Of a stretch of 64,000 nt of DNA, positions 1 to 64,000 are shown piece after piece. The stretch comes from Clostridiales bacterium (GTDB lineage: Bacteria > Bacillota > Clostridia > Christensenellales > JAISNN01): assembly GCA_031275485.1 (NCBI GenBank), contig JAISOS010000073.1, forward strand, positions 1-64,000, written 5' to 3'. Under the pieces are notes generated by a model. It saw only the letters and a list, made by a program, of their open reading frames with translations. It searched no databases and had not been told where the DNA came from. How positions within the stretch are numbered: the first letter of the stretch is position 1; each line of letters starts with the position of its first letter. The translations under genes and the position numbers were made by a program.

Positions 1-153
1 TTCTTGACCCACGTTAGGTTCCCCCTTTGATACTTTTTTTGCCTTCTCAACACTATTGTACCGAAGCCCCCCTCGCGGGTCTCTTTTTATCCGTTGCTTT
101 TCATTTTATAACTTGCCAATTGCTTAAAAAATATTTTTACGGCGTTAAATCAA

Positions 154-182
154 TTGCATTTATCATGTAAATGATGTATAAT
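154..182 (+). promoter_or_regulatory. Predicted sigma-A promoter of the first lipoprotein gene
   Basis: TTGCAT (154-159) and TATAAT (177-182) are separated by 17 bp in an AT-rich stretch, about 80 bp before the lipoprotein start. A small palindrome (ATCAT/ATGAT) lies in the spacer. The preceding 150 bp show no gene that I can support. Confidence 0.6.
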
Positions 183-261
183 AAAAAATAATTATAATGA
201 TTTAAGATTGTTAAAAATAGACTATAGGTTTACGTTCGCAAAAAAAGGAGAATCTCAAAAA

Positions 262-2355
262 ATGAAGAGGAAAATTTTTCTCATAACCGCGCTGATAATC
301 TGTCTTTCGTTCGTCTTTTCGTCGTGCGCGCTGTTGACACTGAACGAGGAGCGCCGCAGTAAAAATATCGTCGCGACGGTTTACTACACCGCCGGCAACG
401 GAAATGAATATTCGCGGAGCATAAACAGGCTTCGCCTTACGCAGACCGTCAATCAAGTTTTAAATCAGTATTACAACTATTACGGTAGCCTGCCCGACGG
501 CTTCGACATGGCCGAGGAGGTTGACGGAATTTTGGAGCAGCTTTGCGACTACGAGCTGACGGTTCTTTACGCTATAGACTATCTCTCGCAGGCAAAGGCG
601 GGATATATATATGCCGAAGGCGAGAATAAAGGCAAATGGAACGGAAACAAGGGCTACGCGTTTTTGGAAAATATCGTTCCCGACAATGCGTATACGGACG
701 CGAACAAGGACGTCTGCAACGGCGCGGTAAAAGCCGAAAGCGCGGTTTTGACCCGCGCGGAATTTGATAAGGTAATAAAGAACACGAATGAGCAGTACGA
801 AACGCTGTTCAAGGAATATTTGAGCACCGTCGAGGCGGAGCAAAAAGCGCGCGAGGACGCGAAGAAGGACGAGGCGGATGAAATCGACGAGGGTGAGGAT
901 GAAAAAACTTTGACTCCGCACATCGTTAAGACTGCCGAGGAGGAGGAATTCGAGTACGACGCCGAAATAGAGGAGATAACCAAGCGTTATCCCGACGATT
1001 ATTTGGAATTCACGGGCATAAACGAGGCCCAAAAGAACGGCGACGCGAAAGAAGCGTCAAACCGCAAGGACGCATGGAACAGGACGAAATCGGCTTTGAC
1101 AAAGGCGTTTATAGATTACGATTACCTTTTGGAGCAGGCGCTGGAAAGTATGGTTATATACGAATACAAGCGCGAACTTACGAGCTATAAAAAAGTAACC
1201 GAGGGGGAGATAGAGGCTTATTTACAAAAAATTATAGAAGAGAATAAGAAAACCTACAAAAAAACGGACGACTACGTTACCGCTATGAACTCATCCTACG
1301 ACGGTATTTATTATCACAAAAACGTTGACGGCAAATATTTTTACGTCAGAAATATAGTTCTTACCTTTGACGAGGCGACGCTTGCGGCGGTGAACGCTTA
1401 CATTCAAAACAATTATAAGGACGCGGACGCGGCGGAAGCGGATCCAAAATTTGTGAAAATGGTAGAGGATCTTGCGAGAGACATAAAGGTCAACGTTTCA
1501 AATATATTCTACGATCCGAATGACGGAACATTGCTGTTTTATAAGCCCGACGAATCGTTTTTTAGCGAGAAAGAATTGGAGGATATAGAGCAATTAAAGG
1601 CGGAAATAGCCGACGAGGAATGGGGTAACGCGGAATTTATAGAGAAAATAGAGACTGAATGGGAGGAAAATCCGCGCATAATATTCTTGCTTTCGGCGGC
1701 GGTAGGAGTATCCGACGCGTATGTCGTCGAGGGCGTAAGCGCGGCTATGATTTTGGATATTTACGCGAAGTATATGGAAAAGGTGGAAGAAAACAGAATC
1801 ACAAACGAAGAGAGCGATTTAATCTACGCGAAAAATATACTCGAGGCGTTTGACGCGTGGTTTTACGCGCTGAACGAGGACGGCGAGTCTTCTTTCAATT
1901 CCGCTCAGGGTTATTTCGTATATGAGGACGTCGGCTATTATAAGTCGTTTTTGGATCTAAGCGACGCGCTTTACGAAAGCGGCTTGGGCGGAATCGGCGG
2001 CGGTAACGCCGTGGGGAATTATTATTATGAGGAAAGCGGTAAAAAAGCGTATGGAAAGGCGTCGCGCGCGGGCTATCATATGCTTATGATTTCATACGTG
2101 CCTTTCGGACAGGAATCGGACGTCGTTCTTGACGACGGTTCGGGCGACGGCACGCTCGGCTTGGATCATATCCTCGACTATTATGCGGACGCGGATAATG
2201 ACGTTAGAACGGCTATCAAAAACATTTTGCAAGAGGAGAGCGACAACAACCTCTACTTTGTGGAGCAGAGGAGTGTGTTACGGTTAAAAGACGAGGGCAG
2301 AGCAAGATATGAAACCGTTGAAAAAAATTATAAGGATTTGAAAAAATCGTCGTAA
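262..2355 (+). CDS. Large secreted lipoprotein, possibly PrsA/SurA-like foldase
   Basis: The start is taken at ATG 262 because AAAGGAG lies at 244-250; an upstream TTG at 208 has no ribosome site. The 697-residue product starts with a basic end, a hydrophobic stretch and the lipobox FSSC, so it should be lipid-anchored on the outer face of the membrane. The N-terminal third (residues about 35-115) has the helical pattern of SurA/PrsA N-domains. Two later segments, YFYVRNIVLTF (about residue 355) and GYHMLMISYVP (about residue 615), resemble the first strand of parvulin rotamase domains, each placed where a PpiC domain could sit. A Glu/Lys/Asp-rich linker lies around residues 195-250. Lipoprotein status is seen in the sequence; the foldase role is inference from weak similarity and catalytic residues cannot be confirmed. 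It is a single gene, followed by a perfect inverted repeat. Confidence 0.75.
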   Translation: MKRKIFLITALIICLSFVFSSCALLTLNEERRSKNIVATVYYTAGNGNEYSRSINRLRLTQTVNQVLNQYYNYYGSLPDGFDMAEEVDGILEQLCDYELTVLYAIDYLSQAKAGYIYAEGENKGKWNGNKGYAFLENIVPDNAYTDANKDVCNGAVKAESAVLTRAEFDKVIKNTNEQYETLFKEYLSTVEAEQKAREDAKKDEADEIDEGEDEKTLTPHIVKTAEEEEFEYDAEIEEITKRYPDDYLEFTGINEAQKNGDAKEASNRKDAWNRTKSALTKAFIDYDYLLEQALESMVIYEYKRELTSYKKVTEGEIEAYLQKIIEENKKTYKKTDDYVTAMNSSYDGIYYHKNVDGKYFYVRNIVLTFDEATLAAVNAYIQNNYKDADAAEADPKFVKMVEDLARDIKVNVSNIFYDPNDGTLLFYKPDESFFSEKELEDIEQLKAEIADEEWGNAEFIEKIETEWEENPRIIFLLSAAVGVSDAYVVEGVSAAMILDIYAKYMEKVEENRITNEESDLIYAKNILEAFDAWFYALNEDGESSFNSAQGYFVYEDVGYYKSFLDLSDALYESGLGGIGGGNAVGNYYYEESGKKAYGKASRAGYHMLMISYVPFGQESDVVLDDGSGDGTLGLDHILDYYADADNDVRTAIKNILQEESDNNLYFVEQRSVLRLKDEGRARYETVEKNYKDLKKSS

Positions 2356-2416
2356 GAGACGGCGCATTGTCAAGAGAGTCATACCGTAAACGGCGGCGGA
2401 ACGCGGCGCGCGATAC

Positions 2417-2470
2417 CCGAAAGAGTTTTTAAAAGACGGATAAAATGCCGTCTTTTAAAAACTCTTTCGG
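2417..2470. repeat. Perfect 23-bp inverted repeat after the lipoprotein gene
   Basis: Arms 2417-2439 and 2448-2470 are exact reverse complements around an 8-nt loop. The hairpin would be very stable but has no following T-run, so it is not a classic intrinsic terminator. Each arm contains AAAGAGTTTTTAAAAG, which resembles the 'head' of family A repeats, so it could be two heads joined in opposite orientation. It could still end transcription or protect the 3' end of the mRNA. The rest of the 406-bp gap (2356-2761) holds only family A copy A1. Confidence 0.75.
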
Positions 2471-2664
2471 CGGTTTCCGGTTTGTTTTATCGGGAGTATC
2501 TTTTTTGTAAATTTCTTGGATGCCTCCCCCTTTCAAAAAGTGCGGGACTAATCGGGGACTTTGTAGCGGGGGTTCGGCAAAAAAGCGCAACCGCAGGTTT
2601 CGATTATATTTCGCAAAAAAAAACTTGTCGCAACGCTCGACTCGAACAGAGTTGCAAAAAATGG

Positions 2665-2720
2665 AAGTTTTTGAAAAAAGGCGCGGCGGGGGAATTTTTT
2701 TCAAAAAAGGTTTTCTTGCA
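2665..2720 (+). repeat. Family A repeat A1, degenerate
   Basis: AAGTTTTTGAAAAAAGG head followed by GCGCGGCGGGGG and a weak arm pair. Its tail faces the trmN6-like start, 42 bp away. Confidence 0.5.
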
Positions 2721-2761
2721 TAGCTTTTCCTTTTTTCAAAAAATGCGGAGAGTTTCGAAAA

Positions 2762-3457
2762 ATGTTAAAACCGGGAGAAAGTTTTGACAGCCTTGAATAC
2801 AAGGGGCTTGGCATAATTCAGCGCGCGGAGTTGTATCGTTTTACCTCGGATGCGGTCGCTTTGGCAAACTATGTTAAGGCACGTCCGACGGACAGGGTTT
2901 TGGATTTGGGTTCGGGCTCGGGCATTATCGGCACGCTGATTGCCGCAAAGCGCGGCGCATCCGTTGTCGGCGTGGAGATACAGGCGGAGTTGTGCGATAT
3001 GGCGGAGCGTAGCGCGCAAATAAACGGCTTGTTGGAAAAACTGGAGTTTTTGAATATGCGGGTGCAGGACGCGCGAGACGCGAGTGCGGATGTCGGTAAA
3101 CCGTTGCCGCGCGGAGGTTTCGATGCAATCGTTTCCAATCCGCCCTACGGGAAAAGAGCGGACGCGGCGGGTATATCCAATATGTCTGAGGCAATCGCGC
3201 GCGCCGAATGTGAAATTACGCTCGGCGAAATCGTAGCGGCGGCGGCGTTCTTTTTGCGGTTCGGCGGGCGGTTCTATACCGTGATAAAAATGCGGCGCCT
3301 GGCGGAAATCCTGTCGCTTATGACCGCGAATAAGATTGAGCCGAAGGAACTGATTCTAATAATTAACGCGCCGGATAAACCGCCCGATACCGCTCTGATA
3401 TGCGGTATACGCGGTGGCAAAACTGGTATGAAAACGTCGCTACGATATAATTTTTAG
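2762..3457 (+). CDS. tRNA1(Val) adenine-N6 methyltransferase-like protein (TrmN6/YfiC family)
   Basis: A 231-residue SAM-dependent methyltransferase. SAM motif I is DLGSGSGIIG (about residues 43-52) and the N6-adenine catalytic motif is NPPY (about 125-128), preceded by FDAIVS. Family members methylate adenine 37 of tRNA-Val; in Firmicutes this type sits next to rsmI, as here, which supports a tRNA/rRNA modification role. Start ATG 2762 is preceded by GGAG at 2747-2750. The basic C-terminal end is typical. Length matches the family (about 230-250). The exact substrate cannot be read from sequence alone. Confidence 0.85.
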   Translation: MLKPGESFDSLEYKGLGIIQRAELYRFTSDAVALANYVKARPTDRVLDLGSGSGIIGTLIAAKRGASVVGVEIQAELCDMAERSAQINGLLEKLEFLNMRVQDARDASADVGKPLPRGGFDAIVSNPPYGKRADAAGISNMSEAIARAECEITLGEIVAAAAFFLRFGGRFYTVIKMRRLAEILSLMTANKIEPKELILIINAPDKPPDTALICGIRGGKTGMKTSLRYNF

Positions 3458-3465
3458 GGAGAAGA

Positions 3466-3520
3466 GAAGGGGCTTATACGGGGTCTTTTCTTGGGAGAAA
3501 AGGCTTTCCCCCGCATAAAA
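3466..3520 (+). repeat. Family A repeat A2 between trmN6-like gene and rsmI
   Basis: Contains GAGAAAAGGCTTTCCCCCGC and a GCATAA tail that ends 1 bp before the rsmI start. It fills almost the whole gap, so it would lie in the translation start region of rsmI mRNA. Confidence 0.65.
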
Positions 3521-3521
3521 A

Positions 3522-4448
3522 ATGCGAGAAAAAGGAATACTTTACGTGGTAGCCACGCCGATAGGTAATCTCGGCGATATATCGGGACGCGCTTTAGATA
3601 CGCTGTCGTCGGTCGATATAATAGCGGCGGAGGACACCCGCCGTTCGGGGCTTATGCTGTCGCGGTTAGGGATCAAGAAACCGCTTATAAGCTATTATAA
3701 GGAAAAGGAAAAGAGTCGCGCCGTTCTTATAGTCGATAGACTGAAAGAGGGGAAGACCGTCGCCCTGATTTCCGACGCGGGTACGCCCTGTGTTTCCGAT
3801 CCGGGCGCGGAGCTTGTCAGACTCGCGAGAGAGGAGGGCATACCCGTTTCGCCGATTCCGGGTGCGTGCGCGGCGACGGCGGCGTTTTCGGTCAGCGGTA
3901 TCGGCGGAAACGGATTCGGAGGATGCGGCAAACACGAAAACGGCGAACGCGAATACGAAAGCGACGGAGGTAAATGCGGGAACGGCGGACGCGGCGAAGG
4001 TTTGAGCGGCTATGTTTTCATCGGTTTTTTGCCGCGAAAGGCAAAGGACAGGAAATCCTTAATCGGAGCGTTCGTCTCGTCGCCGCTACCTTTGATTTTT
4101 TATTCCGCGCCGCACGACGCGCAAAAGGATTTGGAATTTTTATACGGCGAACTGGGCGCGCGGCGCGTATATATAATGCGCGAAATGACAAAAATTTACG
4201 AGGAAATAATAACGGGCGTTTTGGGGGAGTTATTACTTGAAAATCCCAAGGGCGAATTCGTCGTGATAGTCGAGGGAGCGGGCTTTGCGCCGCCGCCGTC
4301 CAATTTGACGGAAGAGGAGGAACTTGCGGAATTGTTGGCGGGCGGGATGTCTTCGAAAGAAGCCGTAAAGACGGTTGCGAAAAACCGTAAAACGGCGAAG
4401 GACGTAATTTACAAAAAATATTCGACAATGAAAAAAAATGACGAATAA
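3522..4448 (+). CDS. rsmI: 16S rRNA (cytidine1402-2'-O)-methyltransferase
   Basis: 308 residues of the tetrapyrrole-methylase-fold rRNA methyltransferase RsmI (YraL). Family motifs are VVATPIGNLGDI (residues 9-20), AEDTRRSG (about 36-43), SDAGTPCVSDPG (about 84-95) and the helical C-terminal domain with SSKEAVKTVAKN. It methylates the 2'-OH of C1402 in the ribosomal P site. Odd: residues about 126-161 are a Gly/Asn/Glu-rich low-complexity insert (nt 3897-4003) placed between the IPGACAATAAFSVSG segment and the FIGFLPRK segment, where normal RsmI continues directly. Start ATG 3522 matches the family start; no strong ribosome site is visible because a family A hairpin abuts it. The 3' end of the gene is partly repeated downstream. 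Confidence 0.93.
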   Translation: MREKGILYVVATPIGNLGDISGRALDTLSSVDIIAAEDTRRSGLMLSRLGIKKPLISYYKEKEKSRAVLIVDRLKEGKTVALISDAGTPCVSDPGAELVRLAREEGIPVSPIPGACAATAAFSVSGIGGNGFGGCGKHENGEREYESDGGKCGNGGRGEGLSGYVFIGFLPRKAKDRKSLIGAFVSSPLPLIFYSAPHDAQKDLEFLYGELGARRVYIMREMTKIYEEIITGVLGELLLENPKGEFVVIVEGAGFAPPPSNLTEEEELAELLAGGMSSKEAVKTVAKNRKTAKDVIYKKYSTMKKNDE

Positions 4449-4571
4449 AGACGAAAACCGGGAAGAATGAAGAATTCGATTTACAAAAAAATATTCGGCG
4501 GCATAAAAAAGCCGAAAAGAAGAGTGAAAACGAAAAGTAACAGAGATTGTAATTTGCAAAAAAATATTCGG
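4404..4571 (+). repeat. Tandem array of about 72 bp derived from the rsmI 3' end
   Basis: The sequence AATTTACAAAAAATATTCG in the last codons of rsmI (4404-4424) recurs at 4478-4498 and 4549-4571 with a spacing of 74 and 71 bp. Flanking purine-rich sequence is also alike (GACGAAAACCGG, GAGTGAAAACGAAAAG). The first unit is coding, the other two lie between rsmI and hisC. Confidence 0.75.
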
Positions 4572-4612
4572 CAAGGTTGAAACGGCGCGAAAAAGACGCA
4601 CGAGGGAATATC

Positions 4613-5698
4613 ATGAAATTTTCCGAATTGCTTAAGGGGCTTACTCCCTATACTGCGGGAGAGCAGCCTAAGAATAAAAAATATATAAAGCTCAACACCA
4701 ACGAAAACGCCTATCCGCCTTCGCCGTCCGTGCGCGGAGTATTGGCGGCTTTCGACGCGGACGCGCTCAGACTCTATCCGGATCCCGACGCGTCGGAATT
4801 GAAGCTCACGCTTGCCGAGCGGTACGGTTTAAGTCCCGAAAATATTTTTACTGGAAATGGTAGCGACGAGATTTTGGGCTTTTGTTTTCCGGCGTTTTTC
4901 GACCGCGAAAGCCCGCCCGTGCTGTTTCCGGACGTCACATACAGTTTCTATCCCGTGTACGCCGCTCTCTACGGCATACCCTACAAGACGCCTCCTCTTC
5001 GCGCGGATTATACGGTGGACGCCGCTTGCTATTCGCCTCTCGTTTCACCCTCGCAGGGAGTGATTATAGCCAATCCCAACGCGCCCACGGGCATAGCGCT
5101 TCCGCTTTACGGAATAGAGGAAATTCTCGTGCAAAACCGCGAAACCGTCGTTATCGTAGACGAGGCTTACGCGGAATTCGGCGGCGTTACCGCGATGCCT
5201 CTGATTGACGAATACGACAATCTTTTAGTCGTGCGCACGTTCTCCAAGGCCTATTCGCTCGCGGGCATACGCTGCGGCTACGCGGTTGGGCAAAAGCCGT
5301 TGATAGACGCGCTCGGCGTTATAAAAAACAGCTTTAACAGCTACACGCTTGACAGTCTGACGATAAAGATCGCCGCCGCCGCATGTCGAGATATGGAATA
5401 CTACGATATGATTAACGAGCGGATAGCAAACATACGCGACGGTGCGGCGCGAAGATTGAGAGCGGACGGTTTTACCGTACTCGATTCGGCGGCGAATTTT
5501 TTATTTCTGAAAAAAGACGGCGTGTGCGGTGAACGGCTTTTTTCCGCGCTCAAAGAACGCGGGATTCTGACGCGGCATTTTAAGGGTTCGCGCACCTCCG
5601 ATTTTATCAGAGCTACCGTCGGAACGGACACGGAAACCGAGGTTTTTTGCGGCGCCGTAAAGGAAATCGCGGACGGTATTTTGCATGGGAAAGGGTGA
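4613..5698 (+). CDS. hisC: Histidinol-phosphate aminotransferase
   Basis: 361-residue fold-type I PLP aminotransferase that converts imidazole-acetol phosphate and glutamate to histidinol phosphate. Motifs: LNTNENAYPPSPSV (about 27-40), GNGSDEIL (81-88), NPNAPTG (154-160), DEAYAEF (183-189) and the PLP lysine in TFSKAYSLAGIR (K212), with the phosphate-binding Arg at the end of that motif. Start ATG 4613 is chosen over TTG 4577 because GAGGGA (4602-4607) precedes it and the protein then starts at the usual place. No other his gene is in the window, so the pathway genes are elsewhere or the enzyme is a broad aromatic aminotransferase; the sequence does not decide this. Confidence 0.92.
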   Translation: MKFSELLKGLTPYTAGEQPKNKKYIKLNTNENAYPPSPSVRGVLAAFDADALRLYPDPDASELKLTLAERYGLSPENIFTGNGSDEILGFCFPAFFDRESPPVLFPDVTYSFYPVYAALYGIPYKTPPLRADYTVDAACYSPLVSPSQGVIIANPNAPTGIALPLYGIEEILVQNRETVVIVDEAYAEFGGVTAMPLIDEYDNLLVVRTFSKAYSLAGIRCGYAVGQKPLIDALGVIKNSFNSYTLDSLTIKIAAAACRDMEYYDMINERIANIRDGAARRLRADGFTVLDSAANFLFLKKDGVCGERLFSALKERGILTRHFKGSRTSDFIRATVGTDTETEVFCGAVKEIADGILHGKG

Positions 5699-5711
5699 GA
5701 TTTTTTTAATT

Positions 5712-5773
5712 TACCCGGCGGAAACCCTTTGTTCGCAAAAAGGGTTTCCGCCGCGCCCTTATCCCAAAATACT
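5712..5773 (-). repeat. Family A repeat A3 after hisC
   Basis: Perfect 14-bp arms (5717-5730 and 5739-5752, GGCGGAAACCCTTT) around an 8-nt loop. The tail faces the hisC stop 14 bp away and the degenerate head (reverse of CCCTTATCCCAAAATACT) points away. Confidence 0.8.
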
Positions 5774-6040
5774 CAACGTAATATTTAAAACGTATCTACG
5801 AAAGCGTTCGTTATAAAGACCGTCCGAATATTTCCTTTTAAATGCGCCGAAAAAGTCCCTTTTTAGACCCGCACGGCGTGCGCGGCAAAAGAAATGCCGC
5901 TTTAAACGGTGGAACAAAGTCCTGTTTGAATAGGAAATTTATAGGGCGTATCCGTAAAAAGGATTCGGCGCGTCGTTCGCGGGACTGCGCTGCTTATGCA
6001 ATGTCGATTTATAACGGATATAATATATTAAATATTATGA
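5774..6040. other. Gene-free part of the hisC to YbhN-like gap
   Basis: No supported gene. The right part holds CGATTTATAACGGATATAA (6003-6021), the terminal motif of family B repeats, and AT-rich TAATATATTAAATATT. The remainder may be a decayed family B copy, but the match is weak. Confidence 0.4.
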
Positions 6041-6100
6041 AGGTTTTTTAGAGAGGGGCATCGGGGGACTTTTGTTCGCAAAAGGTTCTCCGTGCATAAA
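6041..6100 (+). repeat. Family A repeat A4
   Basis: AGGTTTTTTAGAGAGGGG head, then GGGGGACTTTTG / CAAAAGGTTCTCC arms and a TGCATAAA tail that ends 30 bp before the next gene start. Confidence 0.65.
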
Positions 6101-6130
6101 TCTCCTCATTAAAAAAATCTAAGGTAAGAA

Positions 6131-7387
6131 ATGAAAGACAAGCTGATCCCGTTAATTATCGGCAAGGGACCGGAGAAAAAGTGGACGTTGAACAAAGCGT
6201 CGCGGGTCGCGCTTTTCATCGTCAGTTTTTTCGTCGCGGGTTATGCGCTTTTTGTTTCCTTGTCGTCGGGCGGCAGGGTAGTCGGTTTGAGCGGTTTTTT
6301 ATCGGCGGTTACGGCGAACGGCGGCTGGTTTCTCATAGCGGTTTTGCTGTTTTTGACGGTAATTTTGGCGGAGACGGCGCGGTTTGTCATTTTGATTTAT
6401 GCGACGAAAAAGACATTCCGCCCTGTCTTAGCGTTCAGAACCTTTATGATAGGCAGGTTTTATAGTGCGGTAACGCCTTTCGCGAACGGCGGACAGGGCT
6501 TGCAGGCGCGGATTTTAACGGATGCAAAGCTGGGTAAGGCGGTCTCTTTCAGCGTACCGTTCTCACAGGTTTTTTTAAAGACGCTGACGTGGAACATATT
6601 ACTTTTGATTTTTTTTATTTTCAACTCGCAGGAAATACAGGGCTTGAAGTGGTGGGCGCTTGCGGGTTTGGTTTTCAACGGCATATTTCCACTTTTATTC
6701 TTTATATTTTCTGTCAACGAAAAGGCGGCGAAGCGCATAATCGCCGCAGTTTTAAAGCTAGGTACGCGCGTAAAAATTGTAAAGAACTACGATGCTTTTT
6801 TGGGCGGCGCATGGAGCTTTTTAGAGGATCTGAGTATATCGGTAAAGAGTATCGTTCGCAATTTGCGACCGTTTCTCGCGTTGCTGCTACTGTACGGCGT
6901 CGAGTTTATGGCGGTTATGAGCATACCCTATTTTCTGTTCAAGGGAGCGGGCGCGGACGTAAGTTACAATTTTATGCTCATATCGTATATGTACATATAC
7001 CTTTCCACGACGTTCCTGCCCATACCGGGCGGCGCGGGCGCTTACGAGCTACTTTTTCTCACTATGTATTCGGCTCTCGCGGGCGACGGTATGGCGTATT
7101 GGCTGATGTTCACCATGCGTTTTTTTACGTATTTTTTCTATATAATAGGCGGATATATCGTGCAGTTGGTCGATTCGGCGCTCAAATACGCGCGGAAACG
7201 CCGAGAAATCCGTAGACTCATAGCGGAGCATACCGAGAAGGAAAACCGAAAAAACGAGGCGGCGCGAACGGCTGAAGGCTGTGAGGAGAGCGGCGGGAAG
7301 ACGGACGAAAAAACGATGAAAAAAGTGATAAAAAACAACGGTACGGGGATTGGGAAAGATACAAAAAACGGTAAAAAAACGACGTAG
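6131..7387 (+). CDS. YbhN/UPF0104 family (MprF flippase-like) integral membrane protein
   Basis: 418 residues with about eight hydrophobic segments between residues 20 and 350. The pattern RFYSAVTPFANGGQGLQA (about residues 111-128) followed later by STTFLPIPGGAGAYE (about 294-308) is the hallmark of the lysylphosphatidylglycerol synthase transmembrane region (YbhN, UPF0104). No soluble aminoacyl-transferase domain follows, so it is a stand-alone flippase-like domain; the transported lipid is unknown. AAGGTAAG before ATG 6131 supports the start. The last 50 residues are a Lys/Asn/Glu/Thr-rich low-complexity tail, and similar A-rich sequence continues past the stop as if the tail had grown by repeat expansion. 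Confidence 0.85.
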   Translation: MKDKLIPLIIGKGPEKKWTLNKASRVALFIVSFFVAGYALFVSLSSGGRVVGLSGFLSAVTANGGWFLIAVLLFLTVILAETARFVILIYATKKTFRPVLAFRTFMIGRFYSAVTPFANGGQGLQARILTDAKLGKAVSFSVPFSQVFLKTLTWNILLLIFFIFNSQEIQGLKWWALAGLVFNGIFPLLFFIFSVNEKAAKRIIAAVLKLGTRVKIVKNYDAFLGGAWSFLEDLSISVKSIVRNLRPFLALLLLYGVEFMAVMSIPYFLFKGAGADVSYNFMLISYMYIYLSTTFLPIPGGAGAYELLFLTMYSALAGDGMAYWLMFTMRFFTYFFYIIGGYIVQLVDSALKYARKRREIRRLIAEHTEKENRKNEAARTAEGCEESGGKTDEKTMKKVIKNNGTGIGKDTKNGKKTT

Positions 7388-7620
7388 AAAATGACGAAAA
7401 CGATAGAAAAAACGATGAAAAATACGGTAAAAAAGCATAGAAAACGGCGGCGAAAGCGGCAAAAAACACTATAAGGACAACATAGAAAGCGGAAATGGAA
7501 ACGACGCGGCGAACGATACGGAAAATGTAAAAAAAATTGAGAAATGAAGTAAGAAGCGTTTCTTTTACCGGCGACGATCGGAAAAGGTCAAAAACCGCCA
7601 AAAAAAGCGAAAAAAGGAAT
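7307..7620. repeat. A-rich degenerate repeats spanning the end of the YbhN-like gene
   Basis: GAAAAAACGATGAAAAA occurs near 7307 and again near 7405, and purine-rich AAAACG/AAAAAC words dominate to about 7620. The 475-bp gap to the next gene (7388-7862) has no gene that I can support; its last 100 bp hold only GC-rich sequence and the next gene's ribosome site. Confidence 0.5.
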
Positions 7621-7862
7621 GAACCCCCTATGAAAAAGAAGTAATATCCGATTTAAAATATAGCCGTACAAAAATACGTCAAAAAAGAAAGCGCGTCGGC
7701 GTGGCGAAACAATGAACACGGAAAGCGAAAGCCGGTCAAGCCTTTTTGAAAAGGCGAAGTCGTCAAGTCGGCGGCGGGGTATTTGCGGTCTCTTTTTTTC
7801 AAAAGAAGATTTAACCGCCGCGAATCCTTAACAGACGCTCTTCACAAAAAATCGGAGACTGT

Positions 7863-9182
7863 ATGGAATTGACAAACAACACGGCGCGTCGAACCGTCAA
7901 ATACGGCGCGGACGACAATGCGGCGCGACAACGCGTATCGGATACATATGCGGACGGCGGCGCGGAGCGACAAGCGGTCAAATGCTGCGGCGCGGGAGAC
8001 GCGGCACGGCATTTAATGAAAGTACATGCGGGCGGCAATGTTACGGTCTGCCACGCGGGCGGCGCGGCGGGGGACTACGCTTCCGCGCTTATAAGGACGC
8101 TTGCCAGGGCGGGATGCGTAATAACCGAGCGACGTGTGACGGGAGGATTTTGCGGTGGCACTGCGGACGCGCTTTTGCCGATAGACGCGATAAGGCTGAT
8201 AATCGGCGTAGGCGGCGAGGAATTTGGAGAAATTTTGGCGGCGGTGGCTTTTGAAAAGAGTGTAAAATCGGCGTATATCCCGACGGTAAAGCGGTATGCG
8301 GAAGCGCCTGCGGATTACGCGGTCTTTTATTACGACGACGGCTTTTTGCGGCGCAGACTCGCGGCTTTCGGCGCGGTGATAGAGGACGGTTCTCTGACGG
8401 ATAAGGCTGGCGAAAAAGAGCGCGTTTCGGCGTTGGGTTTCGGTTTGGCGCGGGTTCTCGGGCGGTTTGAGCGGATTTTTTCCCGTTTAGCGGGCGAGGG
8501 CGTGCTGTATACGGGTGATTACGAAAGGGCATTGCGTATGCTGGACGCGGATTGCGCCGAGGCTTCGGACAATATAAGCGGCTTGTATAGTGTCGACGGT
8601 GTTAACGGCTCTTTGAATTGCGCGGTCGGAGAGAAAAGCGGAAACGGTTCGGACGGCGTAATAAACGGCGGCTATTGCGAAGCGGCGCGTCCGTCGAGCG
8701 CGGTCTACGCTTCGTTGCTGTACAACAAAAAAAATCCGGCCGTCACGACGGGCGAGGCGGCTTTCATAATCTCTTATATTACGGTAAAGCTGTACAAGCT
8801 GTATTTGGAGTGCGGCGCGGTTGATTTGAGCGTACCCAAAAACTATAATTTATGGACGGAGACGCTCGCGAACGGTTTCGGCGCGGATGCGGTGCGGCTT
8901 TTGCGCGATTTGGAATGCTCGGACGCCGATTATTTTCGGCGCGCCCACATTGCGAACGAATACAAGCCGGAACTGCGCGGTCTCATCGGCGAATTGGACG
9001 CGAAACTGTCCACGTTGTTAAAAAAATTTAAGAGAACTTACGCGGACGCGGGCTACTTTGTGAAGGATGCGGTAAAGGGCGGTGAAATAATCCGCTGTAT
9101 CGCGCTTGCCGCGCCCCTATCAGCCGAAAACACGCTTTTAAAGCATATGGACGAACGCGGAATTTTGGACAGATTTTTATAA
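7863..9182 (+). CDS. Degenerate sn-glycerol-1-phosphate dehydrogenase-like (EgsA/AraM) protein
   Basis: 439 residues. After a low-complexity Ala/Gly/Arg-rich N-terminal stretch (about 1-58), residues about 60-150 follow the iron-ADH/EgsA Rossmann pattern: IIGVGGEEFGEILAAVAFEK then SAYIPT where EgsA has GVGGGT...iPT. The C-terminal half is helical and ends TLLKHMDERGILDRFL, like AraM. Key differences: the family SRPASG-E-H-H metal motif reads RPSSAVYASLL (from residue 276) and the second metal His, usually in HGE, reads TGE (296-298), so both metal-binding histidines appear lost. A Gly/Asn/Ser-rich insert (about 245-272) precedes this. I infer a non-catalytic or altered relative. Start ATG 7863 follows GGAGA. 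No operon partner is visible. Confidence 0.6.
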   Translation: MELTNNTARRTVKYGADDNAARQRVSDTYADGGAERQAVKCCGAGDAARHLMKVHAGGNVTVCHAGGAAGDYASALIRTLARAGCVITERRVTGGFCGGTADALLPIDAIRLIIGVGGEEFGEILAAVAFEKSVKSAYIPTVKRYAEAPADYAVFYYDDGFLRRRLAAFGAVIEDGSLTDKAGEKERVSALGFGLARVLGRFERIFSRLAGEGVLYTGDYERALRMLDADCAEASDNISGLYSVDGVNGSLNCAVGEKSGNGSDGVINGGYCEAARPSSAVYASLLYNKKNPAVTTGEAAFIISYITVKLYKLYLECGAVDLSVPKNYNLWTETLANGFGADAVRLLRDLECSDADYFRRAHIANEYKPELRGLIGELDAKLSTLLKKFKRTYADAGYFVKDAVKGGEIIRCIALAAPLSAENTLLKHMDERGILDRFL

Positions 9183-9232
9183 ACCGGTTATTTCGAAAAT
9201 GACGTTCGATTAGGGCGGTTTGCAAGTTTAAT

Positions 9233-9267
9233 AAATATAGCCGTTATAAAATATAACGGCTATATTT
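9233..9267. terminator. Perfect 16-bp inverted repeat between convergent genes
   Basis: Arms 9233-9248 and 9252-9267 around a 3-nt loop, with AAATA/TATTT flanks giving short A and T runs on both sides. It lies between two converging genes and overlaps the stop codon of the minus-strand one, so it fits a bidirectional terminator. The core TATAACGGCTATA equals the terminal motif of family B. Confidence 0.7.
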
Positions 9268-10120
9268 ACACTATACCCAAAATATCCGTGAGCCAGTCGA
9301 TGGGTACGGCGACGAGACCGATTATAATGAGGAGCAATACGGAGACGACGACATCCACAGCGTAGCAAAAAATCGGATGGCGACCGACGAAAGTAACGGG
9401 GATGTGCCATTTCTTATTGAGGAAGGGAAACAGGCTTTCGCGTTCGGGATATATGAAAGGCGAAGCCGCCGCGCCGAGCAGGAAGTAGCCTATCCACGGG
9501 ATTAAGTAGAAATCGTCCATAGAGTGGAGACTGCTGCGTTGATTGAACAGCGAGGAAAATAAATCGTCTCCCCAGACTATGACGCCACTTTCGGTGCGCG
9601 CGTAGAGTACGAAAAAGAATACGGAGGCGGCGATAAATATGCCCGAACGTGCGTATTTGTCTTTGATTAGGAGACCGACCGCGAGATGGAAGAGGTAGCA
9701 GAGGGCGAACATATGGAAAACGCCGTGCGTAACCAAAAAATAATTGTCGCCGAGAATAAAGCCGAGAAGTAAGGTCGCGAGCGTGAGCGCGGCGGCGAAA
9801 GAGGCGGTTTTAAAAAAGCTGTTGAAACGCTTTTTTGAGAAAGATACCGAAAGCCCCGCGACGGTGAAAAATGTCGCTATAACTGCCGGCTGAACGGTGA
9901 ACAGCTTGAATTCGGAAAAATACACGGATTCCGCGAACTCTAAAAACCGCATGAGCGACCCCTCGCCGAGATAGCCCCGCCACATCTCGCTGAAAAGAAT
10001 GCATGCGACGGCGAAGTGGTCGAGCATCATCAGGATAACGCAGACTCCGCGCGCGAAATCCAATTCCCATACGCGCTCTTTATAGGCGGGCTTAATTTTT
10101 TTCCGTTTATTTTTTGCCAT
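9266..10120 (-). CDS. DUF1624 / heparan-glucosaminide acetyltransferase-like membrane protein
   Basis: About 284 residues with seven or eight hydrophobic segments. The N-terminal motif RVWELDFARGVCVILMMLDH matches the start of the DUF1624 (HGSNAT catalytic) acyltransferase family: Asp, Arg-Gly and His in the first membrane helix. Later blocks (WIGYFLLGAAASPFIYPE; PVTFVGRHPIFCYAVDVVV) also fit: the first like a short loop plus helix, the second containing the usual (G/K)xS/HxPI-like segment. Family members are thought to move acetyl groups across the membrane to sugars. The start at ATG 10120 is preferred to TTG 10135, but neither has a strong ribosome site. Its stop lies inside the terminator shared with the convergent gene. 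Confidence 0.75.
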   Translation of the reverse strand: MAKNKRKKIKPAYKERVWELDFARGVCVILMMLDHFAVACILFSEMWRGYLGEGSLMRFLEFAESVYFSEFKLFTVQPAVIATFFTVAGLSVSFSKKRFNSFFKTASFAAALTLATLLLGFILGDNYFLVTHGVFHMFALCYLFHLAVGLLIKDKYARSGIFIAASVFFFVLYARTESGVIVWGDDLFSSLFNQRSSLHSMDDFYLIPWIGYFLLGAAASPFIYPERESLFPFLNKKWHIPVTFVGRHPIFCYAVDVVVSVLLLIIIGLVAVPIDWLTDILGIV

Positions 10121-10294
10121 ATTAAAAATCCGCAACCTTTTCGTTTATTAGCCGAATATTTTCCCGCGCAACTCCGGCGCGGAATTTTTTTATAGACGCG
10201 GTTTTTCGCTCCGGAGTTCGCGCAATTTTATGTCCGTCATACTTTCAAACGCTACTTGATCGAAATTGAAAACGCAATCGTTATATTGAAGGAT

Positions 10295-10485
10295 ATTTCA
10301 GTTCGTATAGCGGTTATGAATCTGAATTGCGTTAAAGATAAATTTTGATTTTTTTGCCGCGGGAAGCAGGAGACGTAAGGGACCTTTTCGTATCCGAGTA
10401 ATACGGAAAGCCGTTCTTTTCGCCGCTTGCGGCAAAAAAGGCGGCGTTCGGCTTGCTCCGTTATATTTCATAACGACTTATATTA
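10295..10485 (-). repeat. Family B repeat, copy B1
   Basis: Reverse strand reads GTTATGAAATATAACGG, then AACGCCGCCTTTTTTGCCGC, a short GCGGC hairpin partner, GAACGG and CGTATTACTCG, and ends with CATAACCGCTATACGAA. The order of these blocks is shared with 27440-27640, 31045-31185, 39900-40090 and 51195-51410. It fills most of the gap upstream of the membrane acyltransferase (10121-10477). Confidence 0.6.
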
Positions 10486-10708
10486 TCAGCCGGTACATAG
10501 TCTCGCCCGACGCGGGTGAAAGCGAGAGAATTTCGGCTGTTATTTTCTTTTCGCCGAAAGATATTTCCAATATATCGCCGATTTTGACTTCCTTAGAGGG
10601 CTTCGCGGGTTTGCCGCCCACGTAGACTCGCGAAGCGGCGCAAGCCCCGTTCGCGACGGTGCGGCGTTTTATCAGTCTCGAGACCTTTAAGAATTTATCG
10701 AGGCGCAT
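10478..10708 (-). CDS. rqcP: RqcP (YabO), S4-domain ribosome quality-control protein
   Basis: 76 residues consisting of one S4 RNA-binding domain: [17 protein letters not shown] at the N terminus, then [18 protein letters not shown] and EISF. It is the right length for RqcP/YabO (about 80-90), the Hsp15 relative that works with RqcH to add alanine tails to stalled nascent chains on the 50S subunit. AAAGGTGAG sits just upstream of ATG 10708 on the minus strand. In many Firmicutes it lies near the divisome/mazG cluster; here it stands alone. Confidence is high because of the exact N-terminal motif. Confidence 0.9.
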
Positions 10709-11241
10709 ATTCTCACCTTTTTGTTTATAAATTTTTTTCGGACATCCTTCGAAACTTGACGGCGAATAACTTTCAGGCGGTTTTTGCGCGCCGCCGCGTC
10801 GTTTTTGACGACGAATACTCCCGCCGGACGCCGGAAAAAGCGACGCGGCGGCACGTAAAAAAAAACAATAAAAGATATCGTCGGCATGGTTTCGAAAGAG
10901 GTCTTTTTTTCCTGCGAAAAATTCGGTCGTTTAACGGTCTTGTTAAACTGTGAAAAACCGCCGCGCCGTCTTTTTAAAAAGGACGTTTTCAAATTAGACG
11001 CCGTTTAATTTTTAATAAGTATAAAATTTTTTCCCGCTTTGCCGTTCGCCGTTACACCGGACGAGCGTTTTTTCATACCGGCAAAATTCCCCCCCGCAGT
11101 ATGTTTTCGCCGCTCATTTGCCCGCGATACGGGCGGACGGCGGCTTTAAGGACGGCTTTTGAAGATTTTCAATTTCCATTGTAATTTTTACGCTAAAAAC
11201 AAAAAATTTTCAAATTTTTGCAAAAAATAGAGTAAAAAGTC
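10709..11241. other. Gene-free stretch upstream of rpoB promoter
   Basis: About 530 bp between divergent rqcP and the rpoB promoter. No supported gene. It has GC-rich, imperfect inverted sequences (for example GCCGGACGCCGG near 10825) and becomes AT-rich near 11170-11240, as expected before a strong promoter. Confidence 0.6.
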
Positions 11242-11270
11242 TTGACTATTGACAGAAAAGAGTTTATAAT
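11242..11270 (+). promoter_or_regulatory. rpoB promoter
   Basis: TTGACT (11242-11247), 17 bp, TATAAT (11265-11270), in AT-rich sequence. A second TTGACA (11249-11254) overlaps the spacer but is too close to serve this -10. The start of transcription would be near 11277, giving a leader of about 450 nt. Confidence 0.8.
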
Positions 11271-11276
11271 ATTAAA

Positions 11277-11726
11277 ATGTGTCAATATCTATAATGGTCA
11301 GTTTCGTCTGTTTAGACGCCTTTCATGCGCGTTAAACGCGCGCGGACAACGATTTAAAATAATGAGATAACGCGCTCGGGCGCATATCATCCGCGTATTA
11401 TGCGGCGCGTATCCGATTGCGCGGCTACGTACCGTGCGTCCGACCCCGGCTACTTACGCATTACATAAGCGCGCGCCGCATACGCGATTACCGTCCTTAC
11501 GCATTACATGGCGCGATATGCGCCTTCATAGAATCGCCGAATTACATAATACGCAACGCATATTTAGGATTGCCTAAAAAAGGGGGTTCCGCCGAATGAA
11601 ATTAAATACGCTTTAAAGGGTTAATTTCGGCGGGCTTTTTTTATCGGCGCTTTCCGCTGATATTATATCACGAATTTTATAAAATTTCAACATATATTTT
11701 ACATTTTCTTATGAGGAGAATATTTC
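11277..11726 (+). promoter_or_regulatory. rpoBC mRNA leader with direct repeats
   Basis: A long untranslated leader. CTTACGCATTACAT occurs at 11453-11466 and 11496-11509, each followed by a GCGC-rich self-complementary stretch, and several GCGC inverted pairs lie upstream (11326-11425). The leader ends in a hairpin with a T-run and then the rpoB ribosome site (GAGGAGA, 11711-11717). This arrangement suggests attenuation. No known riboswitch, T-box or L10-leader motif could be assigned. Confidence 0.6.
11589..11643 (+). terminator. Attenuator-like terminator in the rpoB leader
   Basis: CCGCCGAA...ATTAA (11589-11605, with a 4-nt bulge) pairs with TTAATTTCGGCGG (11621-11633), followed by GCTTTTTTT. 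It lies about 85 bp before the rpoB start, downstream of the rpoB promoter, so read-through must be possible for rpoB expression. Confidence 0.75.
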
Positions 11727-14700
11727 ATGCCTTCAAAAATTCACAAAATCGTTTGCGGCAGGACCGAGCGTATGTCGTTCGGAAAAATCAAGGACATTTT
11801 ACCCATCCCGTATCTTGTGGAGATTCAAAAAAATTCTTTTCAGAATTTTTTTGAATCGGGCATAAAGGACGTTTTGGAGGACTTTTCACCTATGACGGAT
11901 TTCAGTAGCAGACTGGAATTGCATTTTTTGGACTATCGCTTCGACGGAGAGCCGAAATACGGAATTAAGGAATGTAAGGACCGTGACGCGACTTATTCTA
12001 TTCCGCTGAAAGTCAGGGTCAGGCTTGTAAATAAGGAGAACGGGGAAATCATAGAAAGCGACGTTTTTATGGGCGATTTTCCGCTTATGACGGAAAACGG
12101 TTCTTTTATTATAAACGGCGCGGAAAGAGTCGTCGTCAGCCAGCTCGTCAGAAGCCCGAGTGTGTACTGCGAAAAAGTGCAGGACAAAAACGGCGTGAAC
12201 AGGTTTAATACGACGGTCATTCCGGGCAGGGGCGCGTGGCTGGAATTCGAGCAGGACGCGAACGGTATACTCTGGGTGCATGTGGACAGGGGACGGAAAG
12301 TTACGGCGACAACGCTGTTCCGCGCGCTGGGACTCGGCGACGACGACAAGCTTAAAAGGCTGTTCGGCGAGGACGACGAGATGATGGCGGCGACGATAGA
12401 GAAGGACGCCGTGAACGGCAGGCAAAAAACCGAGGACGAGGCTAAGGTCGAGCTCTACAAAAGACTGCGCCCGGGCGAAGTGCCGACTATGGACGGTATA
12501 ACCTCTACTATAATCAATCTTTTTTTCAACAAAAACCGCTACGATATAGCGCGCGTGGGCAGGTATAAATTCAACAAGAAGCTGTCTTTCGCTACGCGTC
12601 TTTGCGGAAACGAGCTTGCGGAGAATATCGTCAACCGTGAAACGGGAGAGATTCTCGCCGAAAAGGATACGGCGGTCGACTACGCGACGGCGCGGGCTAT
12701 TCAGGACACGGGCATAAACGAGGCGTACTTAAAGCGCTCCGACGGCAAAAAATATAAGCTGATCGGAAACGCGCGAGTCAACATAAAGGCGTATCTGCCG
12801 CATATCGTGGACTGCGAGCCTTCTGAGCTTGGTATAAAGGAGGACGTATATCTCCCCGCGCTTAAAGCGTTGCTGGCCGAGCGGGATGGAAAGTCCGCCG
12901 CCGAGATTAAGGATGCGATAAGAGAAAATGCGGACAGGCTCGTGGGCAAGACGATTACTATCGAGGATATAATCTCGATAGTTTCCTACAATTTGGGCTT
13001 AAATTACGGCTTCGGCGGCGTGGATAATATCGACCACCTCGCAAACAGACGCATCCGCTCGGTAGGCGAGCTTTTGCAGGCCCAGCTCCGCGTCGGCTTG
13101 ACGCGCTTGGAGCGCGTCGTAAAGGAGAGGATGTCCATAACTCAGGATCTTAGCCAGGTTACGCCGCAAAGTCTCATAAATGTCAGACCGGTGTCCAGCG
13201 CGATTAAGGAATTTTTCGGCTCTTCACAGCTTTCGCAGTTTATGGACCAGCCCAATCCGATAGCGGAGCTTACGCATAAGAGAAAGCTGTCCGCGTTAGG
13301 TCCCGGCGGCTTGAACAGAGAAAGGGCGGGCTTCGAGGTTCGCGACGTTCACCACTCGCATTACGGCAGAATGTGTCCGATAGAAACTCCCGAAGGGCAG
13401 AATATCGGACTTATAACCTCTTTGAGCTCTTATGCCCGCGTCAACGAATACGGCTTTATAGAAGCGCCGTACAGAAAGGTGGACAAAGCGACGGGTATAG
13501 TCACGGAGGAGATTCGGTATCTCGACGCGGACGAGGAGGACAAGTATATCGTCGCTCAGGCGAACGAGCCTCTCGACGACGACGGACGGTTCGTCAACAA
13601 AAGAGTTACGGCGAGAATCCGCGACGACATACGCGAAGTCGCGAACGAGGTCGTAGACTATATGGACGTGTCGCCTAAGCAACTAATATCCGTCGCGACG
13701 GCGCTCATTCCGTTCCTTGAAAACGACGACACGAACCGCGCGCTTATGGGCTCTAATATGCAACGGCAGGCGGTGCCGCTTTTGAAGCCCGAGGCGCCTA
13801 TTATCGGCACGGGCATGGAACATAAAATCGCCTACGACAGCGGCGTTATGGTGCTGTCCAAAACGAACGGCGTCGTCAAATACGTTTCCGCGAACAAAAT
13901 CGAGGTCGAAAGCGAGACGGGGGAAATAACGTATGCGTTACAGAAATTCGCGAAAAGCAATCAGGGCACGTGCGTAAACCAAAGGCCGATAGCGAAAGTC
14001 GGAGATAACGTAAAAAAGGGAGATATACTGGCGGACGGACATTCCACGGACAACGGCGAATTGGCTCTCGGCAGAAATGTTTTGATAGGCTTTATGTCTT
14101 TCGAGGGTTATAACTTCGAGGACGCTATACTGATAAGCGAGGATTTGGTAAAGGACGACGTTTTTACATCTATCCACATAGAGGAACACGAAATGGAAGC
14201 GCGGGACACGAAGCTGGGTCCGGAATCCATAACCAGAGATATTCCGAACTTGGGCGAGGACGTGCTGAAATATCTCAACGAGGACGGCGTGGTCATGGTC
14301 GGCGCGGAGGTGCGCGCGGGAGACATATTGGTGGGTAAGGTTACGCCGAAAGGCGAAGCCGATCTCACGCCGGAGGAAAGACTGCTTCGGGCGATATTCG
14401 GCGAGAAGTCGAGAGAGGTCAGAGATACCTCGCTTAGGGTACCTCACGGCGAGGGCGGCATAGTCGTCGACGTGAAGACGTTCACAAGGGAAAACCGCGA
14501 CGAATTGGCGCCGGGCATCAACAAGCTGATAAGAGTATATATAGCGCAGAAAAGAAAAATCTCCGTAGGCGACAAGATGGCGGGACGGCACGGCAACAAG
14601 GGCGTTATTTCGCGCATTATGCCGAAAGAGGATATGCCGTTTACGGCGGACGGCACGCCGCTTCAAATCGTTTTGAATCCTTTGGGCGTGCCTTCGCGTA

Positions 14701-15527
14701 TGAATATCGGACAGGTTTTGGAGGTTCACTTGGGACATGTCGCGAAACTTCTGGACTGGAAAATCGCGACCCCGGTGTTCGACGGCGCGACGGAGAATGA
14801 CATAAAGCTCTTGTTCAACGAGAACGGACTGCCCGAGGACGGCAAAATTCAGCTTTACGACGGCAGGACCGGGCAGCCGTTCGAAAACAACGTTACGGTT
14901 GGTTACATGTATATGCTGAAGCTCGTTCACTTGGTGGACGACAAAATTCACGCGAGAAGCACGGGTCCTTATTCTCTCGTCACGCAACAGCCTTTGGGCG
15001 GCAAGGCGCAGTTCGGCGGACAGCGATTCGGCGAAATGGAGGTCTGGGCGCTGGAAGCATACGGCGCGGCGAATATTTTGCAGGAAATTCTGACGGTCAA
15101 GTCCGACGACGTAGTGGGCAGAGTCAAGACCTACGAGTCGATTGTAAAGGGGAACAATATCAGCGATCCGGGTATTCCGGAGGCGTTCAGAGTATTGATA
15201 AAGGAATTCCAGAGCCTTGCTTTGGACGTGAGACTGCTGACGGAGGACATGAGGGAAATTCAGGTTTCGAGCCTAAACGAGGAGGACCGCGACACGGGTG
15301 CGGACGACTTTGATTTGAAGGATGCGGAGACTTTTGATTTGGATTTGCTTGGCGCGGGCGGTAGGCCGGACGGCGGAGGGAGCATATTTGACGACAACGA
15401 CGGGACGGACGATGCGGACGAGGGCTTGGACGAGGTTTTAAAGGACGTGTTCGGCATGGACGGCTTGGAAGAAGCCCGCGATATGGACATTTTGAAATCG
15501 CTTATAGACGACGACTCCGAACTTTAA
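11727..15527 (+). CDS. rpoB: DNA-directed RNA polymerase subunit beta
   Basis: 1266 residues covering the full beta subunit of RNA polymerase, with the rifampicin-pocket region ([21 protein letters not shown], split here only for reading; about residues 492-512), [44 protein letters not shown] and the C-terminal [12 protein letters not shown] clamp/anchor region. Only Firmicutes-size lineage inserts are present. The last 75 residues after the anchor are an Asp/Glu/Gly-rich acidic tail, longer than in Escherichia coli. ATG 11727 follows GAGGAG. It is separated from rpoC by 30 bp and clearly co-transcribed with it. The usual rplKAJL genes are not upstream. Confidence 0.98.
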
Positions 15528-15557
15528 TTAGGAGCTTTTGCAAGGAGAGAAAAATTT

Positions 15558-18500
15558 ATGTTTGAATTGAACAATTTTGAGGCAATGCAAATAGGCGTCG
15601 CTTCTCCCGAAAAAATCAGAGAATGGTCGCACGGCGAGGTAACGAAACCCGAAACCATCAATTACCGCACACAAAAGCCCGAAAGAGACGGTCTGTTTTG
15701 CGAGAGGATTTTCGGACCTACGCACGACTGGGAATGCTATTGCGGCAAGTATAAAAGAATTCGCTATAAGGGCGTGATATGCGACAAGTGCGGCGTCGAG
15801 GTTACGAAAAGCAAGGTCAGACGCGAGAGAATGGGGCATATAGAGCTTGCCGCGTCGGTTTCGCACATCTGGTATTTCCGCGGCGTACCTTCGCGTATCA
15901 GCATAGCTCTCGATATGTCGCCTAAGGATGTCGAACAGGTGCTGTATTTCGTGTCCTACGTCGTTTTGGATCCGGGCGAGACCGCGCTTCAAAAAAAACA
16001 GGTAATCGTAGAAAAGGAATACAGAGACTTGATAGAAAAATACGGAGCTAAGGCGTTTAAGGTCGGCATGGGCGCGGAGGCTGTAAAGCTCCTCCTTTCG
16101 GAGATAGACCTTGACGAGGAGGCGAAAAGTATAAGAGCGGTGATAGCCGGTTCTACGGGGCAGAAAAGGCTTAAAGCCGTCAAAAGATTGGATATTATAG
16201 AGTCCTTTAAGAGGAGCGGCAACCGTCCGGAATGGATGATTTTGGACGTGCTACCCATCATACCGCCCGAAATCCGTCCGATGGTTCAGCTTGACGGCGG
16301 CAGATTCGCGACAAGCGACTTGAACGACCTGTACAGGCGCGTTATAAACAGGAATAACCGTTTGAAAAAACTGTTGGAGCTGTCCGCGCCCGATATAATC
16401 ATAAGAAATGAAAAGAGAATGTTGCAAGAAGCCGTAGACGCCCTGATCGACAACGGCAGGCGCGGCAAGGCGGTCTCGGGAGCGGGCAACAGAGAGCTGA
16501 AATCTCTTTCGGGAATGTTGCGAGGCAAGCAGGGCAGATTCCGTCAAAACCTTTTGGGCAAGCGCGTGGACTATTCGGGACGTTCGGTTATCGTCGTCGG
16601 ACCTGAGCTTAAGCTCTATCAATGCGGTTTGCCGAAAGAAATGGCGTTAGAACTTTTTAAGCCTTTCGTTATGAAAGAACTTGTCGCGGAGAACCACTGC
16701 CATAACATAAAGAGCGCGAAACGCTTTGTCGAGAGGAGCAAGCCCATTGTTTGGGATATTTTGGAAAACGTCATAAAAGATCACCCCGTGCTATTGAACC
16801 GCGCTCCGACTCTGCACAGACTGGGAATTCAGGCATTCGAGCCGGTTTTAGTCGAGGGCAGAGCGTTGAAAATTCATCCGTTAGTCTGTTCGGCGTTCAA
16901 CGCCGACTTCGACGGCGATCAAATGGCCGTGCACGTGCCGCTGTCCGTGGAAGCGCAGGTCGAAGCGCGATTTTTAATGCTGTCCACAAACAATATTTTG
17001 AAACTTTCCGACGGCAAGCCTATCGTGTCGCCTACGCAGGATATGGTGCTAGGCATATATTATCTCACCATAGACAAGCCGGGCGCGAAGGGCGAGGGCA
17101 GAAAATTTAAATCGACGAACGAAGCGCATATGGCTTATGAAATCGGCGAAATTGCGCTCCAAGCTAAGATCACGGTCAGAAAGACGCTTATGATAGACGG
17201 CGTTTCCGTGACGAAAAACCTTACGACGACGGTAGGGCGCATTATTTTCAACGAAAATATTCCGCAGGATCTAGGATTCGTTCCGCGCAATACGCCCGAG
17301 CAGATGCTGGATCTCGAGGTGGACAGGTTCGTGGACAAGAAAACGCTCAGCAAGATAATCGACCTTGTGTACAAAAGCAAGGGTTCTACGGGAACCGCCG
17401 AGGTTCTTGACAAAATCAAAAGCATGGGCTTTAAATATTCGACGATAGGCGCGATTACCGCAAGCGTTTTCGATATGACGATTCCGGGCGTAAAAAGAGA
17501 GGTTGTCAACGCGGCGGAGGAGAAAATCCTTGAAATCGAAAAGAGCTACAAGAGAGGCTTGGTCACCGAGGAGCAGAGATACAACGAGGTCGTGAGAACC
17601 TGGCGAGAGACCACCGAAAAGGTTGAAAAAGCGCTGTTCGACGCGCTGGGCGAATTCAATCCGATTAGAATGATGAGTAAATCCGGCGCGAGAGGAACCT
17701 CCGCGCAGATAAGGCAGCTTGCGGGTATGAGAGGACTTATGTCAGACCCGACGGGGCGCGTTATGGAGTTGCCCGTCAAGTCGAGTTTCAGAGAGGGCTT
17801 GACAGTTCTCGAATATTTCATATCCTCGCACGGCGGCAGAAAGGGTCTCGCGGATACCGCTCTTAAAACCGCCGACTCGGGTTATTTGACGCGCCGACTC
17901 GTGGACGTCGCGCAAGAGATGATTATAAGAAGCGAGGACTGCCGCGATACGAAGGGTACGGCCGTTCAGGCGATAAAGGGTACGAAAGGCGAGATTATCG
18001 AGCCTCTTAGAGACAGAATCGCGGGCAGGTATACCGTTGCCGACGTCGTCGACCCGAAAAGCGGAGAGGTTATAGTAAAAGGTGACGAGATGATTTCCGA
18101 CGAGCAGGCGCAGGATATTGAAAATGCGGGCATAGAGGATGTCGCGATAAGAAGCGTTCTTACCTGTAAGGCGCGCTACGGCGTGTGCTCCAAATGTTAC
18201 GGCAGGGATATGGCGAGCGGTAAAACCGTGAAAATCGGCGAAGCCGTGGGAACCATAGCCGCGCAGTCCATCGGCGAACCGGGAACGCAGCTCACGATGA
18301 GAACCTTTCACACGGGCGGTGTCGCCACGAGTGATGACATCACGCAGGGTCTGCCGCGCGTCGAGGAATTATTTGAAGCGCGCAAGCCGAAGGGCATGGC
18401 GATAGTTTCCGAGCTTGCGGGCGTCGTCAAGATTACCGACGTCGAAAACCGTAAATCCGTGGAAATAACCACGCCGGACGGTGAAATAAAGGAGATGCTA

Positions 18501-19172
18501 CTGCCTTTCGGCGCAAGGCTTGCCGTGCAGAGCGGCGATACCGTCGAGCCGGGTTCGCCTCTGACCATAGGGTCTATAAATCCGCAGGATATTCTGCGCA
18601 CGAGAGGCGTAAAGGGTGTACAAGACTATCTCGCGCGAGAGGTGCAGGCGGCGTACAGAATCTCGGGTGTGGAAATCAATGACAAGCACGTCGAAATCAT
18701 CGTCAGACAAATGCTCCGTAAGGTCAAAATCGAGTCCGAGGGCGACACGGATATGTTGCCCGGCGAGTTGGTAGACATATTCACCTACGAGGAAAAAATC
18801 GAAAAGACCTTGCAGGACGGCGGCATTCCCGCGACGGCAAAGCGAACCTTGCTGGGCATAACCAAAGCTTCGCTTGCCACCGAATCTTTCCTTGCCGCCG
18901 CATCCTTTCAGGAAACCGCGAGAGTCCTCACCGACGCCGCCATAAAAAATAAGACGGACAGACTCATCGGCCTCAAAGAAAACGTCATTATCGGCAAGCT
19001 TATACCGGCGGGTACGGGTATGAAATGCTATAAAAACGTTTCGACCGTTCCCGTCAACAGGCCGAAGCCCGAGACGGAAATCGAGGACGAGCAGATCTAT
19101 AGCCGTGAAATCGAGGAGCTTGAAGTCGAAAATATCGATCTGTTTGCCGAAAATACGGAAGGTTTGCTCTAA
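15558..19172 (+). CDS. rpoC: DNA-directed RNA polymerase subunit beta'
   Basis: 1204 residues. The N-terminal zinc-binding cysteines ([20 protein letters not shown], about residues 60-79), the catalytic Mg-binding [12 protein letters not shown] (about 449-460), the trigger-loop region ([21 protein letters not shown] is the bridge helix/trigger area, about 710-730) and the second zinc site (CRDT..., [13 protein letters not shown]) are all visible. There is no large insertion in the trigger loop, as is normal for Firmicutes. AAGGAGAG lies before ATG 15558. A family A hairpin follows the stop at 22 bp and may act as the 3' end of the rpoBC mRNA. Confidence 0.98.
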
Positions 19173-19194
19173 AAAAGGGAGTAGCTTTTAAAAT

Positions 19195-19252
19195 TGCGCG
19201 GGGAAGTCTTTTATGAACAAAAGACTTCTCCGCGCCTCTTTACAAAAAATTT
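19195..19252 (-). repeat. Family A repeat A5 after rpoC
   Basis: Near-perfect 17-nt arms (19196-19212 and 19219-19235) with loop ATGAAC. Tail faces the rpoC stop; head (AAATTTTTTGTAAAGAGG on the minus strand) points away. Confidence 0.8.
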
Positions 19253-19546
19253 TAATAGTAGTTTTAAATTGTCGTGACGAATAAACCTATCGGGTACTAT
19301 TTTTCATCGCGAAAATTTAGAATTTCCGCTTCAATGCTTTTGACAGTGATTCCTCTTTTAAGCCGTATAAAGCGCACATAATCGCTGTTCCGAGAAACTT
19401 TAAAAAGGATTCCGAATTTTCGTTAAATCTGCCGGGCTTTATTTTTATTACGAAAATTTAGAATTTCCAATTCATAACGGCTATATAATTCTATATAAGA
19501 AAAATGTTGCGGCTGTGTTTTTTCTTATGAGACAAGCAGAAGCGTT
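19253..19546. other. Gene-free part of the rpoC to purM gap
   Basis: No gene. GCGAAAATTTAGAATTTCC occurs at 19310 and nearly again at 19452 (ACGAAAATTTAGAATTTCC), so about 140 bp separates two direct repeats. CATAACGGCTATATAATT (19473-19490) is the family B end motif, so this may be a decayed family B copy. Confidence 0.5.
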
Positions 19547-19615
19547 GAAGCTTTTGAAAGAGGGCGCGGGGGAAGTCTTTTGTTCACAAAAAGTTTTTCC
19601 CGTATAATTTAAAAA
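19547..19615 (+). repeat. Family A repeat A6 before purM
   Basis: GAAGCTTTTGAAAGAGGG head, GCGGGGGAAGTCTTTTG with a shortened right arm AAAAGTTTTTCCC, and CGTATAAT tail 22 bp before the purM start. Confidence 0.75.
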
Positions 19616-19637
19616 AATAAAACGGGGGATTTTAAAA

Positions 19638-20666
19638 ATGGGAATAACATACGGTGAATCGGGTGTGAATATAAGCGCGGCGGACGCGGCGAAGAAAAAA
19701 ATGGCGGAATACATAGACGGCGGGTCGTCGCGCGTACTCAACAAAACGGGCGCGTTCGCGTCGGTTTTCGACATAAAATTTCCCGAAATAAAAAATCCAG
19801 TCCTCGTATTGAAAACGGAGGAACCGGGAACCAAGCAAAAACTCGCGGTCGAATACGATAAGGTCGAGAATGTGTGCTACGATATGATTAATCATTTGAC
19901 GAACGATATTTTGGTTATGGGCGCGACGCCGCTCGCCGTGCAGGACGCGATAATATGCGGCGAAATCCAACCGGATATAGTTGATAGGATTGTCAAGACC
20001 GTAGCCCGCGCTTGCAAGGAAAACGGTAGCGTGCTGACGGGAGGCGAAACCTCCGAGCAACCGGGCGTCGTCGATAAGGGGACGTATGTTCTTACGTCGA
20101 GCATTGTCGGAATCGCCGACAGGGAAGCGATAATCGACGGCTCGAAAATCAAAGAGGGCGATATGGTTTTGGCTCTCGCCTCGAACGGTGTGCATACCAA
20201 CGGCTATTCGTTTTTGCGTATGCTTATGCGGGAAAAGCCGGGAGTAAAGGACGCTCTAATAGACGGTAAAAGATTCATAGACGTCATTTTGACACCGCAT
20301 AAGTCTTACTATAAGGAGCTTATAGGACTATTCGGCAACCCGAATCTTGCGGGTATGGCGCATATCACGGGCGGAGGCGTCAAGGGCAATTTGAACAGAA
20401 TCCTGCCCGACAATCTGAGTGCGGAGGTCGACGTTTCCAAAATTCGTATTCTGCCGATTTTCAGGTTTGTCAAGGCGGAATCCGGCGCGTCCGACGAGGA
20501 GCTTTTAAAGACTTTCAATATGGGAGTGGGAATGACGCTGGTCGTCGCGAACGGCTCGGAGGAATTCTTTATGCGGCGGCTGAACGCGCTCGGTGCCGAT
20601 TGCTATCCTATCGGCAGAATCGTTAATGGTGACAAAACCGTAAGATTTATAGGAAAGCTTAATTAA
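19638..20666 (+). CDS. purM: Phosphoribosylformylglycinamidine cyclo-ligase
   Basis: 342 residues of PurM (AIR synthetase), which closes the imidazole ring of AIR in purine synthesis using ATP. Motifs: TYGESGVNISAADAAKKKM at the N terminus, DMINHLTNDILVMGATPL (about 85-102), TGGETSEQPGVV (about 133-144), LASNGVHTNGYSF (about 180-192) and HITGGGVKGNLNRILP (about 240-255). GGGGGA precedes ATG 19638. No other pur gene is adjacent, unlike the usual pur operon, so it is probably transcribed alone. It ends with a clear intrinsic terminator. Confidence 0.95.
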   Translation: MGITYGESGVNISAADAAKKKMAEYIDGGSSRVLNKTGAFASVFDIKFPEIKNPVLVLKTEEPGTKQKLAVEYDKVENVCYDMINHLTNDILVMGATPLAVQDAIICGEIQPDIVDRIVKTVARACKENGSVLTGGETSEQPGVVDKGTYVLTSSIVGIADREAIIDGSKIKEGDMVLALASNGVHTNGYSFLRMLMREKPGVKDALIDGKRFIDVILTPHKSYYKELIGLFGNPNLAGMAHITGGGVKGNLNRILPDNLSAEVDVSKIRILPIFRFVKAESGASDEELLKTFNMGVGMTLVVANGSEEFFMRRLNALGADCYPIGRIVNGDKTVRFIGKLN

Positions 20667-20702
20667 ACGCTAGGCTTTCGGGAGAGAATGGGATTGCGGA
20701 GT

Positions 20703-20730
20703 ATAAAAACGCCGCGTCGGCGTTTTTATT
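20703..20730 (+). terminator. Intrinsic terminator of purM
   Basis: ATAAAAACGCCG (20703-20714) pairs with CGGCGTTTTTAT (20718-20729) around a 3-nt loop; the T-run follows directly. Confidence 0.85.
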
Positions 20731-21545
20731 TACGCGCGCGGTTATAAGCTCGGTTATGTAATTATCAATAAGAGCGTTTCGCTGTTTCTTGTCGAATGAA
20801 ACGGGTCGGGCATAGTGTCACCCACCTTTGAATTGATTAAGATCATACGGTATTATAAACGGCGTAAAATATCTTCGGGCTTTTGAGCGGAGATGCAATT
20901 TTGCGCCGTTTTTGTTTTTTGACCGTTCTTCGCCCCGCAAACGCGGATGCGCAAAACTAAATCCATATTGCCGGCGTATGCCGTTTGCAAAATCTTCTTT
21001 CCGTACCGCAGTTTAATGCTTCCGCCGTTTTATGATCAAACGTATATCGCATATTTTTATTTTTCGTCGCCCGTATCATCGTTTTGCGCTTGTTATTTAT
21101 CTTGCGCTTTTGAATTTAGGCGTAGGATTTGTTTCACGCCAAGCGACGCCGTTAATAAGCCGCAAACTCAAATTTTGCACAATTTCGCCGATATCTCATA
21201 TCGAACCGTTCGATTTTAATACCCTTAAAGCAGGCGGCAAGTCAATTTTTGTGGAATCTCTATAATCCTCAGAAAAATTAAATCGATTATCCCATTCGTC
21301 GGCGTAGCCGCCGTATGCCGTTCCGCTCGGACGCTTGAGAACGCCGTCGATTCTCATCCGACAGGGCGGATTCGCAAAAATTAAATTTATACTTTTAGCG
21401 GGTAATTGAATTAGAGTATATCGGCGCTAATTCCGATGAAAGTATACCGTAAGCTCTCTTTTTCTGTCCGTCTAGCGTCTATATGCGCCGGACGGAATAA
21501 ACAAAAAATTTTCCGTATCAAAAACACGAAAATTCCCGAAAAGTA
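20731..21545. other. Gene-free stretch of about 0.8 kb
   Basis: No open reading frame here has a ribosome site or recognisable protein features. Two loosely matching segments, GCGGATGCGCAAAACTAAAT (20943) and GCGGATTCGCAAAAATTAAA (21366), are repeated about 420 bp apart and are followed by AT-rich words, so the stretch may be built from degenerate repeats. Confidence 0.5.
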
Positions 21546-21574
21546 TTTACAAATTTTTGATTTTGTGTTATGAT
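21546..21574 (+). promoter_or_regulatory. Promoter of the first twin membrane protein gene
   Basis: TTTACA (21546-21551), 17 bp, TATGAT (21569-21574), 33 bp before ATG 21607. Confidence 0.55.
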
Positions 21575-21606
21575 ATAGCCGAGATAAACTCACGGAGGTG
21601 TTTTTT

Positions 21607-22167
21607 ATGTATAAAAAAGCAAAAATCGGCGGGATATTATTAACCGCGTTGTACGCTGTCGCGTTGATCGGCGCGTTGGCCGCGATTGTTTTGGGTCTTA
21701 TGTACGCGGGGGAGTTCGCTCCGCTGACGGGGGATCTGATCGGCGTAATCGAAGGGTTTGAGGACTTTTTCGGTACGATATCTCTTGCAATCTCGCTTGC
21801 GGTCATAGTCATAGCGGCGCCCGCCGCGATAACTTTTACGATATTCCTCGTCGCGTCGTCTTCGGTCATTAAAAAGAGCGGGTTGAACGCGGAGGGTTTC
21901 GCGAAAAAGAGAGCTTCGCTTATCGTTTTCACCGCGTTTAATTTGCTGTTCGCGGCGGTTCTTGCGGCGGTCGGGGTCCTTGCCGTAATCGCGTCAATTG
22001 TTCCGATTGGACCGCAGCCGCAGGGCGGGGCGGTAATTGCGTCGTCGGTCGCTGAAAGCGCATTCGATCCGTCCGTGCTCGCGCTGTTCGCGGTTCCGGT
22101 GTATATTATTACGGCGTCCGCGCTTATCTGCGCGGATATAGCCAAGAACGGACGCGACAGGGGTTGA
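21607..22167 (+). CDS. Hypothetical four-helix membrane protein, twin 1
   Basis: 186 residues; start ATG 21607 follows CGGAGGT (21593-21599). Four hydrophobic helices: about residues 10-34, 52-78, 98-125 and 145-170. It starts YKKAKIGGILLTALYAVAL and has a basic loop FAKKRASLIVFTAFN between helices 2 and 3, and ends ALICADIAKNGRDRG. The gene 0.65 kb downstream has the same plan: YKNAEIGGKMMEGAYGVLA, FFKKRIGLFIFAALQ and ALIAADVFKSKKNLRN. The two are clearly paralogs. I do not recognise a named family; function unknown. It looks like a small Tic20/DUF4870-type shape, but that is only shape. Confidence 0.7.
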   Translation: MYKKAKIGGILLTALYAVALIGALAAIVLGLMYAGEFAPLTGDLIGVIEGFEDFFGTISLAISLAVIVIAAPAAITFTIFLVASSSVIKKSGLNAEGFAKKRASLIVFTAFNLLFAAVLAAVGVLAVIASIVPIGPQPQGGAVIASSVAESAFDPSVLALFAVPVYIITASALICADIAKNGRDRG

Positions 22168-22811
22168 CCGTCCTTGACGCCCATTAAGGAATAGAGCGGG
22201 TTTTTTCGCGGCGAATTTCGCGTTTACCACGAGTTTTCCGCGCAGAATAATCACGGCGGATTCGGTCGCCGCCGCACAATTTATCTTGCGCGCTTTTTTC
22301 GTCTTTTATGCCGACAAAATCACGCGGTTTTCACTCGCTTAGCTTTGGATAGAGTCGCAAAAAAGCCGCGTTTTTTTGATGCAAAGTCCGCGACGGATGT
22401 ATCGCCGGCTAATTTAATCGGTGGTTCCATTGGAAAACTGCGCTTTCGCGTGCGGAATTATTTTGCTTAATTATGAATAGCGGCTTGCGTTTTTCACTCG
22501 GGATAATCTTTTAATAAAATCGCGCGCAATTTTCCATGCGCGACTCGGGATGCGGAAATTCTTGAAATTTGACGCGGAAACGCGCAAATTAAGATCGGAA
22601 AAAGCTTTGCGTAACTAATAAAGAAAGTAATGCAATCGCCTAATTCGATTTCGTTAGATAATACATAGAAATAATGCGGCGACATAGCTAATGAGTCGCA
22701 AAGCGGTCGTGGAGGCGATTGCGTTGTGTTCGGGTAACGCGAGCGGATGAAATAATAAAACCGCGTTTTAAAACGCGAACGAAAATAATACGGCGACGGA
22801 GGGATTTACGT
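22168..22811. other. Gap between the twin membrane genes with palindromes
   Basis: No supported gene in 644 bp. GCAATCGCC (about 22632) and GGCGATTGC (about 22713) form 9-bp arms around a loop of about 70 nt, and CGCGTTTTAAAACGCG (22762-22777) is a perfect palindrome 35 bp before the twin 2 start. A structured leader of the second twin is possible. Confidence 0.5.
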
Positions 22812-23318
22812 ATGCGCAAGAAAGTCAAAATATATACGTATAAGAACGCCGAAATCGGCGGGAAAATGATGGAAGGCGCTTACGGCGTTCTTGCGATATT
22901 CGCGTTGTTCTTGATCGGAATGGAACTGTTGTCGCAAGGTTTTTTTATCGGCGAGCTTTTGCGCGTAGCGGACGAGGCGTTTGCGGAGAATTTCAACGAG
23001 TTTTTCAAAATCACGCGGTTTATCGAAGCGGAAGATTTTCTGCCAATGCTTTTTTATGTAGTAAGTTTGATAATTTTTACCGCGCTTTTTGGCGTTTCAA
23101 GACAGGTCGCGGCGATTGGTCGCGCCGATACGGGAACCTTTTTTAAGAAAAGAATAGGACTTTTTATTTTTGCCGCTTTGCAGATTGTTTTCGGAATTAT
23201 TTTGTTTATAGTCACCGTGCGTTATATGATTTTTGCGGTTTTTCCGGCGTATTTAATCGCGGCTGGCGCGCTTATTGCGGCGGATGTTTTTAAGAGCAAA
23301 AAGAATTTGAGAAACTGA
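22812..23318 (+). CDS. Hypothetical four-helix membrane protein, twin 2
   Basis: 168 residues; ATG 22812 follows GGAGG (22798-22802) with a 9-nt spacer, and this start aligns with that of twin 1. Hydrophobic helices lie near residues 18-45, 76-98, 108-130 and 132-155. Conserved with twin 1: the N-terminal YKNAEIGG, the central FFKKRIGLFIFAALQ and the end LIAAGALIAADVFKSKK. The loop after helix 1 is acidic (VADEAFAENFNEFFK) where twin 1 has GEFAPLTGDLIG. Paralogy is seen directly; the function is not known. Confidence 0.7.
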   Translation: MRKKVKIYTYKNAEIGGKMMEGAYGVLAIFALFLIGMELLSQGFFIGELLRVADEAFAENFNEFFKITRFIEAEDFLPMLFYVVSLIIFTALFGVSRQVAAIGRADTGTFFKKRIGLFIFAALQIVFGIILFIVTVRYMIFAVFPAYLIAAGALIAADVFKSKKNLRN

Positions 23319-23369
23319 GCTAAGTATGCGTTCGGCGGAAGTCTTTTGTCAGATGTCTTCCGAGATCGT

Positions 23370-23515
23370 GCCGACGGTATTTTGTCGTTTTCAGCGCGCC
23401 GCCGGCGTTGTATTTCCCTAGCGTACCGCGAGATTATGCGCCGTCAAAAGCGCCGTTGCGGTATGTTGCTCAAAAGTCGTCTAAAAGCCGTTTGCCGTTT
23501 GCCGTTAAATTTCGT
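23370..23515 (+). repeat. Family C repeat, copy C1
   Basis: Blocks shared with 38750-38895 and 56335-56475: CGGTATTTTGTCGTTTTCAG, GCGCCGCCG, GTACCGCGAGATTATGCGC, CGTCAAAAG and a closing CCGTTAAATTTCG. Together with A7 and A8 it fills the gap between twin 2 and the PFOR stop. Confidence 0.55.
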
Positions 23516-23542
23516 AAAGGCGCACGGTTATTTAAAAAAAAT

Positions 23543-23586
23543 ATGCGCGGGAAACCTTTTCTTGACGGAAAAGGTTTCCCGCGCAT
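23543..23586. repeat. Family A repeat A7, perfect 18-bp arms
   Basis: Arms 23543-23560 and 23569-23586 (ATGCGCGGGAAACCTTTT) are exact reverse complements around CTTGACGG. Both flanks look like tails, so no orientation is given. Confidence 0.85.
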
Positions 23587-23603
23587 ATTTTCATATAAAA
23601 ACG

Positions 23604-23672
23604 ATAAAGCTTTTTGGAAAGGGAAGCGATGAAAAACCTTTTTTGAATAAAAGGCTTTCTTCCCGTATAATC
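23604..23672 (+). repeat. Family A repeat A8 at the PFOR stop
   Basis: Classic head GATAAAGCTTTTTGGAAAGG, then AAAAACCTTTTTTG / AAAAGGCTTTC arms and a CCCGTATAAT tail that ends 22 bp from the PFOR stop codon on the opposite strand. Confidence 0.8.
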
Positions 23673-23694
23673 TTTCAAGACAGGCTTTGAGCGT

Positions 23695-27252
<3,558 letters not shown>

Positions 27253-27256
27253 CTAC

Positions 27257-27285
27257 ATTATAACGAATATGGCTCTTTTTTGCAA
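27257..27285 (-). promoter_or_regulatory. PFOR promoter
   Basis: On the minus strand TTGCAA (27285-27280), 17 bp, TATAAT (27262-27257). The -10 is 53 bp upstream of the ATG. Confidence 0.7.
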
Positions 27286-27362
27286 GTAAATAGCAAGGTA
27301 TTGCGGAAATTTTCACAAACTTTTTTGTTTTTCGTGGAGAGAGGTTTTCTTTTTTTAAAAAT

Positions 27363-27425
27363 TATGCGGGAGAAACCTTTTATGAATGAAAGATTTTCTC
27401 CCGCGTACCTTTCCCGAAAACCTCG
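27363..27425 (-). repeat. Family A repeat A9 upstream of PFOR
   Basis: GCGGGAGAAACCTTT / AAAGATTTTCTCCCGC arms near 27366-27404; head on the right (reverse of CCTTTCCCGAAAACCTCGG). Tail faces the PFOR gene. It lies upstream of the predicted promoter, so it would not be in the PFOR mRNA. Confidence 0.75.
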
Positions 27426-27439
27426 GCGGTTTACGTTTG

Positions 27440-27640
27440 TTGGACTTTTAAATTATAATCCGATGAATCGGAATCGAGTTAAAGACAAACGTTGAATTTT
27501 TTACCTCAAGCCGCTAAAAAGTTCTCTTTCGTGGTTCGCGCAATACGAAAAACGGTTCTTTTTTACCGCAAGCGGTAAAAAAGACGACGTTTAGCTTGCG
27601 CAATTTCGATTTATAGCGGTTATAAATTCTCAAAATTATA
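27440..27640 (-). repeat. Family B repeat, copy B2
   Basis: Reverse strand begins ATTTATAACCGCTATAAATC, then GCGCAAGCTAAACGTCGTC, TTTTTTACCGCTTGCGG with its AAAAAAG partner, GAACCGTTTTTCGTATTGCG and CAACGTTTGTCTTTAACTCG. It backs directly onto the head of family A copy A9. Confidence 0.65.
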
Positions 27641-27648
27641 CGATTTTT

Positions 27649-29571
27649 TTATTTTACGCGCAATGCCCTAAGGGCGTTAAACACGGCGAGGACGGCAACG
27701 CCCACGTCGGCAAAAACGGCGAGCCACATATCCGCTAAACCGAGAACGGAGAACAGCAGGACGGCAAATTTGACGGAGATAGCTAGAACCGTGTTTTGAG
27801 CGGCGATGGACAGCGTTTTTTTGGAAACACGTATGGCTACGGCTATTTTCGACGGCTCGTCCGTCATAAGCACGACGTCTGCGGCTTCTACGGCGGCGTC
27901 CGAGCCCAAACAGCCCATAGCCACGCCTATATCCGCGCGCGCGAGCACGGGCGCGTCGTTTATGCCGTCGCCCGCGAAAATCAGCTTGCCTTTCGCCGAC
28001 TTGCGTTTGAATAATTCTTCGAGCTTTTCCGCCTTGTCCTGAGGCAACAGACCTGCCGCGAAGTCGCCGATACCGAGCGCGGCGGCGATTTTTTTCGCTT
28101 CGGCGGGCGAGTCGCCCGTCAGCATGGCTATGTGCTTTACGCCTGCGGCTTTTAGATCGGACACGGCCTTTTTTGCGTCGTCCTTGATTTCGTCGGATAC
28201 GGCGAGCATTCCTTCATATTTCCCGTCGACGGCTATATAAACCGCCGTTCCGGAAAATTCGGCGGCAATTTCGTTGTCGAAAAACTCCGCTTTACCGGAA
28301 TCGGCGATTTTGTCGTCCGTGATTTCCGCGCCGATTTTCGCCATAAAGCGGGCGTTTCCCGCGTAAATTTTTTTTGAGCCGACGATAGCGGATACGCCGT
28401 AGCCGGCTATTTCCTCCGCGTCCTTTATAATATTCTCGGATATTTTGCCGCCGCGCGCTATGAACGCGTCTTTTACGGCGAGCGCGACGGGGTGCGCGGA
28501 GTAGTTTTCGGCATGCGCCGCGAGAGATAACAGCTCGTATTCTGAGAGACGCGGCGAGGAAACCGCGCCGATTTTGAACGCGCCCTTTGTGAGCGTACCC
28601 GTCTTGTCGAATACGACGATTTCGGCGCGTGCGAGAGCCTCCAAATAATTGCCGCCTTTTATGAGTATGCCTTTTTTTGACGCGCCGCCGAGTCCTCCGA
28701 AAAAGCTCATCGGAATGGAAATGACAAGCGCGCACGGACATGACACAACGAGGAAAGTCAGAGCGCGGTAGAGCCAGGCGGGGAAGCTGTTCCAGCCCGT
28801 AAGCGCGGGCGGCGCGACCGCCAAAACCGCCGCGACGGCGACGACGGCGGGAGTATAGTACCGCGCGAATTTCGTGATGAAGTTTTCCGAATTAGATTTT
28901 TTCGAGCTTGCGTTTTCCACGAGGTCGAGGATTTTGCTTACCGTCGATTCGCCGAACGCCCTCGTTACGCGCGCGGTTATTACGCCGTTTAAATTTACGC
29001 AGCCGCTCAGAATTTCCGAGCCCTCGAACACGTCGCGGGGAGCGGATTCGCCTGTCAGCGCGGCGGCGTCCACCGAGGACGAGCCTTCCGTAATCACGGC
29101 GTCGAGCGGGATTTTTTCGCCGGGCGCGACGACAATCAGATCGCCCGCCTTTACCTCGCAGGGGTCAACCCTGACGGTTCCGCCGCCGTCATTTCTCACA
29201 AGGTTGGCATAGTCGGGGCGTATGTCCATAAGCGCGGCGATGGATTTTCTGGATTTCGCGACGGCGAAGCTCTGACACGCCTCGCCCGCTTGATAGAAAA
29301 GCATGACCGCGACAGCCTCCGGATATTCGCTGATACAAAACGCGCCCGCCGCCGCTATCGTCATCAAAAAGTTTTCGTCGAAAATTCTGCCCTTTAATAT
29401 GTTCCTGAAAGCGCGCAGAAAAACCTCGCCGCCCGTGATTAAAAGCGCGGCAAGATATGGAATGAACGTTAGATAACTTGGGATAAAATTTAATAATCCC
29501 GCGTAATCCCCCGCTAGAACGGTTGCGAAAACCGCCGCGCCGACGGCGAGGCGCACGATTGTTTTTTTCAT
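27649..29571 (-). CDS. P1B-2-type heavy-metal ATPase (Zn/Cd/Pb exporter)
   Basis: 640 residues from ATG 29571, chosen because AAGGAG (29579-29584) precedes it with a 7-nt spacer. P-type ATPase motifs: TGES in the actuator domain, CPC in the sixth membrane helix (VVSCPCALVIS, about 287), the phosphorylated Asp in DKTGTLTKG (about 330), the HP locus (YSAHPVALA), MLTGD and GDGINDAPVL. Membrane helix 7 carries QNTVLAISVK (Asn...Lys) and helix 8 carries ADVGVAVL (Asp), the pattern for Zn2+/Cd2+/Pb2+ pumps (CadA/ZntA) rather than copper pumps. It lacks the usual N-terminal HMA domain, which is encoded separately upstream. Likely co-regulated with the arsR gene at 30465-30830. Confidence 0.93.
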   Translation of the reverse strand: MKKTIVRLAVGAAVFATVLAGDYAGLLNFIPSYLTFIPYLAALLITGGEVFLRAFRNILKGRIFDENFLMTIAAAGAFCISEYPEAVAVMLFYQAGEACQSFAVAKSRKSIAALMDIRPDYANLVRNDGGGTVRVDPCEVKAGDLIVVAPGEKIPLDAVITEGSSSVDAAALTGESAPRDVFEGSEILSGCVNLNGVITARVTRAFGESTVSKILDLVENASSKKSNSENFITKFARYYTPAVVAVAAVLAVAPPALTGWNSFPAWLYRALTFLVVSCPCALVISIPMSFFGGLGGASKKGILIKGGNYLEALARAEIVVFDKTGTLTKGAFKIGAVSSPRLSEYELLSLAAHAENYSAHPVALAVKDAFIARGGKISENIIKDAEEIAGYGVSAIVGSKKIYAGNARFMAKIGAEITDDKIADSGKAEFFDNEIAAEFSGTAVYIAVDGKYEGMLAVSDEIKDDAKKAVSDLKAAGVKHIAMLTGDSPAEAKKIAAALGIGDFAAGLLPQDKAEKLEELFKRKSAKGKLIFAGDGINDAPVLARADIGVAMGCLGSDAAVEAADVVLMTDEPSKIAVAIRVSKKTLSIAAQNTVLAISVKFAVLLFSVLGLADMWLAVFADVGVAVLAVFNALRALRVK

Positions 29572-29604
29572 ATGTCGGCTCCTTGTTTTTTTATTTTTTA
29601 AGAT

Positions 29605-29665
29605 TCCGCAGGGAAACCTTTTATGAACAAAAAGGCTTTCCCCGCGCTCCTTCCCCAAAAAATCG
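29605..29665 (-). repeat. Family A repeat A10 before the metal ATPase
   Basis: CAGGGAAACCTTTT / AAAAAGGCTTTCCCCGC arms with loop ATGAAC; the head on the minus strand is CGATTTTTTGGGGAAGG. Tail faces the ATPase start 33 bp away. Confidence 0.8.
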
Positions 29666-29920
29666 ACGTCTACAATGTTATGCAAAGCGGCGCAGTCTTA
29701 CGAATGGAAAGAAAAAGCCTCTTTTAGAGAGAAAGCAAAACGAAACGTTATCCTCCGTTGAAAAATCTCTCCGTAACACTTTTTTTCTTTCGTAAAAACT
29801 TAGCGCAAATCCCCTTTTTCTTTTGCAAATGCAAAAGAACTTAGTTGCGGCATTTCCCTAATGCCGAGCAAAAAATATAACCGCAATAGTTGGTTTGAAT
29901 GTAAACATTAAAACACACAT
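29666..29920. other. Gene-free stretch between HMA gene and ATPase
   Basis: No gene. Two small hairpins are visible: CTTTTGCA/TGCAAAAG near 29830 and CGGCATT/AATGCCG near 29848. Confidence 0.5.
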
Positions 29921-29985
29921 TAAGTTTTTTGAGAAAGAGACCCGAGCGGGAAGCCTTTGTTAAAAGGTTTCCCTCGCACAAATCC
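29921..29985 (+). repeat. Family A repeat A11 after the HMA gene
   Basis: Head AAGTTTTTTGAGAAAGAG, arms GCGGGAAGCCTTTG / AAAAGGTTTCCCTCGC, tail 21 bp from the HMA stop. Confidence 0.75.
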
Positions 29986-30006
29986 TTTTAAAAAAATTAA
30001 AAAATT

Positions 30007-30228
30007 TCAGCGCGCCGTGAGCTTTGCGTCCGGTTCGATTTTTTTAACGGCTTTTTCGGCGAGTTTGACGATTTCGTCCATACTCGACTCGGAGGCGTTA
30101 ATGGACATTCTGCCGGTCATAAAATTCAGCGAGCAAGCTTCCACGCCGTCTATCGCGGCGATTTTTTTCTCCATCTTGGCGGCGCAATTCGCGCAGTCGA
30201 GATTTTCCACTCTGAATATTTTAGTCAT
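30007..30228 (-). CDS. Stand-alone HMA-domain metal-binding protein
   Basis: 73 residues, one heavy-metal-associated ferredoxin-like domain. The metal site is LDCANCAAKMEKK with Cys12 and Cys15. LDCANCAAK is the form seen at the N terminus of ZntA/CadA-type pumps, rather than the MxCxxC of copper chaperones. It lies between the regulator and the ATPase on the same strand, so it probably acts as the separated metal-binding domain of the pump. AAGGAG is present before ATG 30228 (CTCCTT at 30237-30242). An alternative is a general CopZ-like chaperone. Confidence 0.88.
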   Translation of the reverse strand: MTKIFRVENLDCANCAAKMEKKIAAIDGVEACSLNFMTGRMSINASESSMDEIVKLAEKAVKKIEPDAKLTAR

Positions 30229-30303
30229 AATGTAAACTCCTTGTTAAGAATATTTTTGATTTCTTATTCGTTCGACAGTTAGGATAACGTATATTTTTTG
30301 CCC

Positions 30304-30378
30304 GTTGATACGCTATTCGCCCGCCTCGAATATATTTCCGATATGCCTGTCGGCGAGGGATAGAGAACGCATTCGCCC
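30304..30378 (-). pseudogene. Remnant of a second arsR copy (C-terminal end only)
   Basis: The minus strand reads SLADRHIGNIFEAGE, then a stop (TAG), then RIN. This aligns without gaps with the C-terminal SLADDHIKNIFEAGREHIN of the intact regulator next to it. The similarity extends over roughly 65 bp of DNA and fades upstream. It is a partial duplication of the 3' end of arsR, lying directly downstream of the intact gene. Whether it is expressed cannot be told. Confidence 0.75.
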
Positions 30379-30464
30379 GATGCGGCAAAAGCTTACGGGG
30401 ACGGTCGTTTTATAAAGCCGAATAGCCGCCGCTTGATTCGCCGCCGTATAAATTTCCGCGTTTT

Positions 30465-30830
30465 TTACTCGTTGATATGCTCTCTGCCCGCTTCGAATAT
30501 GTTTTTAATATGATCGTCGGCGAGGGAATAGAATACGACTTTACCTTCGCGGCGGAAATTTACGAGGTTTGTTTGTTTCAAAAAACTAAGTTGATGGGAG
30601 ATCGCCGACTTCGAGGCGTTGAGGAGTACGGCAAGGTCGCAGACGCAAAGCTCTTGCTCGTCGAGCGCCCAAATGATTTTTACGCGGGTGCTGTCGCCGA
30701 ATACCTTGAAAAAGGTTGAAAGGCGGTTAAATTCATCGGATTTCGGCATTTTTCCTCTGACCTTTTCCACTGCGTCGCCGTGTATAACGTCGCAGTCGCA
30801 GAGAGATTCTCTTTCATTCGTTTCTTTCAT
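30465..30830 (-). CDS. ArsR/SmtB-family metal sensor (CadC-like repressor)
   Basis: 121 residues, a winged-helix repressor with recognition helix ASKSAISHQLSFLKQ (about 73-87). Metal ligands are placed as in CadC: the alpha3N site has Cys11, Cys13 in the N-terminal CDCDVIH and Cys62, Cys64 in ELCVCDL; the alpha5 dimer site has Asp105, His107, His118 and Glu121, with exactly the CadC spacing (2, 11, 3). It should bind Cd/Pb/Zn and release DNA. A matching operator lies in its own promoter. CTTT-rich but adequate ribosome site (AAAAGGAGC) precedes ATG 30830. It most likely represses itself, the HMA gene and the ATPase. Confidence 0.93.
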   Translation of the reverse strand: MKETNERESLCDCDVIHGDAVEKVRGKMPKSDEFNRLSTFFKVFGDSTRVKIIWALDEQELCVCDLAVLLNASKSAISHQLSFLKQTNLVNFRREGKVVFYSLADDHIKNIFEAGREHINE

Positions 30831-30907
30831 TTTGGAAAGCTCCTTTTCGGGTATTATTTAATACATTATACGCAAAACGGTTTATCGATTGCTCAACCGT
30901 CGAATAT

Positions 30908-30937
30908 ATTATAATTGAACAATCATTCAATTGTCAA
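30908..30937 (-). promoter_or_regulatory. Promoter of the metal-resistance locus
   Basis: Minus strand TTGACA (30937-30932), 18-bp spacer, TATAAT (30913-30908). The spacer is occupied by the predicted operator. Confidence 0.8.
30915..30930. promoter_or_regulatory. ArsR/CadC-type operator
   Basis: TTGAACAATCATTCAA is an imperfect palindrome with the TGAA-N6-TTCA core typical of SmtB/CadC operators. It lies exactly between the -35 and -10 boxes, so bound repressor would block RNA polymerase. Confidence 0.8.
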
Positions 30938-31044
30938 GCGTTTTTATGTAAAAAGATAAAAAATAAAATTATTTTTTATGAACGCCGTAAAAAAATAAGA
31001 ACCGGATTGAAAGGTAATCAACCGATTCTTATTTTAGCGTTTAA

Positions 31045-31185
31045 AATTGATTCCAATATTATAGTCGTTACGAATTCGCGCGGGCTAAACGCCGCCTTTT
31101 TAGCCGTTTACGGCAAAAAATCAACGGTTATATTCGCGCAATTCCAATTCCATAACGGCTATAAAACGTTAAAATTTTTTGGAAT
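31045..31185 (+). repeat. Family B repeat, copy B3 (short)
   Basis: ATAGTCGTTACGAATTCGCG, GGGCTAAACGCCGCC, TTTTTAGCCG with a GGCAAAAAATC partner, CAACGGTTATATTCGCGCAA, ending CATAACGGCTATAAAACG. It is about 60 bp shorter than the other copies and abuts the head of family A copy A12. The remaining 30938-31044 is AT-rich and without a gene. Confidence 0.65.
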
Positions 31186-31191
31186 AAAACG

Positions 31192-31275
31192 ATAAAGTTT
31201 TTTGAAAAAAGACGCGGGGGAACCCTCCTATTGTTTACAAAAGATTTCCCCCGCGTGCGTCTTTTAAAAAAGTCC
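31192..31275 (+). repeat. Family A repeat A12 after the giant lipoprotein gene
   Basis: Head GATAAAGTTTTTTGAAAAAA, arms GCGGGGGAA... / ...GATTTCCCCCGC with a looser centre, and an extra outer pair GACGC/GCGTC. The tail is 8 bp from the lipoprotein stop. Confidence 0.75.
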
Positions 31276-31283
31276 GAAAACTT

Positions 31284-34200
31284 TTAGTCGTCTCTAAACT
31301 TGTCGTATTCGTCGCGGATTTCCCGAACGGCAGGGGAAACGCCTCTTTGTCTGCTCTTAGCGGCCTTGAACACGGTCAGCTTGCCTTTGAATATTTTCTC
31401 GTTGACGAACCGCAACGCGGCGTCTTTCTTTCTCTGATAGAAGTAAACAAGCACTATGACTACGGTCAGACCGCCCACGACCGCAGATGATATGACCAGC
31501 CATTGGAGATTCGGCGCGGCGTTGCCGGCGGGTTCATCGTCAACCGGCGGATTGATAGTTGTGGAGTCGGGCACGCGCAGGAAAGCGACGGTGTCGAATT
31601 TTTTGAGTACGGCGGACGCGTTGCCCTTACCCGTGTAATCCTTACCGGCATTGTCATAATCATCCTCAAAAGCGGCGAGCAGGCTTTCATAATCGTCTGC
31701 GGAGCCGGAGAATTTCTTTATAGTAAAATTGTCGATACCGACTACGCCGCGCATGCCGTTGTCGGAATTGCCCAGACCGAACGACAGGTTGACGGAGGAA
31801 ATAGACGAAGCCATTTCGTTATAAACGTAGAATGTGAGCTTGGTATATCCGTAAACCGATATGCCGTCGTCATCACCGGGATCCGCGTCCGCAAATGCGC
31901 CGTCTCCGTAGCCGTAGAGTAAGCGCTGATCGTAAACGGTTTTCGTGTCGGGACCGTCCGAACGGATATTAAAGGTAATGGACAGCGTGTCGAGCGTCAG
32001 CGATACCGCCGCGTTGCCGCCGTCCGCGAGGTCGAGCGTCTTGACATAGACGGAAACCTCGTATATCGTCTTTGACGAGAAAGTCTTTGACGACGATTTA
32101 TAGGTGTGGGAAAGATCGTCCGAATTCAGCCATATGACGAGCATATTCCTGCCCATGCCGCCGTAGAGCCGATCGATAGGGTCATCCACGTCCGTCAGGA
32201 CGTTTTTGACGTTCGTTTCCAAATCTATTACGCCCGCGACGACCTCGGAGGACGAGCCTTTATTGGTCGTTCCGATCCAGCCGATAGGCGTATAGAGGTA
32301 TTTTTTCTTATCCTCGATAGGCCGTTTGTCTTCCTCTTCGTCTTCCTCATTGTTATTGTTCTCGTCATCCCCGGCGCTTTCGATCGGCAGGTTGTCGTTG
32401 TCCGTTACGAACGTACTCTTATTGTCGCCGTAGCTGTCGAAGCTGTCGGTAACGTAGGTGATAGCGATAAAATATGTGGAATCTCTAAGCCCGTAAGCAA
32501 TCCATTTGCCCTCGACGGTGATAGGGGAAGTCCGGTCAAACATGGCGTAATCGCCGTTAGACTCGCCGTTGTTGACGATATAATTCACGACGGCGTCGAA
32601 ATATTCGGAGGCGTAATAATCGGTAAGTCCTACCGTTATATCCGAAACGGTTTCGACGCGGATATTGTCGAACAGCACGACGCCCGTCGAATAGGCGGTC
32701 TTTTCCTTGTTCCCGAGCCAGAATTCAAGATTCACGCTGACGCCGGACTGTCCGATTTCGACGTAAAAAACGTATTCGCGCCAGTCGGTTCCGAGATTTT
32801 CAAGTTTATACTGCGTCTTTTGCGCAATGCCGTCGGGCGTGTAAATCATAGACGGCGAGGTTGTGCTCGACGTGAGGTAGATATACGCGTTGTCGGGCGT
32901 GCCGGAGAGAACTATCGCCATAACCGAAATGCGGTAGTAGGTATTGGCGGACAAGGATTTCGAAGAAGAGGTTTTATAACCGTAGGTAAGACTCATAGAG
33001 TCCGCGCCGCCCTCGCCGTCGAGAACTCTGTCGGTCAGCATAAGAAGGGTGTTGGATTTATTGAGCAGAGAATCCTCCGGCAGACTGCCGTAAACTACGT
33101 CGTAAGCCTTAGCCTTTATGTCATCTTTGTGCGCTTCGATATCGCCGGCTGATTTTATCCAATCCGCGTCGAAGCCGAATATGTCGTTCATACCGTAATC
33201 GAACGCGAGCGAGGCGAGCAACTTATAATTGTCAAGGTCGATTATGCCCGACAAAACGTCGTATTTTGTCAGCGTTTTACCGCCCTCGTAAATCTTTCCG
33301 TCCTGGAAAGTCCACGATGACGGCACGCCCGGCATAGTCCACACGCCGTCGTCGCCGTATTTGGAATTCGCCGCGTCGATAGTGTCGAATTCGCCGTTGG
33401 TAATGCCGCCTACGGTCGAGAGCGTTTCCGTCGCGAACTCGTATTTTTTAGCGTGGGTGCCAGTCGACGCGGAATTGTATTCGCCGTACGTGATTTTATA
33501 GAAACTCGGATAGACTATATAAAGATCGCCCTTTGCGAGCGTTTCGGGAGAGGTGTAGTTGCCCGAGCCGAACACTATTTCAAGGTCGATATATTTTGAA
33601 TTTTGGAAAGCGTGGCTACCCGCAATATAGAATACTACCTCCGTCCAGCCGTCGTTGTCCGTATCCTCAGTCGTAACCACTCCCGTAACGCTTGAAAGCG
33701 CGGCGCGGTCGTAGGTTTTGCCGTCGTCGCCGTCGTATATGCCTTCGCCCTTTTTGTTCTCCGTGTATTGGACGACATAGAGACTTACGGAGGAGGCGGA
33801 GTTTTTTGGCAGGTTGGCGGTCTTAATCCATACGGAAAGCCTATAATAGCCGAGAGGCGCGATCTCGAACGCGCCGAGTCCGTTGTCGCTTGCGGATGTC
33901 TGCGCGCTTGACGGTTTGATTGTGAATATACCGTAGCCGTCTATCGACAGACTGAGAACGTTGCCCTTACCCTCCATAACATAAGGCAGACCCGCATTCT
34001 CCGGAGACTCTATCACGCCGAAAAAATAATCGCTTTCGTCCACCGGCTTATACACGGGCGTGCTTGAGGAAATTTTTTCGGGGTCTATGTCGTTCGGCTG
34101 TTTCAAAGACCAACTGTCTGCGGCGTTGCTGTCGAAAAAGTCCCAATTTTCTATAAGGTTGCCGTTTTCGTCGGAGCTTATATCGGCGACGACGTAGCTC

Positions 34201-36599
34201 CTTACCGAATAGCCGTTCTCGCCAAAGTCCGCGTCGTTTGTGGTAACCGTTTTGTCGGGCAGTATGCCGGAGACGCTCGCGTCGAACTCATAGCCGGACG
34301 ACAGATCCGTATGGTTTTCTAACTCCGCGAAGGAGTCCGCGTATTCGAGCCGCAGCGTGTCTACGAACATAAGCCCCTTGACGTGCGTGCTCACGTCCTC
34401 CGCGCCGCCCTCGCCGAGATTGTACGATATGGCAAAGGTGGTATTTTGGAATTGGTTTGCGCGGACGTAGAATATATATTCCTCCCATTCGCCTTCGGTT
34501 ACTATGCCTTTGATTTCTATAACCGTCGAGCCTGCGGTCAGCTTGAGATTTCCGCCGAGAAGCTCGTTCACGGACGCGCCGCCCGCTAAAAGCTCCTTGT
34601 TGTACGCCTTGGTTATCGGCGTGCCCTCGCCGTTGTTGTCCTGATAGTATCTGTCCATGCCGTATTTGTATGAGGTGGAGTAAAAACTCGCGGAAGCGGA
34701 AGACGACTCGGAATCCGCAAAATACAGAGAGGTTCCCGCAGGGTCGTCGGTAAACTTTGCGTAGGCGTTTTTGTACGCGGTGAACTGCCTGTACGTAACC
34801 GCCCAATCCGTCGGATCCTTGCCGTATTCCTCCGTTCCGTTTGAATTGGCAAGAAGGTCCAACAACGCCGCGCGTATTTCACTGTCGTACTCGGGCGTTT
34901 CAAATAACTCTACCTCCGGAGTTTCGGGATCCTCGTCATGATCCCAGGTTTTCGGGACGTCCGGAGTTTCGGGGTTCTCGTCGTGATCCCAGTATACGTA
35001 TTCGGCAAAATTCAACGGGTTATAGGTTTCGTTTCCCGTCGCCGCGTAGGCGTCCTTAAGCCATTGGAATACGTTTTCGTCGGTAACGAATATATCGCCG
35101 TTGCTCGATGAAGACGAACTGTTATTCTTCAACGTGTAGAGCGTGTCGATAATGGATATCATGGCGTTCTCATAGGAAGTGGAGGTAATATAGCCGCCGT
35201 CGGACAGCGAATCCCTAAACGAAAGCTCGCCGGACGGCGAAACGACGTCCAGGTACCGCGTAATCGTCGTGTTCGTCTTTGTAGGTAAATTTATGCGGAT
35301 CGCGAGGCGTATGTTACTCGTCCCGTCCGTCTGGATGTATGTCGCGGCGGAATAAATTTTTGAGTAAGAGCCGTCGGTTGCCTTATAATAATCACCCGCC
35401 TTATCCGACACGTAGCTGACAAAGGAGAGGTTGTCGGTTCTGACCCACACGCTCACCGCGTAATACTTGCTGCGCTCCATGACTATGCCGCTCGTAGACG
35501 AACTCGCGTAGCCGTAGGCGGTGTAGTCCTTGTTCCAAAGCATAAGCAAAAAGCCGTCGTCGGGGAAGTCGGGCGTAGCCGCCGCCCCGCCCTGTCCCAC
35601 GGGAGTCTCCGCGATAGAAGTTCCCACGTTCGCCGCGTCGGAATTCGTATAGTCCTTTGAAACCATACCGTAGGAAATGCGCGACGAGCCGCCCGGAGCG
35701 GATGCCTTGGAGGAATCCTTCGAGGCTCCCGCAACGGTGCTGTAGTCGTTAGGGGAAACGGGAGCGCCGTCCTCCTTGTATGTGGAGGAGGACGCGTCAA
35801 AATTCGGGTTAGGCAAAGCGAGAGAAATTATTGTTTCGGCCGGTTTTTCAGAAGCGGCGGACGACTCGTCGTATTCTTTTTTTGTAAGCTCCCTCGCCGT
35901 TACGTGGTCGAAAAATACCGCGAAAGAACCGGCCTCGCTCGCCGTTCCGTTCCAAAGACGCACGGATACGGATTTGGAGCTTGTCTTGTGCGCCGCGATA
36001 TAGAAAGTATAGGTTTTCCACGCGTTCTCTGTGTCGATGGCGCCCGAATCGTACCATGCCGAGCCGCGAAGCTGTATGTGCGCTTTCGCGCCTTTCATCG
36101 TGTAGACGGATACTTTCAATTCGTAATACTTGCCCGCCGCCGCGGACAGAGACTGACTGTAATAGTAAGACGTCTTTTCCAACGAATTATCCTCGCCGCT
36201 GTAAATCATAAGCACATAGGGATCGTTTGTGGCGGTCTTATTATCTCCGTCATAATTTGTGAACGGATTCGGAACGTTCGCGGACCAGTTCTTTTTCGAC
36301 GATTCGTATGCCGCCGCCGCAGTGTTGATTATGCCAGCTTTTAGCTGTTCCGTGGCAATCGACGAAGCGCCGCTGATTCCGTTCGTACCCGACCAGCTTG
36401 TCGCGGTGTACGGCGCGTCCGTGCCCGAATACTTCGTGAAATCGCCGTTGGTTATGAGATTCGTAACCGCCGCCTCATCCCATGTTACGCCGCCGTCCGT
36501 ATTCTCGTCCGTGCAGGACGCGAGCGTAAGCAACAGCGACAAAATCAATACAAAACAGATTAAAAAACGCGAAAGCTTCTTTTTTTGCAAATTATCCAT
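31284..36599 (-). CDS. Giant surface lipoprotein with several CBM-like modules and a C-terminal membrane helix
   Basis: 1771 residues. Residues 1-29 are a lipoprotein signal ending LASC (Cys29). The body contains beta-sandwich modules that each start with an Asn-Gly/Asp-Phe motif (LITNGDFTKYS about 47; LPNPNFDAS about 258; LIENWDFFDS about 835; ITNGEFDTID about 1090) and close with FDN/FDH-type strands (FFDHVTAREL, LFDNIRVETV, GIDNFTIKKF). This is the layout of carbohydrate-binding modules of the CBM4/9 type, so binding of a sugar polymer is a fair inference. No catalytic domain is recognisable. Near the end lie a Pro-rich spacer, one hydrophobic helix (WLVISSAVVGGLTVVIVLVY) and a basic tail of about 60 residues. 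Lipobox and C-terminal helix together are unusual. A 45-bp tandem repeat encodes WDHDENPETPDV-like units. TAAGGTGA precedes the ATG. Confidence 0.8.
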   Translation of the reverse strand: MDNLQKKKLSRFLICFVLILSLLLTLASCTDENTDGGVTWDEAAVTNLITNGDFTKYSGTDAPYTATSWSGTNGISGASSIATEQLKAGIINTAAAAYESSKKNWSANVPNPFTNYDGDNKTATNDPYVLMIYSGEDNSLEKTSYYYSQSLSAAAGKYYELKVSVYTMKGAKAHIQLRGSAWYDSGAIDTENAWKTYTFYIAAHKTSSKSVSVRLWNGTASEAGSFAVFFDHVTARELTKKEYDESSAASEKPAETIISLALPNPNFDASSSTYKEDGAPVSPNDYSTVAGASKDSSKASAPGGSSRISYGMVSKDYTNSDAANVGTSIAETPVGQGGAAATPDFPDDGFLLMLWNKDYTAYGYASSSTSGIVMERSKYYAVSVWVRTDNLSFVSYVSDKAGDYYKATDGSYSKIYSAATYIQTDGTSNIRLAIRINLPTKTNTTITRYLDVVSPSGELSFRDSLSDGGYITSTSYENAMISIIDTLYTLKNNSSSSSSNGDIFVTDENVFQWLKDAYAATGNETYNPLNFAEYVYWDHDENPETPDVPKTWDHDEDPETPEVELFETPEYDSEIRAALLDLLANSNGTEEYGKDPTDWAVTYRQFTAYKNAYAKFTDDPAGTSLYFADSESSSASASFYSTSYKYGMDRYYQDNNGEGTPITKAYNKELLAGGASVNELLGGNLKLTAGSTVIEIKGIVTEGEWEEYIFYVRANQFQNTTFAISYNLGEGGAEDVSTHVKGLMFVDTLRLEYADSFAELENHTDLSSGYEFDASVSGILPDKTVTTNDADFGENGYSVRSYVVADISSDENGNLIENWDFFDSNAADSWSLKQPNDIDPEKISSSTPVYKPVDESDYFFGVIESPENAGLPYVMEGKGNVLSLSIDGYGIFTIKPSSAQTSASDNGLGAFEIAPLGYYRLSVWIKTANLPKNSASSVSLYVVQYTENKKGEGIYDGDDGKTYDRAALSSVTGVVTTEDTDNDGWTEVVFYIAGSHAFQNSKYIDLEIVFGSGNYTSPETLAKGDLYIVYPSFYKITYGEYNSASTGTHAKKYEFATETLSTVGGITNGEFDTIDAANSKYGDDGVWTMPGVPSSWTFQDGKIYEGGKTLTKYDVLSGIIDLDNYKLLASLAFDYGMNDIFGFDADWIKSAGDIEAHKDDIKAKAYDVVYGSLPEDSLLNKSNTLLMLTDRVLDGEGGADSMSLTYGYKTSSSKSLSANTYYRISVMAIVLSGTPDNAYIYLTSSTTSPSMIYTPDGIAQKTQYKLENLGTDWREYVFYVEIGQSGVSVNLEFWLGNKEKTAYSTGVVLFDNIRVETVSDITVGLTDYYASEYFDAVVNYIVNNGESNGDYAMFDRTSPITVEGKWIAYGLRDSTYFIAITYVTDSFDSYGDNKSTFVTDNDNLPIESAGDDENNNNEEDEEEDKRPIEDKKKYLYTPIGWIGTTNKGSSSEVVAGVIDLETNVKNVLTDVDDPIDRLYGGMGRNMLVIWLNSDDLSHTYKSSSKTFSSKTIYEVSVYVKTLDLADGGNAAVSLTLDTLSITFNIRSDGPDTKTVYDQRLLYGYGDGAFADADPGDDDGISVYGYTKLTFYVYNEMASSISSVNLSFGLGNSDNGMRGVVGIDNFTIKKFSGSADDYESLLAAFEDDYDNAGKDYTGKGNASAVLKKFDTVAFLRVPDSTTINPPVDDEPAGNAAPNLQWLVISSAVVGGLTVVIVLVYFYQRKKDAALRFVNEKIFKGKLTVFKAAKSRQRGVSPAVREIRDEYDKFRDD
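34915..34992 (-). repeat. 45-bp in-frame tandem repeat in the lipoprotein gene
   Basis: Units at 34915-34947 and 34960-34992 share 33 bp with few changes and encode WDHDEDPETPE and WDHDENPETPD, 15 residues apart. Confidence 0.8.
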
Positions 36600-36637
36600 T
36601 TTTATTCACCTTATTTTATTTTATATTAAGAATTATA

Positions 36638-36697
36638 TTTGCGGGAAAACTTTTATTCACAAAAGACCTTCCCGCGCTGCTTCCAAAAAAACTTAGA
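36638..36697 (-). repeat. Family A repeat A13 before the giant lipoprotein gene
   Basis: GCGGGAAAACTTTT / AAAAGACCTTCCCGC arms; minus-strand head AAGTTTTTTTGGAAGCAG. Tail faces the lipoprotein start 38 bp away, so this gene has a copy at each end (A12 and A13), both with tails turned inward. Confidence 0.8.
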
Positions 36698-37070
36698 ATT
36701 TTATCACGGCAATAGATAAATCGGTATTTTATTACGGCGGCGCGCCCTCTCTTTTTTTGAAAGGTAGCGTCCGCATAAACGGAAAGAGATTGGTCTAAAA
36801 TGTTTGCCGTCTTATCGGTTTATCGGTCCCGAAACGCCGGACGCGGAAAGAGTTGCGGCGGCGTTCTTTAAAAAGACTATAAAATACAGTATAAATTATT
36901 ATAATATAAATCGGGGCATTATGCAAACAATTTTAGGCACATAAAATATAAATCCGCGTTTTTTAGATTATAAAGTATGTAAAATTATAGATAATATATA
37001 TAAAAGACGCCGGACGGCGGGGAAGCCGTTATATTTCATAACGATCATAAAACGCCGAACGGCGCGTTCG
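36698..37070. other. Gene-free divergent gap
   Basis: No gene. It is AT-rich around 36880-37010 (possible promoters, none clear). CCGTTATATTTCATAACGA at 37026-37044 is identical to a segment at 10459-10477 next to family B copy B1. Confidence 0.5.
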
Positions 37071-37080
37071 CGGAGGGAAA

Positions 37081-37476
37081 ATGTTTAAAACGTTAAATAT
37101 TCGGGCGTTAAACGAAAAAATAAACGCGGCGTTTTTGTTTATAGCGGGGGCGGCCGTCGGCTTTGTCAACGGCTTTTTCGGCGGCGGCGGGGGTATGCTC
37201 GCCGTACCTATTCTTTTTGCTCTCCGCAAAAATATCAAAAAAGCGCACGCGACCGCTATGGCGGTCATTCTGCCGTTGTCCGCCGTCAGCGGAGTTATTT
37301 ATTTTATTAAAGGCGCGGCGGATATTCCCGTACTGCTAATTGCGGGCGGCGGCGTGATTGCGGGCGGCGTTTTAGGCGCGTTCCTCCTTAAAAAAATAAA
37401 AAACGAAGGGCTCGCGCTCCTATTTTACGTCCTTATGGTTCTTTCCGGCATTTATAGCCTGGTGTGGGGAAGTTGA
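37081..37476 (+). CDS. Half-size TauE/SafE-family membrane protein
   Basis: 131 residues with four hydrophobic helices. It opens with the TauE/SafE hallmark FVNGFFGGGGGMLAVPIL (about 29-46), followed by HATAMAVILPLSAVSGVIYF, and ends after one repeat unit, at about half the usual 250 residues. Full-length family members are two such halves, thought to export or import sulfite, sulfonates or related anions. Here the protein must dimerise or pair with a second half encoded elsewhere; none is in the window. CGGAGGGAAA precedes ATG 37081. There is no sign of a frameshift or a lost second half downstream. Confidence 0.85.
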   Translation: MFKTLNIRALNEKINAAFLFIAGAAVGFVNGFFGGGGGMLAVPILFALRKNIKKAHATAMAVILPLSAVSGVIYFIKGAADIPVLLIAGGGVIAGGVLGAFLLKKIKNEGLALLFYVLMVLSGIYSLVWGS

Positions 37477-37640
37477 AAAATCTTTTTAAAAACGGTGAGG
37501 ATTTTTTAAGCCTTTCCAAAAAACTTTTGCGCGTTTTTGCGGTTATATTCAAACGAAAACATTGCGGATAAGCTCTTTTTCAAACGGAATACTAACGAAG
37601 TCGCCGACATATTTTCCGAGGCGAGAGGCCGAGTGTCAAG

Positions 37641-37677
37641 CGAAAAAACGAACGAATAAAAAATCCGTCCGTTTTTT
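37641..37677. terminator. Terminator-like hairpin after the TauE gene
   Basis: CGAAAAAACGAACG (37641-37654) pairs with CGTCCGTTTTTTG (37665-37677) with one G-U pair, followed by TTTTTTG. It could work in both directions between this gene and the convergent small membrane gene. The rest of 37477-37902 has no gene, only another small GACGGC/GCCGTC hairpin near 37754-37772. Confidence 0.65.
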
Positions 37678-37902
37678 GTTTTTTGTAATTTACCGGATAA
37701 ATACGCGATAGATTTCGGAATCCGCGCACACCGACAAACCTCTTTCCGGACCTGACGGCAAAAGACGCCGTCGGCGCGGTTTTTAAAGAGATCTAATGAA
37801 TAACGCGCGTCTTTGCGCGGGGCTTATATCGTTCTTTTTTCTTGTGAACGGCTCCGTGAAAAGCTCGAAAGTTCACCGCAAATCCGACGTTTTTATTTGC
37901 GG

Positions 37903-38124
37903 CTAGTATTTTTTGTTTCCGTTCCCGTCGCATTGTTTTTTCAACGCGAGAACGGCGTTCACGCCGAAAACGACCGTCCCTATGCCCGCAAAAAACGGAA
38001 CGGCGGTACTGACGATATAAGCGAAAAGTAAATTGACGCCGGAAAAATCGACCGTAAGCGAAACGATAAACGCTATCAAAAAAACGCCCGTCAAAACGGA
38101 ATAGAATACGGTTTCTTTTTTCAT
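37903..38124 (-). CDS. Small two-helix membrane protein
   Basis: 73 residues; ATG 38124 follows AAGGAG (38135-38140). Two hydrophobic helices, about residues 6-27 and 32-58, with a short linker and a polar, basic C-terminal end. I do not recognise a family. The good ribosome site, an upstream promoter-like sequence and membrane-protein composition make it a likely real gene. Function unknown. Confidence 0.6.
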   Translation of the reverse strand: MKKETVFYSVLTGVFLIAFIVSLTVDFSGVNLLFAYIVSTAVPFFAGIGTVVFGVNAVLALKKQCDGNGNKKY

Positions 38125-38163
38125 ACCCGTTACGCTCCTTATAAAAAAATCTTTTGTGTTTAT

Positions 38164-38192
38164 AGTTTATTATAAAATCAAAAAAATGTCAA
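38164..38192 (-). promoter_or_regulatory. Possible promoter of the small membrane protein gene
   Basis: Minus strand TTGACA (38192-38187) with TAAACT 17 bp downstream (38169-38164); a better -10, TATAAT, lies 12 bp from the -35, which is too close. AT-rich context. Confidence 0.4.
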
Positions 38193-38749
38193 TATATTTT
38201 GAGAATTAAGATGCGAAAAAACGGTTCCGTTAAATAAAATCAAAAATATTAACCGAGTTTAGCGTGTCGAATCGGTGAAAAATGCGCTTTTTGGGCGACA
38301 TTTTATCGGACGGCGGCATTTTTGTTTTGCTTATCCGAAGCTTATCGCGCGCCGGGATAAACGGCGTTACTCCCGCTCCAGCCGTTTCAACCGTTCCGAA
38401 AAAACGACGGCTCCGGCGCCGCAATCCGGTTGCGCGCCATGCGACGCTTCAAATCCCGCGCCCGCGCTTTTGAAAAAAGCGGATAAAGCCGCAGAAAGGT
38501 TTCGCGGGAATTTTAGCGCGCAAGCGGTTGACAAATCGCGCGATAGGGTATATAATTACAAACAAACAAAAAAGCGCCCGTACCTTTCCTCAAAAACGGC
38601 CGATGAAAACGCGCGGACATATTTTTCGGTATTAAAGTCTAAGAGCATGTACGAATAGGGTTTAAACGCGTCCGCCGCTCGCGGATCTTTAAAAACGCGG
38701 GCGGGACAAAATCTCCCTTAGTTTGCATTAGACCTCTTCCGGAACTGCG

Positions 38750-38895
38750 CTTACGGTATCTTTTGCCGTTTTACAGCGTGCCGCCGCATCGTAATTTTCA
38801 TAATATACTGCATATACTGCGGGAGTGCGCGCCGTCAAACGCGCCGCGGCGGTTCGCGAAAACCCTCTAAAAGCTATTCGCCGCCAAATTTCAAA
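38750..38895 (+). repeat. Family C repeat, copy C2
   Basis: TACGGTATCTTTTGCCGTTT, AGCGTGCCGCCGC, GGGAGTGCGCGCCGTCAAAC, CTCTAAAAGCTATTCGCC and CCAAATTTC occur in the same order as in C1 and C3. It lies in a 990-bp gap (38125-39114) that has no supported gene. Confidence 0.55.
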
Positions 38896-39114
38896 AGATG
38901 TATATTGTCAAATGCCCGCTTACGGGATCGGGCGTTTCTATGAAAGAATTCCTTAGGTAAAGAATATTTTTGAGCGTTTATTCATATCGTTTAAAAAAGA
39001 AGCGATTCGGTATCGCCTAATCGGAAAAAGAGCGGATAATTTTGCGTTGCGAATATCGCGGCGGACGCTCCGAAAAAAATGGGGCGGGTGCCGCCGTTAC
39101 GGATATGATATATT
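38896..39114. other. Upstream region of cysE
   Basis: Contains a hairpin GCCCG/CGGGC near 38914-38934 and a GGGCGGGTGCCGCCG sequence at about 39082 that looks a little like a T-box core but lacks the other T-box parts. No clear promoter and no strong ribosome site before cysE. Confidence 0.4.
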
Positions 39115-39810
39115 ATGTTTAAAGAATTGAAAGCGGATTTGAACGCGGTCGTTGAGAAAGATCCGGCGGCGCGTAATAAAACGGAGGTCGTACTCGCCTA
39201 TTCGGGCTTTAAGGCGATCTTGTATTACAGAATCGCCCATTGGCTTTATAAAAAAAAGCTGAAACTTTTGGCGCGGCTTTTAAGCCAGCGCGCAAAGTAT
39301 AAAACGGGTATCGAAATACACCCCGCCGCCGTAATCGGCAAGGGAATATTTATAGACCACGGTATGGGCGTGGTTATAGGCGAAACCGCCGAGGTTGGCG
39401 ATAATGTGGTAATCTATCAAGGCGTAACCTTGGGCGGCACGGGCAAAGATACCGGTAAACGCCATCCGACTATTGAAAACGACGTTATGATAAGCTCCGG
39501 TTCTAAGGTTTTGGGTCCCATCACTATAGGCAAGGGAAGTAAAATAGGCGCGAACAGCGTGGTTCTCAAAAACGTGCCGCCGTATTCGACTGTCGTGGGT
39601 GTTCCGGGCAGAATCGTCCGGCGCAAGGGCGAGCGCGTAGACGATATTCTGGACCAGATAAAGCTCCCGGACCCCGTTGTGGACGAGTTTAAACGCATCG
39701 CGGTGCGGCTGAAAAACCTTGAAGAGGAGGCGGGAATAGACGCGTGCAAATACTCCGTTTCGCTATCCGACGACGAGACGGGCGCGGAGTTTTGGGGCGA
39801 TGGAATTTAG
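39115..39810 (+). CDS. cysE: Serine O-acetyltransferase
   Basis: 231 residues; acetylates serine with acetyl-CoA as the first step of cysteine synthesis. The N-terminal part ([20 protein letters not shown]) and the left-handed beta-helix with hexapeptide repeats ([58 protein letters not shown]) fit the short EpsC/CysE form. Catalytic Asp-His lie in [12 protein letters not shown] (about 81-92). The C-terminal extension beyond the helix (about 175-231) is acidic. The start matches the family N terminus although its ribosome site is weak. cysS follows after a 433-bp repeat-filled gap, linking cysteine synthesis and tRNA charging. Confidence 0.95.
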
Positions 39811-39822
39811 GGGTGGGAGTTT

Positions 39823-39892
39823 GTTTGAAAAGTTACGCGTAGGAAGCCTTTTATCGGGGGGGAAAGCTTTCCGCGCGTGCCCCTTTTCAAAT
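39823..39892 (-). repeat. Family A repeat A14 after cysE
   Basis: GGAAGCCTTTTAT / GGAAAGCTTTCC region with minus-strand head TTTGAAAAGGGGCACGCGC. Tail is about 12 bp from the cysE stop. Confidence 0.6.
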
Positions 39893-39899
39893 GACCTTA

Positions 39900-40090
39900 T
39901 CGTTTTTTTTACGCTTATTTTTATAATTAATATAATCGTTACGGATCGGAAGCCGGTAAAAATAACCGTTGAGTTTTTTGTCGCGGGACGTTCTTAAAGA
40001 TTCTTTATTCGTATTTGCGTAATAGGAAACGCCGTTTTTTTCGCGGTAAGAGTCAAAAAGTCCGCTTTTAGCCTGCGCGATTGTCAAGTT
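39900..40090 (-). repeat. Family B repeat, copy B4
   Basis: Reverse strand: TCGCGCAGGCTAAAAGCGGA, CTTTTTGACTCTTACCGCG, AAAAAAACGGCGTTTCC, TATTACGCAAATACG, CCCGCGACAAAAAACTCAAC and an ATAACGATTATATT-like end. It starts at the head of family A copy A14. Confidence 0.6.
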
Positions 40091-40243
40091 AAATAAATAC
40101 GTTAAGTAAAGTTATGAGTAAATGCAATTGAGTAAATAACGTCGACGCGACGCATAGCGCGTAAAGCTATGCGGACACGCAACGAAATAAAGGAAAACGC
40201 GCGAAGGAAACGCGGCGAGTTTTCGCAACGGGAGAATTGACGG

Positions 40244-41680
40244 ATGAAACTTTTTAATACCCTTTCGAGAAAAAAAGAGGAGTTTACGCCTATCGCCGAA
40301 ACGGTGCGTATGTATTCCTGCGGACCGACCGTGTACAGCTTCGCGCATATAGGAAATTTCAGAACATATATCTTTACCGACCTTTTGCGCCGCGTTCTCA
40401 AATATAACGGCTATATAATCGACGGCGTGATGAATATAACCGACGTGGGGCATCTTCTCTCCGACGCGGATACCGGCGAGGATAAAATGCAAAAAAGCGC
40501 AAAGGAGCAAAATAAATCGCCGCAGGAAATCGCCGATTTTTACACCGAAGCGTTTTTTCGGGATATTAAAAAGCTGAATATAAATATGCCCGAACGGATA
40601 GTCAAGGCGACCGACCACATAGATGAGATGATAGCGTATGTAGCCGCCCTTCGGGAAAAGGGCTACGCCTACGCGATAAGCGACGGAATTTATTTCGACA
40701 TAAGCAGATTCGGCGGCTACGGCAAGCTTTCCGGCGCGTGCCTCGACGACAAAATCGCGGGCGCGCGCGTCGAAATAAACGCCGAGAAACGTAATCCCGC
40801 CGATTTTGCGCTCTGGAAAAAGGCGGAAAAAGAGCACATAATGCAATGGACGAGTCCGTGGGGGATGGGCTATCCCGGTTGGCATATAGAATGTTCCGCG
40901 ATGAGTATGAAATATCTCGGCAGACATTTTGATATACACACGGGCGGCGTCGACCATATTCCCGTTCACCACGAAAACGAAATTGCTCAAAACGAGGCGC
41001 TTACGGGTGAAAAAAGCGTTAATTATTGGGTGCATTCCGAGTTTCTGCTCGTGGACGGCGGTAAAATGAGTAAAAGCCTAAAAAATAACTACACGATAGA
41101 CGACTTGGAAAAACGCGGCTTTTCCGCTCTCGATTACCGCTTTTTTTGCCTCAACGCTCATTACAGAAAAAAATTGAATTTTACGGCGGAAGGACTCGCC
41201 GCCGCGAAAACCGCACTGGCTCGCCTCAAAGCCGCCGTCGCCGCGCATAGAAACGCCGAAAGAAGCGCGGCGTTGAAAGAGCCTATTTCCGCGTATATCG
41301 CCGAGTTCGAGGAGGCGATAAACGACGACCTCAATATACCGCTCGCGCTGGGCGCGCTGTTTAAAATGGTGAAAGAAAAGAAAAGCGCGGACATATATGA
41401 CGCCGCGCTCGTTATGGACGGCGTTTTCGGACTGAAGCTCGGCGAGGAAACCGCCGACGACGGGGTCGGGAGTCGTGCCGGAACCGCGGCTGGAACCGGC
41501 GAAAAAACCGGAGAAATCGCGGGAATCATTCCTCCGGAAATCGTCGCGATGATTGAGCGAAGACGGGTTGCTAAATCGCTGAAGGATTACGCGCTCGCCG
41601 ACGGGATAAGAAAGGAAATCGAAGAAAAAGGTTATAAATTAATCGATACGAAAGACGGCGCGCGGGCGGAGAAGATATAA
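40244..41680 (+). CDS. cysS: Cysteinyl-tRNA synthetase
   Basis: 478 residues of class I CysRS. It has the zinc Cys of YSCGPTVYSFAHIGN with the HIGH-type motif (HIGN, about 35-38), FDIHTGGVDHIPVHHENE (about 229-246), the zinc site Cys in GWHIECSAMS, and KMSKSLKN (about 273-280). The DALR anticodon-binding region follows. Odd: residues about 402-430 are an Ala/Gly/Glu/Thr-rich insert (nt 41455-41525) just before the conserved PEIVAMIERRRVAK segment. GGGAGA precedes ATG 40244. It charges tRNA-Cys and, in several bacteria, also makes cysteine persulfide; that is family knowledge only. Confidence 0.97.
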   Translation: MKLFNTLSRKKEEFTPIAETVRMYSCGPTVYSFAHIGNFRTYIFTDLLRRVLKYNGYIIDGVMNITDVGHLLSDADTGEDKMQKSAKEQNKSPQEIADFYTEAFFRDIKKLNINMPERIVKATDHIDEMIAYVAALREKGYAYAISDGIYFDISRFGGYGKLSGACLDDKIAGARVEINAEKRNPADFALWKKAEKEHIMQWTSPWGMGYPGWHIECSAMSMKYLGRHFDIHTGGVDHIPVHHENEIAQNEALTGEKSVNYWVHSEFLLVDGGKMSKSLKNNYTIDDLEKRGFSALDYRFFCLNAHYRKKLNFTAEGLAAAKTALARLKAAVAAHRNAERSAALKEPISAYIAEFEEAINDDLNIPLALGALFKMVKEKKSADIYDAALVMDGVFGLKLGEETADDGVGSRAGTAAGTGEKTGEIAGIIPPEIVAMIERRRVAKSLKDYALADGIRKEIEEKGYKLIDTKDGARAEKI

Positions 41681-41794
41681 GTAAAGAACGGAGATTTTTA
41701 CAAGAACCCGATTACGTATTCCGAGGTTTCTTAAAAATATACGGAGGAAATCCGGATCGGTATAATTTACGGGGGCGTTATCGTTTTTTAAAAA

Positions 41795-41852
41795 ACATGC
41801 GTAGGATTTGAACAAAAGGCTTTTCCCCGCGCCCCTTTCCAATAAACTTTGA
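41795..41852 (-). repeat. Family A repeat A15 downstream of cysS, partial
   Basis: Left arm is lost; the right half AACAAAAGGCTTTTCCCCGC and minus-strand head AAAGTTTATTGGAAAGGGG remain. Tail points to cysS, 114 bp away. Confidence 0.6.
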
Positions 41853-41963
41853 CGTGCGTTTTACGGTTTCGTTTAAACAAAGCTATACGGTTAAGTTTTT
41901 TTTTGCGTAATACAAATAAATGTTGCTAAACGCTGCGGCTGAATTTCCATGCGGAATATAATG

Positions 41964-42062
41964 GAAATAAAATATGGAAAAACCTGAGGAATTAGAGAAA
42001 TAGAGTATGGAGAAAGCGCGGGAATTAAGGAAGTAAAATATGAAAAAAGCGAGGGTGATAGG
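41964..42062 (+). repeat. 33-bp tandem triplication covering the trmFO start
   Basis: Three units of exactly 33 bp start at 41964, 41997 and 42030. Each has GAAATAAAATATG-like sequence (ribosome site and ATG) followed by GAAAAAGCGNGGGAATTA-like sequence. The third unit is the real trmFO start (ATG 42040); units 1 and 2 encode 9- to 10-codon reading frames that stop at the next unit boundary. Confidence 0.85.
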
Positions 42063-43464
42063 CGCGGGACTCGCGGGTTGCGAGGCGGCGTATCAGCTGT
42101 TGAAAGGCGGTGCGGAGGTCGAGCTTTTCGAGATGCGCCCGCATAAAAAAACGCCCGCGCACGTTACGGGCGATTTCGCCGAATTGGTATGCAGTAACAG
42201 CCTGAAAAGCGAGGATGTTTTTACGTCGTCGGGGCTTTTGAAACGCGAAATGGAGCTTATGGATTCGCTGATTCTGCGTTGCGCGAACGCCGCCCGTATT
42301 CCGTCGGGTTCCGCGCTCGCGGTGGACAAGGAGCGGTTTTCGGAGGCGGTGCAACGCGGGCTTGCGCGGTTTTCCAAGCTCACGGTCGTAAGGCGCGAAA
42401 CGGAAAAAATCGAAAACGTGCCGCAAATAATCGCGACTGGACCGTTGACGGACGGCGGGCTTATGGACGAATTGCAGAAATTGACGGGCGGCGCGGCGTA
42501 TTTTTTCGACGCCGCCGCGCCGATTGTGAGCGCGGAAAGCATAGATTACGAACGGGCGTTTTTCCAGTCGCGCTACGGTAAGGGCGGCGATGGCGGCTAT
42601 CTAAACTGTCCGTTGGACAAGGATGAATACGGGCGGTTTTACGAGGAGTTAATCGCCGCCGAGTGTGCCGAAATCAGGGACTTTGAGGAAAGAGCGGTTT
42701 TTTCGGGTTGCATGCCCGTGGAGATTATGGCGAAACGCGGGCGCGATACGCTGAGATTCGGACCGATGCGCCCCGTCGGGATTCGCGGAATTGACGGCAA
42801 AAGACCGTATGCCGTCGTACAATTAAGACGCGAAAACGCCGGAGGCACGATGTATAACTTGGTTGGCTTTCAGACGCATTTGAAATTCGGCGAACAGAAA
42901 CGCGTCTTTTCACTTATTCCCGCGTTAAAAAACGCGGAATTTTTGCGCTTCGGCGTAATGCACAGAAATTCCTACGTCCTCGCGCCCGCCGTATTAAAGG
43001 AGACCTTCGCGCTGAAAGCCGAGGGATACGGGCATATTTTTATAGCCGGTCAGCTAAGCGGTGTCGAGGGATACGTCGAAAGCGCGGCAAGCGGTCTTGT
43101 CGCCGCGAAAAATATGCTCAGGATTCTGCCGGAATTATCGGACGCGCAACCGTTCGCGCCGTCAAAAGGAACGGAAACGGGTATGCGTTCGCATGAAAAT
43201 ATTGCGAATGCGCCGCAGTTTATGCTTTCGCGTGAAACCGTATCGAACATATCGCAGTTTATGCCGCCTCCCGAAACTATGACGGGCGCGCTCTGCCGCC
43301 ATATCGCGTATGCGGAAGCGAAAGATTTTCAGCCGATGAACAGTAACTTCGGGTTGTTGCCACCGCTTGAAAAAGCCGTAAGGGACAAAAAAAAGCGCAA
43401 GGAGGAATACGTAAGACGGGCGGGCGCCGCTATGGATGAATATATAAAAAACGAGAGAAAATAA
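42040..43464 (+). CDS. trmFO: Methylenetetrahydrofolate--tRNA-(uracil-5-)-methyltransferase
   Basis: 474 residues; the FAD- and folate-dependent enzyme that makes 5-methyluridine 54 in the tRNA T-loop of many Gram-positives. FAD-binding motif ARVIGAGLAGCEAAYQLL (residues 4-21), FEMRPHKKTPAH, FAELVCSNSLKS (about 50-61) with the catalytic-region Cys, FSGCMPVEIMAKRG (about 224-237), NLVGFQTHLKF and IAGQLSGVEGYVESAASG (about 337-354). Odd: residues about 365-412 are an insert with two similar Pro/Ser/Met-rich units (NAPQFMLSRET and NISQFMPPPET) just before the conserved TGALCRHIA. AGGAAG precedes ATG 42040. The start region is a 33-bp triplication. Confidence 0.96.
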   Translation: MKKARVIGAGLAGCEAAYQLLKGGAEVELFEMRPHKKTPAHVTGDFAELVCSNSLKSEDVFTSSGLLKREMELMDSLILRCANAARIPSGSALAVDKERFSEAVQRGLARFSKLTVVRRETEKIENVPQIIATGPLTDGGLMDELQKLTGGAAYFFDAAAPIVSAESIDYERAFFQSRYGKGGDGGYLNCPLDKDEYGRFYEELIAAECAEIRDFEERAVFSGCMPVEIMAKRGRDTLRFGPMRPVGIRGIDGKRPYAVVQLRRENAGGTMYNLVGFQTHLKFGEQKRVFSLIPALKNAEFLRFGVMHRNSYVLAPAVLKETFALKAEGYGHIFIAGQLSGVEGYVESAASGLVAAKNMLRILPELSDAQPFAPSKGTETGMRSHENIANAPQFMLSRETVSNISQFMPPPETMTGALCRHIAYAEAKDFQPMNSNFGLLPPLEKAVRDKKKRKEEYVRRAGAAMDEYIKNERK

Positions 43465-43489
43465 AGCGCGTAAAAACGATCTCGGGACA

Positions 43490-43600
43490 CATAGCCTAAA
43501 CGATCCCGGCGACACGGCGGCATAGCGTTAAGCGTTTTATTGTTTTTTGCTACGCCGGCGTTAACAAGGCGGATATTTCCGCCGAATTTGAGGCGCGCGA
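43490..43600 (+). repeat. Family D repeat, copy D1
   Basis: Shares with 51430-51555 the ordered blocks CCTAAACGATC, ACGGCGGC, GTTTTTTGCTACGCCGGCGT and GGCGGATATTTCCGCCGAAT followed by TTGAGGCG. The two copies differ by point changes and small indels. Confidence 0.6.
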
Positions 43601-43607
43601 TAACCGT

Positions 43608-43675
43608 TAGTTTTTTTGGAAAGGAGCGCGGGGGAAACCTTTTATGAACAAAAGGTTTCCCCTGCGTAAGTTTTA
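43608..43675 (+). repeat. Family A repeat A16 before the hydrogenase genes
   Basis: Near-ideal copy: head TAGTTTTTTTGGAAAGG, arms GGGGAAACCTTTT / AAAAGGTTTCCCC, loop ATGAAC, tail TGCGTAAG. The tail is 175 bp from hydC but upstream of its promoter. Confidence 0.85.
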
Positions 43676-43762
43676 AAAATAAAAAAGTAAAAAGGCGGAC
43701 GGATTCGCCGGATGTCTGAATAAATTTGTTAAAAAAAATTACGCGATTTCGGTTTAATACGG

Positions 43763-43790
43763 TTGATTTTTATTTTATTTATGGTATAAT
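43763..43790 (+). promoter_or_regulatory. Promoter of the hydrogenase cluster
   Basis: TTGATT (43763-43768), 16 bp, TATAAT (43785-43790), preceded by ATGG. It is 60 bp before hydC. Confidence 0.7.
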
Positions 43791-43850
43791 ATAGTGGTTG
43801 TTAAAATAATGACAAAGTGATTTTATTTTTGACGCGGAGCGGAGGATACG

Positions 43851-44345
43851 ATGGCTAAGATCAAATTGACAAAGGCGGCGTTCAACGGTACGGCGGCGCA
43901 GGAGGCGGAATTGAGGGCGGCGCTTGCCGAAATTAAAAAGAAAAAAGGCGCGATTATGCCAGCGTTGCAAAAGGCGCAGGAAATTTACGGATATTTGCCC
44001 GTAGAGGTGCAGGTTATAATTGCCGAGGAATTAAACGCACCCGCAGAAGAGGTGTTCGGCGTGGCGACGTTTTATTCGCAATTTACGCTCAATCCTCGCG
44101 GACGGTATAACGCGAGCGTGTGTCTGGGCACGGCGTGCTATGTGAAAGGGGCTGGAGAGGTTTTGGATGCTTTGAAAATTCAGCTAGGAATAGAAACGGA
44201 CGAATGCTCGGCGGACGGCAAATTTTCGCTCAACGCGACGAGGTGTATAGGTTGTTGCGGACTCGCGCCCGTGATGACGATTAACGACAACGTCTACGGC
44301 AAGATCGGCGCGGACGACGTGGAGAAAATTTTGCGGAATTATTAG
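43851..44345 (+). CDS. hydC: HydC, NuoE-like 2Fe-2S subunit of [FeFe] hydrogenase
   Basis: 164 residues, thioredoxin-like 2Fe-2S protein. Ligands Cys91, Cys96 (CLGTACYVKG) and Cys132, Cys136 (RCIGCCGLAP) match the C-x4-C...C-x3-C pattern of NuoE/HydC. Helical N-terminal domain with PALQKAQEIYGYLP. In trimeric hydrogenases HydC connects to HydB (NAD(H)/FMN subunit) and takes part in electron bifurcation between ferredoxin, NADH and H2. GGAGG precedes ATG 43851. First gene of the cluster; a 194-bp gap follows. Confidence 0.93.
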   Translation: MAKIKLTKAAFNGTAAQEAELRAALAEIKKKKGAIMPALQKAQEIYGYLPVEVQVIIAEELNAPAEEVFGVATFYSQFTLNPRGRYNASVCLGTACYVKGAGEVLDALKIQLGIETDECSADGKFSLNATRCIGCCGLAPVMTINDNVYGKIGADDVEKILRNY

Positions 44346-44539
44346 GGAACTCGCCGAAAATTTTAAAAACGGCTGAATTTTGTTGCGGCGCGGCACAAAC
44401 GAAATTACGGAACCGCATAATCGCAAAGCGCGAACAAATAATATTTTATCGCTTGTACGGAAATATTTAATATAGATGAAAAAGCGAAATTGCGGAGTTC
44501 CAAACAAGTATTTTTAGGGTTTTTACGAGATTTTAAAAT

Positions 44540-45088
44540 ATGAGAGAATTGTCCTTGAACGTACTCGATATAGCTGAAAATTCTATAGCGGCGGGCGCGG
44601 CGCGAATAGATATTTCGCTGACGCTGAATGAAAACCTTTTGGAAATTTCAATAAAGGATAACGGTTGCGGTATGAGCGGCGATTTTTTGGCAAGGGTCGC
44701 GGATCCGTTTACGACGTCGAGAACCACGAGAAGGGTAGGCGTGGGCATACCTTTTTTCAAGATGGCGGCGGAAATGACGGGCGGCGGCTTTCGTATCGAA
44801 TCCAAAGAGGGAGAGGGTACGGAAATTGCCGCCGTATTCGATATAGAGAGCGTGGACTTTATGCCTATGGGCGACATAGGCGACACGTTGGGCGCGCTCG
44901 TTATGCACGCTCCCGACACGGAATTTACGCTTAGGATAGACGTTCGCGGAAACGTCTGCGAATTTTGCACGGCGGAGATTAAAGAAATTTTGGATGGTCT
45001 GCCGATAGACGCGCCCGAGGTTATAAGCTTTATTAAATCGACTGTGAAAGAAAATTTCGACAGTATAAACGGAGGGATTATTCCATGA
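44540..45088 (+). CDS. HATPase-domain protein of the hydrogenase cluster
   Basis: 182 residues. The N-terminal 115 residues form a GHKL ATPase domain: N-box DIAENSIAAGAARIDI (residues 10-25), G1 DNGCGMSGDF (about 42-51) and G2 RVGVGIPFF (about 70-78). There is no phosphorylatable His domain or sensor. The C-terminal part (about 115-182) has no recognised fold. This gene type lies in the same place in hydrogenase clusters of acetogens and other Clostridia, between hydC and the 2Fe-2S gene; its role there is not established. The stop overlaps the next start by 4 bp (ATGA), so the two are translationally coupled. Ribosome site is weak. Confidence 0.85.
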   Translation: MRELSLNVLDIAENSIAAGAARIDISLTLNENLLEISIKDNGCGMSGDFLARVADPFTTSRTTRRVGVGIPFFKMAAEMTGGGFRIESKEGEGTEIAAVFDIESVDFMPMGDIGDTLGALVMHAPDTEFTLRIDVRGNVCEFCTAEIKEILDGLPIDAPEVISFIKSTVKENFDSINGGIIP

Positions 45089-45453
45089 AATCAATAGAGG
45101 AATTAAAGGCCATAAAAGCCAGAATGCAGGCGGAAATCAACACCCGCGACGCGTCTACCGACGCGGATACGCGCATAGTCGTCGGCATGGCGACTTGCGG
45201 TATCGCCGCGGGTGCGAGACCCGTTCTAAACGCATTCCTAGAGGAGGTACGCAATAAGCGTCTGAGCGGCGTGAGAGTTACGCAAACCGGCTGTCTCGGA
45301 ATGTGTAAATTAGAGCCTATGGTCGAGGTGTTCGTGCCGGGCAAGGAAAAGGTGACGTATGTAAAGGTTACTGCGGATGCGGCGCGGAAAATTGTCGCCG
45401 ATCATATCGTGAACGGTAGCGTCGTGAACGAATACGTTATAACTAACGTGTAG
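45085..45453 (+). CDS. Thioredoxin-like 2Fe-2S ferredoxin of the hydrogenase cluster
   Basis: 122 residues. N-terminal helical segment, then IVVGMATCGIAAGARPVLNA and TQTGCLGMCKLEPMVEVFVP, giving the C-x(n)-C and C-x3-C ligands of a thioredoxin-fold 2Fe-2S domain (like the N-terminal domain of HydB). Overlaps the HATPase gene by 4 bp; AGGGA lies in front. In related clusters this protein is present as an extra subunit (often named HydD or HydE, usage differs). Electron-transfer partner of HydB/HydA by context; not shown by sequence alone. Confidence 0.88.
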   Translation: MKSIEELKAIKARMQAEINTRDASTDADTRIVVGMATCGIAAGARPVLNAFLEEVRNKRLSGVRVTQTGCLGMCKLEPMVEVFVPGKEKVTYVKVTADAARKIVADHIVNGSVVNEYVITNV

Positions 45454-46097
45454 GCAGGAAGAATTAGGATAAGGACGGTTGTTGTAAATTTAATATTAAT
45501 GCCGACGGAAAGCGGCGGCGGGATGCAAATGAAGACGGATGATTTGCGGCAAATATTTCGCTCTTTTTGAATTTTGGCGGCTTCGTGAATAAAATAACGG
45601 TGAACGTTCCCTCGCGCAGAGTTGTTTATTTCTGTAGTATTTTTTTTCGTTTGGTTCGTTTGTTCGGTAATAAAACGATCGAAGACGTTTTCCGCGCGGC
45701 GGGGCGGAAAGGCTTGCTTATTTCGGCTGTTTTACATACTTAGTAAGCCTCTCGAAGCTTCCGATAGGGATGTAAGGATATGCGTAGGCGCCGCGTTAAG
45801 TTTTGACGGCGTAGGCATATAATCGAGGCGGTATATAATGCCGGGCATAATAAAGCGTTCGCCGGAGTGTTCGGTTTTTCTTTGTGCCGGACTGTCATAA
45901 ATGCCTATACCCGGCTGTATGCCTTTGAAACGCTGTTTCGCGTGTGGGAGTTAGGCCACGTGTAACAAGCTTTGCGTCCGTAAGCGCGGCTTGCCGCTCT
46001 GGGCAACGCTTTTTCCTGCGTTCATCGCTACGGCGGAAAAAGCGTCCGGCGGACGTGCGATTTTGAAGTAATCGCTATATAACCGTTAGTTAGCATC
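45454..46097. other. Long gene-free gap inside the hydrogenase cluster
   Basis: No supported gene. GGCATATAATCGAGGCGG and GCGGTATATAATGCCGGGC (45803-45850) contain two -10-like boxes, so hydB may have its own promoter. 45955-46090 resembles family B: GCAACGCTTTTTCCTGCG and CGGCGGAAAAAGCGTC blocks, then CGCTATATAACCG as the end motif. The gap is unusual for a cluster that is normally tight. Confidence 0.5.
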
Positions 46098-46155
46098 GAA
46101 AGTTTTTTTGGGAAAATGTCTTTTTGTCAAAAAAGGCTTTTCCCGCATAAAAAAG
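46098..46155 (+). repeat. Family A repeat A17 before hydB
   Basis: Head AAAGTTTTTTTGGGAAAATG; arms eroded (AAAAAGGCTTTTCCCGC kept); tail GCATAAAA 67 bp before hydB. Confidence 0.7.
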
Positions 46156-46222
46156 CCGCGTAAAAATCTCCGGCTCAATTAAAAAACATTTAATAATATT
46201 TAAGATACAGGAGAACGTTTAA

Positions 46223-48013
46223 ATGATTAGAAACCACATTCTTGTTTGCGGCGGCACGGGCTGTACATCCGGTAAAAGCCGCGAAATTCTGGAAAGATTC
46301 AATCGCCTGCTCGCGGAAAACAACCTTTCCTCCGAGGTGCAGGCGATTATGACGGGCTGTTTCGGACTCTGCGCGTTGGGACCCGTCGTCGTCGTCTATC
46401 CGGAGGGCGCGTTTTACAGTCAGGTCAAAGAGACCGACGTGGACGAAATCGTTTCGGAACACATCGTAAAGGGCAGAATCGTCAAAAGACTGCTTTATTC
46501 CGAGACGGTGAAGGAGGGCGAGAACGCAGTGTCCTCGCTCAACGAAACGAGTTTTTATAAAAAGCAGATGCGTCTGGCTCTCAGAAACTGCGGCGTAATT
46601 AATCCCGAAAATATCGACGAGTACATTGCTTACGACGGTTACGCCGCGCTCGCTAAGGCGCTGACGGAGATGACTCCTCAGGGAGTTATAGACGTAATAA
46701 GAGCGTCGGGACTTAGGGGGCGCGGAGGCGCGGGCTTTCCGACCGGTAATAAATGGCAGTTTGCGCGAGACGTTTCGGGAGATACTAAATATGTGTGTTG
46801 CAACGCCGACGAGGGCGACCCGGGCGCGTTTATGGACAGGTCGGTCTTGGAGGGCGATCCGCACGCGGTACTGGAGGCTATGGCGATAGCCGGCTACGCT
46901 ATCGGCTCGAATCAGGGCTATATATATGTCCGCGCCGAATATCCCATCGCCGTTTCGAGGCTGAACGTCGCGATAAAGCAGGCGAAAGAATACGGTCTGC
47001 TCGGAGATAATATATTCGATACCGGCTTTAATTTCGACATAGAGATACGCTTGGGAGCGGGCGCGTTCGTTTGCGGAGAGGAAACCGCGCTTATGACGTC
47101 AATCGAGGGAAACAGAGGCGAACCCCGTCCCCGTCCGCCTTTTCCGGCGGTCAAGGGGCTTTTCGCGAAGCCTACGATTTTGAACAACGTCGAGACTTAC
47201 GCTAACGTAGCTCAGATTATCTTAAAGGGCGCGGAGTGGTTCGCGTCTATCGGCACGGAGAAATCTAAGGGTACGAAGGTGTTCGCCGTGGGCGGTAAGA
47301 TACAGAATACGGGGTTGGTCGAGGTGCCTATGGGTACGACGCTCCGGACGATAATAGAGGACATAGGCGGCGGCATACCGAACGGCAAAAAGTTCAAGGC
47401 GGCGCAGACGGGCGGACCTTCGGGCGGCTGTATTCCCGCGAGTCATCTCGACATAGCCATAGATTATGAGAACCTTTTGGCGATCGGTTCTATGATGGGA
47501 TCGGGCGGTCTTATAGTCATGGATGAGGACACTTGTATGGTGGATATTGCGAAATTCTTTTTGGAATTTACCGTCGAAGAGTCTTGCGGCAAATGCACGC
47601 CGTGCAGAATCGGCACGAAGCGGCTGTACGAAATGTTGGAAAAGGTTACGAAAGGCACGGCGACGGAGCAGACGCTTGCGGAAATGGAAAAGCTCTGCTA
47701 TTATATAAAGGACAATTCGCTTTGCGGGCTGGGGCAGACCGCGCCTAATCCCGTGCTGTCCACGCTCAGATATTTCAAGGACGAATACCTCGCGCACGTC
47801 AACGGAAAGCGTTGCCCGTCGGGCGTATGCAAGAGCCTGATTTCTTTTCAAATAAACGAAAAATGCGTGGGATGCACACTTTGTTCTAGGAAGTGTCCGG
47901 TTAGCGCGATTACGGGTAAGGTCAAGGAACGCCACGTTATCGACAAAGAAAAATGTATAAAGTGCGGCGTTTGCTACGAGAACTGCAAGTTCAAAGCGAT
48001 AACGAGAGGATAA
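46223..48013 (+). CDS. hydB: HydB, NADH/FMN subunit of [FeFe] hydrogenase
   Basis: 596 residues, NuoF-like. Domains: N-terminal thioredoxin-like 2Fe-2S (CGGTGCTSGKS and TGCFGLCALGPVVV, residues about 8-60), FMN/NADH domain (RGRGGAGFPTGNKW about 168-181; GAGAFVCGEETALM about 280-293), the NuoF 4Fe-4S site ESCGKCTPCRIG (about 452-463) and a C-terminal two-cluster ferredoxin (EKCVGCTLCSRKCP and EKCIKCGVCYENCK, about 550-590). This is the subunit where NAD(H) meets the iron-sulfur chain in HydABC enzymes. AGGAG precedes ATG 46223. hydA starts 12 bp after its stop, so the two form a tight unit. Confidence 0.96.
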   Translation: MIRNHILVCGGTGCTSGKSREILERFNRLLAENNLSSEVQAIMTGCFGLCALGPVVVVYPEGAFYSQVKETDVDEIVSEHIVKGRIVKRLLYSETVKEGENAVSSLNETSFYKKQMRLALRNCGVINPENIDEYIAYDGYAALAKALTEMTPQGVIDVIRASGLRGRGGAGFPTGNKWQFARDVSGDTKYVCCNADEGDPGAFMDRSVLEGDPHAVLEAMAIAGYAIGSNQGYIYVRAEYPIAVSRLNVAIKQAKEYGLLGDNIFDTGFNFDIEIRLGAGAFVCGEETALMTSIEGNRGEPRPRPPFPAVKGLFAKPTILNNVETYANVAQIILKGAEWFASIGTEKSKGTKVFAVGGKIQNTGLVEVPMGTTLRTIIEDIGGGIPNGKKFKAAQTGGPSGGCIPASHLDIAIDYENLLAIGSMMGSGGLIVMDEDTCMVDIAKFFLEFTVEESCGKCTPCRIGTKRLYEMLEKVTKGTATEQTLAEMEKLCYYIKDNSLCGLGQTAPNPVLSTLRYFKDEYLAHVNGKRCPSGVCKSLISFQINEKCVGCTLCSRKCPVSAITGKVKERHVIDKEKCIKCGVCYENCKFKAITRG

Positions 48014-48024
48014 GGAGAATTACG

Positions 48025-49773
48025 ATGAGCGATATAAAAACGGTTAATTTAAAAATAAACGGTATGCCCGCCGCCGTACCCGCGGGTTCGACGATTTTGG
48101 AGGCGGCGCGCTATGTCGGAATAAAAATTCCGACGCTGTGTTACTTAAAGGACATAAACGCCATAGGCGCGTGCCGCGTATGCGTCGTCGAGGTCAAGGG
48201 CGCGAGAAGCCTCGTCGCCTCCTGCGTTTATCCCGTAAACGAGGGAATGGAGGTGTTTACGGCCACTCCTAAGGTGCTGGAAAGCCGCAGGACTACGGTA
48301 GAGCTTATGCTCTCCGACCATAACAAAAATTGCCTGTCGTGCGTCAGAAGCACAAATTGCGAATTGCAGACGTTGGCGGAGGAACTGGGTTGCAACGCGC
48401 AAAAATTTTCGGGCGAAACGAAGTTCTATCCTGCGGACGCGACGCACGCGTCCATTATCAGGGACAACAGCAAATGTATACTTTGCCGCCGGTGCGTCGC
48501 CGCCTGCAAAAACTATCAGTCCGTAGCCGTCATAGGCGCGAACGCGAGAGGCTTCGACACGCACGTGGGTTGTCTTTTCGAGAGAAGACTGAACGACGTC
48601 GCATGCGTGGGTTGCGGTCAGTGTATCAACGTGTGTCCGACGGGCGCGCTCCGCGAAAAGGACGGGATAGACGACGTTATGCGGGCTATGAACGACCCGT
48701 CCAAAACGGTAATCGTAGGAACCGCGCCGTCCGTTAGAATCGCGCTCGGCGAGGAGTTCGGCTATCCGACGGGTACGAACGTCGAGGGCAAAATGGCGGC
48801 GGCGCTAAGGCGTTTGGGCTTTAAGCACGTTTTCGACGTGGATTTTTCCGCCGATCTCACGATTATGGAGGAAGGATACGAGTTTTTATCGCGGGTCAAA
48901 AACGGCGGCGCGTTGCCTATGATAACTAGTTGCTCTCCGGGTTGGGTAAAATTTATCGAGCACAATTTCCCAGAGCTTATACCGAATCTCTCATCCTGCA
49001 AGTCTCCGCAGCAGATGTTCGGCGCGGTCGCGAAAACCTATTACGCCGAAAAACTCGGCGCGGATCCGAAGGATATGTACGTCGTCACGGTTATGCCGTG
49101 CACGGCGAAAAAATTCGAAAAGGGCAGATCGCATCAAGACGCGGCGGGCGTTCCCGACGTGGACGCCGTGTTGACGACGAGGGAGTTTGCGCGGTTTATA
49201 AAGCGTCAGGGAATAATATTTAAAGAGCTTCCGGACGAACCTTTCGACGCGCCTTTCGGGATAGGTTCAGGGGCGGGCCTGATTTTCGGTTCGTCGGGCG
49301 GCGTTATGGAAGCGGCTCTCAGAACGGTCGCCGAGGTCTTGGAGGGTAAGCCCTTGAAAGGGGTTGATTTCTGCGCCGTAAGGGGCTTGGACGGCGTCAA
49401 AGAGGCGGAATACGCCGTCGCGGAAATGAAAGTAAAGGTAGCGGTCGCGAGCGGTCTCAAAAACGCGCGCGCACTTATGGAAAAGGTTAAAAGCGGCGAG
49501 GCGGATTATCATTTTATCGAGATTATGGCATGTCCGGGCGGCTGTCTGAACGGCGGCGGTCAGCCTATCAAAACCGCGTATGAGAGGAATTTTACGGATT
49601 ACCGCGCCGACAGAATGAACGCGATTTACAAATCCGACAGGGCGATGACGCTTAGGAAAAGCCATGAGAATCCCGCGATTAAGGAAATCTATAAGGAATA
49701 TTTCGGCGAACCGAACAGCAACAGAGCGCATCACGTTTTGCATACAAAATATACGGGCAGAAGCAAAATATAG
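48025..49773 (+). CDS. hydA: HydA, catalytic subunit of [FeFe] hydrogenase
   Basis: 582 residues from ATG 48025, chosen by AAGGAG (48012-48017). Domains: 2Fe-2S (Cys39, 50, 53, 67), the His-Cys3 4Fe-4S site (His99, Cys103, 106, 112), a two-cluster ferredoxin (CILCRRCVAAC about 151-161; CVGCGQCINVCP about 194-205), the H-cluster domain with L1 TSCSPGW (301-307), L2 MPCTAKKFE and L3 MACPGGCLNGGGQP, and the small-subunit-like end (PAIKEIYKEYFGEPNS). L1 differs from the textbook TSCCPxW by Ser304. With HydB and HydC it should form a trimeric bifurcating enzyme that makes H2 from NADH plus reduced ferredoxin. Maturation genes hydEFG are not in the window. Confidence 0.96.
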   Translation: MSDIKTVNLKINGMPAAVPAGSTILEAARYVGIKIPTLCYLKDINAIGACRVCVVEVKGARSLVASCVYPVNEGMEVFTATPKVLESRRTTVELMLSDHNKNCLSCVRSTNCELQTLAEELGCNAQKFSGETKFYPADATHASIIRDNSKCILCRRCVAACKNYQSVAVIGANARGFDTHVGCLFERRLNDVACVGCGQCINVCPTGALREKDGIDDVMRAMNDPSKTVIVGTAPSVRIALGEEFGYPTGTNVEGKMAAALRRLGFKHVFDVDFSADLTIMEEGYEFLSRVKNGGALPMITSCSPGWVKFIEHNFPELIPNLSSCKSPQQMFGAVAKTYYAEKLGADPKDMYVVTVMPCTAKKFEKGRSHQDAAGVPDVDAVLTTREFARFIKRQGIIFKELPDEPFDAPFGIGSGAGLIFGSSGGVMEAALRTVAEVLEGKPLKGVDFCAVRGLDGVKEAEYAVAEMKVKVAVASGLKNARALMEKVKSGEADYHFIEIMACPGGCLNGGGQPIKTAYERNFTDYRADRMNAIYKSDRAMTLRKSHENPAIKEIYKEYFGEPNSNRAHHVLHTKYTGRSKI

Positions 49774-49806
49774 CGTAATTTCGTCGGGCCTGCCGCGTAA
49801 TATCAC

Positions 49807-49880
49807 CGAAGTTTTTTGGAAAAGGGAGCGGTGGAAAGCCTTTTGTGAACAAAAGGCTTTCCACCGCATAATTTTTTAAT
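49807..49880 (+). repeat. Family A repeat A18 after hydA
   Basis: Perfect 17-bp arms (49828-49844 and 49851-49867) with loop GTGAAC; head GAAGTTTTTTGGAAAAGG. Exception to the orientation trend: its head, not its tail, is next to the nearer gene (hydA stop). Confidence 0.85.
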
Positions 49881-49910
49881 AAAAATAAAAAGGTTTCCCA
49901 TTTTTTTTCT

Positions 49911-49938
49911 TTGAGTTTTTTCTTTGTTGTGCTATAAT
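49911..49938 (+). promoter_or_regulatory. ecfA1 promoter
   Basis: TTGAGT (49911-49916), 16 bp, TATAAT (49933-49938) in T-rich sequence. The leader of about 175 nt is purine-rich near its end. Confidence 0.6.
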
Positions 49939-50118
49939 GTTATCTAAATAAGAGCGGAATTTTCAGGAGCGCGAGACCCCGTTTTTACGGTGCCTTGTCC
50001 GCAAAAACGGGAAACGAAGCGTAAACCGAAAGCGAAGCGGCGGCAAAAAGAAAAAAAGCTATGCCGCGAGAAATTAAAAAATGCCGCGGCAAAAAAAATC
50101 GGAAAAAACGGAGTTTTT

Positions 50119-50943
50119 ATGATAGAACTTGAAAACGTCGGCTTTTCATATAGGGACGGCGAGGAAAACGCGATAACCGCCTTGAACGGCGTAACTCTCG
50201 ATTTTGCAAAGGGTGAATTTACCGCCGTTCTGGGGCGTAACGGAAGCGGGAAAAGCACGCTCGCGAAGCTATTGAACGCGTTATTGCTACCGACGGAGGG
50301 CAGAGTTCTCGTATTCGGAGCGGATACGGCGGACGAAAACGAGTTGTTCGGGATAAGAAAGAGCGTGGGAATAGTATTTCAGAATCCGGACAATCAGACC
50401 GTCGCGAGCATCGTCGAGGACGACGCGGCGTTCGGACCGGAAAACTTGGGTTTGCCGCGCGAGGAAATTATACGCCGCGTCGATTGGGCGCTGAAAGCCG
50501 TAGGAATGGAGGAATACCGTTTCGCGTCGTCGTCGGGAATGAGCGGCGGCCAAAAACAGCGCGCCGCAATCGCGGGAATACTGGCTATGAAGCCGAAAGT
50601 AATAGTATTCGACGAGTCAACCTCAATGCTTGACCCGAGCGGCAGGAAAGAGGTTATGTCCGTCATTAGGAAGCTGACGGGCGAGGGCTTAGGCGCGATA
50701 CTGATAACGCACGATATGGGCGAGGCGGCGGATGCGGACAGGGTAGTCGTGCTTGACGGCGGCGCGGTCGTCGCGGACGGCACGCCGAGAGAGGTTTTTT
50801 CGGGTGCGGACGTCGGCGCGTATAATTTGAAATTACCGCTTGCGGCGGCTATCGCCAAAAGACTCGAGGACGGCGGAATTCGGACGGACGGAGCCTTTAC
50901 GGAGGCGGAATTAACCGAGGCGATATACCGCGCTTTAAAGTGA
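50119..50943 (+). CDS. ecfA1: ECF transporter ATPase EcfA1
   Basis: 274 residues from ATG 50119, chosen by ACGGAG (50108-50113) and by the usual N terminus MIELENVGFSYRDGEENAI. Walker A GRNGSGKSTLAKLLNALL (about 37-54), Q-loop VFQNPDNQTVAS, ABC signature MSGGQKQRAAIAGI (about 139-152), Walker B VIVFDEST and switch His in THDMGEAA. Together with EcfA2 and EcfT it forms the energy-coupling module for several substrate-specific S components (vitamins, metals). No S gene is in the window, as expected for group II ECF systems. Odd: normally ecfA1-ecfA2-ecfT are contiguous, here 779 bp separate ecfA1 from ecfA2. Confidence 0.95.
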   Translation: MIELENVGFSYRDGEENAITALNGVTLDFAKGEFTAVLGRNGSGKSTLAKLLNALLLPTEGRVLVFGADTADENELFGIRKSVGIVFQNPDNQTVASIVEDDAAFGPENLGLPREEIIRRVDWALKAVGMEEYRFASSSGMSGGQKQRAAIAGILAMKPKVIVFDESTSMLDPSGRKEVMSVIRKLTGEGLGAILITHDMGEAADADRVVVLDGGAVVADGTPREVFSGADVGAYNLKLPLAAAIAKRLEDGGIRTDGAFTEAELTEAIYRALK

Positions 50944-50977
50944 AATAAGGGGCTTTACGCGAAGAGAGTTTTTGAAA

Positions 50978-51043
50978 AAAATTATATGCGGAAAATCTTA
51001 TCATAAAAGAAAAGATTTTCCGCGCGCTCCTTATCGAAAAACC
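50978..51043 (-). repeat. Family A repeat A19 after ecfA1
   Basis: TGCGGAAAATCTT / AAGATTTTCCGCG arms around a longer A-rich loop; minus-strand head AAGGTTTTTCGATAAGGAG. Tail faces the ecfA1 stop. Confidence 0.7.
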
Positions 51044-51194
51044 TTAACGGAGGGGTAACGGTTCCGTAAAAAGAAAACGCCTCGGATAGTTTTTTTGGGA
51101 AAGACAAAACGTCGCCGTAGCCGTATTTTTCATAATCCGATTCGCGCTCTTTATCAAAAGACTTCGTTATACCTTTCTTAAAACTTGCGGATTA

Positions 51195-51410
51195 GCGCAA
51201 GATATGGTATAATAAACGACAACGGATCGCGACGCTATACGGTCGTTATTGCGGTAAAGATTGAGGTCGCCTTTTTCGCGGCGAACGACGAAAAAACCGT
51301 ATTTTCGTATTGCCCGGATACGTCCCCCCCTTTTCGTGTCTCTCGCGGCAAGAAATTCAACGCTTATTTTCCGCGCAATTCCTATGCTGCCGGCCGTATG
51401 GCGAATAAAC
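51195..51410 (+). repeat. Family B repeat, copy B5
   Basis: GGTCGTTATTGCGGTAAAGA, GGTCGCCTTTTTCGCGG, GACGAAAAAACCGTATTTTC, GTATTGCCCGGATACG, TCTCGCGGCAAGAAATTCAA and CGCTTATTTTCCGCGCAATT keep the family order. An open frame through this stretch is not considered a gene. Confidence 0.6.
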
Positions 51411-51429
51411 CTTTAAACTGCACGCCGCG

Positions 51430-51555
51430 CAGCTTAAACGATCGCGGTCACGCGGCTGTAAAACGCTTTGCAGCTTACGGTTTTTTCACTGTGACGGCGC
51501 TAAAAGGGCGGGTATCTCCGGCAAATTTGAAGCGGGCTTCAAATTTCTTTTAAAT
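51430..51555 (+). repeat. Family D repeat, copy D2
   Basis: GCTTAAACGATCGCGG, ACGGTTTTTTCACTGTGACG, GCGCTAAAAGGGCGGGTATC, TCCGGCAAATTTGAAGCGG, matching D1. It ends in a small hairpin TTTGAAGC/GCTTCAAA. Confidence 0.6.
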
Positions 51556-51632
51556 TACGCGGCGCGTATTAAAAGTTTATTCGGTATAACCTCAAGCGCG
51601 GGTTTTAGGCTATGTCGGTCGTGTTATATTAT

Positions 51633-51695
51633 TAAAGTCTTTTGAAAATGGGCGCGGGGAAAGCATTTTGTTTGCAAAAGGCTCCTCCCGCATAA
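51633..51695 (+). repeat. Family A repeat A20 before ecfA2
   Basis: Head TAAAGTCTTTTGAAAATGGG, arms GCGGGGAAAGCATTTTG / CAAAAGGCTCCTCCCGC, tail GCATAAGC 27 bp before ecfA2. Confidence 0.75.
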
Positions 51696-51722
51696 GCCTC
51701 AACAAGAAAGGAAAAACGTCTA

Positions 51723-52610
51723 ATGCCGATCACGGTAAAAAATTTATCATATACGTATATGAAGGGCACGCCTTACGAACGCGCCGCGTTGAAGAACGTC
51801 TCCTTGGAAGTGGAGGACGGCGTTTTTTTAGGCATAATCGGCGCGACGGGCAGCGGAAAAAGCACGTTTATAAAGCATTTGAACGGCTTGATTAAATTGA
51901 CGGAGGGCAACGGGGGCATTGTCGTAGACGGAATCGACCTGACCGCCAAAAAGCCGGATTTAAAGCTGGTGCGGCAAAAAATAGGTATGGTTTTTCAGTA
52001 TCCCGAGAGCCAATTGTTCGCGGAAACCGTACTCGACGATGTGTGTTACGGTCCGAGAAACATGAAAAAAAGCAGAGAGGAATGCGAAGCTCTGGCGAAA
52101 GAGGCGATGACGCTTGCGGGTTTGGATTTCGAGAACTTTAAAGGGCGTTCGCCGTTCGAGCTTTCGGGTGGAGAAAAACGCCGCGCCGCGATAGCGGGCG
52201 TCATTGCGTGCAGACCCGAATATTTAATTTTGGACGAGCCGTCCGCAGGGCTTGACCCCAAGGGCAAGGACGATATCTACGCCTTAATCGGTCGCATAAG
52301 GGCGGTCGATAAGGTTACGGTCGTCGTCGTTTCCCACGACGTAGACGAGATTTGCGAGTATGCCGACAGGATAGCCGCGTTCGATAAGGGCGAGATTTTC
52401 GCGGAATTCGACGCGGAGGATATAGGCGAATACGGAAGAGTTCTGCGCGAAAAGGGCTTGGGGATTCCGCTGACGGCGCGCGTCGCGGAGGAGCTGAAAA
52501 GGCGCGGTATAGAAGCGGATTTTAAGGTGCGAGAAAAGGACTTTACCGAGAGCGTTTTACGGTATTATGCCGCTAAACGCGCGGTAAAAAAGGAGGGCGG
52601 CGGTTTATGA
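51723..52610 (+). CDS. ecfA2: ECF transporter ATPase EcfA2
   Basis: 295 residues. N terminus MPITVKNLSYTYMKGTPYE is typical of EcfA2. Walker A GATGSGKSTFIKHLNGL (about 39-55), Q-loop VFQYPESQLFAE, signature LSGGEKRRAAIAGV (about 144-157), Walker B LILDEPSAGLDP and switch His in SHDVDE. The C-terminal domain after residue 220 is the usual EcfA dimerisation part. AAGAAAGGAAA before ATG 51723. It overlaps ecfT by 4 bp (52607-52610), so these two are coupled. Works as the heterodimer partner of EcfA1. Confidence 0.95.
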   Translation: MPITVKNLSYTYMKGTPYERAALKNVSLEVEDGVFLGIIGATGSGKSTFIKHLNGLIKLTEGNGGIVVDGIDLTAKKPDLKLVRQKIGMVFQYPESQLFAETVLDDVCYGPRNMKKSREECEALAKEAMTLAGLDFENFKGRSPFELSGGEKRRAAIAGVIACRPEYLILDEPSAGLDPKGKDDIYALIGRIRAVDKVTVVVVSHDVDEICEYADRIAAFDKGEIFAEFDAEDIGEYGRVLREKGLGIPLTARVAEELKRRGIEADFKVREKDFTESVLRYYAAKRAVKKEGGGL

Positions 52611-53431
52611 AAGATATGACGTTCGGACAATATTATCCCGCGGATTCGCCCGTGCACAGGCTTGATCCGCGCACAAAGTTGCTCTTCGTGTTTTTTTACA
52701 TTATCGCCGTATTTTTTATCGAATCGTTTTTGGGATACGCGGCGGTCGCGCTTTATATCGCCGTCATAATAATCGCGTCGAAAATTCCGTTTAAGACCGT
52801 ACTGAAAAGCGTTCGTGCCGTTATATTCATTCTGCTGTTAACAATGCTTTTGAATCTGTTGTTTTACAGGGAGGGAGAGGTCGTTTTCGCGTTCTGGATT
52901 GTCCGCGTAACCGGAGCCGGCTTGAAGTTTTCGCTTACCATGGCGCTCCGTCTGATTTTGTTAGTGGCGGGCACGGCGATGCTGACCTTTACGACCACGC
53001 CGACCGCGCTCACCGACGCGCTTGAAAGCGTCTTGAAACCCTTAAATATTTTCCGTATAAACGTGCGCGATTTCGCGCTGATTATGAGCATAGCGCTCAG
53101 GTTTATCCCGTCCGTCAGGGAGGAAGCCGACAGAATTATTTCCGCGCAAAAGGCAAGAGGCGCGGATTTTGACACGGGGAATATAGTGCGGCGGGCAAGA
53201 GCCATGTTGCCCGTTTTGATTCCGCTTTTCGTAAGCTCGTTAAGACGCGCCGACGAGCTGGCGCTGGCTCTCGATTCGCGTTGCTACAACCTCTCTGACA
53301 AACGCACGAAAATGAAGGTTTTGAGATATAAAACGGCGGATTTGGGCGCGGCTTTTTACGCGCTGATTTTCGTCGGGCTTATAATTTGGGACAGGCTTTT
53401 TTTGACCGGAATAGCCGGGCGGATCATATGA
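52607..53431 (+). CDS. ecfT: ECF transporter membrane subunit EcfT
   Basis: 274 residues with about five to six hydrophobic helices (about 25-70, 65-100, 105-140, 245-265). N-terminal SPVHRLDPRTKLLFVFFY (about 13-30) and the coupling-helix motifs IISAQKARGADFD (about 182-194) and SLRRADELALALDSRCY (about 214-230) with the Ala-Arg-Gly/Ala type signatures that contact the two ATPases. GGAGGGCGG precedes the ATG inside ecfA2. The 3' flank (53432-53575) is A-rich with repeated CATATGAAAAA words. Confidence 0.95.
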   Translation: MKDMTFGQYYPADSPVHRLDPRTKLLFVFFYIIAVFFIESFLGYAAVALYIAVIIIASKIPFKTVLKSVRAVIFILLLTMLLNLLFYREGEVVFAFWIVRVTGAGLKFSLTMALRLILLVAGTAMLTFTTTPTALTDALESVLKPLNIFRINVRDFALIMSIALRFIPSVREEADRIISAQKARGADFDTGNIVRRARAMLPVLIPLFVSSLRRADELALALDSRCYNLSDKRTKMKVLRYKTADLGAAFYALIFVGLIIWDRLFLTGIAGRII

Positions 53432-53570
53432 AAAAGGGTATGAAAAAACGCGTAAAAAATATGTCGTAAAACGCGGTATAGAAGCGCTAAAAATCATATG
53501 AAAAAAAATACGAAAAAGGCACAGAAAACGCGCAAAAAAATACATAAAAAACGTATAAAAATACAATAAA
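53422..53570. repeat. A-rich degenerate direct repeat at the ecfT 3' end
   Basis: CATATGAAAAAG at 53427, overlapping the ecfT stop, recurs as CATATGAAAAAA near 53498 (about 70 bp apart), with further AAAAAACGCG/AAAAATAC words. Confidence 0.5.
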
Positions 53571-53575
53571 AATAA

Positions 53576-53638
53576 CGAAGCTTTTTTGGAAAGAGGCGCG
53601 GAGAGCCTTTTGTGAATAAAAGCCCCCCGCGCATAAAT
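53576..53638 (+). repeat. Family A repeat A21
   Basis: Head CGAAGCTTTTTTGGAAAGAG, arms GCGCGGAGAGCCTTTTGT / ATAAAAGCCCCCCGCGC, tail GCATAAAT 40 bp before the metallophosphoesterase start. Confidence 0.75.
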
Positions 53639-53678
53639 TCTCCTTAAAAAAGAAAACGTATAAAAACGGCGGCGTATT

Positions 53679-54368
53679 ATGATATATGCGATAAGCGATT
53701 TGCATCTTTCCTCGGCTGTCAACAAGCCTATGAACATATTCGGCGGCAATTGGGAGAACTATTGGGACGACATAAAAGCCGATTGGCAAAGCAGGGTGAA
53801 GTCCGACGATTTGGTGCTGATTGCGGGCGACATTTCGTGGGCGATGCGTTTGGAGGACGCCGTACCCGATTTGAAGGACATAGCCGCGTTGAACGGAAAA
53901 AAGGTCATAATAAAGGGCAATCACGAGTACTGGTGGAATTCCTATTCCAAAGTCAAAGCCGCGTTGCCCGATAGCGTTTACGCGATTCAAAACGACGCGC
54001 TTAAACTGAACGGCGTAATTATCGCGGGTACGCGGGGCTGGTCCGTTCCGGACAGGAATTCGACAGCCGAGGACATAAAAATTTACGAGCGGGAAAAGTT
54101 GCGTTTAAAGCTGACCTTAGACTTCGCCGCGCGGCTCCGTGCGGACGGCGAGGATATATATTTTATGACGCATTACCCGCCGTTTAACGCTAACGGCGAT
54201 GACAGCGATTTTACGGAAATCATCTCGCGATATCCCGTCAAATGCGCGGTTTACGGACACCTGCACGGCAGGGACGCAAGAGCGCGTTTCGAGCTTAAGA
54301 AAAACGGAATAACGTACTACCTTACATCCTGCGACTTAGTCGGCAATAAGCTGATTGAGCTTTTTTGA
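53679..54368 (+). CDS. Metallophosphoesterase (calcineurin-like)
   Basis: 229 residues. All five metal motifs are present: ISDLHLS (residues 5-11), GDISWAM (about 50-56), KGNHEYWW (about 80-87), THYPPF (about 165-170) and GHLHG (about 192-196), the order of a YkuE-like or MPP-superfamily phosphohydrolase. There is no signal peptide or membrane helix, so it is cytoplasmic. Aromatic residues after GNHE (YWWNSY) are typical of one broad clostridial subgroup. Substrate unknown. Start at ATG 53679; the 105-bp gap to bioB is almost fully taken up by a family A element. Confidence 0.9.
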   Translation: MIYAISDLHLSSAVNKPMNIFGGNWENYWDDIKADWQSRVKSDDLVLIAGDISWAMRLEDAVPDLKDIAALNGKKVIIKGNHEYWWNSYSKVKAALPDSVYAIQNDALKLNGVIIAGTRGWSVPDRNSTAEDIKIYEREKLRLKLTLDFAARLRADGEDIYFMTHYPPFNANGDDSDFTEIISRYPVKCAVYGHLHGRDARARFELKKNGITYYLTSCDLVGNKLIELF

Positions 54369-54376
54369 AAGTTTAT

Positions 54377-54440
54377 TAAGTTTTTTTGGGAAATGGGTGT
54401 GCGGAGGAACCTTTTGCGAACAAAAGATCCCCCCCGTAAA
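54377..54440 (+). repeat. Family A repeat A22 before bioB
   Basis: Head TTAAGTTTTTTTGGGAAATG, arms GGAGGAACCTTTTG / CAAAAGATCCCCCC, tail 33 bp before bioB; head only 9 bp from the preceding stop. Confidence 0.75.
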
Positions 54441-54473
54441 GGTCTTATCATTAGCAAAAAAGGAGAAATTTTT

Positions 54474-55436
54474 ATGAATACGGTCGCGCTTGCGAAAAGA
54501 GTTACCGAGGGATACGAGATTGATAAAGACGAGGCGGAGGCGTTAATCGACGTCGATTTGGACGAGCTGGCGGCTTGCGCGGACGGAATCAGGCGTAAAT
54601 TTTGCGGTAACGCGTTCGATATATGCTCTATAATAAACGGCAAAAGCGGCGGGTGCACGGAAAATTGCAAGTTTTGCGCTCAGTCCAAGCAACACGATAC
54701 GGGCTGTCAAACCCACGCGCTGATAGAGGCGGATACGGTAGTCGCCCGCGCCGTCGATAATTACGAAAAGGGCGTAAAACGCTTTTCGATCGTTACGGCG
54801 GGCAGGACGCTTACGGACGGCGAGGTGACGGGCGTGTGCGCGAGCTACGAAGCCGTGGGGCGGGCTTGCGGCGTTTTTAAATGCGCGTCGCACGGGCTTT
54901 TACGCTATGAGCAGTTCGTAAAATTGCTGGCGGCGGGCGTAAAGCGCTATCATTGCAACCTTGAAACCTCGCGGAATTTTTTTTCGAAAATTTGCTCTAC
55001 GCACACTTACGACGACAAAATCACGGCGATAAATACCGCTAAAAAAGCGGGACTGGAGGTGTGTAGCGGCGGGATTATTGGATTAGGCGAGAGCTTCGGG
55101 GACAGAATAGATATGGCGTTCGAATTGCGCGGTTTGGACATAAAATCCGTGCCTATGAACGTTCTCAATCCCGTCAAGGGTACGCCTTTTGAAAATCTTC
55201 CGGTTTTGAGCTATGACGAGGTTATAAGAACGGTAGCCGTTTACCGTTTTATTCTGCCCGACGCCGCGCTCCGAATGGCGGGCGGGCGCGGTTTGTTCCG
55301 CGACAAGGGCGAAAGGGCGTTCAAGTCGGGCGCGAACGCCGCCGCGACGGGCGATATGCTGACTACGGGCGGCATAAGTATCGCCGCCGATACGGCGCTT
55401 GTGAGGAGCTTGGGCTACGAGGTGAAATTGTTATGA
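54474..55436 (+). CDS. bioB: Biotin synthase
   Basis: 320 residues from ATG 54474, chosen by AAAGGAG just before it. Radical-SAM enzyme that inserts sulfur into dethiobiotin. The SAM 4Fe-4S ligands are Cys61, Cys65 and Cys68 (GGCTENCKFCAQSKQH). Ligands for the second cluster lie in RFSIVTAG, KCASHG and YHCNLETS (about 157-163), and the conserved Arg in LRMAGGRG is present (about 264-271). Length matches the shorter clostridial BioB. No bioA, bioD or bioF is nearby, so the cell may use imported dethiobiotin or have these genes elsewhere. Confidence 0.94.
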   Translation: MNTVALAKRVTEGYEIDKDEAEALIDVDLDELAACADGIRRKFCGNAFDICSIINGKSGGCTENCKFCAQSKQHDTGCQTHALIEADTVVARAVDNYEKGVKRFSIVTAGRTLTDGEVTGVCASYEAVGRACGVFKCASHGLLRYEQFVKLLAAGVKRYHCNLETSRNFFSKICSTHTYDDKITAINTAKKAGLEVCSGGIIGLGESFGDRIDMAFELRGLDIKSVPMNVLNPVKGTPFENLPVLSYDEVIRTVAVYRFILPDAALRMAGGRGLFRDKGERAFKSGANAAATGDMLTTGGISIAADTALVRSLGYEVKLL

Positions 55437-55706
55437 AAAAGCGCCCCGCGTCCGCTCCTGAACGCCGCAATTTCATCATTCCGCGATGCGGCGTAGCGGC
55501 TTAGCGGAATTTTTACTACGGCGCGTTCACTCAAACGTAAGTAAACGGAAGGATTTTAGGCGGTTTTCGTTCTTTTCAAAGCGTTTAACGGCGGTGCGCG
55601 GGAAAACAACAATGCCGAAAGAGGTAAGTAAACGCAAGAAACGCGCCGTTTGCGCTTTATTTGAACACATCACAAAACATAAGGGGATTTAAGGGAGGGA
55701 TAAAAG
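55437..55706. other. Gap between bioB and the flavoprotein pseudogene
   Basis: No supported gene. Contains GCGATGCGGCGTAGCGGC and two GTAAGTAAACG words (55538 and 55624), which hint at an 86-bp direct repeat. Confidence 0.4.
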
Positions 55707-56266
55707 TTATACGACTAAATTCGCCCCCGCCGTTATAAGTTCGGAAAACAGCCGTTTTTTTGAGCATGCGGACTCTGTACGCGTTCTCGCCATAATAACC
55801 GTATCTTTAACGTCGAACTCCAAAAGCCGGAACATTTGCCTCGCATAATCGAAATATACTTTAAACTTGTCCGCGTCCGGATTGCCTTGCGTAAACACAA
55901 TCGCAAGTTTTCTGTTCGCGTTGTCCTCTTTAAAACGCGGCGAAAATCTCGGCGTAATTTGGGCGAATAATCTATCGGTGAATATTTTTGCCTGCGCGCT
56001 CATTTGTCCCATATAAACGGGGGTGTCCAGCACGAGTCCGTCGGCTTCTTTCAACGCGGCGTATAGCTTTTGCATATCGTCTCCAGACCGCACTCGTCGC
56101 TTTTTACGTAGCATAGACAGCTGCGGCAGGGATTTATATTGAGTTCGTCGGCGTTCCACATCTCGACGCTTGCGCCCTGTTCTTTCGCGCCGTCGAGTAT
56201 TTTGGCGACGGTCTACGCCGTGTTTCCGTTCTTATGCGGACTCGCGTTATAACCTATGATTTTCAT
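55707..56266 (-). pseudogene. Broken iron-sulfur flavoprotein / NADPH-dependent FMN reductase
   Basis: The intact family protein would start at ATG 56266 (MKIIGYNASPHKNGNTA), have the Cys motif NPCRSCLCYVKSDEC and continue into DDMQKLYAALKEADGLVL, TPVYMGQMSAQAKIFTDR (flavodoxin-like FMN domain). Two lesions are visible: an in-frame TAG at codon 18 (56213-56215, where a Trp codon would fit) and a one-base frameshift near 56082-56096, after KSDEC. The downstream part alone stays open to 55707 as a 150-codon frame that starts without family N terminus. It is therefore a recent pseudogene: the rest of the sequence is well conserved. A sequencing error at both sites cannot be excluded. Confidence 0.8.
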
Positions 56267-56334
56267 ACAAAGCGTCTCCAGATCGGTTTATTTATTTATT
56301 TATATTGAAAGGCATTGGACTTCTTGCGAAACTG

Positions 56335-56475
56335 AGTCGGTCGAGTATCCTTTACCGCTTTCGGTGCGCCGCCGCGTTGTTTTTTCTAACATACCGCGAG
56401 AGCATGCGCAGTCAAAAACAACGCGGTTTCGCGCCGAAAACCGCTTAAAAACTATTCTCCGTCAATTCTCGAAAA
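56335..56475 (+). repeat. Family C repeat, copy C3
   Basis: AGTATCCTTTACCGCTTTCG, GTGCGCCGCCGCGTTGT, CATACCGCGAGAGCATGCGC, AGTCAAAAAC, CTATTCTCCGTCAATTCTC, in the same order as C1 and C2. It fills the gap between the pseudogene and the OYE gene stop. Confidence 0.6.
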
Positions 56476-56518
56476 AAATCCGTTAAAAAATCCCGTAAGA
56501 TTTAAAAATTTAAGCGTC

Positions 56519-58585
56519 TTATAATTTCATCACAACCTCGAACGCGCTCCTTGTCGCGTCGGCTATGCGTCCCGATTTCAGAGCGTCGCCGATTACAAAC
56601 ACATTCGCGCGTTTATTTTTTAATTCATTGTATAGAGCGTTTTCGGGGCGTACGCCCATTGCGAGTACCGTCGCATCCGCCGCTATTTTCGTTTGTACGC
56701 CCGTCTTTGTGTGTTCGGCGATTACGCCGCCGTCCTCGATTTTTACGAGTCTTAGCGAGGTCAGAATTTCCGCGCCAAGCTCTTTCAATTTCGGCAGTAT
56801 GTCGTCCGGGTGCTGCATCCACATTCCCGGCGCGGGTCTGTCCGCCATTTCTATCACGGTAACGCGGTTTTTTTGCGCCAAAATCAGCGCGGCGTCAAGT
56901 CCCGTCATGCCCGATCCGACGACGGCGATCCTTTGATTTTCGGGCGCGAACCTTCCGTCGAAAACCGCCGGAGAAGGGTATACGAAAGGCGAGTCTATAC
57001 CGTCGATATTTTTCGGAATCAAGGGCGTGCCGCCGGTAGCGACTATGACCGCGTAAGGGGCGAGGTGCTCGGTAATTTCTGCGGTTGCGGCAGTTCCGTA
57101 AAGGATTTTCGCGCCGTTCAGTTTCGCGGCGTACTCCAAGTCTTCGACGCACATGCCTATGCGTTCTTTACTCATTTGGTTCGCGGCGAGCGCGACCTGT
57201 CCGCCCGGCTTGTCCGCCTTTTCGTATACCGTAACCTCGAAGCCGCGTAAGGAAAGCAACTCCGCCGCCGTCAGCCCGGCGACGCCCGCGCCGGCTATGA
57301 CGACGCGTCTGCCTCCGCCGTCCTTTTTCAGACTCAAATTTTCCCGACCCAAAAGCGGATTGACGGAGCATTCGCCGTGTCCGCCAAAAAAGGCGTTGCG
57401 TTGCATGCTTTCGAAACAATAAAGGCAACATATGCATCTTTTGATTTCCTTTTCGTGTCCCGAATATGCCTTAGCGGCGAAACGCGGGTCGGCTATATGC
57501 GGGCGGCCAAGTGCGGCGAAGTCCGAAACGCCCGTAGACAGCTGGCGTTCGGCGTCGTCGGGCGAGCGAAGCAGATTGACGGCGATGACGGGGATATTTA
57601 CGGCGGCTTTTACCGCCTTTATCATATCCGTACGCCAGCCGGTCACGAACGACGGCGGCTCAAGCCAATAATTGAACGCATCGTAAGACGCGCAGCTCAC
57701 GTCGAGCGCGTCCGCTCCGAGTTTTTCAATATATTCCGCCGTTTTTACGCCGTCCGCAAGCCCGTACCCTATGTCGGGGCGTCCGATTTTTCCGTACATC
57801 TCGTCGACCGACAAACGGACTACGATAGGAAAGTCCGGACATTTTTCTTTTATGCCGCCTATTATTTCGGCAAGGAAGCGCATACGGTTCTCGAAGCTGC
57901 CGCCGTATTCGTCGGTTCGGCGGTTGGTATACGGGCTTATAAATTGCTGAATCAGATAGCCGTGGGCGGCATGCAAATACACGCCGTCGCAGCCCGCGTC
58001 CCTGACGCGCGCCGCGCCTTCTATAAAGTCGGTCGCGAGTCTTTTTATTTCGCCGTATCTCAGCGCGCGGACTCTGCCGCCCGAAAAATAGCTTGGTTCA
58101 ACCTTTGACGGGCAGACCGAAGCCGGCACGATATTTTTATCCAAAAGGAATTTTCCCGCCGTCGGCGCAAGCTTAAAAAACAGTCTGCCGAAAGCGGGCG
58201 TGAGCTTGTTCATAACGCGGCAAAGCGGAACGGTTCCGATCATAAGACCTATATTCTGTCGACCCGGATGATGAAGCTGTATAAAAAGTTTAGCGCCGTG
58301 CGCGTGTATCCTTTCGGCGAACGCGGCGAGAGGCGCGGTGTTAGCGTCGCGGCTCACGCCGAGCTGATTAAAAGCCGCCGCGCCAGTAACGTCGTTTACG
58401 CGCGTTATTTCGGTCACGATAAGACCCGTGCCGCCTTTCGCCCGCTCCTCGTAGTAGGCGGTCATTTCCGGCGTAGGAGAGCCGTCGAGGCCGCCGAAAC
58501 CCATCATCATAGGAGGCATAACCAAACGGTTTTTTATCTCGCAGTTTCCGATTGCGAGCGGAGAAAAAAGCGTTTTAAATCGCAT
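56519..58585 (-). CDS. Old Yellow Enzyme-family NADH:flavin oxidoreductase (FadH/BaiCD type)
   Basis: 688 residues. The N-terminal FMN TIM barrel (LFSPLAIGNCEIKNRLVMPP, residues 6-25; LHAAHGYLIQQFISP about 190-204) is followed by a 4Fe-4S site in KRCICCLYCFES...GECSVNP (about 388-412), then an FAD domain (VVIAGAGVAGLTAAELLSLRG about 428-448) and an NAD(P) domain (IAVVGSGMTGLDAALILA about 555-572). This is the layout of 2,4-dienoyl-CoA reductase, trimethylamine dehydrogenase and the bile-acid enzymes BaiCD/BaiH, which reduce C=C bonds. The natural substrate cannot be told. No bai or fatty-acid genes are adjacent. Ribosome site before ATG 58585 is weak (AACGAGG). Confidence 0.9.
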   Translation of the reverse strand: MRFKTLFSPLAIGNCEIKNRLVMPPMMMGFGGLDGSPTPEMTAYYEERAKGGTGLIVTEITRVNDVTGAAAFNQLGVSRDANTAPLAAFAERIHAHGAKLFIQLHHPGRQNIGLMIGTVPLCRVMNKLTPAFGRLFFKLAPTAGKFLLDKNIVPASVCPSKVEPSYFSGGRVRALRYGEIKRLATDFIEGAARVRDAGCDGVYLHAAHGYLIQQFISPYTNRRTDEYGGSFENRMRFLAEIIGGIKEKCPDFPIVVRLSVDEMYGKIGRPDIGYGLADGVKTAEYIEKLGADALDVSCASYDAFNYWLEPPSFVTGWRTDMIKAVKAAVNIPVIAVNLLRSPDDAERQLSTGVSDFAALGRPHIADPRFAAKAYSGHEKEIKRCICCLYCFESMQRNAFFGGHGECSVNPLLGRENLSLKKDGGGRRVVIAGAGVAGLTAAELLSLRGFEVTVYEKADKPGGQVALAANQMSKERIGMCVEDLEYAAKLNGAKILYGTAATAEITEHLAPYAVIVATGGTPLIPKNIDGIDSPFVYPSPAVFDGRFAPENQRIAVVGSGMTGLDAALILAQKNRVTVIEMADRPAPGMWMQHPDDILPKLKELGAEILTSLRLVKIEDGGVIAEHTKTGVQTKIAADATVLAMGVRPENALYNELKNKRANVFVIGDALKSGRIADATRSAFEVVMKL

Positions 58586-58610
58586 AAAAAAACCTCGTTT
58601 TTTATTTTTT

Positions 58611-58825
58611 TTATTTTAAAAATTACGCGGAGGAAACCTTTCGCGGACTTATCGGGCGCGGCGTCGGGGACACGCCTTTATTCGCGGGTATTTCGGCAAA
58701 AGTTCCGCCGTATTTTTAAACCGCGCCCGCGTTTTTTGTTTTTATTTACGCAGAAAAGTCCGCCGCTCTTTCGTGCCGTGCCCTATGGTTTCCCCGCGTC
58801 CCTTTTCAAAAAACCTCGGTATTTT
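58611..58825 (-). repeat. Family A repeat A23, split by about 145 bp
   Basis: Left half ATTACGCGGAGGAAACCTTT (58620-58639) and right half ATGGTTTCCCCGCGTCCC with head (minus strand GAGGTTTTTTGAAAAGGG) at 58786-58825 are the two arms of one element, with unrelated GC-rich sequence between. Tail faces the OYE start. Confidence 0.65.
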
Positions 58826-59604
58826 TGTTTTAAATTATATAACAAAAAAATACCGCGTTCATTTTTTTCGCCAAGCTGTCGCCGCGAGAGCCGTCTCGCG
58901 AAGTTCGCGTTCAGCCGCTTGCATTACGCCCGAATTTTGTGTTTTTATAAAGGTTTCAGCCGAATAAAGCCCGTATTTTTAATCGCGTAAATTCCGCGGG
59001 AAGACGGCGTCTTTAACTGCGGTAAATTCCGTGTAAAATCACGTTTTTAAACCGCGTAAATTTCGTGTAAATTACGTATAAAAAACGCGTTTTAACCGCG
59101 CAAATGCCGCGCAAAATGCCGCGATGTAGAATTGCCGTCCCGATAATTGTAACCTATAAAAACTCCGATGTCAATACAAATCGCCGCGTCCGCAAAATTT
59201 TTTTGTTACCGTATAAACAGACGCGCCGTTTTTTCCGGCGAGTCTGTTTTTTATTACGGCGTTTCGGCGGCGGGAAATTTCAAATAGCTGCGCTTATTGT
59301 TTTATATGCCCGCCGACGGTAAGACGCGCCGCGTGCGTTTCGTTGAACGGGGAGACGGGACTTAGTTTAGATTTATTTTTATTAAAACTATTCCCTCAGA
59401 CACTCGGACCGTCGGTTATATTCCGAACGAGTCGGTCTGCGGAAGCTAATTCAAAAAATGCGGTCATACTTTCTTATCGTCGGGAGGATAAAGGTTCTTT
59501 TTTTGTGCAATTTTTATTGAATAATGGCATATTATATATAGTCGTAACGAACGCGAAACGATTGCGGAGACATTACGTTTCCATGTATAATGAAATTAGT
59601 AAAT
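58826..59604. other. Gene-free stretch with tandem CGCGTAAATT repeats
   Basis: 58980-59125 holds CGCGTAAATTCCGCG, GCGGTAAATTCCGTG, CGCGTAAATTTCGTG and CGCGCAAATGCCGCG units 40-50 bp apart with ACGTTTTTAA spacers. GGCGAGTCTGTTTTTTATTA near 59238 resembles a terminator (pairs with AACAGACGCGCC at 59215). 59465-59580 may be a fragment of family B (ATATAGTCGTAACGAACGCG). No gene is supported in this 1.1-kb gap. Confidence 0.5.
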
Positions 59605-59672
59605 TAATAAAGTTTTTAGAAAGGAAGACGGGAAGAAATCTTTTTTTAACAAAAAGTTTCTCACGCATAAAT
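59605..59672 (+). repeat. Family A repeat A24
   Basis: Head AATAAAGTTTTTAGAAAGG, arms eroded (GAAATCTTTTTTT / AAAAAGTTTC), tail CGCATAAA 12 bp before the hydrolase start. Confidence 0.7.
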
Positions 59673-59684
59673 TAAACAAAAAAT

Positions 59685-60416
59685 ATGATTAATCATATAA
59701 TTAAGGGCGAAAAGGGTAACGGCGACATTATTTTTTTACACGGGTTCGGGGGGAGCGCCGTCAGCTTTTCCTATGCCGCGAGTTTTTTTTGCAAAAAATA
59801 CCGAACGACGGCGGTGGATTTTTATGGTTTCGGCGATACGCCCCCGCCGGAAAAACCTTTGACGGTGGACGACTACGCGGGGTCGGTAGAGGAGCTTATG
59901 TATTATTACGGGATGAACGGCGCGGTTCTCGTCGCGCACTCGTTCGGCGGGAGAATCGCGATCAAACTCGCCGCAGAAAATCCGAAAATCAAAAAGCTGA
60001 TACTTGCGGATAGCGCGGGAATAATTCCGAAACGGACGGCGGCGTACTATTTCAGGGTATATTTATATAAATTTCTCAAAAAATTGCGAATAAAGATCAA
60101 ACTCGGAAGCCGCGATTATAGGTCGTTATCGGGCGTTATGCAAAAGACCTTCGTGAATATCGTGAACACCGACATGACGCCGTATCTCGGCAAAATAAAG
60201 TGCCCGACTTTGATTGTTTGGGGTGAAAACGACAAGGAAACGCCTCTTTATATGGGCGAAATTATGCGCGGAAAAATCGGAAATTCAGCCCTTGTCGTCT
60301 TTAAAAACTGCGGGCATTTCGCATATTTGGAGGAGAGCTATAAGTTTTTAAAGCTCGCGGAGGAGTTTCTGGCGAAGGATGACGCGGATATGCCGTTTGG
60401 TGATCGCCGCGTTTAG
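59685..60416 (+). CDS. Alpha/beta hydrolase
   Basis: 243 residues of the alpha/beta-hydrolase fold. Oxyanion-hole motif FLHGFGGS (17-24), nucleophile elbow VAHSFGGR with Ser86, acid Asp in VWGENDKETPL (about 182-192) and catalytic His in NCGHFAYLEE (about 211-220). No signal peptide. The cap between strands 6 and 7 (about 110-160) is basic and aromatic. Substrate unknown; such genes are often esterases or C-C hydrolases. Start ATG 59685 lies directly after a family A tail; no clear Shine-Dalgarno site is seen. Not obviously in an operon with murF, 288 bp downstream. Confidence 0.88.
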   Translation: MINHIIKGEKGNGDIIFLHGFGGSAVSFSYAASFFCKKYRTTAVDFYGFGDTPPPEKPLTVDDYAGSVEELMYYYGMNGAVLVAHSFGGRIAIKLAAENPKIKKLILADSAGIIPKRTAAYYFRVYLYKFLKKLRIKIKLGSRDYRSLSGVMQKTFVNIVNTDMTPYLGKIKCPTLIVWGENDKETPLYMGEIMRGKIGNSALVVFKNCGHFAYLEESYKFLKLAEEFLAKDDADMPFGDRRV

Positions 60417-60439
60417 CCAAAGGCTTGCGTTTTATACGT

Positions 60440-60560
60440 TTTAGAAGAGCCGCGAATTAAAAAACGCGCGAAAAATCGAATAAAAAATACGTAAAAAACA
60501 TATAAAAAACGTGAAAAAATACATGTAAAACATGCGAAAAACGTATAAAAAATAATATTG
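60440..60560. repeat. A-rich degenerate repeats after the hydrolase gene
   Basis: Reiterated AAAAAATACGTAAAAAACAT-like words about 20-25 bp long. Similar in kind to the arrays at 7307-7620 and 53422-53570. Confidence 0.5.
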
Positions 60561-60561
60561 T

Positions 60562-60626
60562 ATTAAAGTCTTTCGGAAAGAGGCGCGGGGGAAACCTTTT
60601 GTTCGCAAAAGGTTTCCCTCCTCATG
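60562..60626 (+). repeat. Family A repeat A25 before murF
   Basis: Head TTAAAGTCTTTCGGAAAGAG, arms GGGGAAACCTTTTG / CAAAAGGTTTCCC, loop TTCG, tail toward murF (78 bp). A second right-end-like CCCCGCGCAGTTTTC follows at 60664. Confidence 0.8.
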
Positions 60627-60704
60627 AAAAAAAGAAAAATATCCGAAAACATGAAAACGTTTTCCCCGCGCAGTTTTCTAAAAACATCTAACGGGAAGTA
60701 AAAT

Positions 60705-62570
60705 ATGTTTTTATTGCCGTTCACGGGCGCGGCGCTGATCAGCCTCGCCGCGTACGATTATCTGAATTTTTTACAGCTGAACAATTACCGCATAATTAAG
60801 AGTCTGAAAAATTTTCTAAAAAAGCGGTATGCGGAAGCCGTTTTTATGTTCCTTTTATTCGCGTCCGCGCTTTTTGTCTGTCTTTTTTTTCAAAATAATC
60901 TATATGCCGTGCTCGTATTCGCGGTATGCGCGTCCGCCGCCGTAGCGGTCATTCGGCGCGGGAACAAAAAACGTCTTGTAAACGCTAAAAATCCGCTTGT
61001 TTTCACGAAGCGTGTGAAACGGCAGTATATTTTTATAACCGCGTTTAATCTTGTAATTTTTTCGGCGGCGTATATGCTTTTCGATATAAGAACATATCTC
61101 TTTTTCGCGTATGCCGCCGCCGCACTTTATGCCGTCGATTTATCCGTATCCGTCGCAATTATAAACGCGTTTGAAAAAATGAATAATAAACGTCTCGCCG
61201 CCGCGGCGGCGAAAAAATTGGCGTCGTATAAAACCCTGGTGAAAATAGGCGTGACCGGCAGCTACGGAAAGACCTCCGTTAAAAACATTTTGTACGCTAT
61301 GCTTAAAAGGAAGTACGCGGTCGCGGCAACGGAAAAAAGCTATAATACGCCTATGGGAATAGCTAAATCTATCGGGAATATCGACGAAAACACTCAAATT
61401 TTCATCGCCGAAATGGGCGCGAGAAAAAAAGGCGAAATAAAGGAGCTTTGCGACATTGTAAAGCCCGATTGCGGCGTTATTACGGGCGTCGCCGAGCAGC
61501 ATTTGGAAACCTTTAAAAGCCTTGAAAATATAATCGCGGCGAAATCGGAGCTGTTTTTCGCGATAAGCGGGAGAGAGGACGGTTTTTGTGTTTTTAATTA
61601 CGACGACAAAAATATAAGGAGAATGAAAATCGCGCGCGCCCGAAACGCCGTAATTGCGGGGACGCGAATCGCGGACGGTCTTGTCGCGGCGGACGGTATT
61701 CCCGAACGGTCGGGAGGCGCAAAAACACGCGATAATTCGGACTGCGGCAATTCGCGCGAAGACGGCGAAACAAATAAAGAGCGAAAAGTGGCAATACGGC
61801 TCGCAAATTGTTATGCGCGCGGCGTGTCCGCGAACGAAAACGGCGTTGCGTTCGAGCTGATTTTTGTTTGTAAAAACGCGGGATGCGGGCAAGCCGTCGA
61901 AAGTGGGGAAGCATTCTCAAAATATATACGCGCCGCCGGAAACGGAAAAAATCCGAAATTCAAAGACGCGAAAGACGGGCGTACCGCCGCAAGCGCGGAA
62001 ATTTCATCGGAATTTAAAGGTACGGAAGACCGGCGCGCCGCCGAGAGCGTGGCAATATCCTCTAAACTGATAGGCGAGGCAAACGCGACGAATATAGCCG
62101 TCGCCGCCGCCGCCGCGTATTGTCTGGGCGTGTCCGCCGAGGATATAAAAATAGCCGCAGAGGAATTGGAACCCGTGCCGCACAGAATGCAGGTCATAAA
62201 AAGCGGCGGATTGACCGTGATAGACGACGCTTATAACAGCAATCCCATAGGCGCGGCGGCGGCTTTGGAAACTCTCGCCTCGTTTAAGGGACGCAAAATC
62301 GCGGTCGCGTGCGGTTTTGCCGAGCAGGGTAAAAATACCGCCGCGGCGAACGCCGGACTCGGACGGCAAATAGCGGCGGCTGCGGACGTCGCGGCGCTTG
62401 TGGGCGCGGGCGCGAAGCATATTTTAAAGGGATTGAAGGAAAGCGGTTTTCCCGAAGAAAACATATTTTTATATCCGTCTCTGAACGAGGCGAAAAAAGA
62501 CTTTTCGCGGATATTCGAGGACGGCGACGTGATTTTATTCGAGAACGATATGCCCGACAATTTGGAATAA
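60705..62570 (+). CDS. murF: MurF-like ligase with N-terminal membrane domain
   Basis: 621 residues. Residues 1-160 contain four to five hydrophobic helices; the Mur ligase starts at about 175 with the ATP loop KIGVTGSYGKTSVKN (about 179-193), NTPMGIAKSIG (about 212), AEMGARKKGEI (about 231-241), and the C-terminal IDDAYNSNPIGAAAALETL (about 506-524). It adds D-Ala-D-Ala to UDP-MurNAc-tripeptide. Odd: about residues 325-460 contain low-complexity inserts including a 54-bp in-frame tandem duplication (KDGRTAASAEISSEFKGT and EDRRAAESVAISSKLIGE). The membrane part would place the ligase at the membrane, and is known in some Firmicutes MurF-like proteins. GGGAAG before ATG 60705. ddl follows after 90 bp. 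Confidence 0.88.
   Translation: MFLLPFTGAALISLAAYDYLNFLQLNNYRIIKSLKNFLKKRYAEAVFMFLLFASALFVCLFFQNNLYAVLVFAVCASAAVAVIRRGNKKRLVNAKNPLVFTKRVKRQYIFITAFNLVIFSAAYMLFDIRTYLFFAYAAAALYAVDLSVSVAIINAFEKMNNKRLAAAAAKKLASYKTLVKIGVTGSYGKTSVKNILYAMLKRKYAVAATEKSYNTPMGIAKSIGNIDENTQIFIAEMGARKKGEIKELCDIVKPDCGVITGVAEQHLETFKSLENIIAAKSELFFAISGREDGFCVFNYDDKNIRRMKIARARNAVIAGTRIADGLVAADGIPERSGGAKTRDNSDCGNSREDGETNKERKVAIRLANCYARGVSANENGVAFELIFVCKNAGCGQAVESGEAFSKYIRAAGNGKNPKFKDAKDGRTAASAEISSEFKGTEDRRAAESVAISSKLIGEANATNIAVAAAAAYCLGVSAEDIKIAAEELEPVPHRMQVIKSGGLTVIDDAYNSNPIGAAAALETLASFKGRKIAVACGFAEQGKNTAAANAGLGRQIAAAADVAALVGAGAKHILKGLKESGFPEENIFLYPSLNEAKKDFSRIFEDGDVILFENDMPDNLE
61971..62078 (+). repeat. 54-bp in-frame tandem duplication in murF
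   Basis: Units 61971-62024 and 62025-62078 are each 18 codons; protein copies share the frame (R)TAASAEISS / RAAESVAISS. The second copy carries the conserved GEAN-type family sequence, so the first is the added one. Confidence 0.75.
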
Positions 62571-62660
62571 CGCCGTTTGTTAAAACATAAAATTATGCGG
62601 GTATATTCTGAAACACGGGCGGGTATATTCCGAAATATAATAAAACGCTGGGAGAAATGT

Positions 62661-63893
62661 ATGAAAAAAAATATTCTTGTAATTTTCGGAGGGAAGTCGT
62701 GCGAGCACGATATTTCCGTAATTACGGCGGTGCAGGCTATGCGCTCTATGAACGGTGAAAAATACGGGGTTTTTCCGTTTTATATAGACGGCGTGAACGG
62801 AAAAAGCTACACGGGCGCGGCGTTGAAAAAAATCGGAACTTACAGGAATTTCAATTCGAAAAGATCCGCGCTGAAAACCGCTGAGCTGACGCGCGGAGGC
62901 ATAATTCTTATACGGATCGGATTTTTAAAAAAACGCGTAAAAATAAAAATCGACGCCGCGCTGATATGCTGCCACGGCGGAATAGGCGAAAACGGCGGCG
63001 TTCAAGGGCTTTTAGAATTCTATGATATTCCTTATACTTCGCCTGGGATCGCCGCGTCCGCCGTCTTTATGGACAAGACGCTGACAAAGAGCTTTTTAAT
63101 CGGCGGGGAATTGCCCGCGCTGCCGTATTTTGCCATTGCCGATACCGAAATAGACGCAATACGGCTTGGCGGCGCGGATGCGGTTATAAATACTGATACG
63201 GATAAGAGCGAGGATACCGACAAGAAGACAAGCGCGGAAGCGGGCGAGGGCGCGGACTTGAAGTATCCTCTGATCGCGAAGCCCGCGTCGCTCGGTTCGA
63301 GCATAGGCATAAGCGTGGCGCGTACCTTGGACGAACTGAAAACCGCCTGCGTGACAGCCGCCGAATTCGATTCGAAAATCATCGTCGAAAAAGCTTTGGA
63401 GGATTTTTGCGAAATAAATTGCGCGGCGGTACGGGACGGGGAAAATATAATTGTTTCCGAATGCGAGAAACCCGTATCGTGGAGCGAATATTTGACTTTC
63501 GACGAGAAATACCGCCCGTGTCCGAATTCGGGAGGCGCGAAAAACCGCGGCGGTACGAAAAACCCGAAACGCGAATACCCCGCGGTAATTCCCGCGAATT
63601 TGAGGGACGCCGTTCGAGGACTCACGCGCCTCATATATTCGCGCTCGGATATGAAAGGCAGCGTCAGAATTGATTTTTTGATAGACAAGCGCGACGGGCG
63701 CGTCTACGTCAACGAAGTTAATACCGTTCCCGGTTCGCTCGCGCATTACTTGTTCGCGGAGAACGGCATAACCCTTTCCGATCTTATAGATATTATGATA
63801 AATACTTGCTTAAAGGAAAAAATGAAGACCGACGCAAAAAAATATATCTATAAATCCGACGTTTTGGACTGTTTTTCGGCGGCGGATTTTTAA
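62661..63893 (+). CDS. ddl: D-alanine--D-alanine ligase
   Basis: 410 residues from ATG 62661, chosen by GGGAGA (62650-62655). ATP-grasp ligase joining two D-alanines. Motifs: FGGKSCEHDISVITA (residues 9-23), CCHGGIGENGGVQGLLE (about 102-118), SAVFMDKTLTK (about 133-143), PLIAKPASLGSSIGIS (about 201-216) and the Mg-binding end VNEVNTVPGSLAHYLF (about 350-365). Longer than usual because of a Asp/Thr/Lys/Glu-rich insert (about 172-198) and a basic Gly/Lys/Arg insert (about 288-310). It directly supplies the dipeptide used by MurF, encoded just upstream. Confidence 0.93.
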   Translation: MKKNILVIFGGKSCEHDISVITAVQAMRSMNGEKYGVFPFYIDGVNGKSYTGAALKKIGTYRNFNSKRSALKTAELTRGGIILIRIGFLKKRVKIKIDAALICCHGGIGENGGVQGLLEFYDIPYTSPGIAASAVFMDKTLTKSFLIGGELPALPYFAIADTEIDAIRLGGADAVINTDTDKSEDTDKKTSAEAGEGADLKYPLIAKPASLGSSIGISVARTLDELKTACVTAAEFDSKIIVEKALEDFCEINCAAVRDGENIIVSECEKPVSWSEYLTFDEKYRPCPNSGGAKNRGGTKNPKREYPAVIPANLRDAVRGLTRLIYSRSDMKGSVRIDFLIDKRDGRVYVNEVNTVPGSLAHYLFAENGITLSDLIDIMINTCLKEKMKTDAKKYIYKSDVLDCFSAADF

Positions 63894-64000
63894 TTTAAAA
63901 AAATTTTAAAGGAATTAAAAAAAAATTTTCGAAGCGTGAAACCGCGTTTTTTCGGAATTTGCCACGCTAAGCCATTTTTAAAAGGAAATTTATTTCCGCC
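63894..64000. other. Window end, no gene seen
   Basis: A-rich sequence with AATTTTAAAGGAATTAAAA and a weak terminator-like GCGTGAAACCGCGTTTTTTCG at 63934. Confidence 0.4.

Follow-up and report, generated by a model that had tools for sequence, protein, structure and literature searches.

On the minus strand of the window, by which we mean the whole 64,000-nucleotide stretch of DNA analysed here, an open reading frame runs from an ATG at 36599 to 31287 and is closed by a stop codon at 31284-31286. The whole gene with its stop (31284..36599) encodes a protein of 1771 amino acids, and the two are called here the giant gene and the giant protein. An earlier note made from the letters of this DNA had placed a 1771-residue protein at this position, and the frame is indeed open there. 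A Shine-Dalgarno-like AAGGTG precedes the ATG (36607..36612, minus strand, by direct reading). The frame is not open by chance, because other genera and families conserve the protein over its full length, and because its C-terminal helix recurs in every member with a C-terminus read and its lipobox recurs by clade. Its genome, assembled to 2.03 Mb in 92 contigs, contains no second copy. Among Pfam and NCBIfam models none matched the giant protein of the window. A catalytic domain was not recognised in it, as the earlier note had also judged, and a description of the family was not found in the literature.

The protein begins with a predicted lipoprotein signal peptide (residues 1-28; 36516..36599, minus strand), made up of a KKKLSR n-region, a hydrophobic core and LAS, which is followed directly by the lipobox cysteine (LAS-C29; 36513..36515, minus strand), the residue at which a lipid anchor had been proposed. 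A signal peptidase II (LspA) is encoded in the same genome (PF01252, E 2.1e-30), and the giant protein therefore carries the marks of a lipoprotein, namely a lipobox cysteine after a hydrophobic signal in a genome with signal peptidase II; lipidation itself is predicted.

Behind the cysteine, profile comparison (hhalign) and AlphaFold indicated five predicted jelly-roll modules, where at least four resembling CBM4/9 had been expected. All are encoded on the minus strand: module 1 at about residues 46-255 (35835..36464), module 2 at about 256-765 (34305..35834), split by a helical insert at about 475-618, module 3 at about 809-1045 (33465..34175), module 4 at about 1050-1330 (32610..33452) and module 5 at about 1346-1650 (31650..32564). 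Modules 1, 3, 4 and 5 were interlinked at 99.3% or more in profile-profile comparison (99.8% or more for module 1 against modules 3-5), and each half of module 2 linked to other modules at about 97-99%. The AlphaFold models (mean pLDDT 73 and 79; mostly 80-95 over module 1) showed five jelly-rolls, with the helical insert of module 2 less certain; structure models devoid of beta-sandwiches, which would have spoken against the modules, were not what was obtained. The nearest folds in Foldseek, with modest scores, were CBM70 (4d0q, TM 0.69), CBM4-2 (1k42, 0.62) and CBM16 (2zex, 0.60), followed by a tandem CBM22 (4xup, 0.46), and module 1 on its own pointed to CBM70 and CBM4. According to these models, then, the modules share a fold with CBM4, 16, 22, 61 and 70. 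The corresponding family PF02018 (CBM_4_9) was below detection in the window protein, under its curated cut-off, and exceeded the cut-off in one of the relatives shown (L028, 1.4e-12).

No other stretch of the ectodomain is hydrophobic enough for a membrane helix (hydropathy maximum 1.11, against 2.51 in the helix that ends it). This single C-terminal helix, also foreseen in the earlier note, lies at about residues 1700-1721 by hydropathy (31437..31502, minus strand), within an AlphaFold helix at 1699-1735, with acidic residues before it and basic residues after it. The basic tail that follows (about residues 1722-1771; 31287..31436, minus strand) is predicted to be cytosolic; it had been put at about 60 residues, but about 50 were counted, with a net charge of +7, of which +3 falls in the first 12 residues. 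It ends in the motif EYDKFRDD (31287..31310, minus strand), which fits the pattern [DEKRN][DEKRN][FY]x(1,2)[DEN] within the last 12 residues. The protein thus fits the single-pass, C-terminally anchored type, with one helix near the C-terminus and a basic flank that is predicted to be cytosolic.

Searching with the single sequence gave relatives in 23 of 61 order genomes, counting that of the window itself, and a profile built from 20 members matched in 177 of 247; 155 of these are counted here, being those in 15 families for which the full architecture was read, and the other 22 are weaker matches in sortase-bearing families. As judged from these matches, most genomes within a large section of one order of gut bacteria carry the giant gene. 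Among 199 further genomes sampled in the phylum there was no match at E≤1e-8, and among 147 genomes of the class (its own and some order genomes included) those of other orders gave weak matches to modules, with 3.4e-16 as the best value. A single-sequence scan of named genomes gave no relatives, and in the genus alignment the named close relatives were MAGs called 'Clostridiales bacterium'. The gene is kept in most genomes of one family (f28; f-labels denote families of the order) that measure 0.8-1.3 Mb, and its retention in such reduced genomes argues for a basic role in the cell.

Some matches fell outside this set. The strongest within the sortase-bearing families was in G044 (f13; profile match 3.6e-20). 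The window's own genome also encodes a 720-aa protein on another contig (G000:C59; L098:960-3122), with a lipobox-like cysteine at 24, several further membrane helices and one module that matches the family profile (E 1e-14), which by sequence reading resembles a glycosyltransferase. No plasmid match was found. A record filed as phage, MT835490.1 (L182, 'UNVERIFIED: Bacteriophage sp.'), holds Ppx-like and Rnf-like genes together with a full gene for a giant protein of 1262 aa; it looks like bacterial chromosome, and a phage link was rejected on that account.

Across the family, the two ends of the protein behave differently. The C-terminal helix was present in all 67 members with a C-terminus read, and in all 67 the 25 residues before it were net negative and the 12 after it net positive, a charge pattern that is that of a predicted outside-to-inside stop-transfer helix. 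The lipobox, scored with a relaxed pattern and with the start of some members uncertain, was found in 46/47 members of f1, f3, f6, f8, f10, f14, f16, f24 and f29, and in 0/21 members of f18, f19, f20, f28, f30 and f32. On a quick tree from which the signal columns had been removed, the lipobox label changed state 3 times, compared with 18.9 in shuffles, and one side of 43 rows was all lipobox. Since all 67 C-termini have the helix and the lipobox splits by clade, the predicted C-terminal anchor is constant in the family, and the predicted lipid depends on the clade, adding a second anchor in some of them but not in others.

Sortase is the enzyme by which surface proteins are usually attached to the cell wall. 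Its family (PF04203) was found in 82/247 genomes of the order (in f2, f4, f5, f11, f12, f13, f15, f17, f21, f23, f25, f26, f31 and f33) and was absent from the window's genome and from all 15 families that bear the giant gene. A single event in an ancestor may lie behind this split, and it need not have a functional meaning. Loss of the wall was rejected as its cause, since transpeptidase-type penicillin-binding proteins are encoded in 119/121 genomes and a wall is therefore expected; genomes with the giant gene usually have 1-3 hits, G001 having 5, and most of the remaining genomes have 3-11, as is also usual in the families with sortase.

The known systems that come closest each share part of this architecture. 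LPXTG adhesins likewise have a signal peptide, tandem modules and a C-terminal helix with a basic tail, but the tail of the giant protein is longer, its helix is not preceded by LPXTG (in the window) and its hosts lack sortase. The 'lipo-invert' domain NF058595, which by its name is likewise an anchoring domain of the C-terminus, matched one member of the giant family at E 5e-5. Identity of the tail with this domain was rejected: 0/41 genomes were over the cut-off and matches arose in all 14 control genomes, so the match reflects the composition of a membrane helix. A DUF4349 protein (candidate 9, PMC10924467) similarly combines a predicted lipobox with a C-terminal membrane tail but, unlike the giant family, was studied as a possible Tat substrate. 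There was no DUF4349-type Pfam match in the giant family. To our knowledge the DUF4349 protein has no tandem jelly-rolls.

These features together lead us to favour, tentatively and with a probability of roughly 0.45, the reading that the giant protein is a lineage-specific, single-copy, sortase-independent surface scaffold. The chain has a predicted Sec-type signal (of the lipoprotein type in the window's clade), followed by five CBM-type jelly-rolls in tandem and, at the C-terminus, a stop-transfer helix. It would be exported, lipidated at Cys29 by Lgt and LspA, and held again by the C-terminal helix; in clades with two anchors the ectodomain would therefore loop out between two fixed points on the cytoplasmic membrane, a shape that the earlier note had already raised. 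Simultaneous use of the two anchors is plausible because both signals are conserved over nine families and signal peptidase II is present, although proteolytic release or shedding may also occur and would leave identical signals in the sequence. The modules would project into or across the wall and could bind a glycan, either a wall or surface polymer of the cell itself or a polysaccharide from outside, while the basic tail, which is short and carries the [FY]-x-acidic motif at its end, may dock to a cytosolic or membrane-proximal partner. As the lineage lacks sortase, a membrane helix would here take the place of LPXTG anchoring.

Several other readings were weighed against this scaffold. The protein may instead be an adhesin or a device for substrate capture, its modules binding dietary, plant or mucus polysaccharide, which we regard as possible but rather doubtful. 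The folds nearest to the modules are those of CBMs that bind polysaccharide and of the surface glycan-binding protein 7kwb, and member length differs between families (846-1905 aa), both of which would suit such a function. The jelly-roll fold is common to the giant modules and to CBM4/9 (PF02018) and its relatives CBM16, 22, 61 and 70, and binding here is putative. CBM4/9-type modules are usually appended to enzymes, and such jelly-rolls also serve as structural elements that bind no sugar. Bacteroides surface glycan-binding lipoproteins (7kwb) are likewise lipid-anchored and non-catalytic, with several beta-sandwich modules; they have a lipid anchor only, sit in the outer membrane and are encoded inside polysaccharide loci. 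Against capture, no glycoside hydrolase was present among the neighbours scanned or the recurrent neighbour clusters inspected, as the earlier note had said of the window's neighbours, and the giant gene, unlike substrate-specific loci, is single-copy and occurs in nearly all genomes of its families, the reduced ones among them.

Where the earlier note did not hold was in its statement that there is no neighbouring transporter; its account of the lipobox, the modules, the C-terminal helix and the lack of a catalytic domain stood. A divergent half-size TauE/SafE (TSUP) gene (37081..37476, plus strand) starts 482 bp upstream of the giant gene, at 37081, and 37081-37473 matches the C-half of PF01925 (model positions 121-236/237; E 2.2e-21, 77 bits against a cut-off of 32.6). 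The N-half lies on another contig of the same genome (G000:C17:7043-7477), whereas the halves are adjacent in most relatives; at L093, where this was tested, the proximal gene is the C-half and the distal gene the N-half. A half-size TSUP gene, usually in an adjacent pair, was immediately upstream in 61/68 loci from 14 families, divergent in 58, with the exact distance uncertain in some loci because the stop-to-stop frame overlaps the start of the giant gene. This suggests that the giant protein might be a partner of the transporter, gathering or gating an anion, perhaps one containing sulfur, or might be co-regulated with it from the shared upstream region, and the link persists where other neighbours change, as in the window. 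However, the pair is missing at the locus in f24 (6/6) and L087, G053 and G062 have no TSUP match in the whole genome, G013 and G017 have the pair without the giant gene, and the two halves are separated in the window's own genome. The linkage is thus strong but not obligatory, ancestral gene order accounts for part of it, and we consider a partnership unlikely. The pair in G013 (L168; G013:C7:24000-42000) stands among its usual neighbours (LysM-, SpoVB- and DUF421-like by sequence reading), with the giant gene absent. Other neighbours include a P-type ATPase beside an ArsR regulator downstream of the giant gene (27649-30830) and, recurrently upstream of giant genes, Rnf-type genes and Ppx, named by sequence reading.

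The C-terminal tail raised the idea of a sensor, in which the helix would relay glycan binding outside the cell to a partner that the tail holds. In its favour are the single helix, the charged tail, which reaches 87-258 residues in f28 and f32, and the terminal motif. A motif of the [FY]-x-acidic type was present in the last 12 residues of 31/67 members compared with 3.8 expected from shuffled tails (highest count 13 in 20,000 simulations), a figure that measures enrichment and is not a significance test, because the pattern was written after the tails had been viewed and the members are related. The motif is degenerate; f14, f19 and f29 lack it, as do the tail ends in f28 and most of f6. No kinase, methyl-accepting or other signalling domain was above cut-off in Pfam or NCBIfam, and no dedicated regulator is conserved beside the giant gene, which makes a sensor quite improbable. 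Finally, the N-terminal cysteine could be there by coincidence, in a surface protein of the ordinary single-pass kind, as the six families with a non-lipid signal and the same C-terminal anchor might suggest; this is very hard to reconcile with a lipobox that is nearly invariant in nine families and clustered on the tree beyond chance.

Five findings go beyond the earlier note: the protein belongs to an order-wide family, its lipobox is distributed by clade, a TSUP pair usually lies beside its gene, many tails share a terminal motif, and sortase is missing from the families that carry it. A bolder form of the scaffold reading, to which we would give only a limited chance, is that in this sortase-less lineage the near-universal giant protein, pinned by lipid and helix, would be the main glycan-facing scaffold, with its conserved terminal peptide coupling a cytosolic partner. 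The results point to a so far undescribed, order-level family of predicted surface proteins in bacteria whose envelopes have been little studied. It provides a case in which to examine how large surface proteins are anchored when sortase is lacking, and whether two membrane anchors may serve at once.
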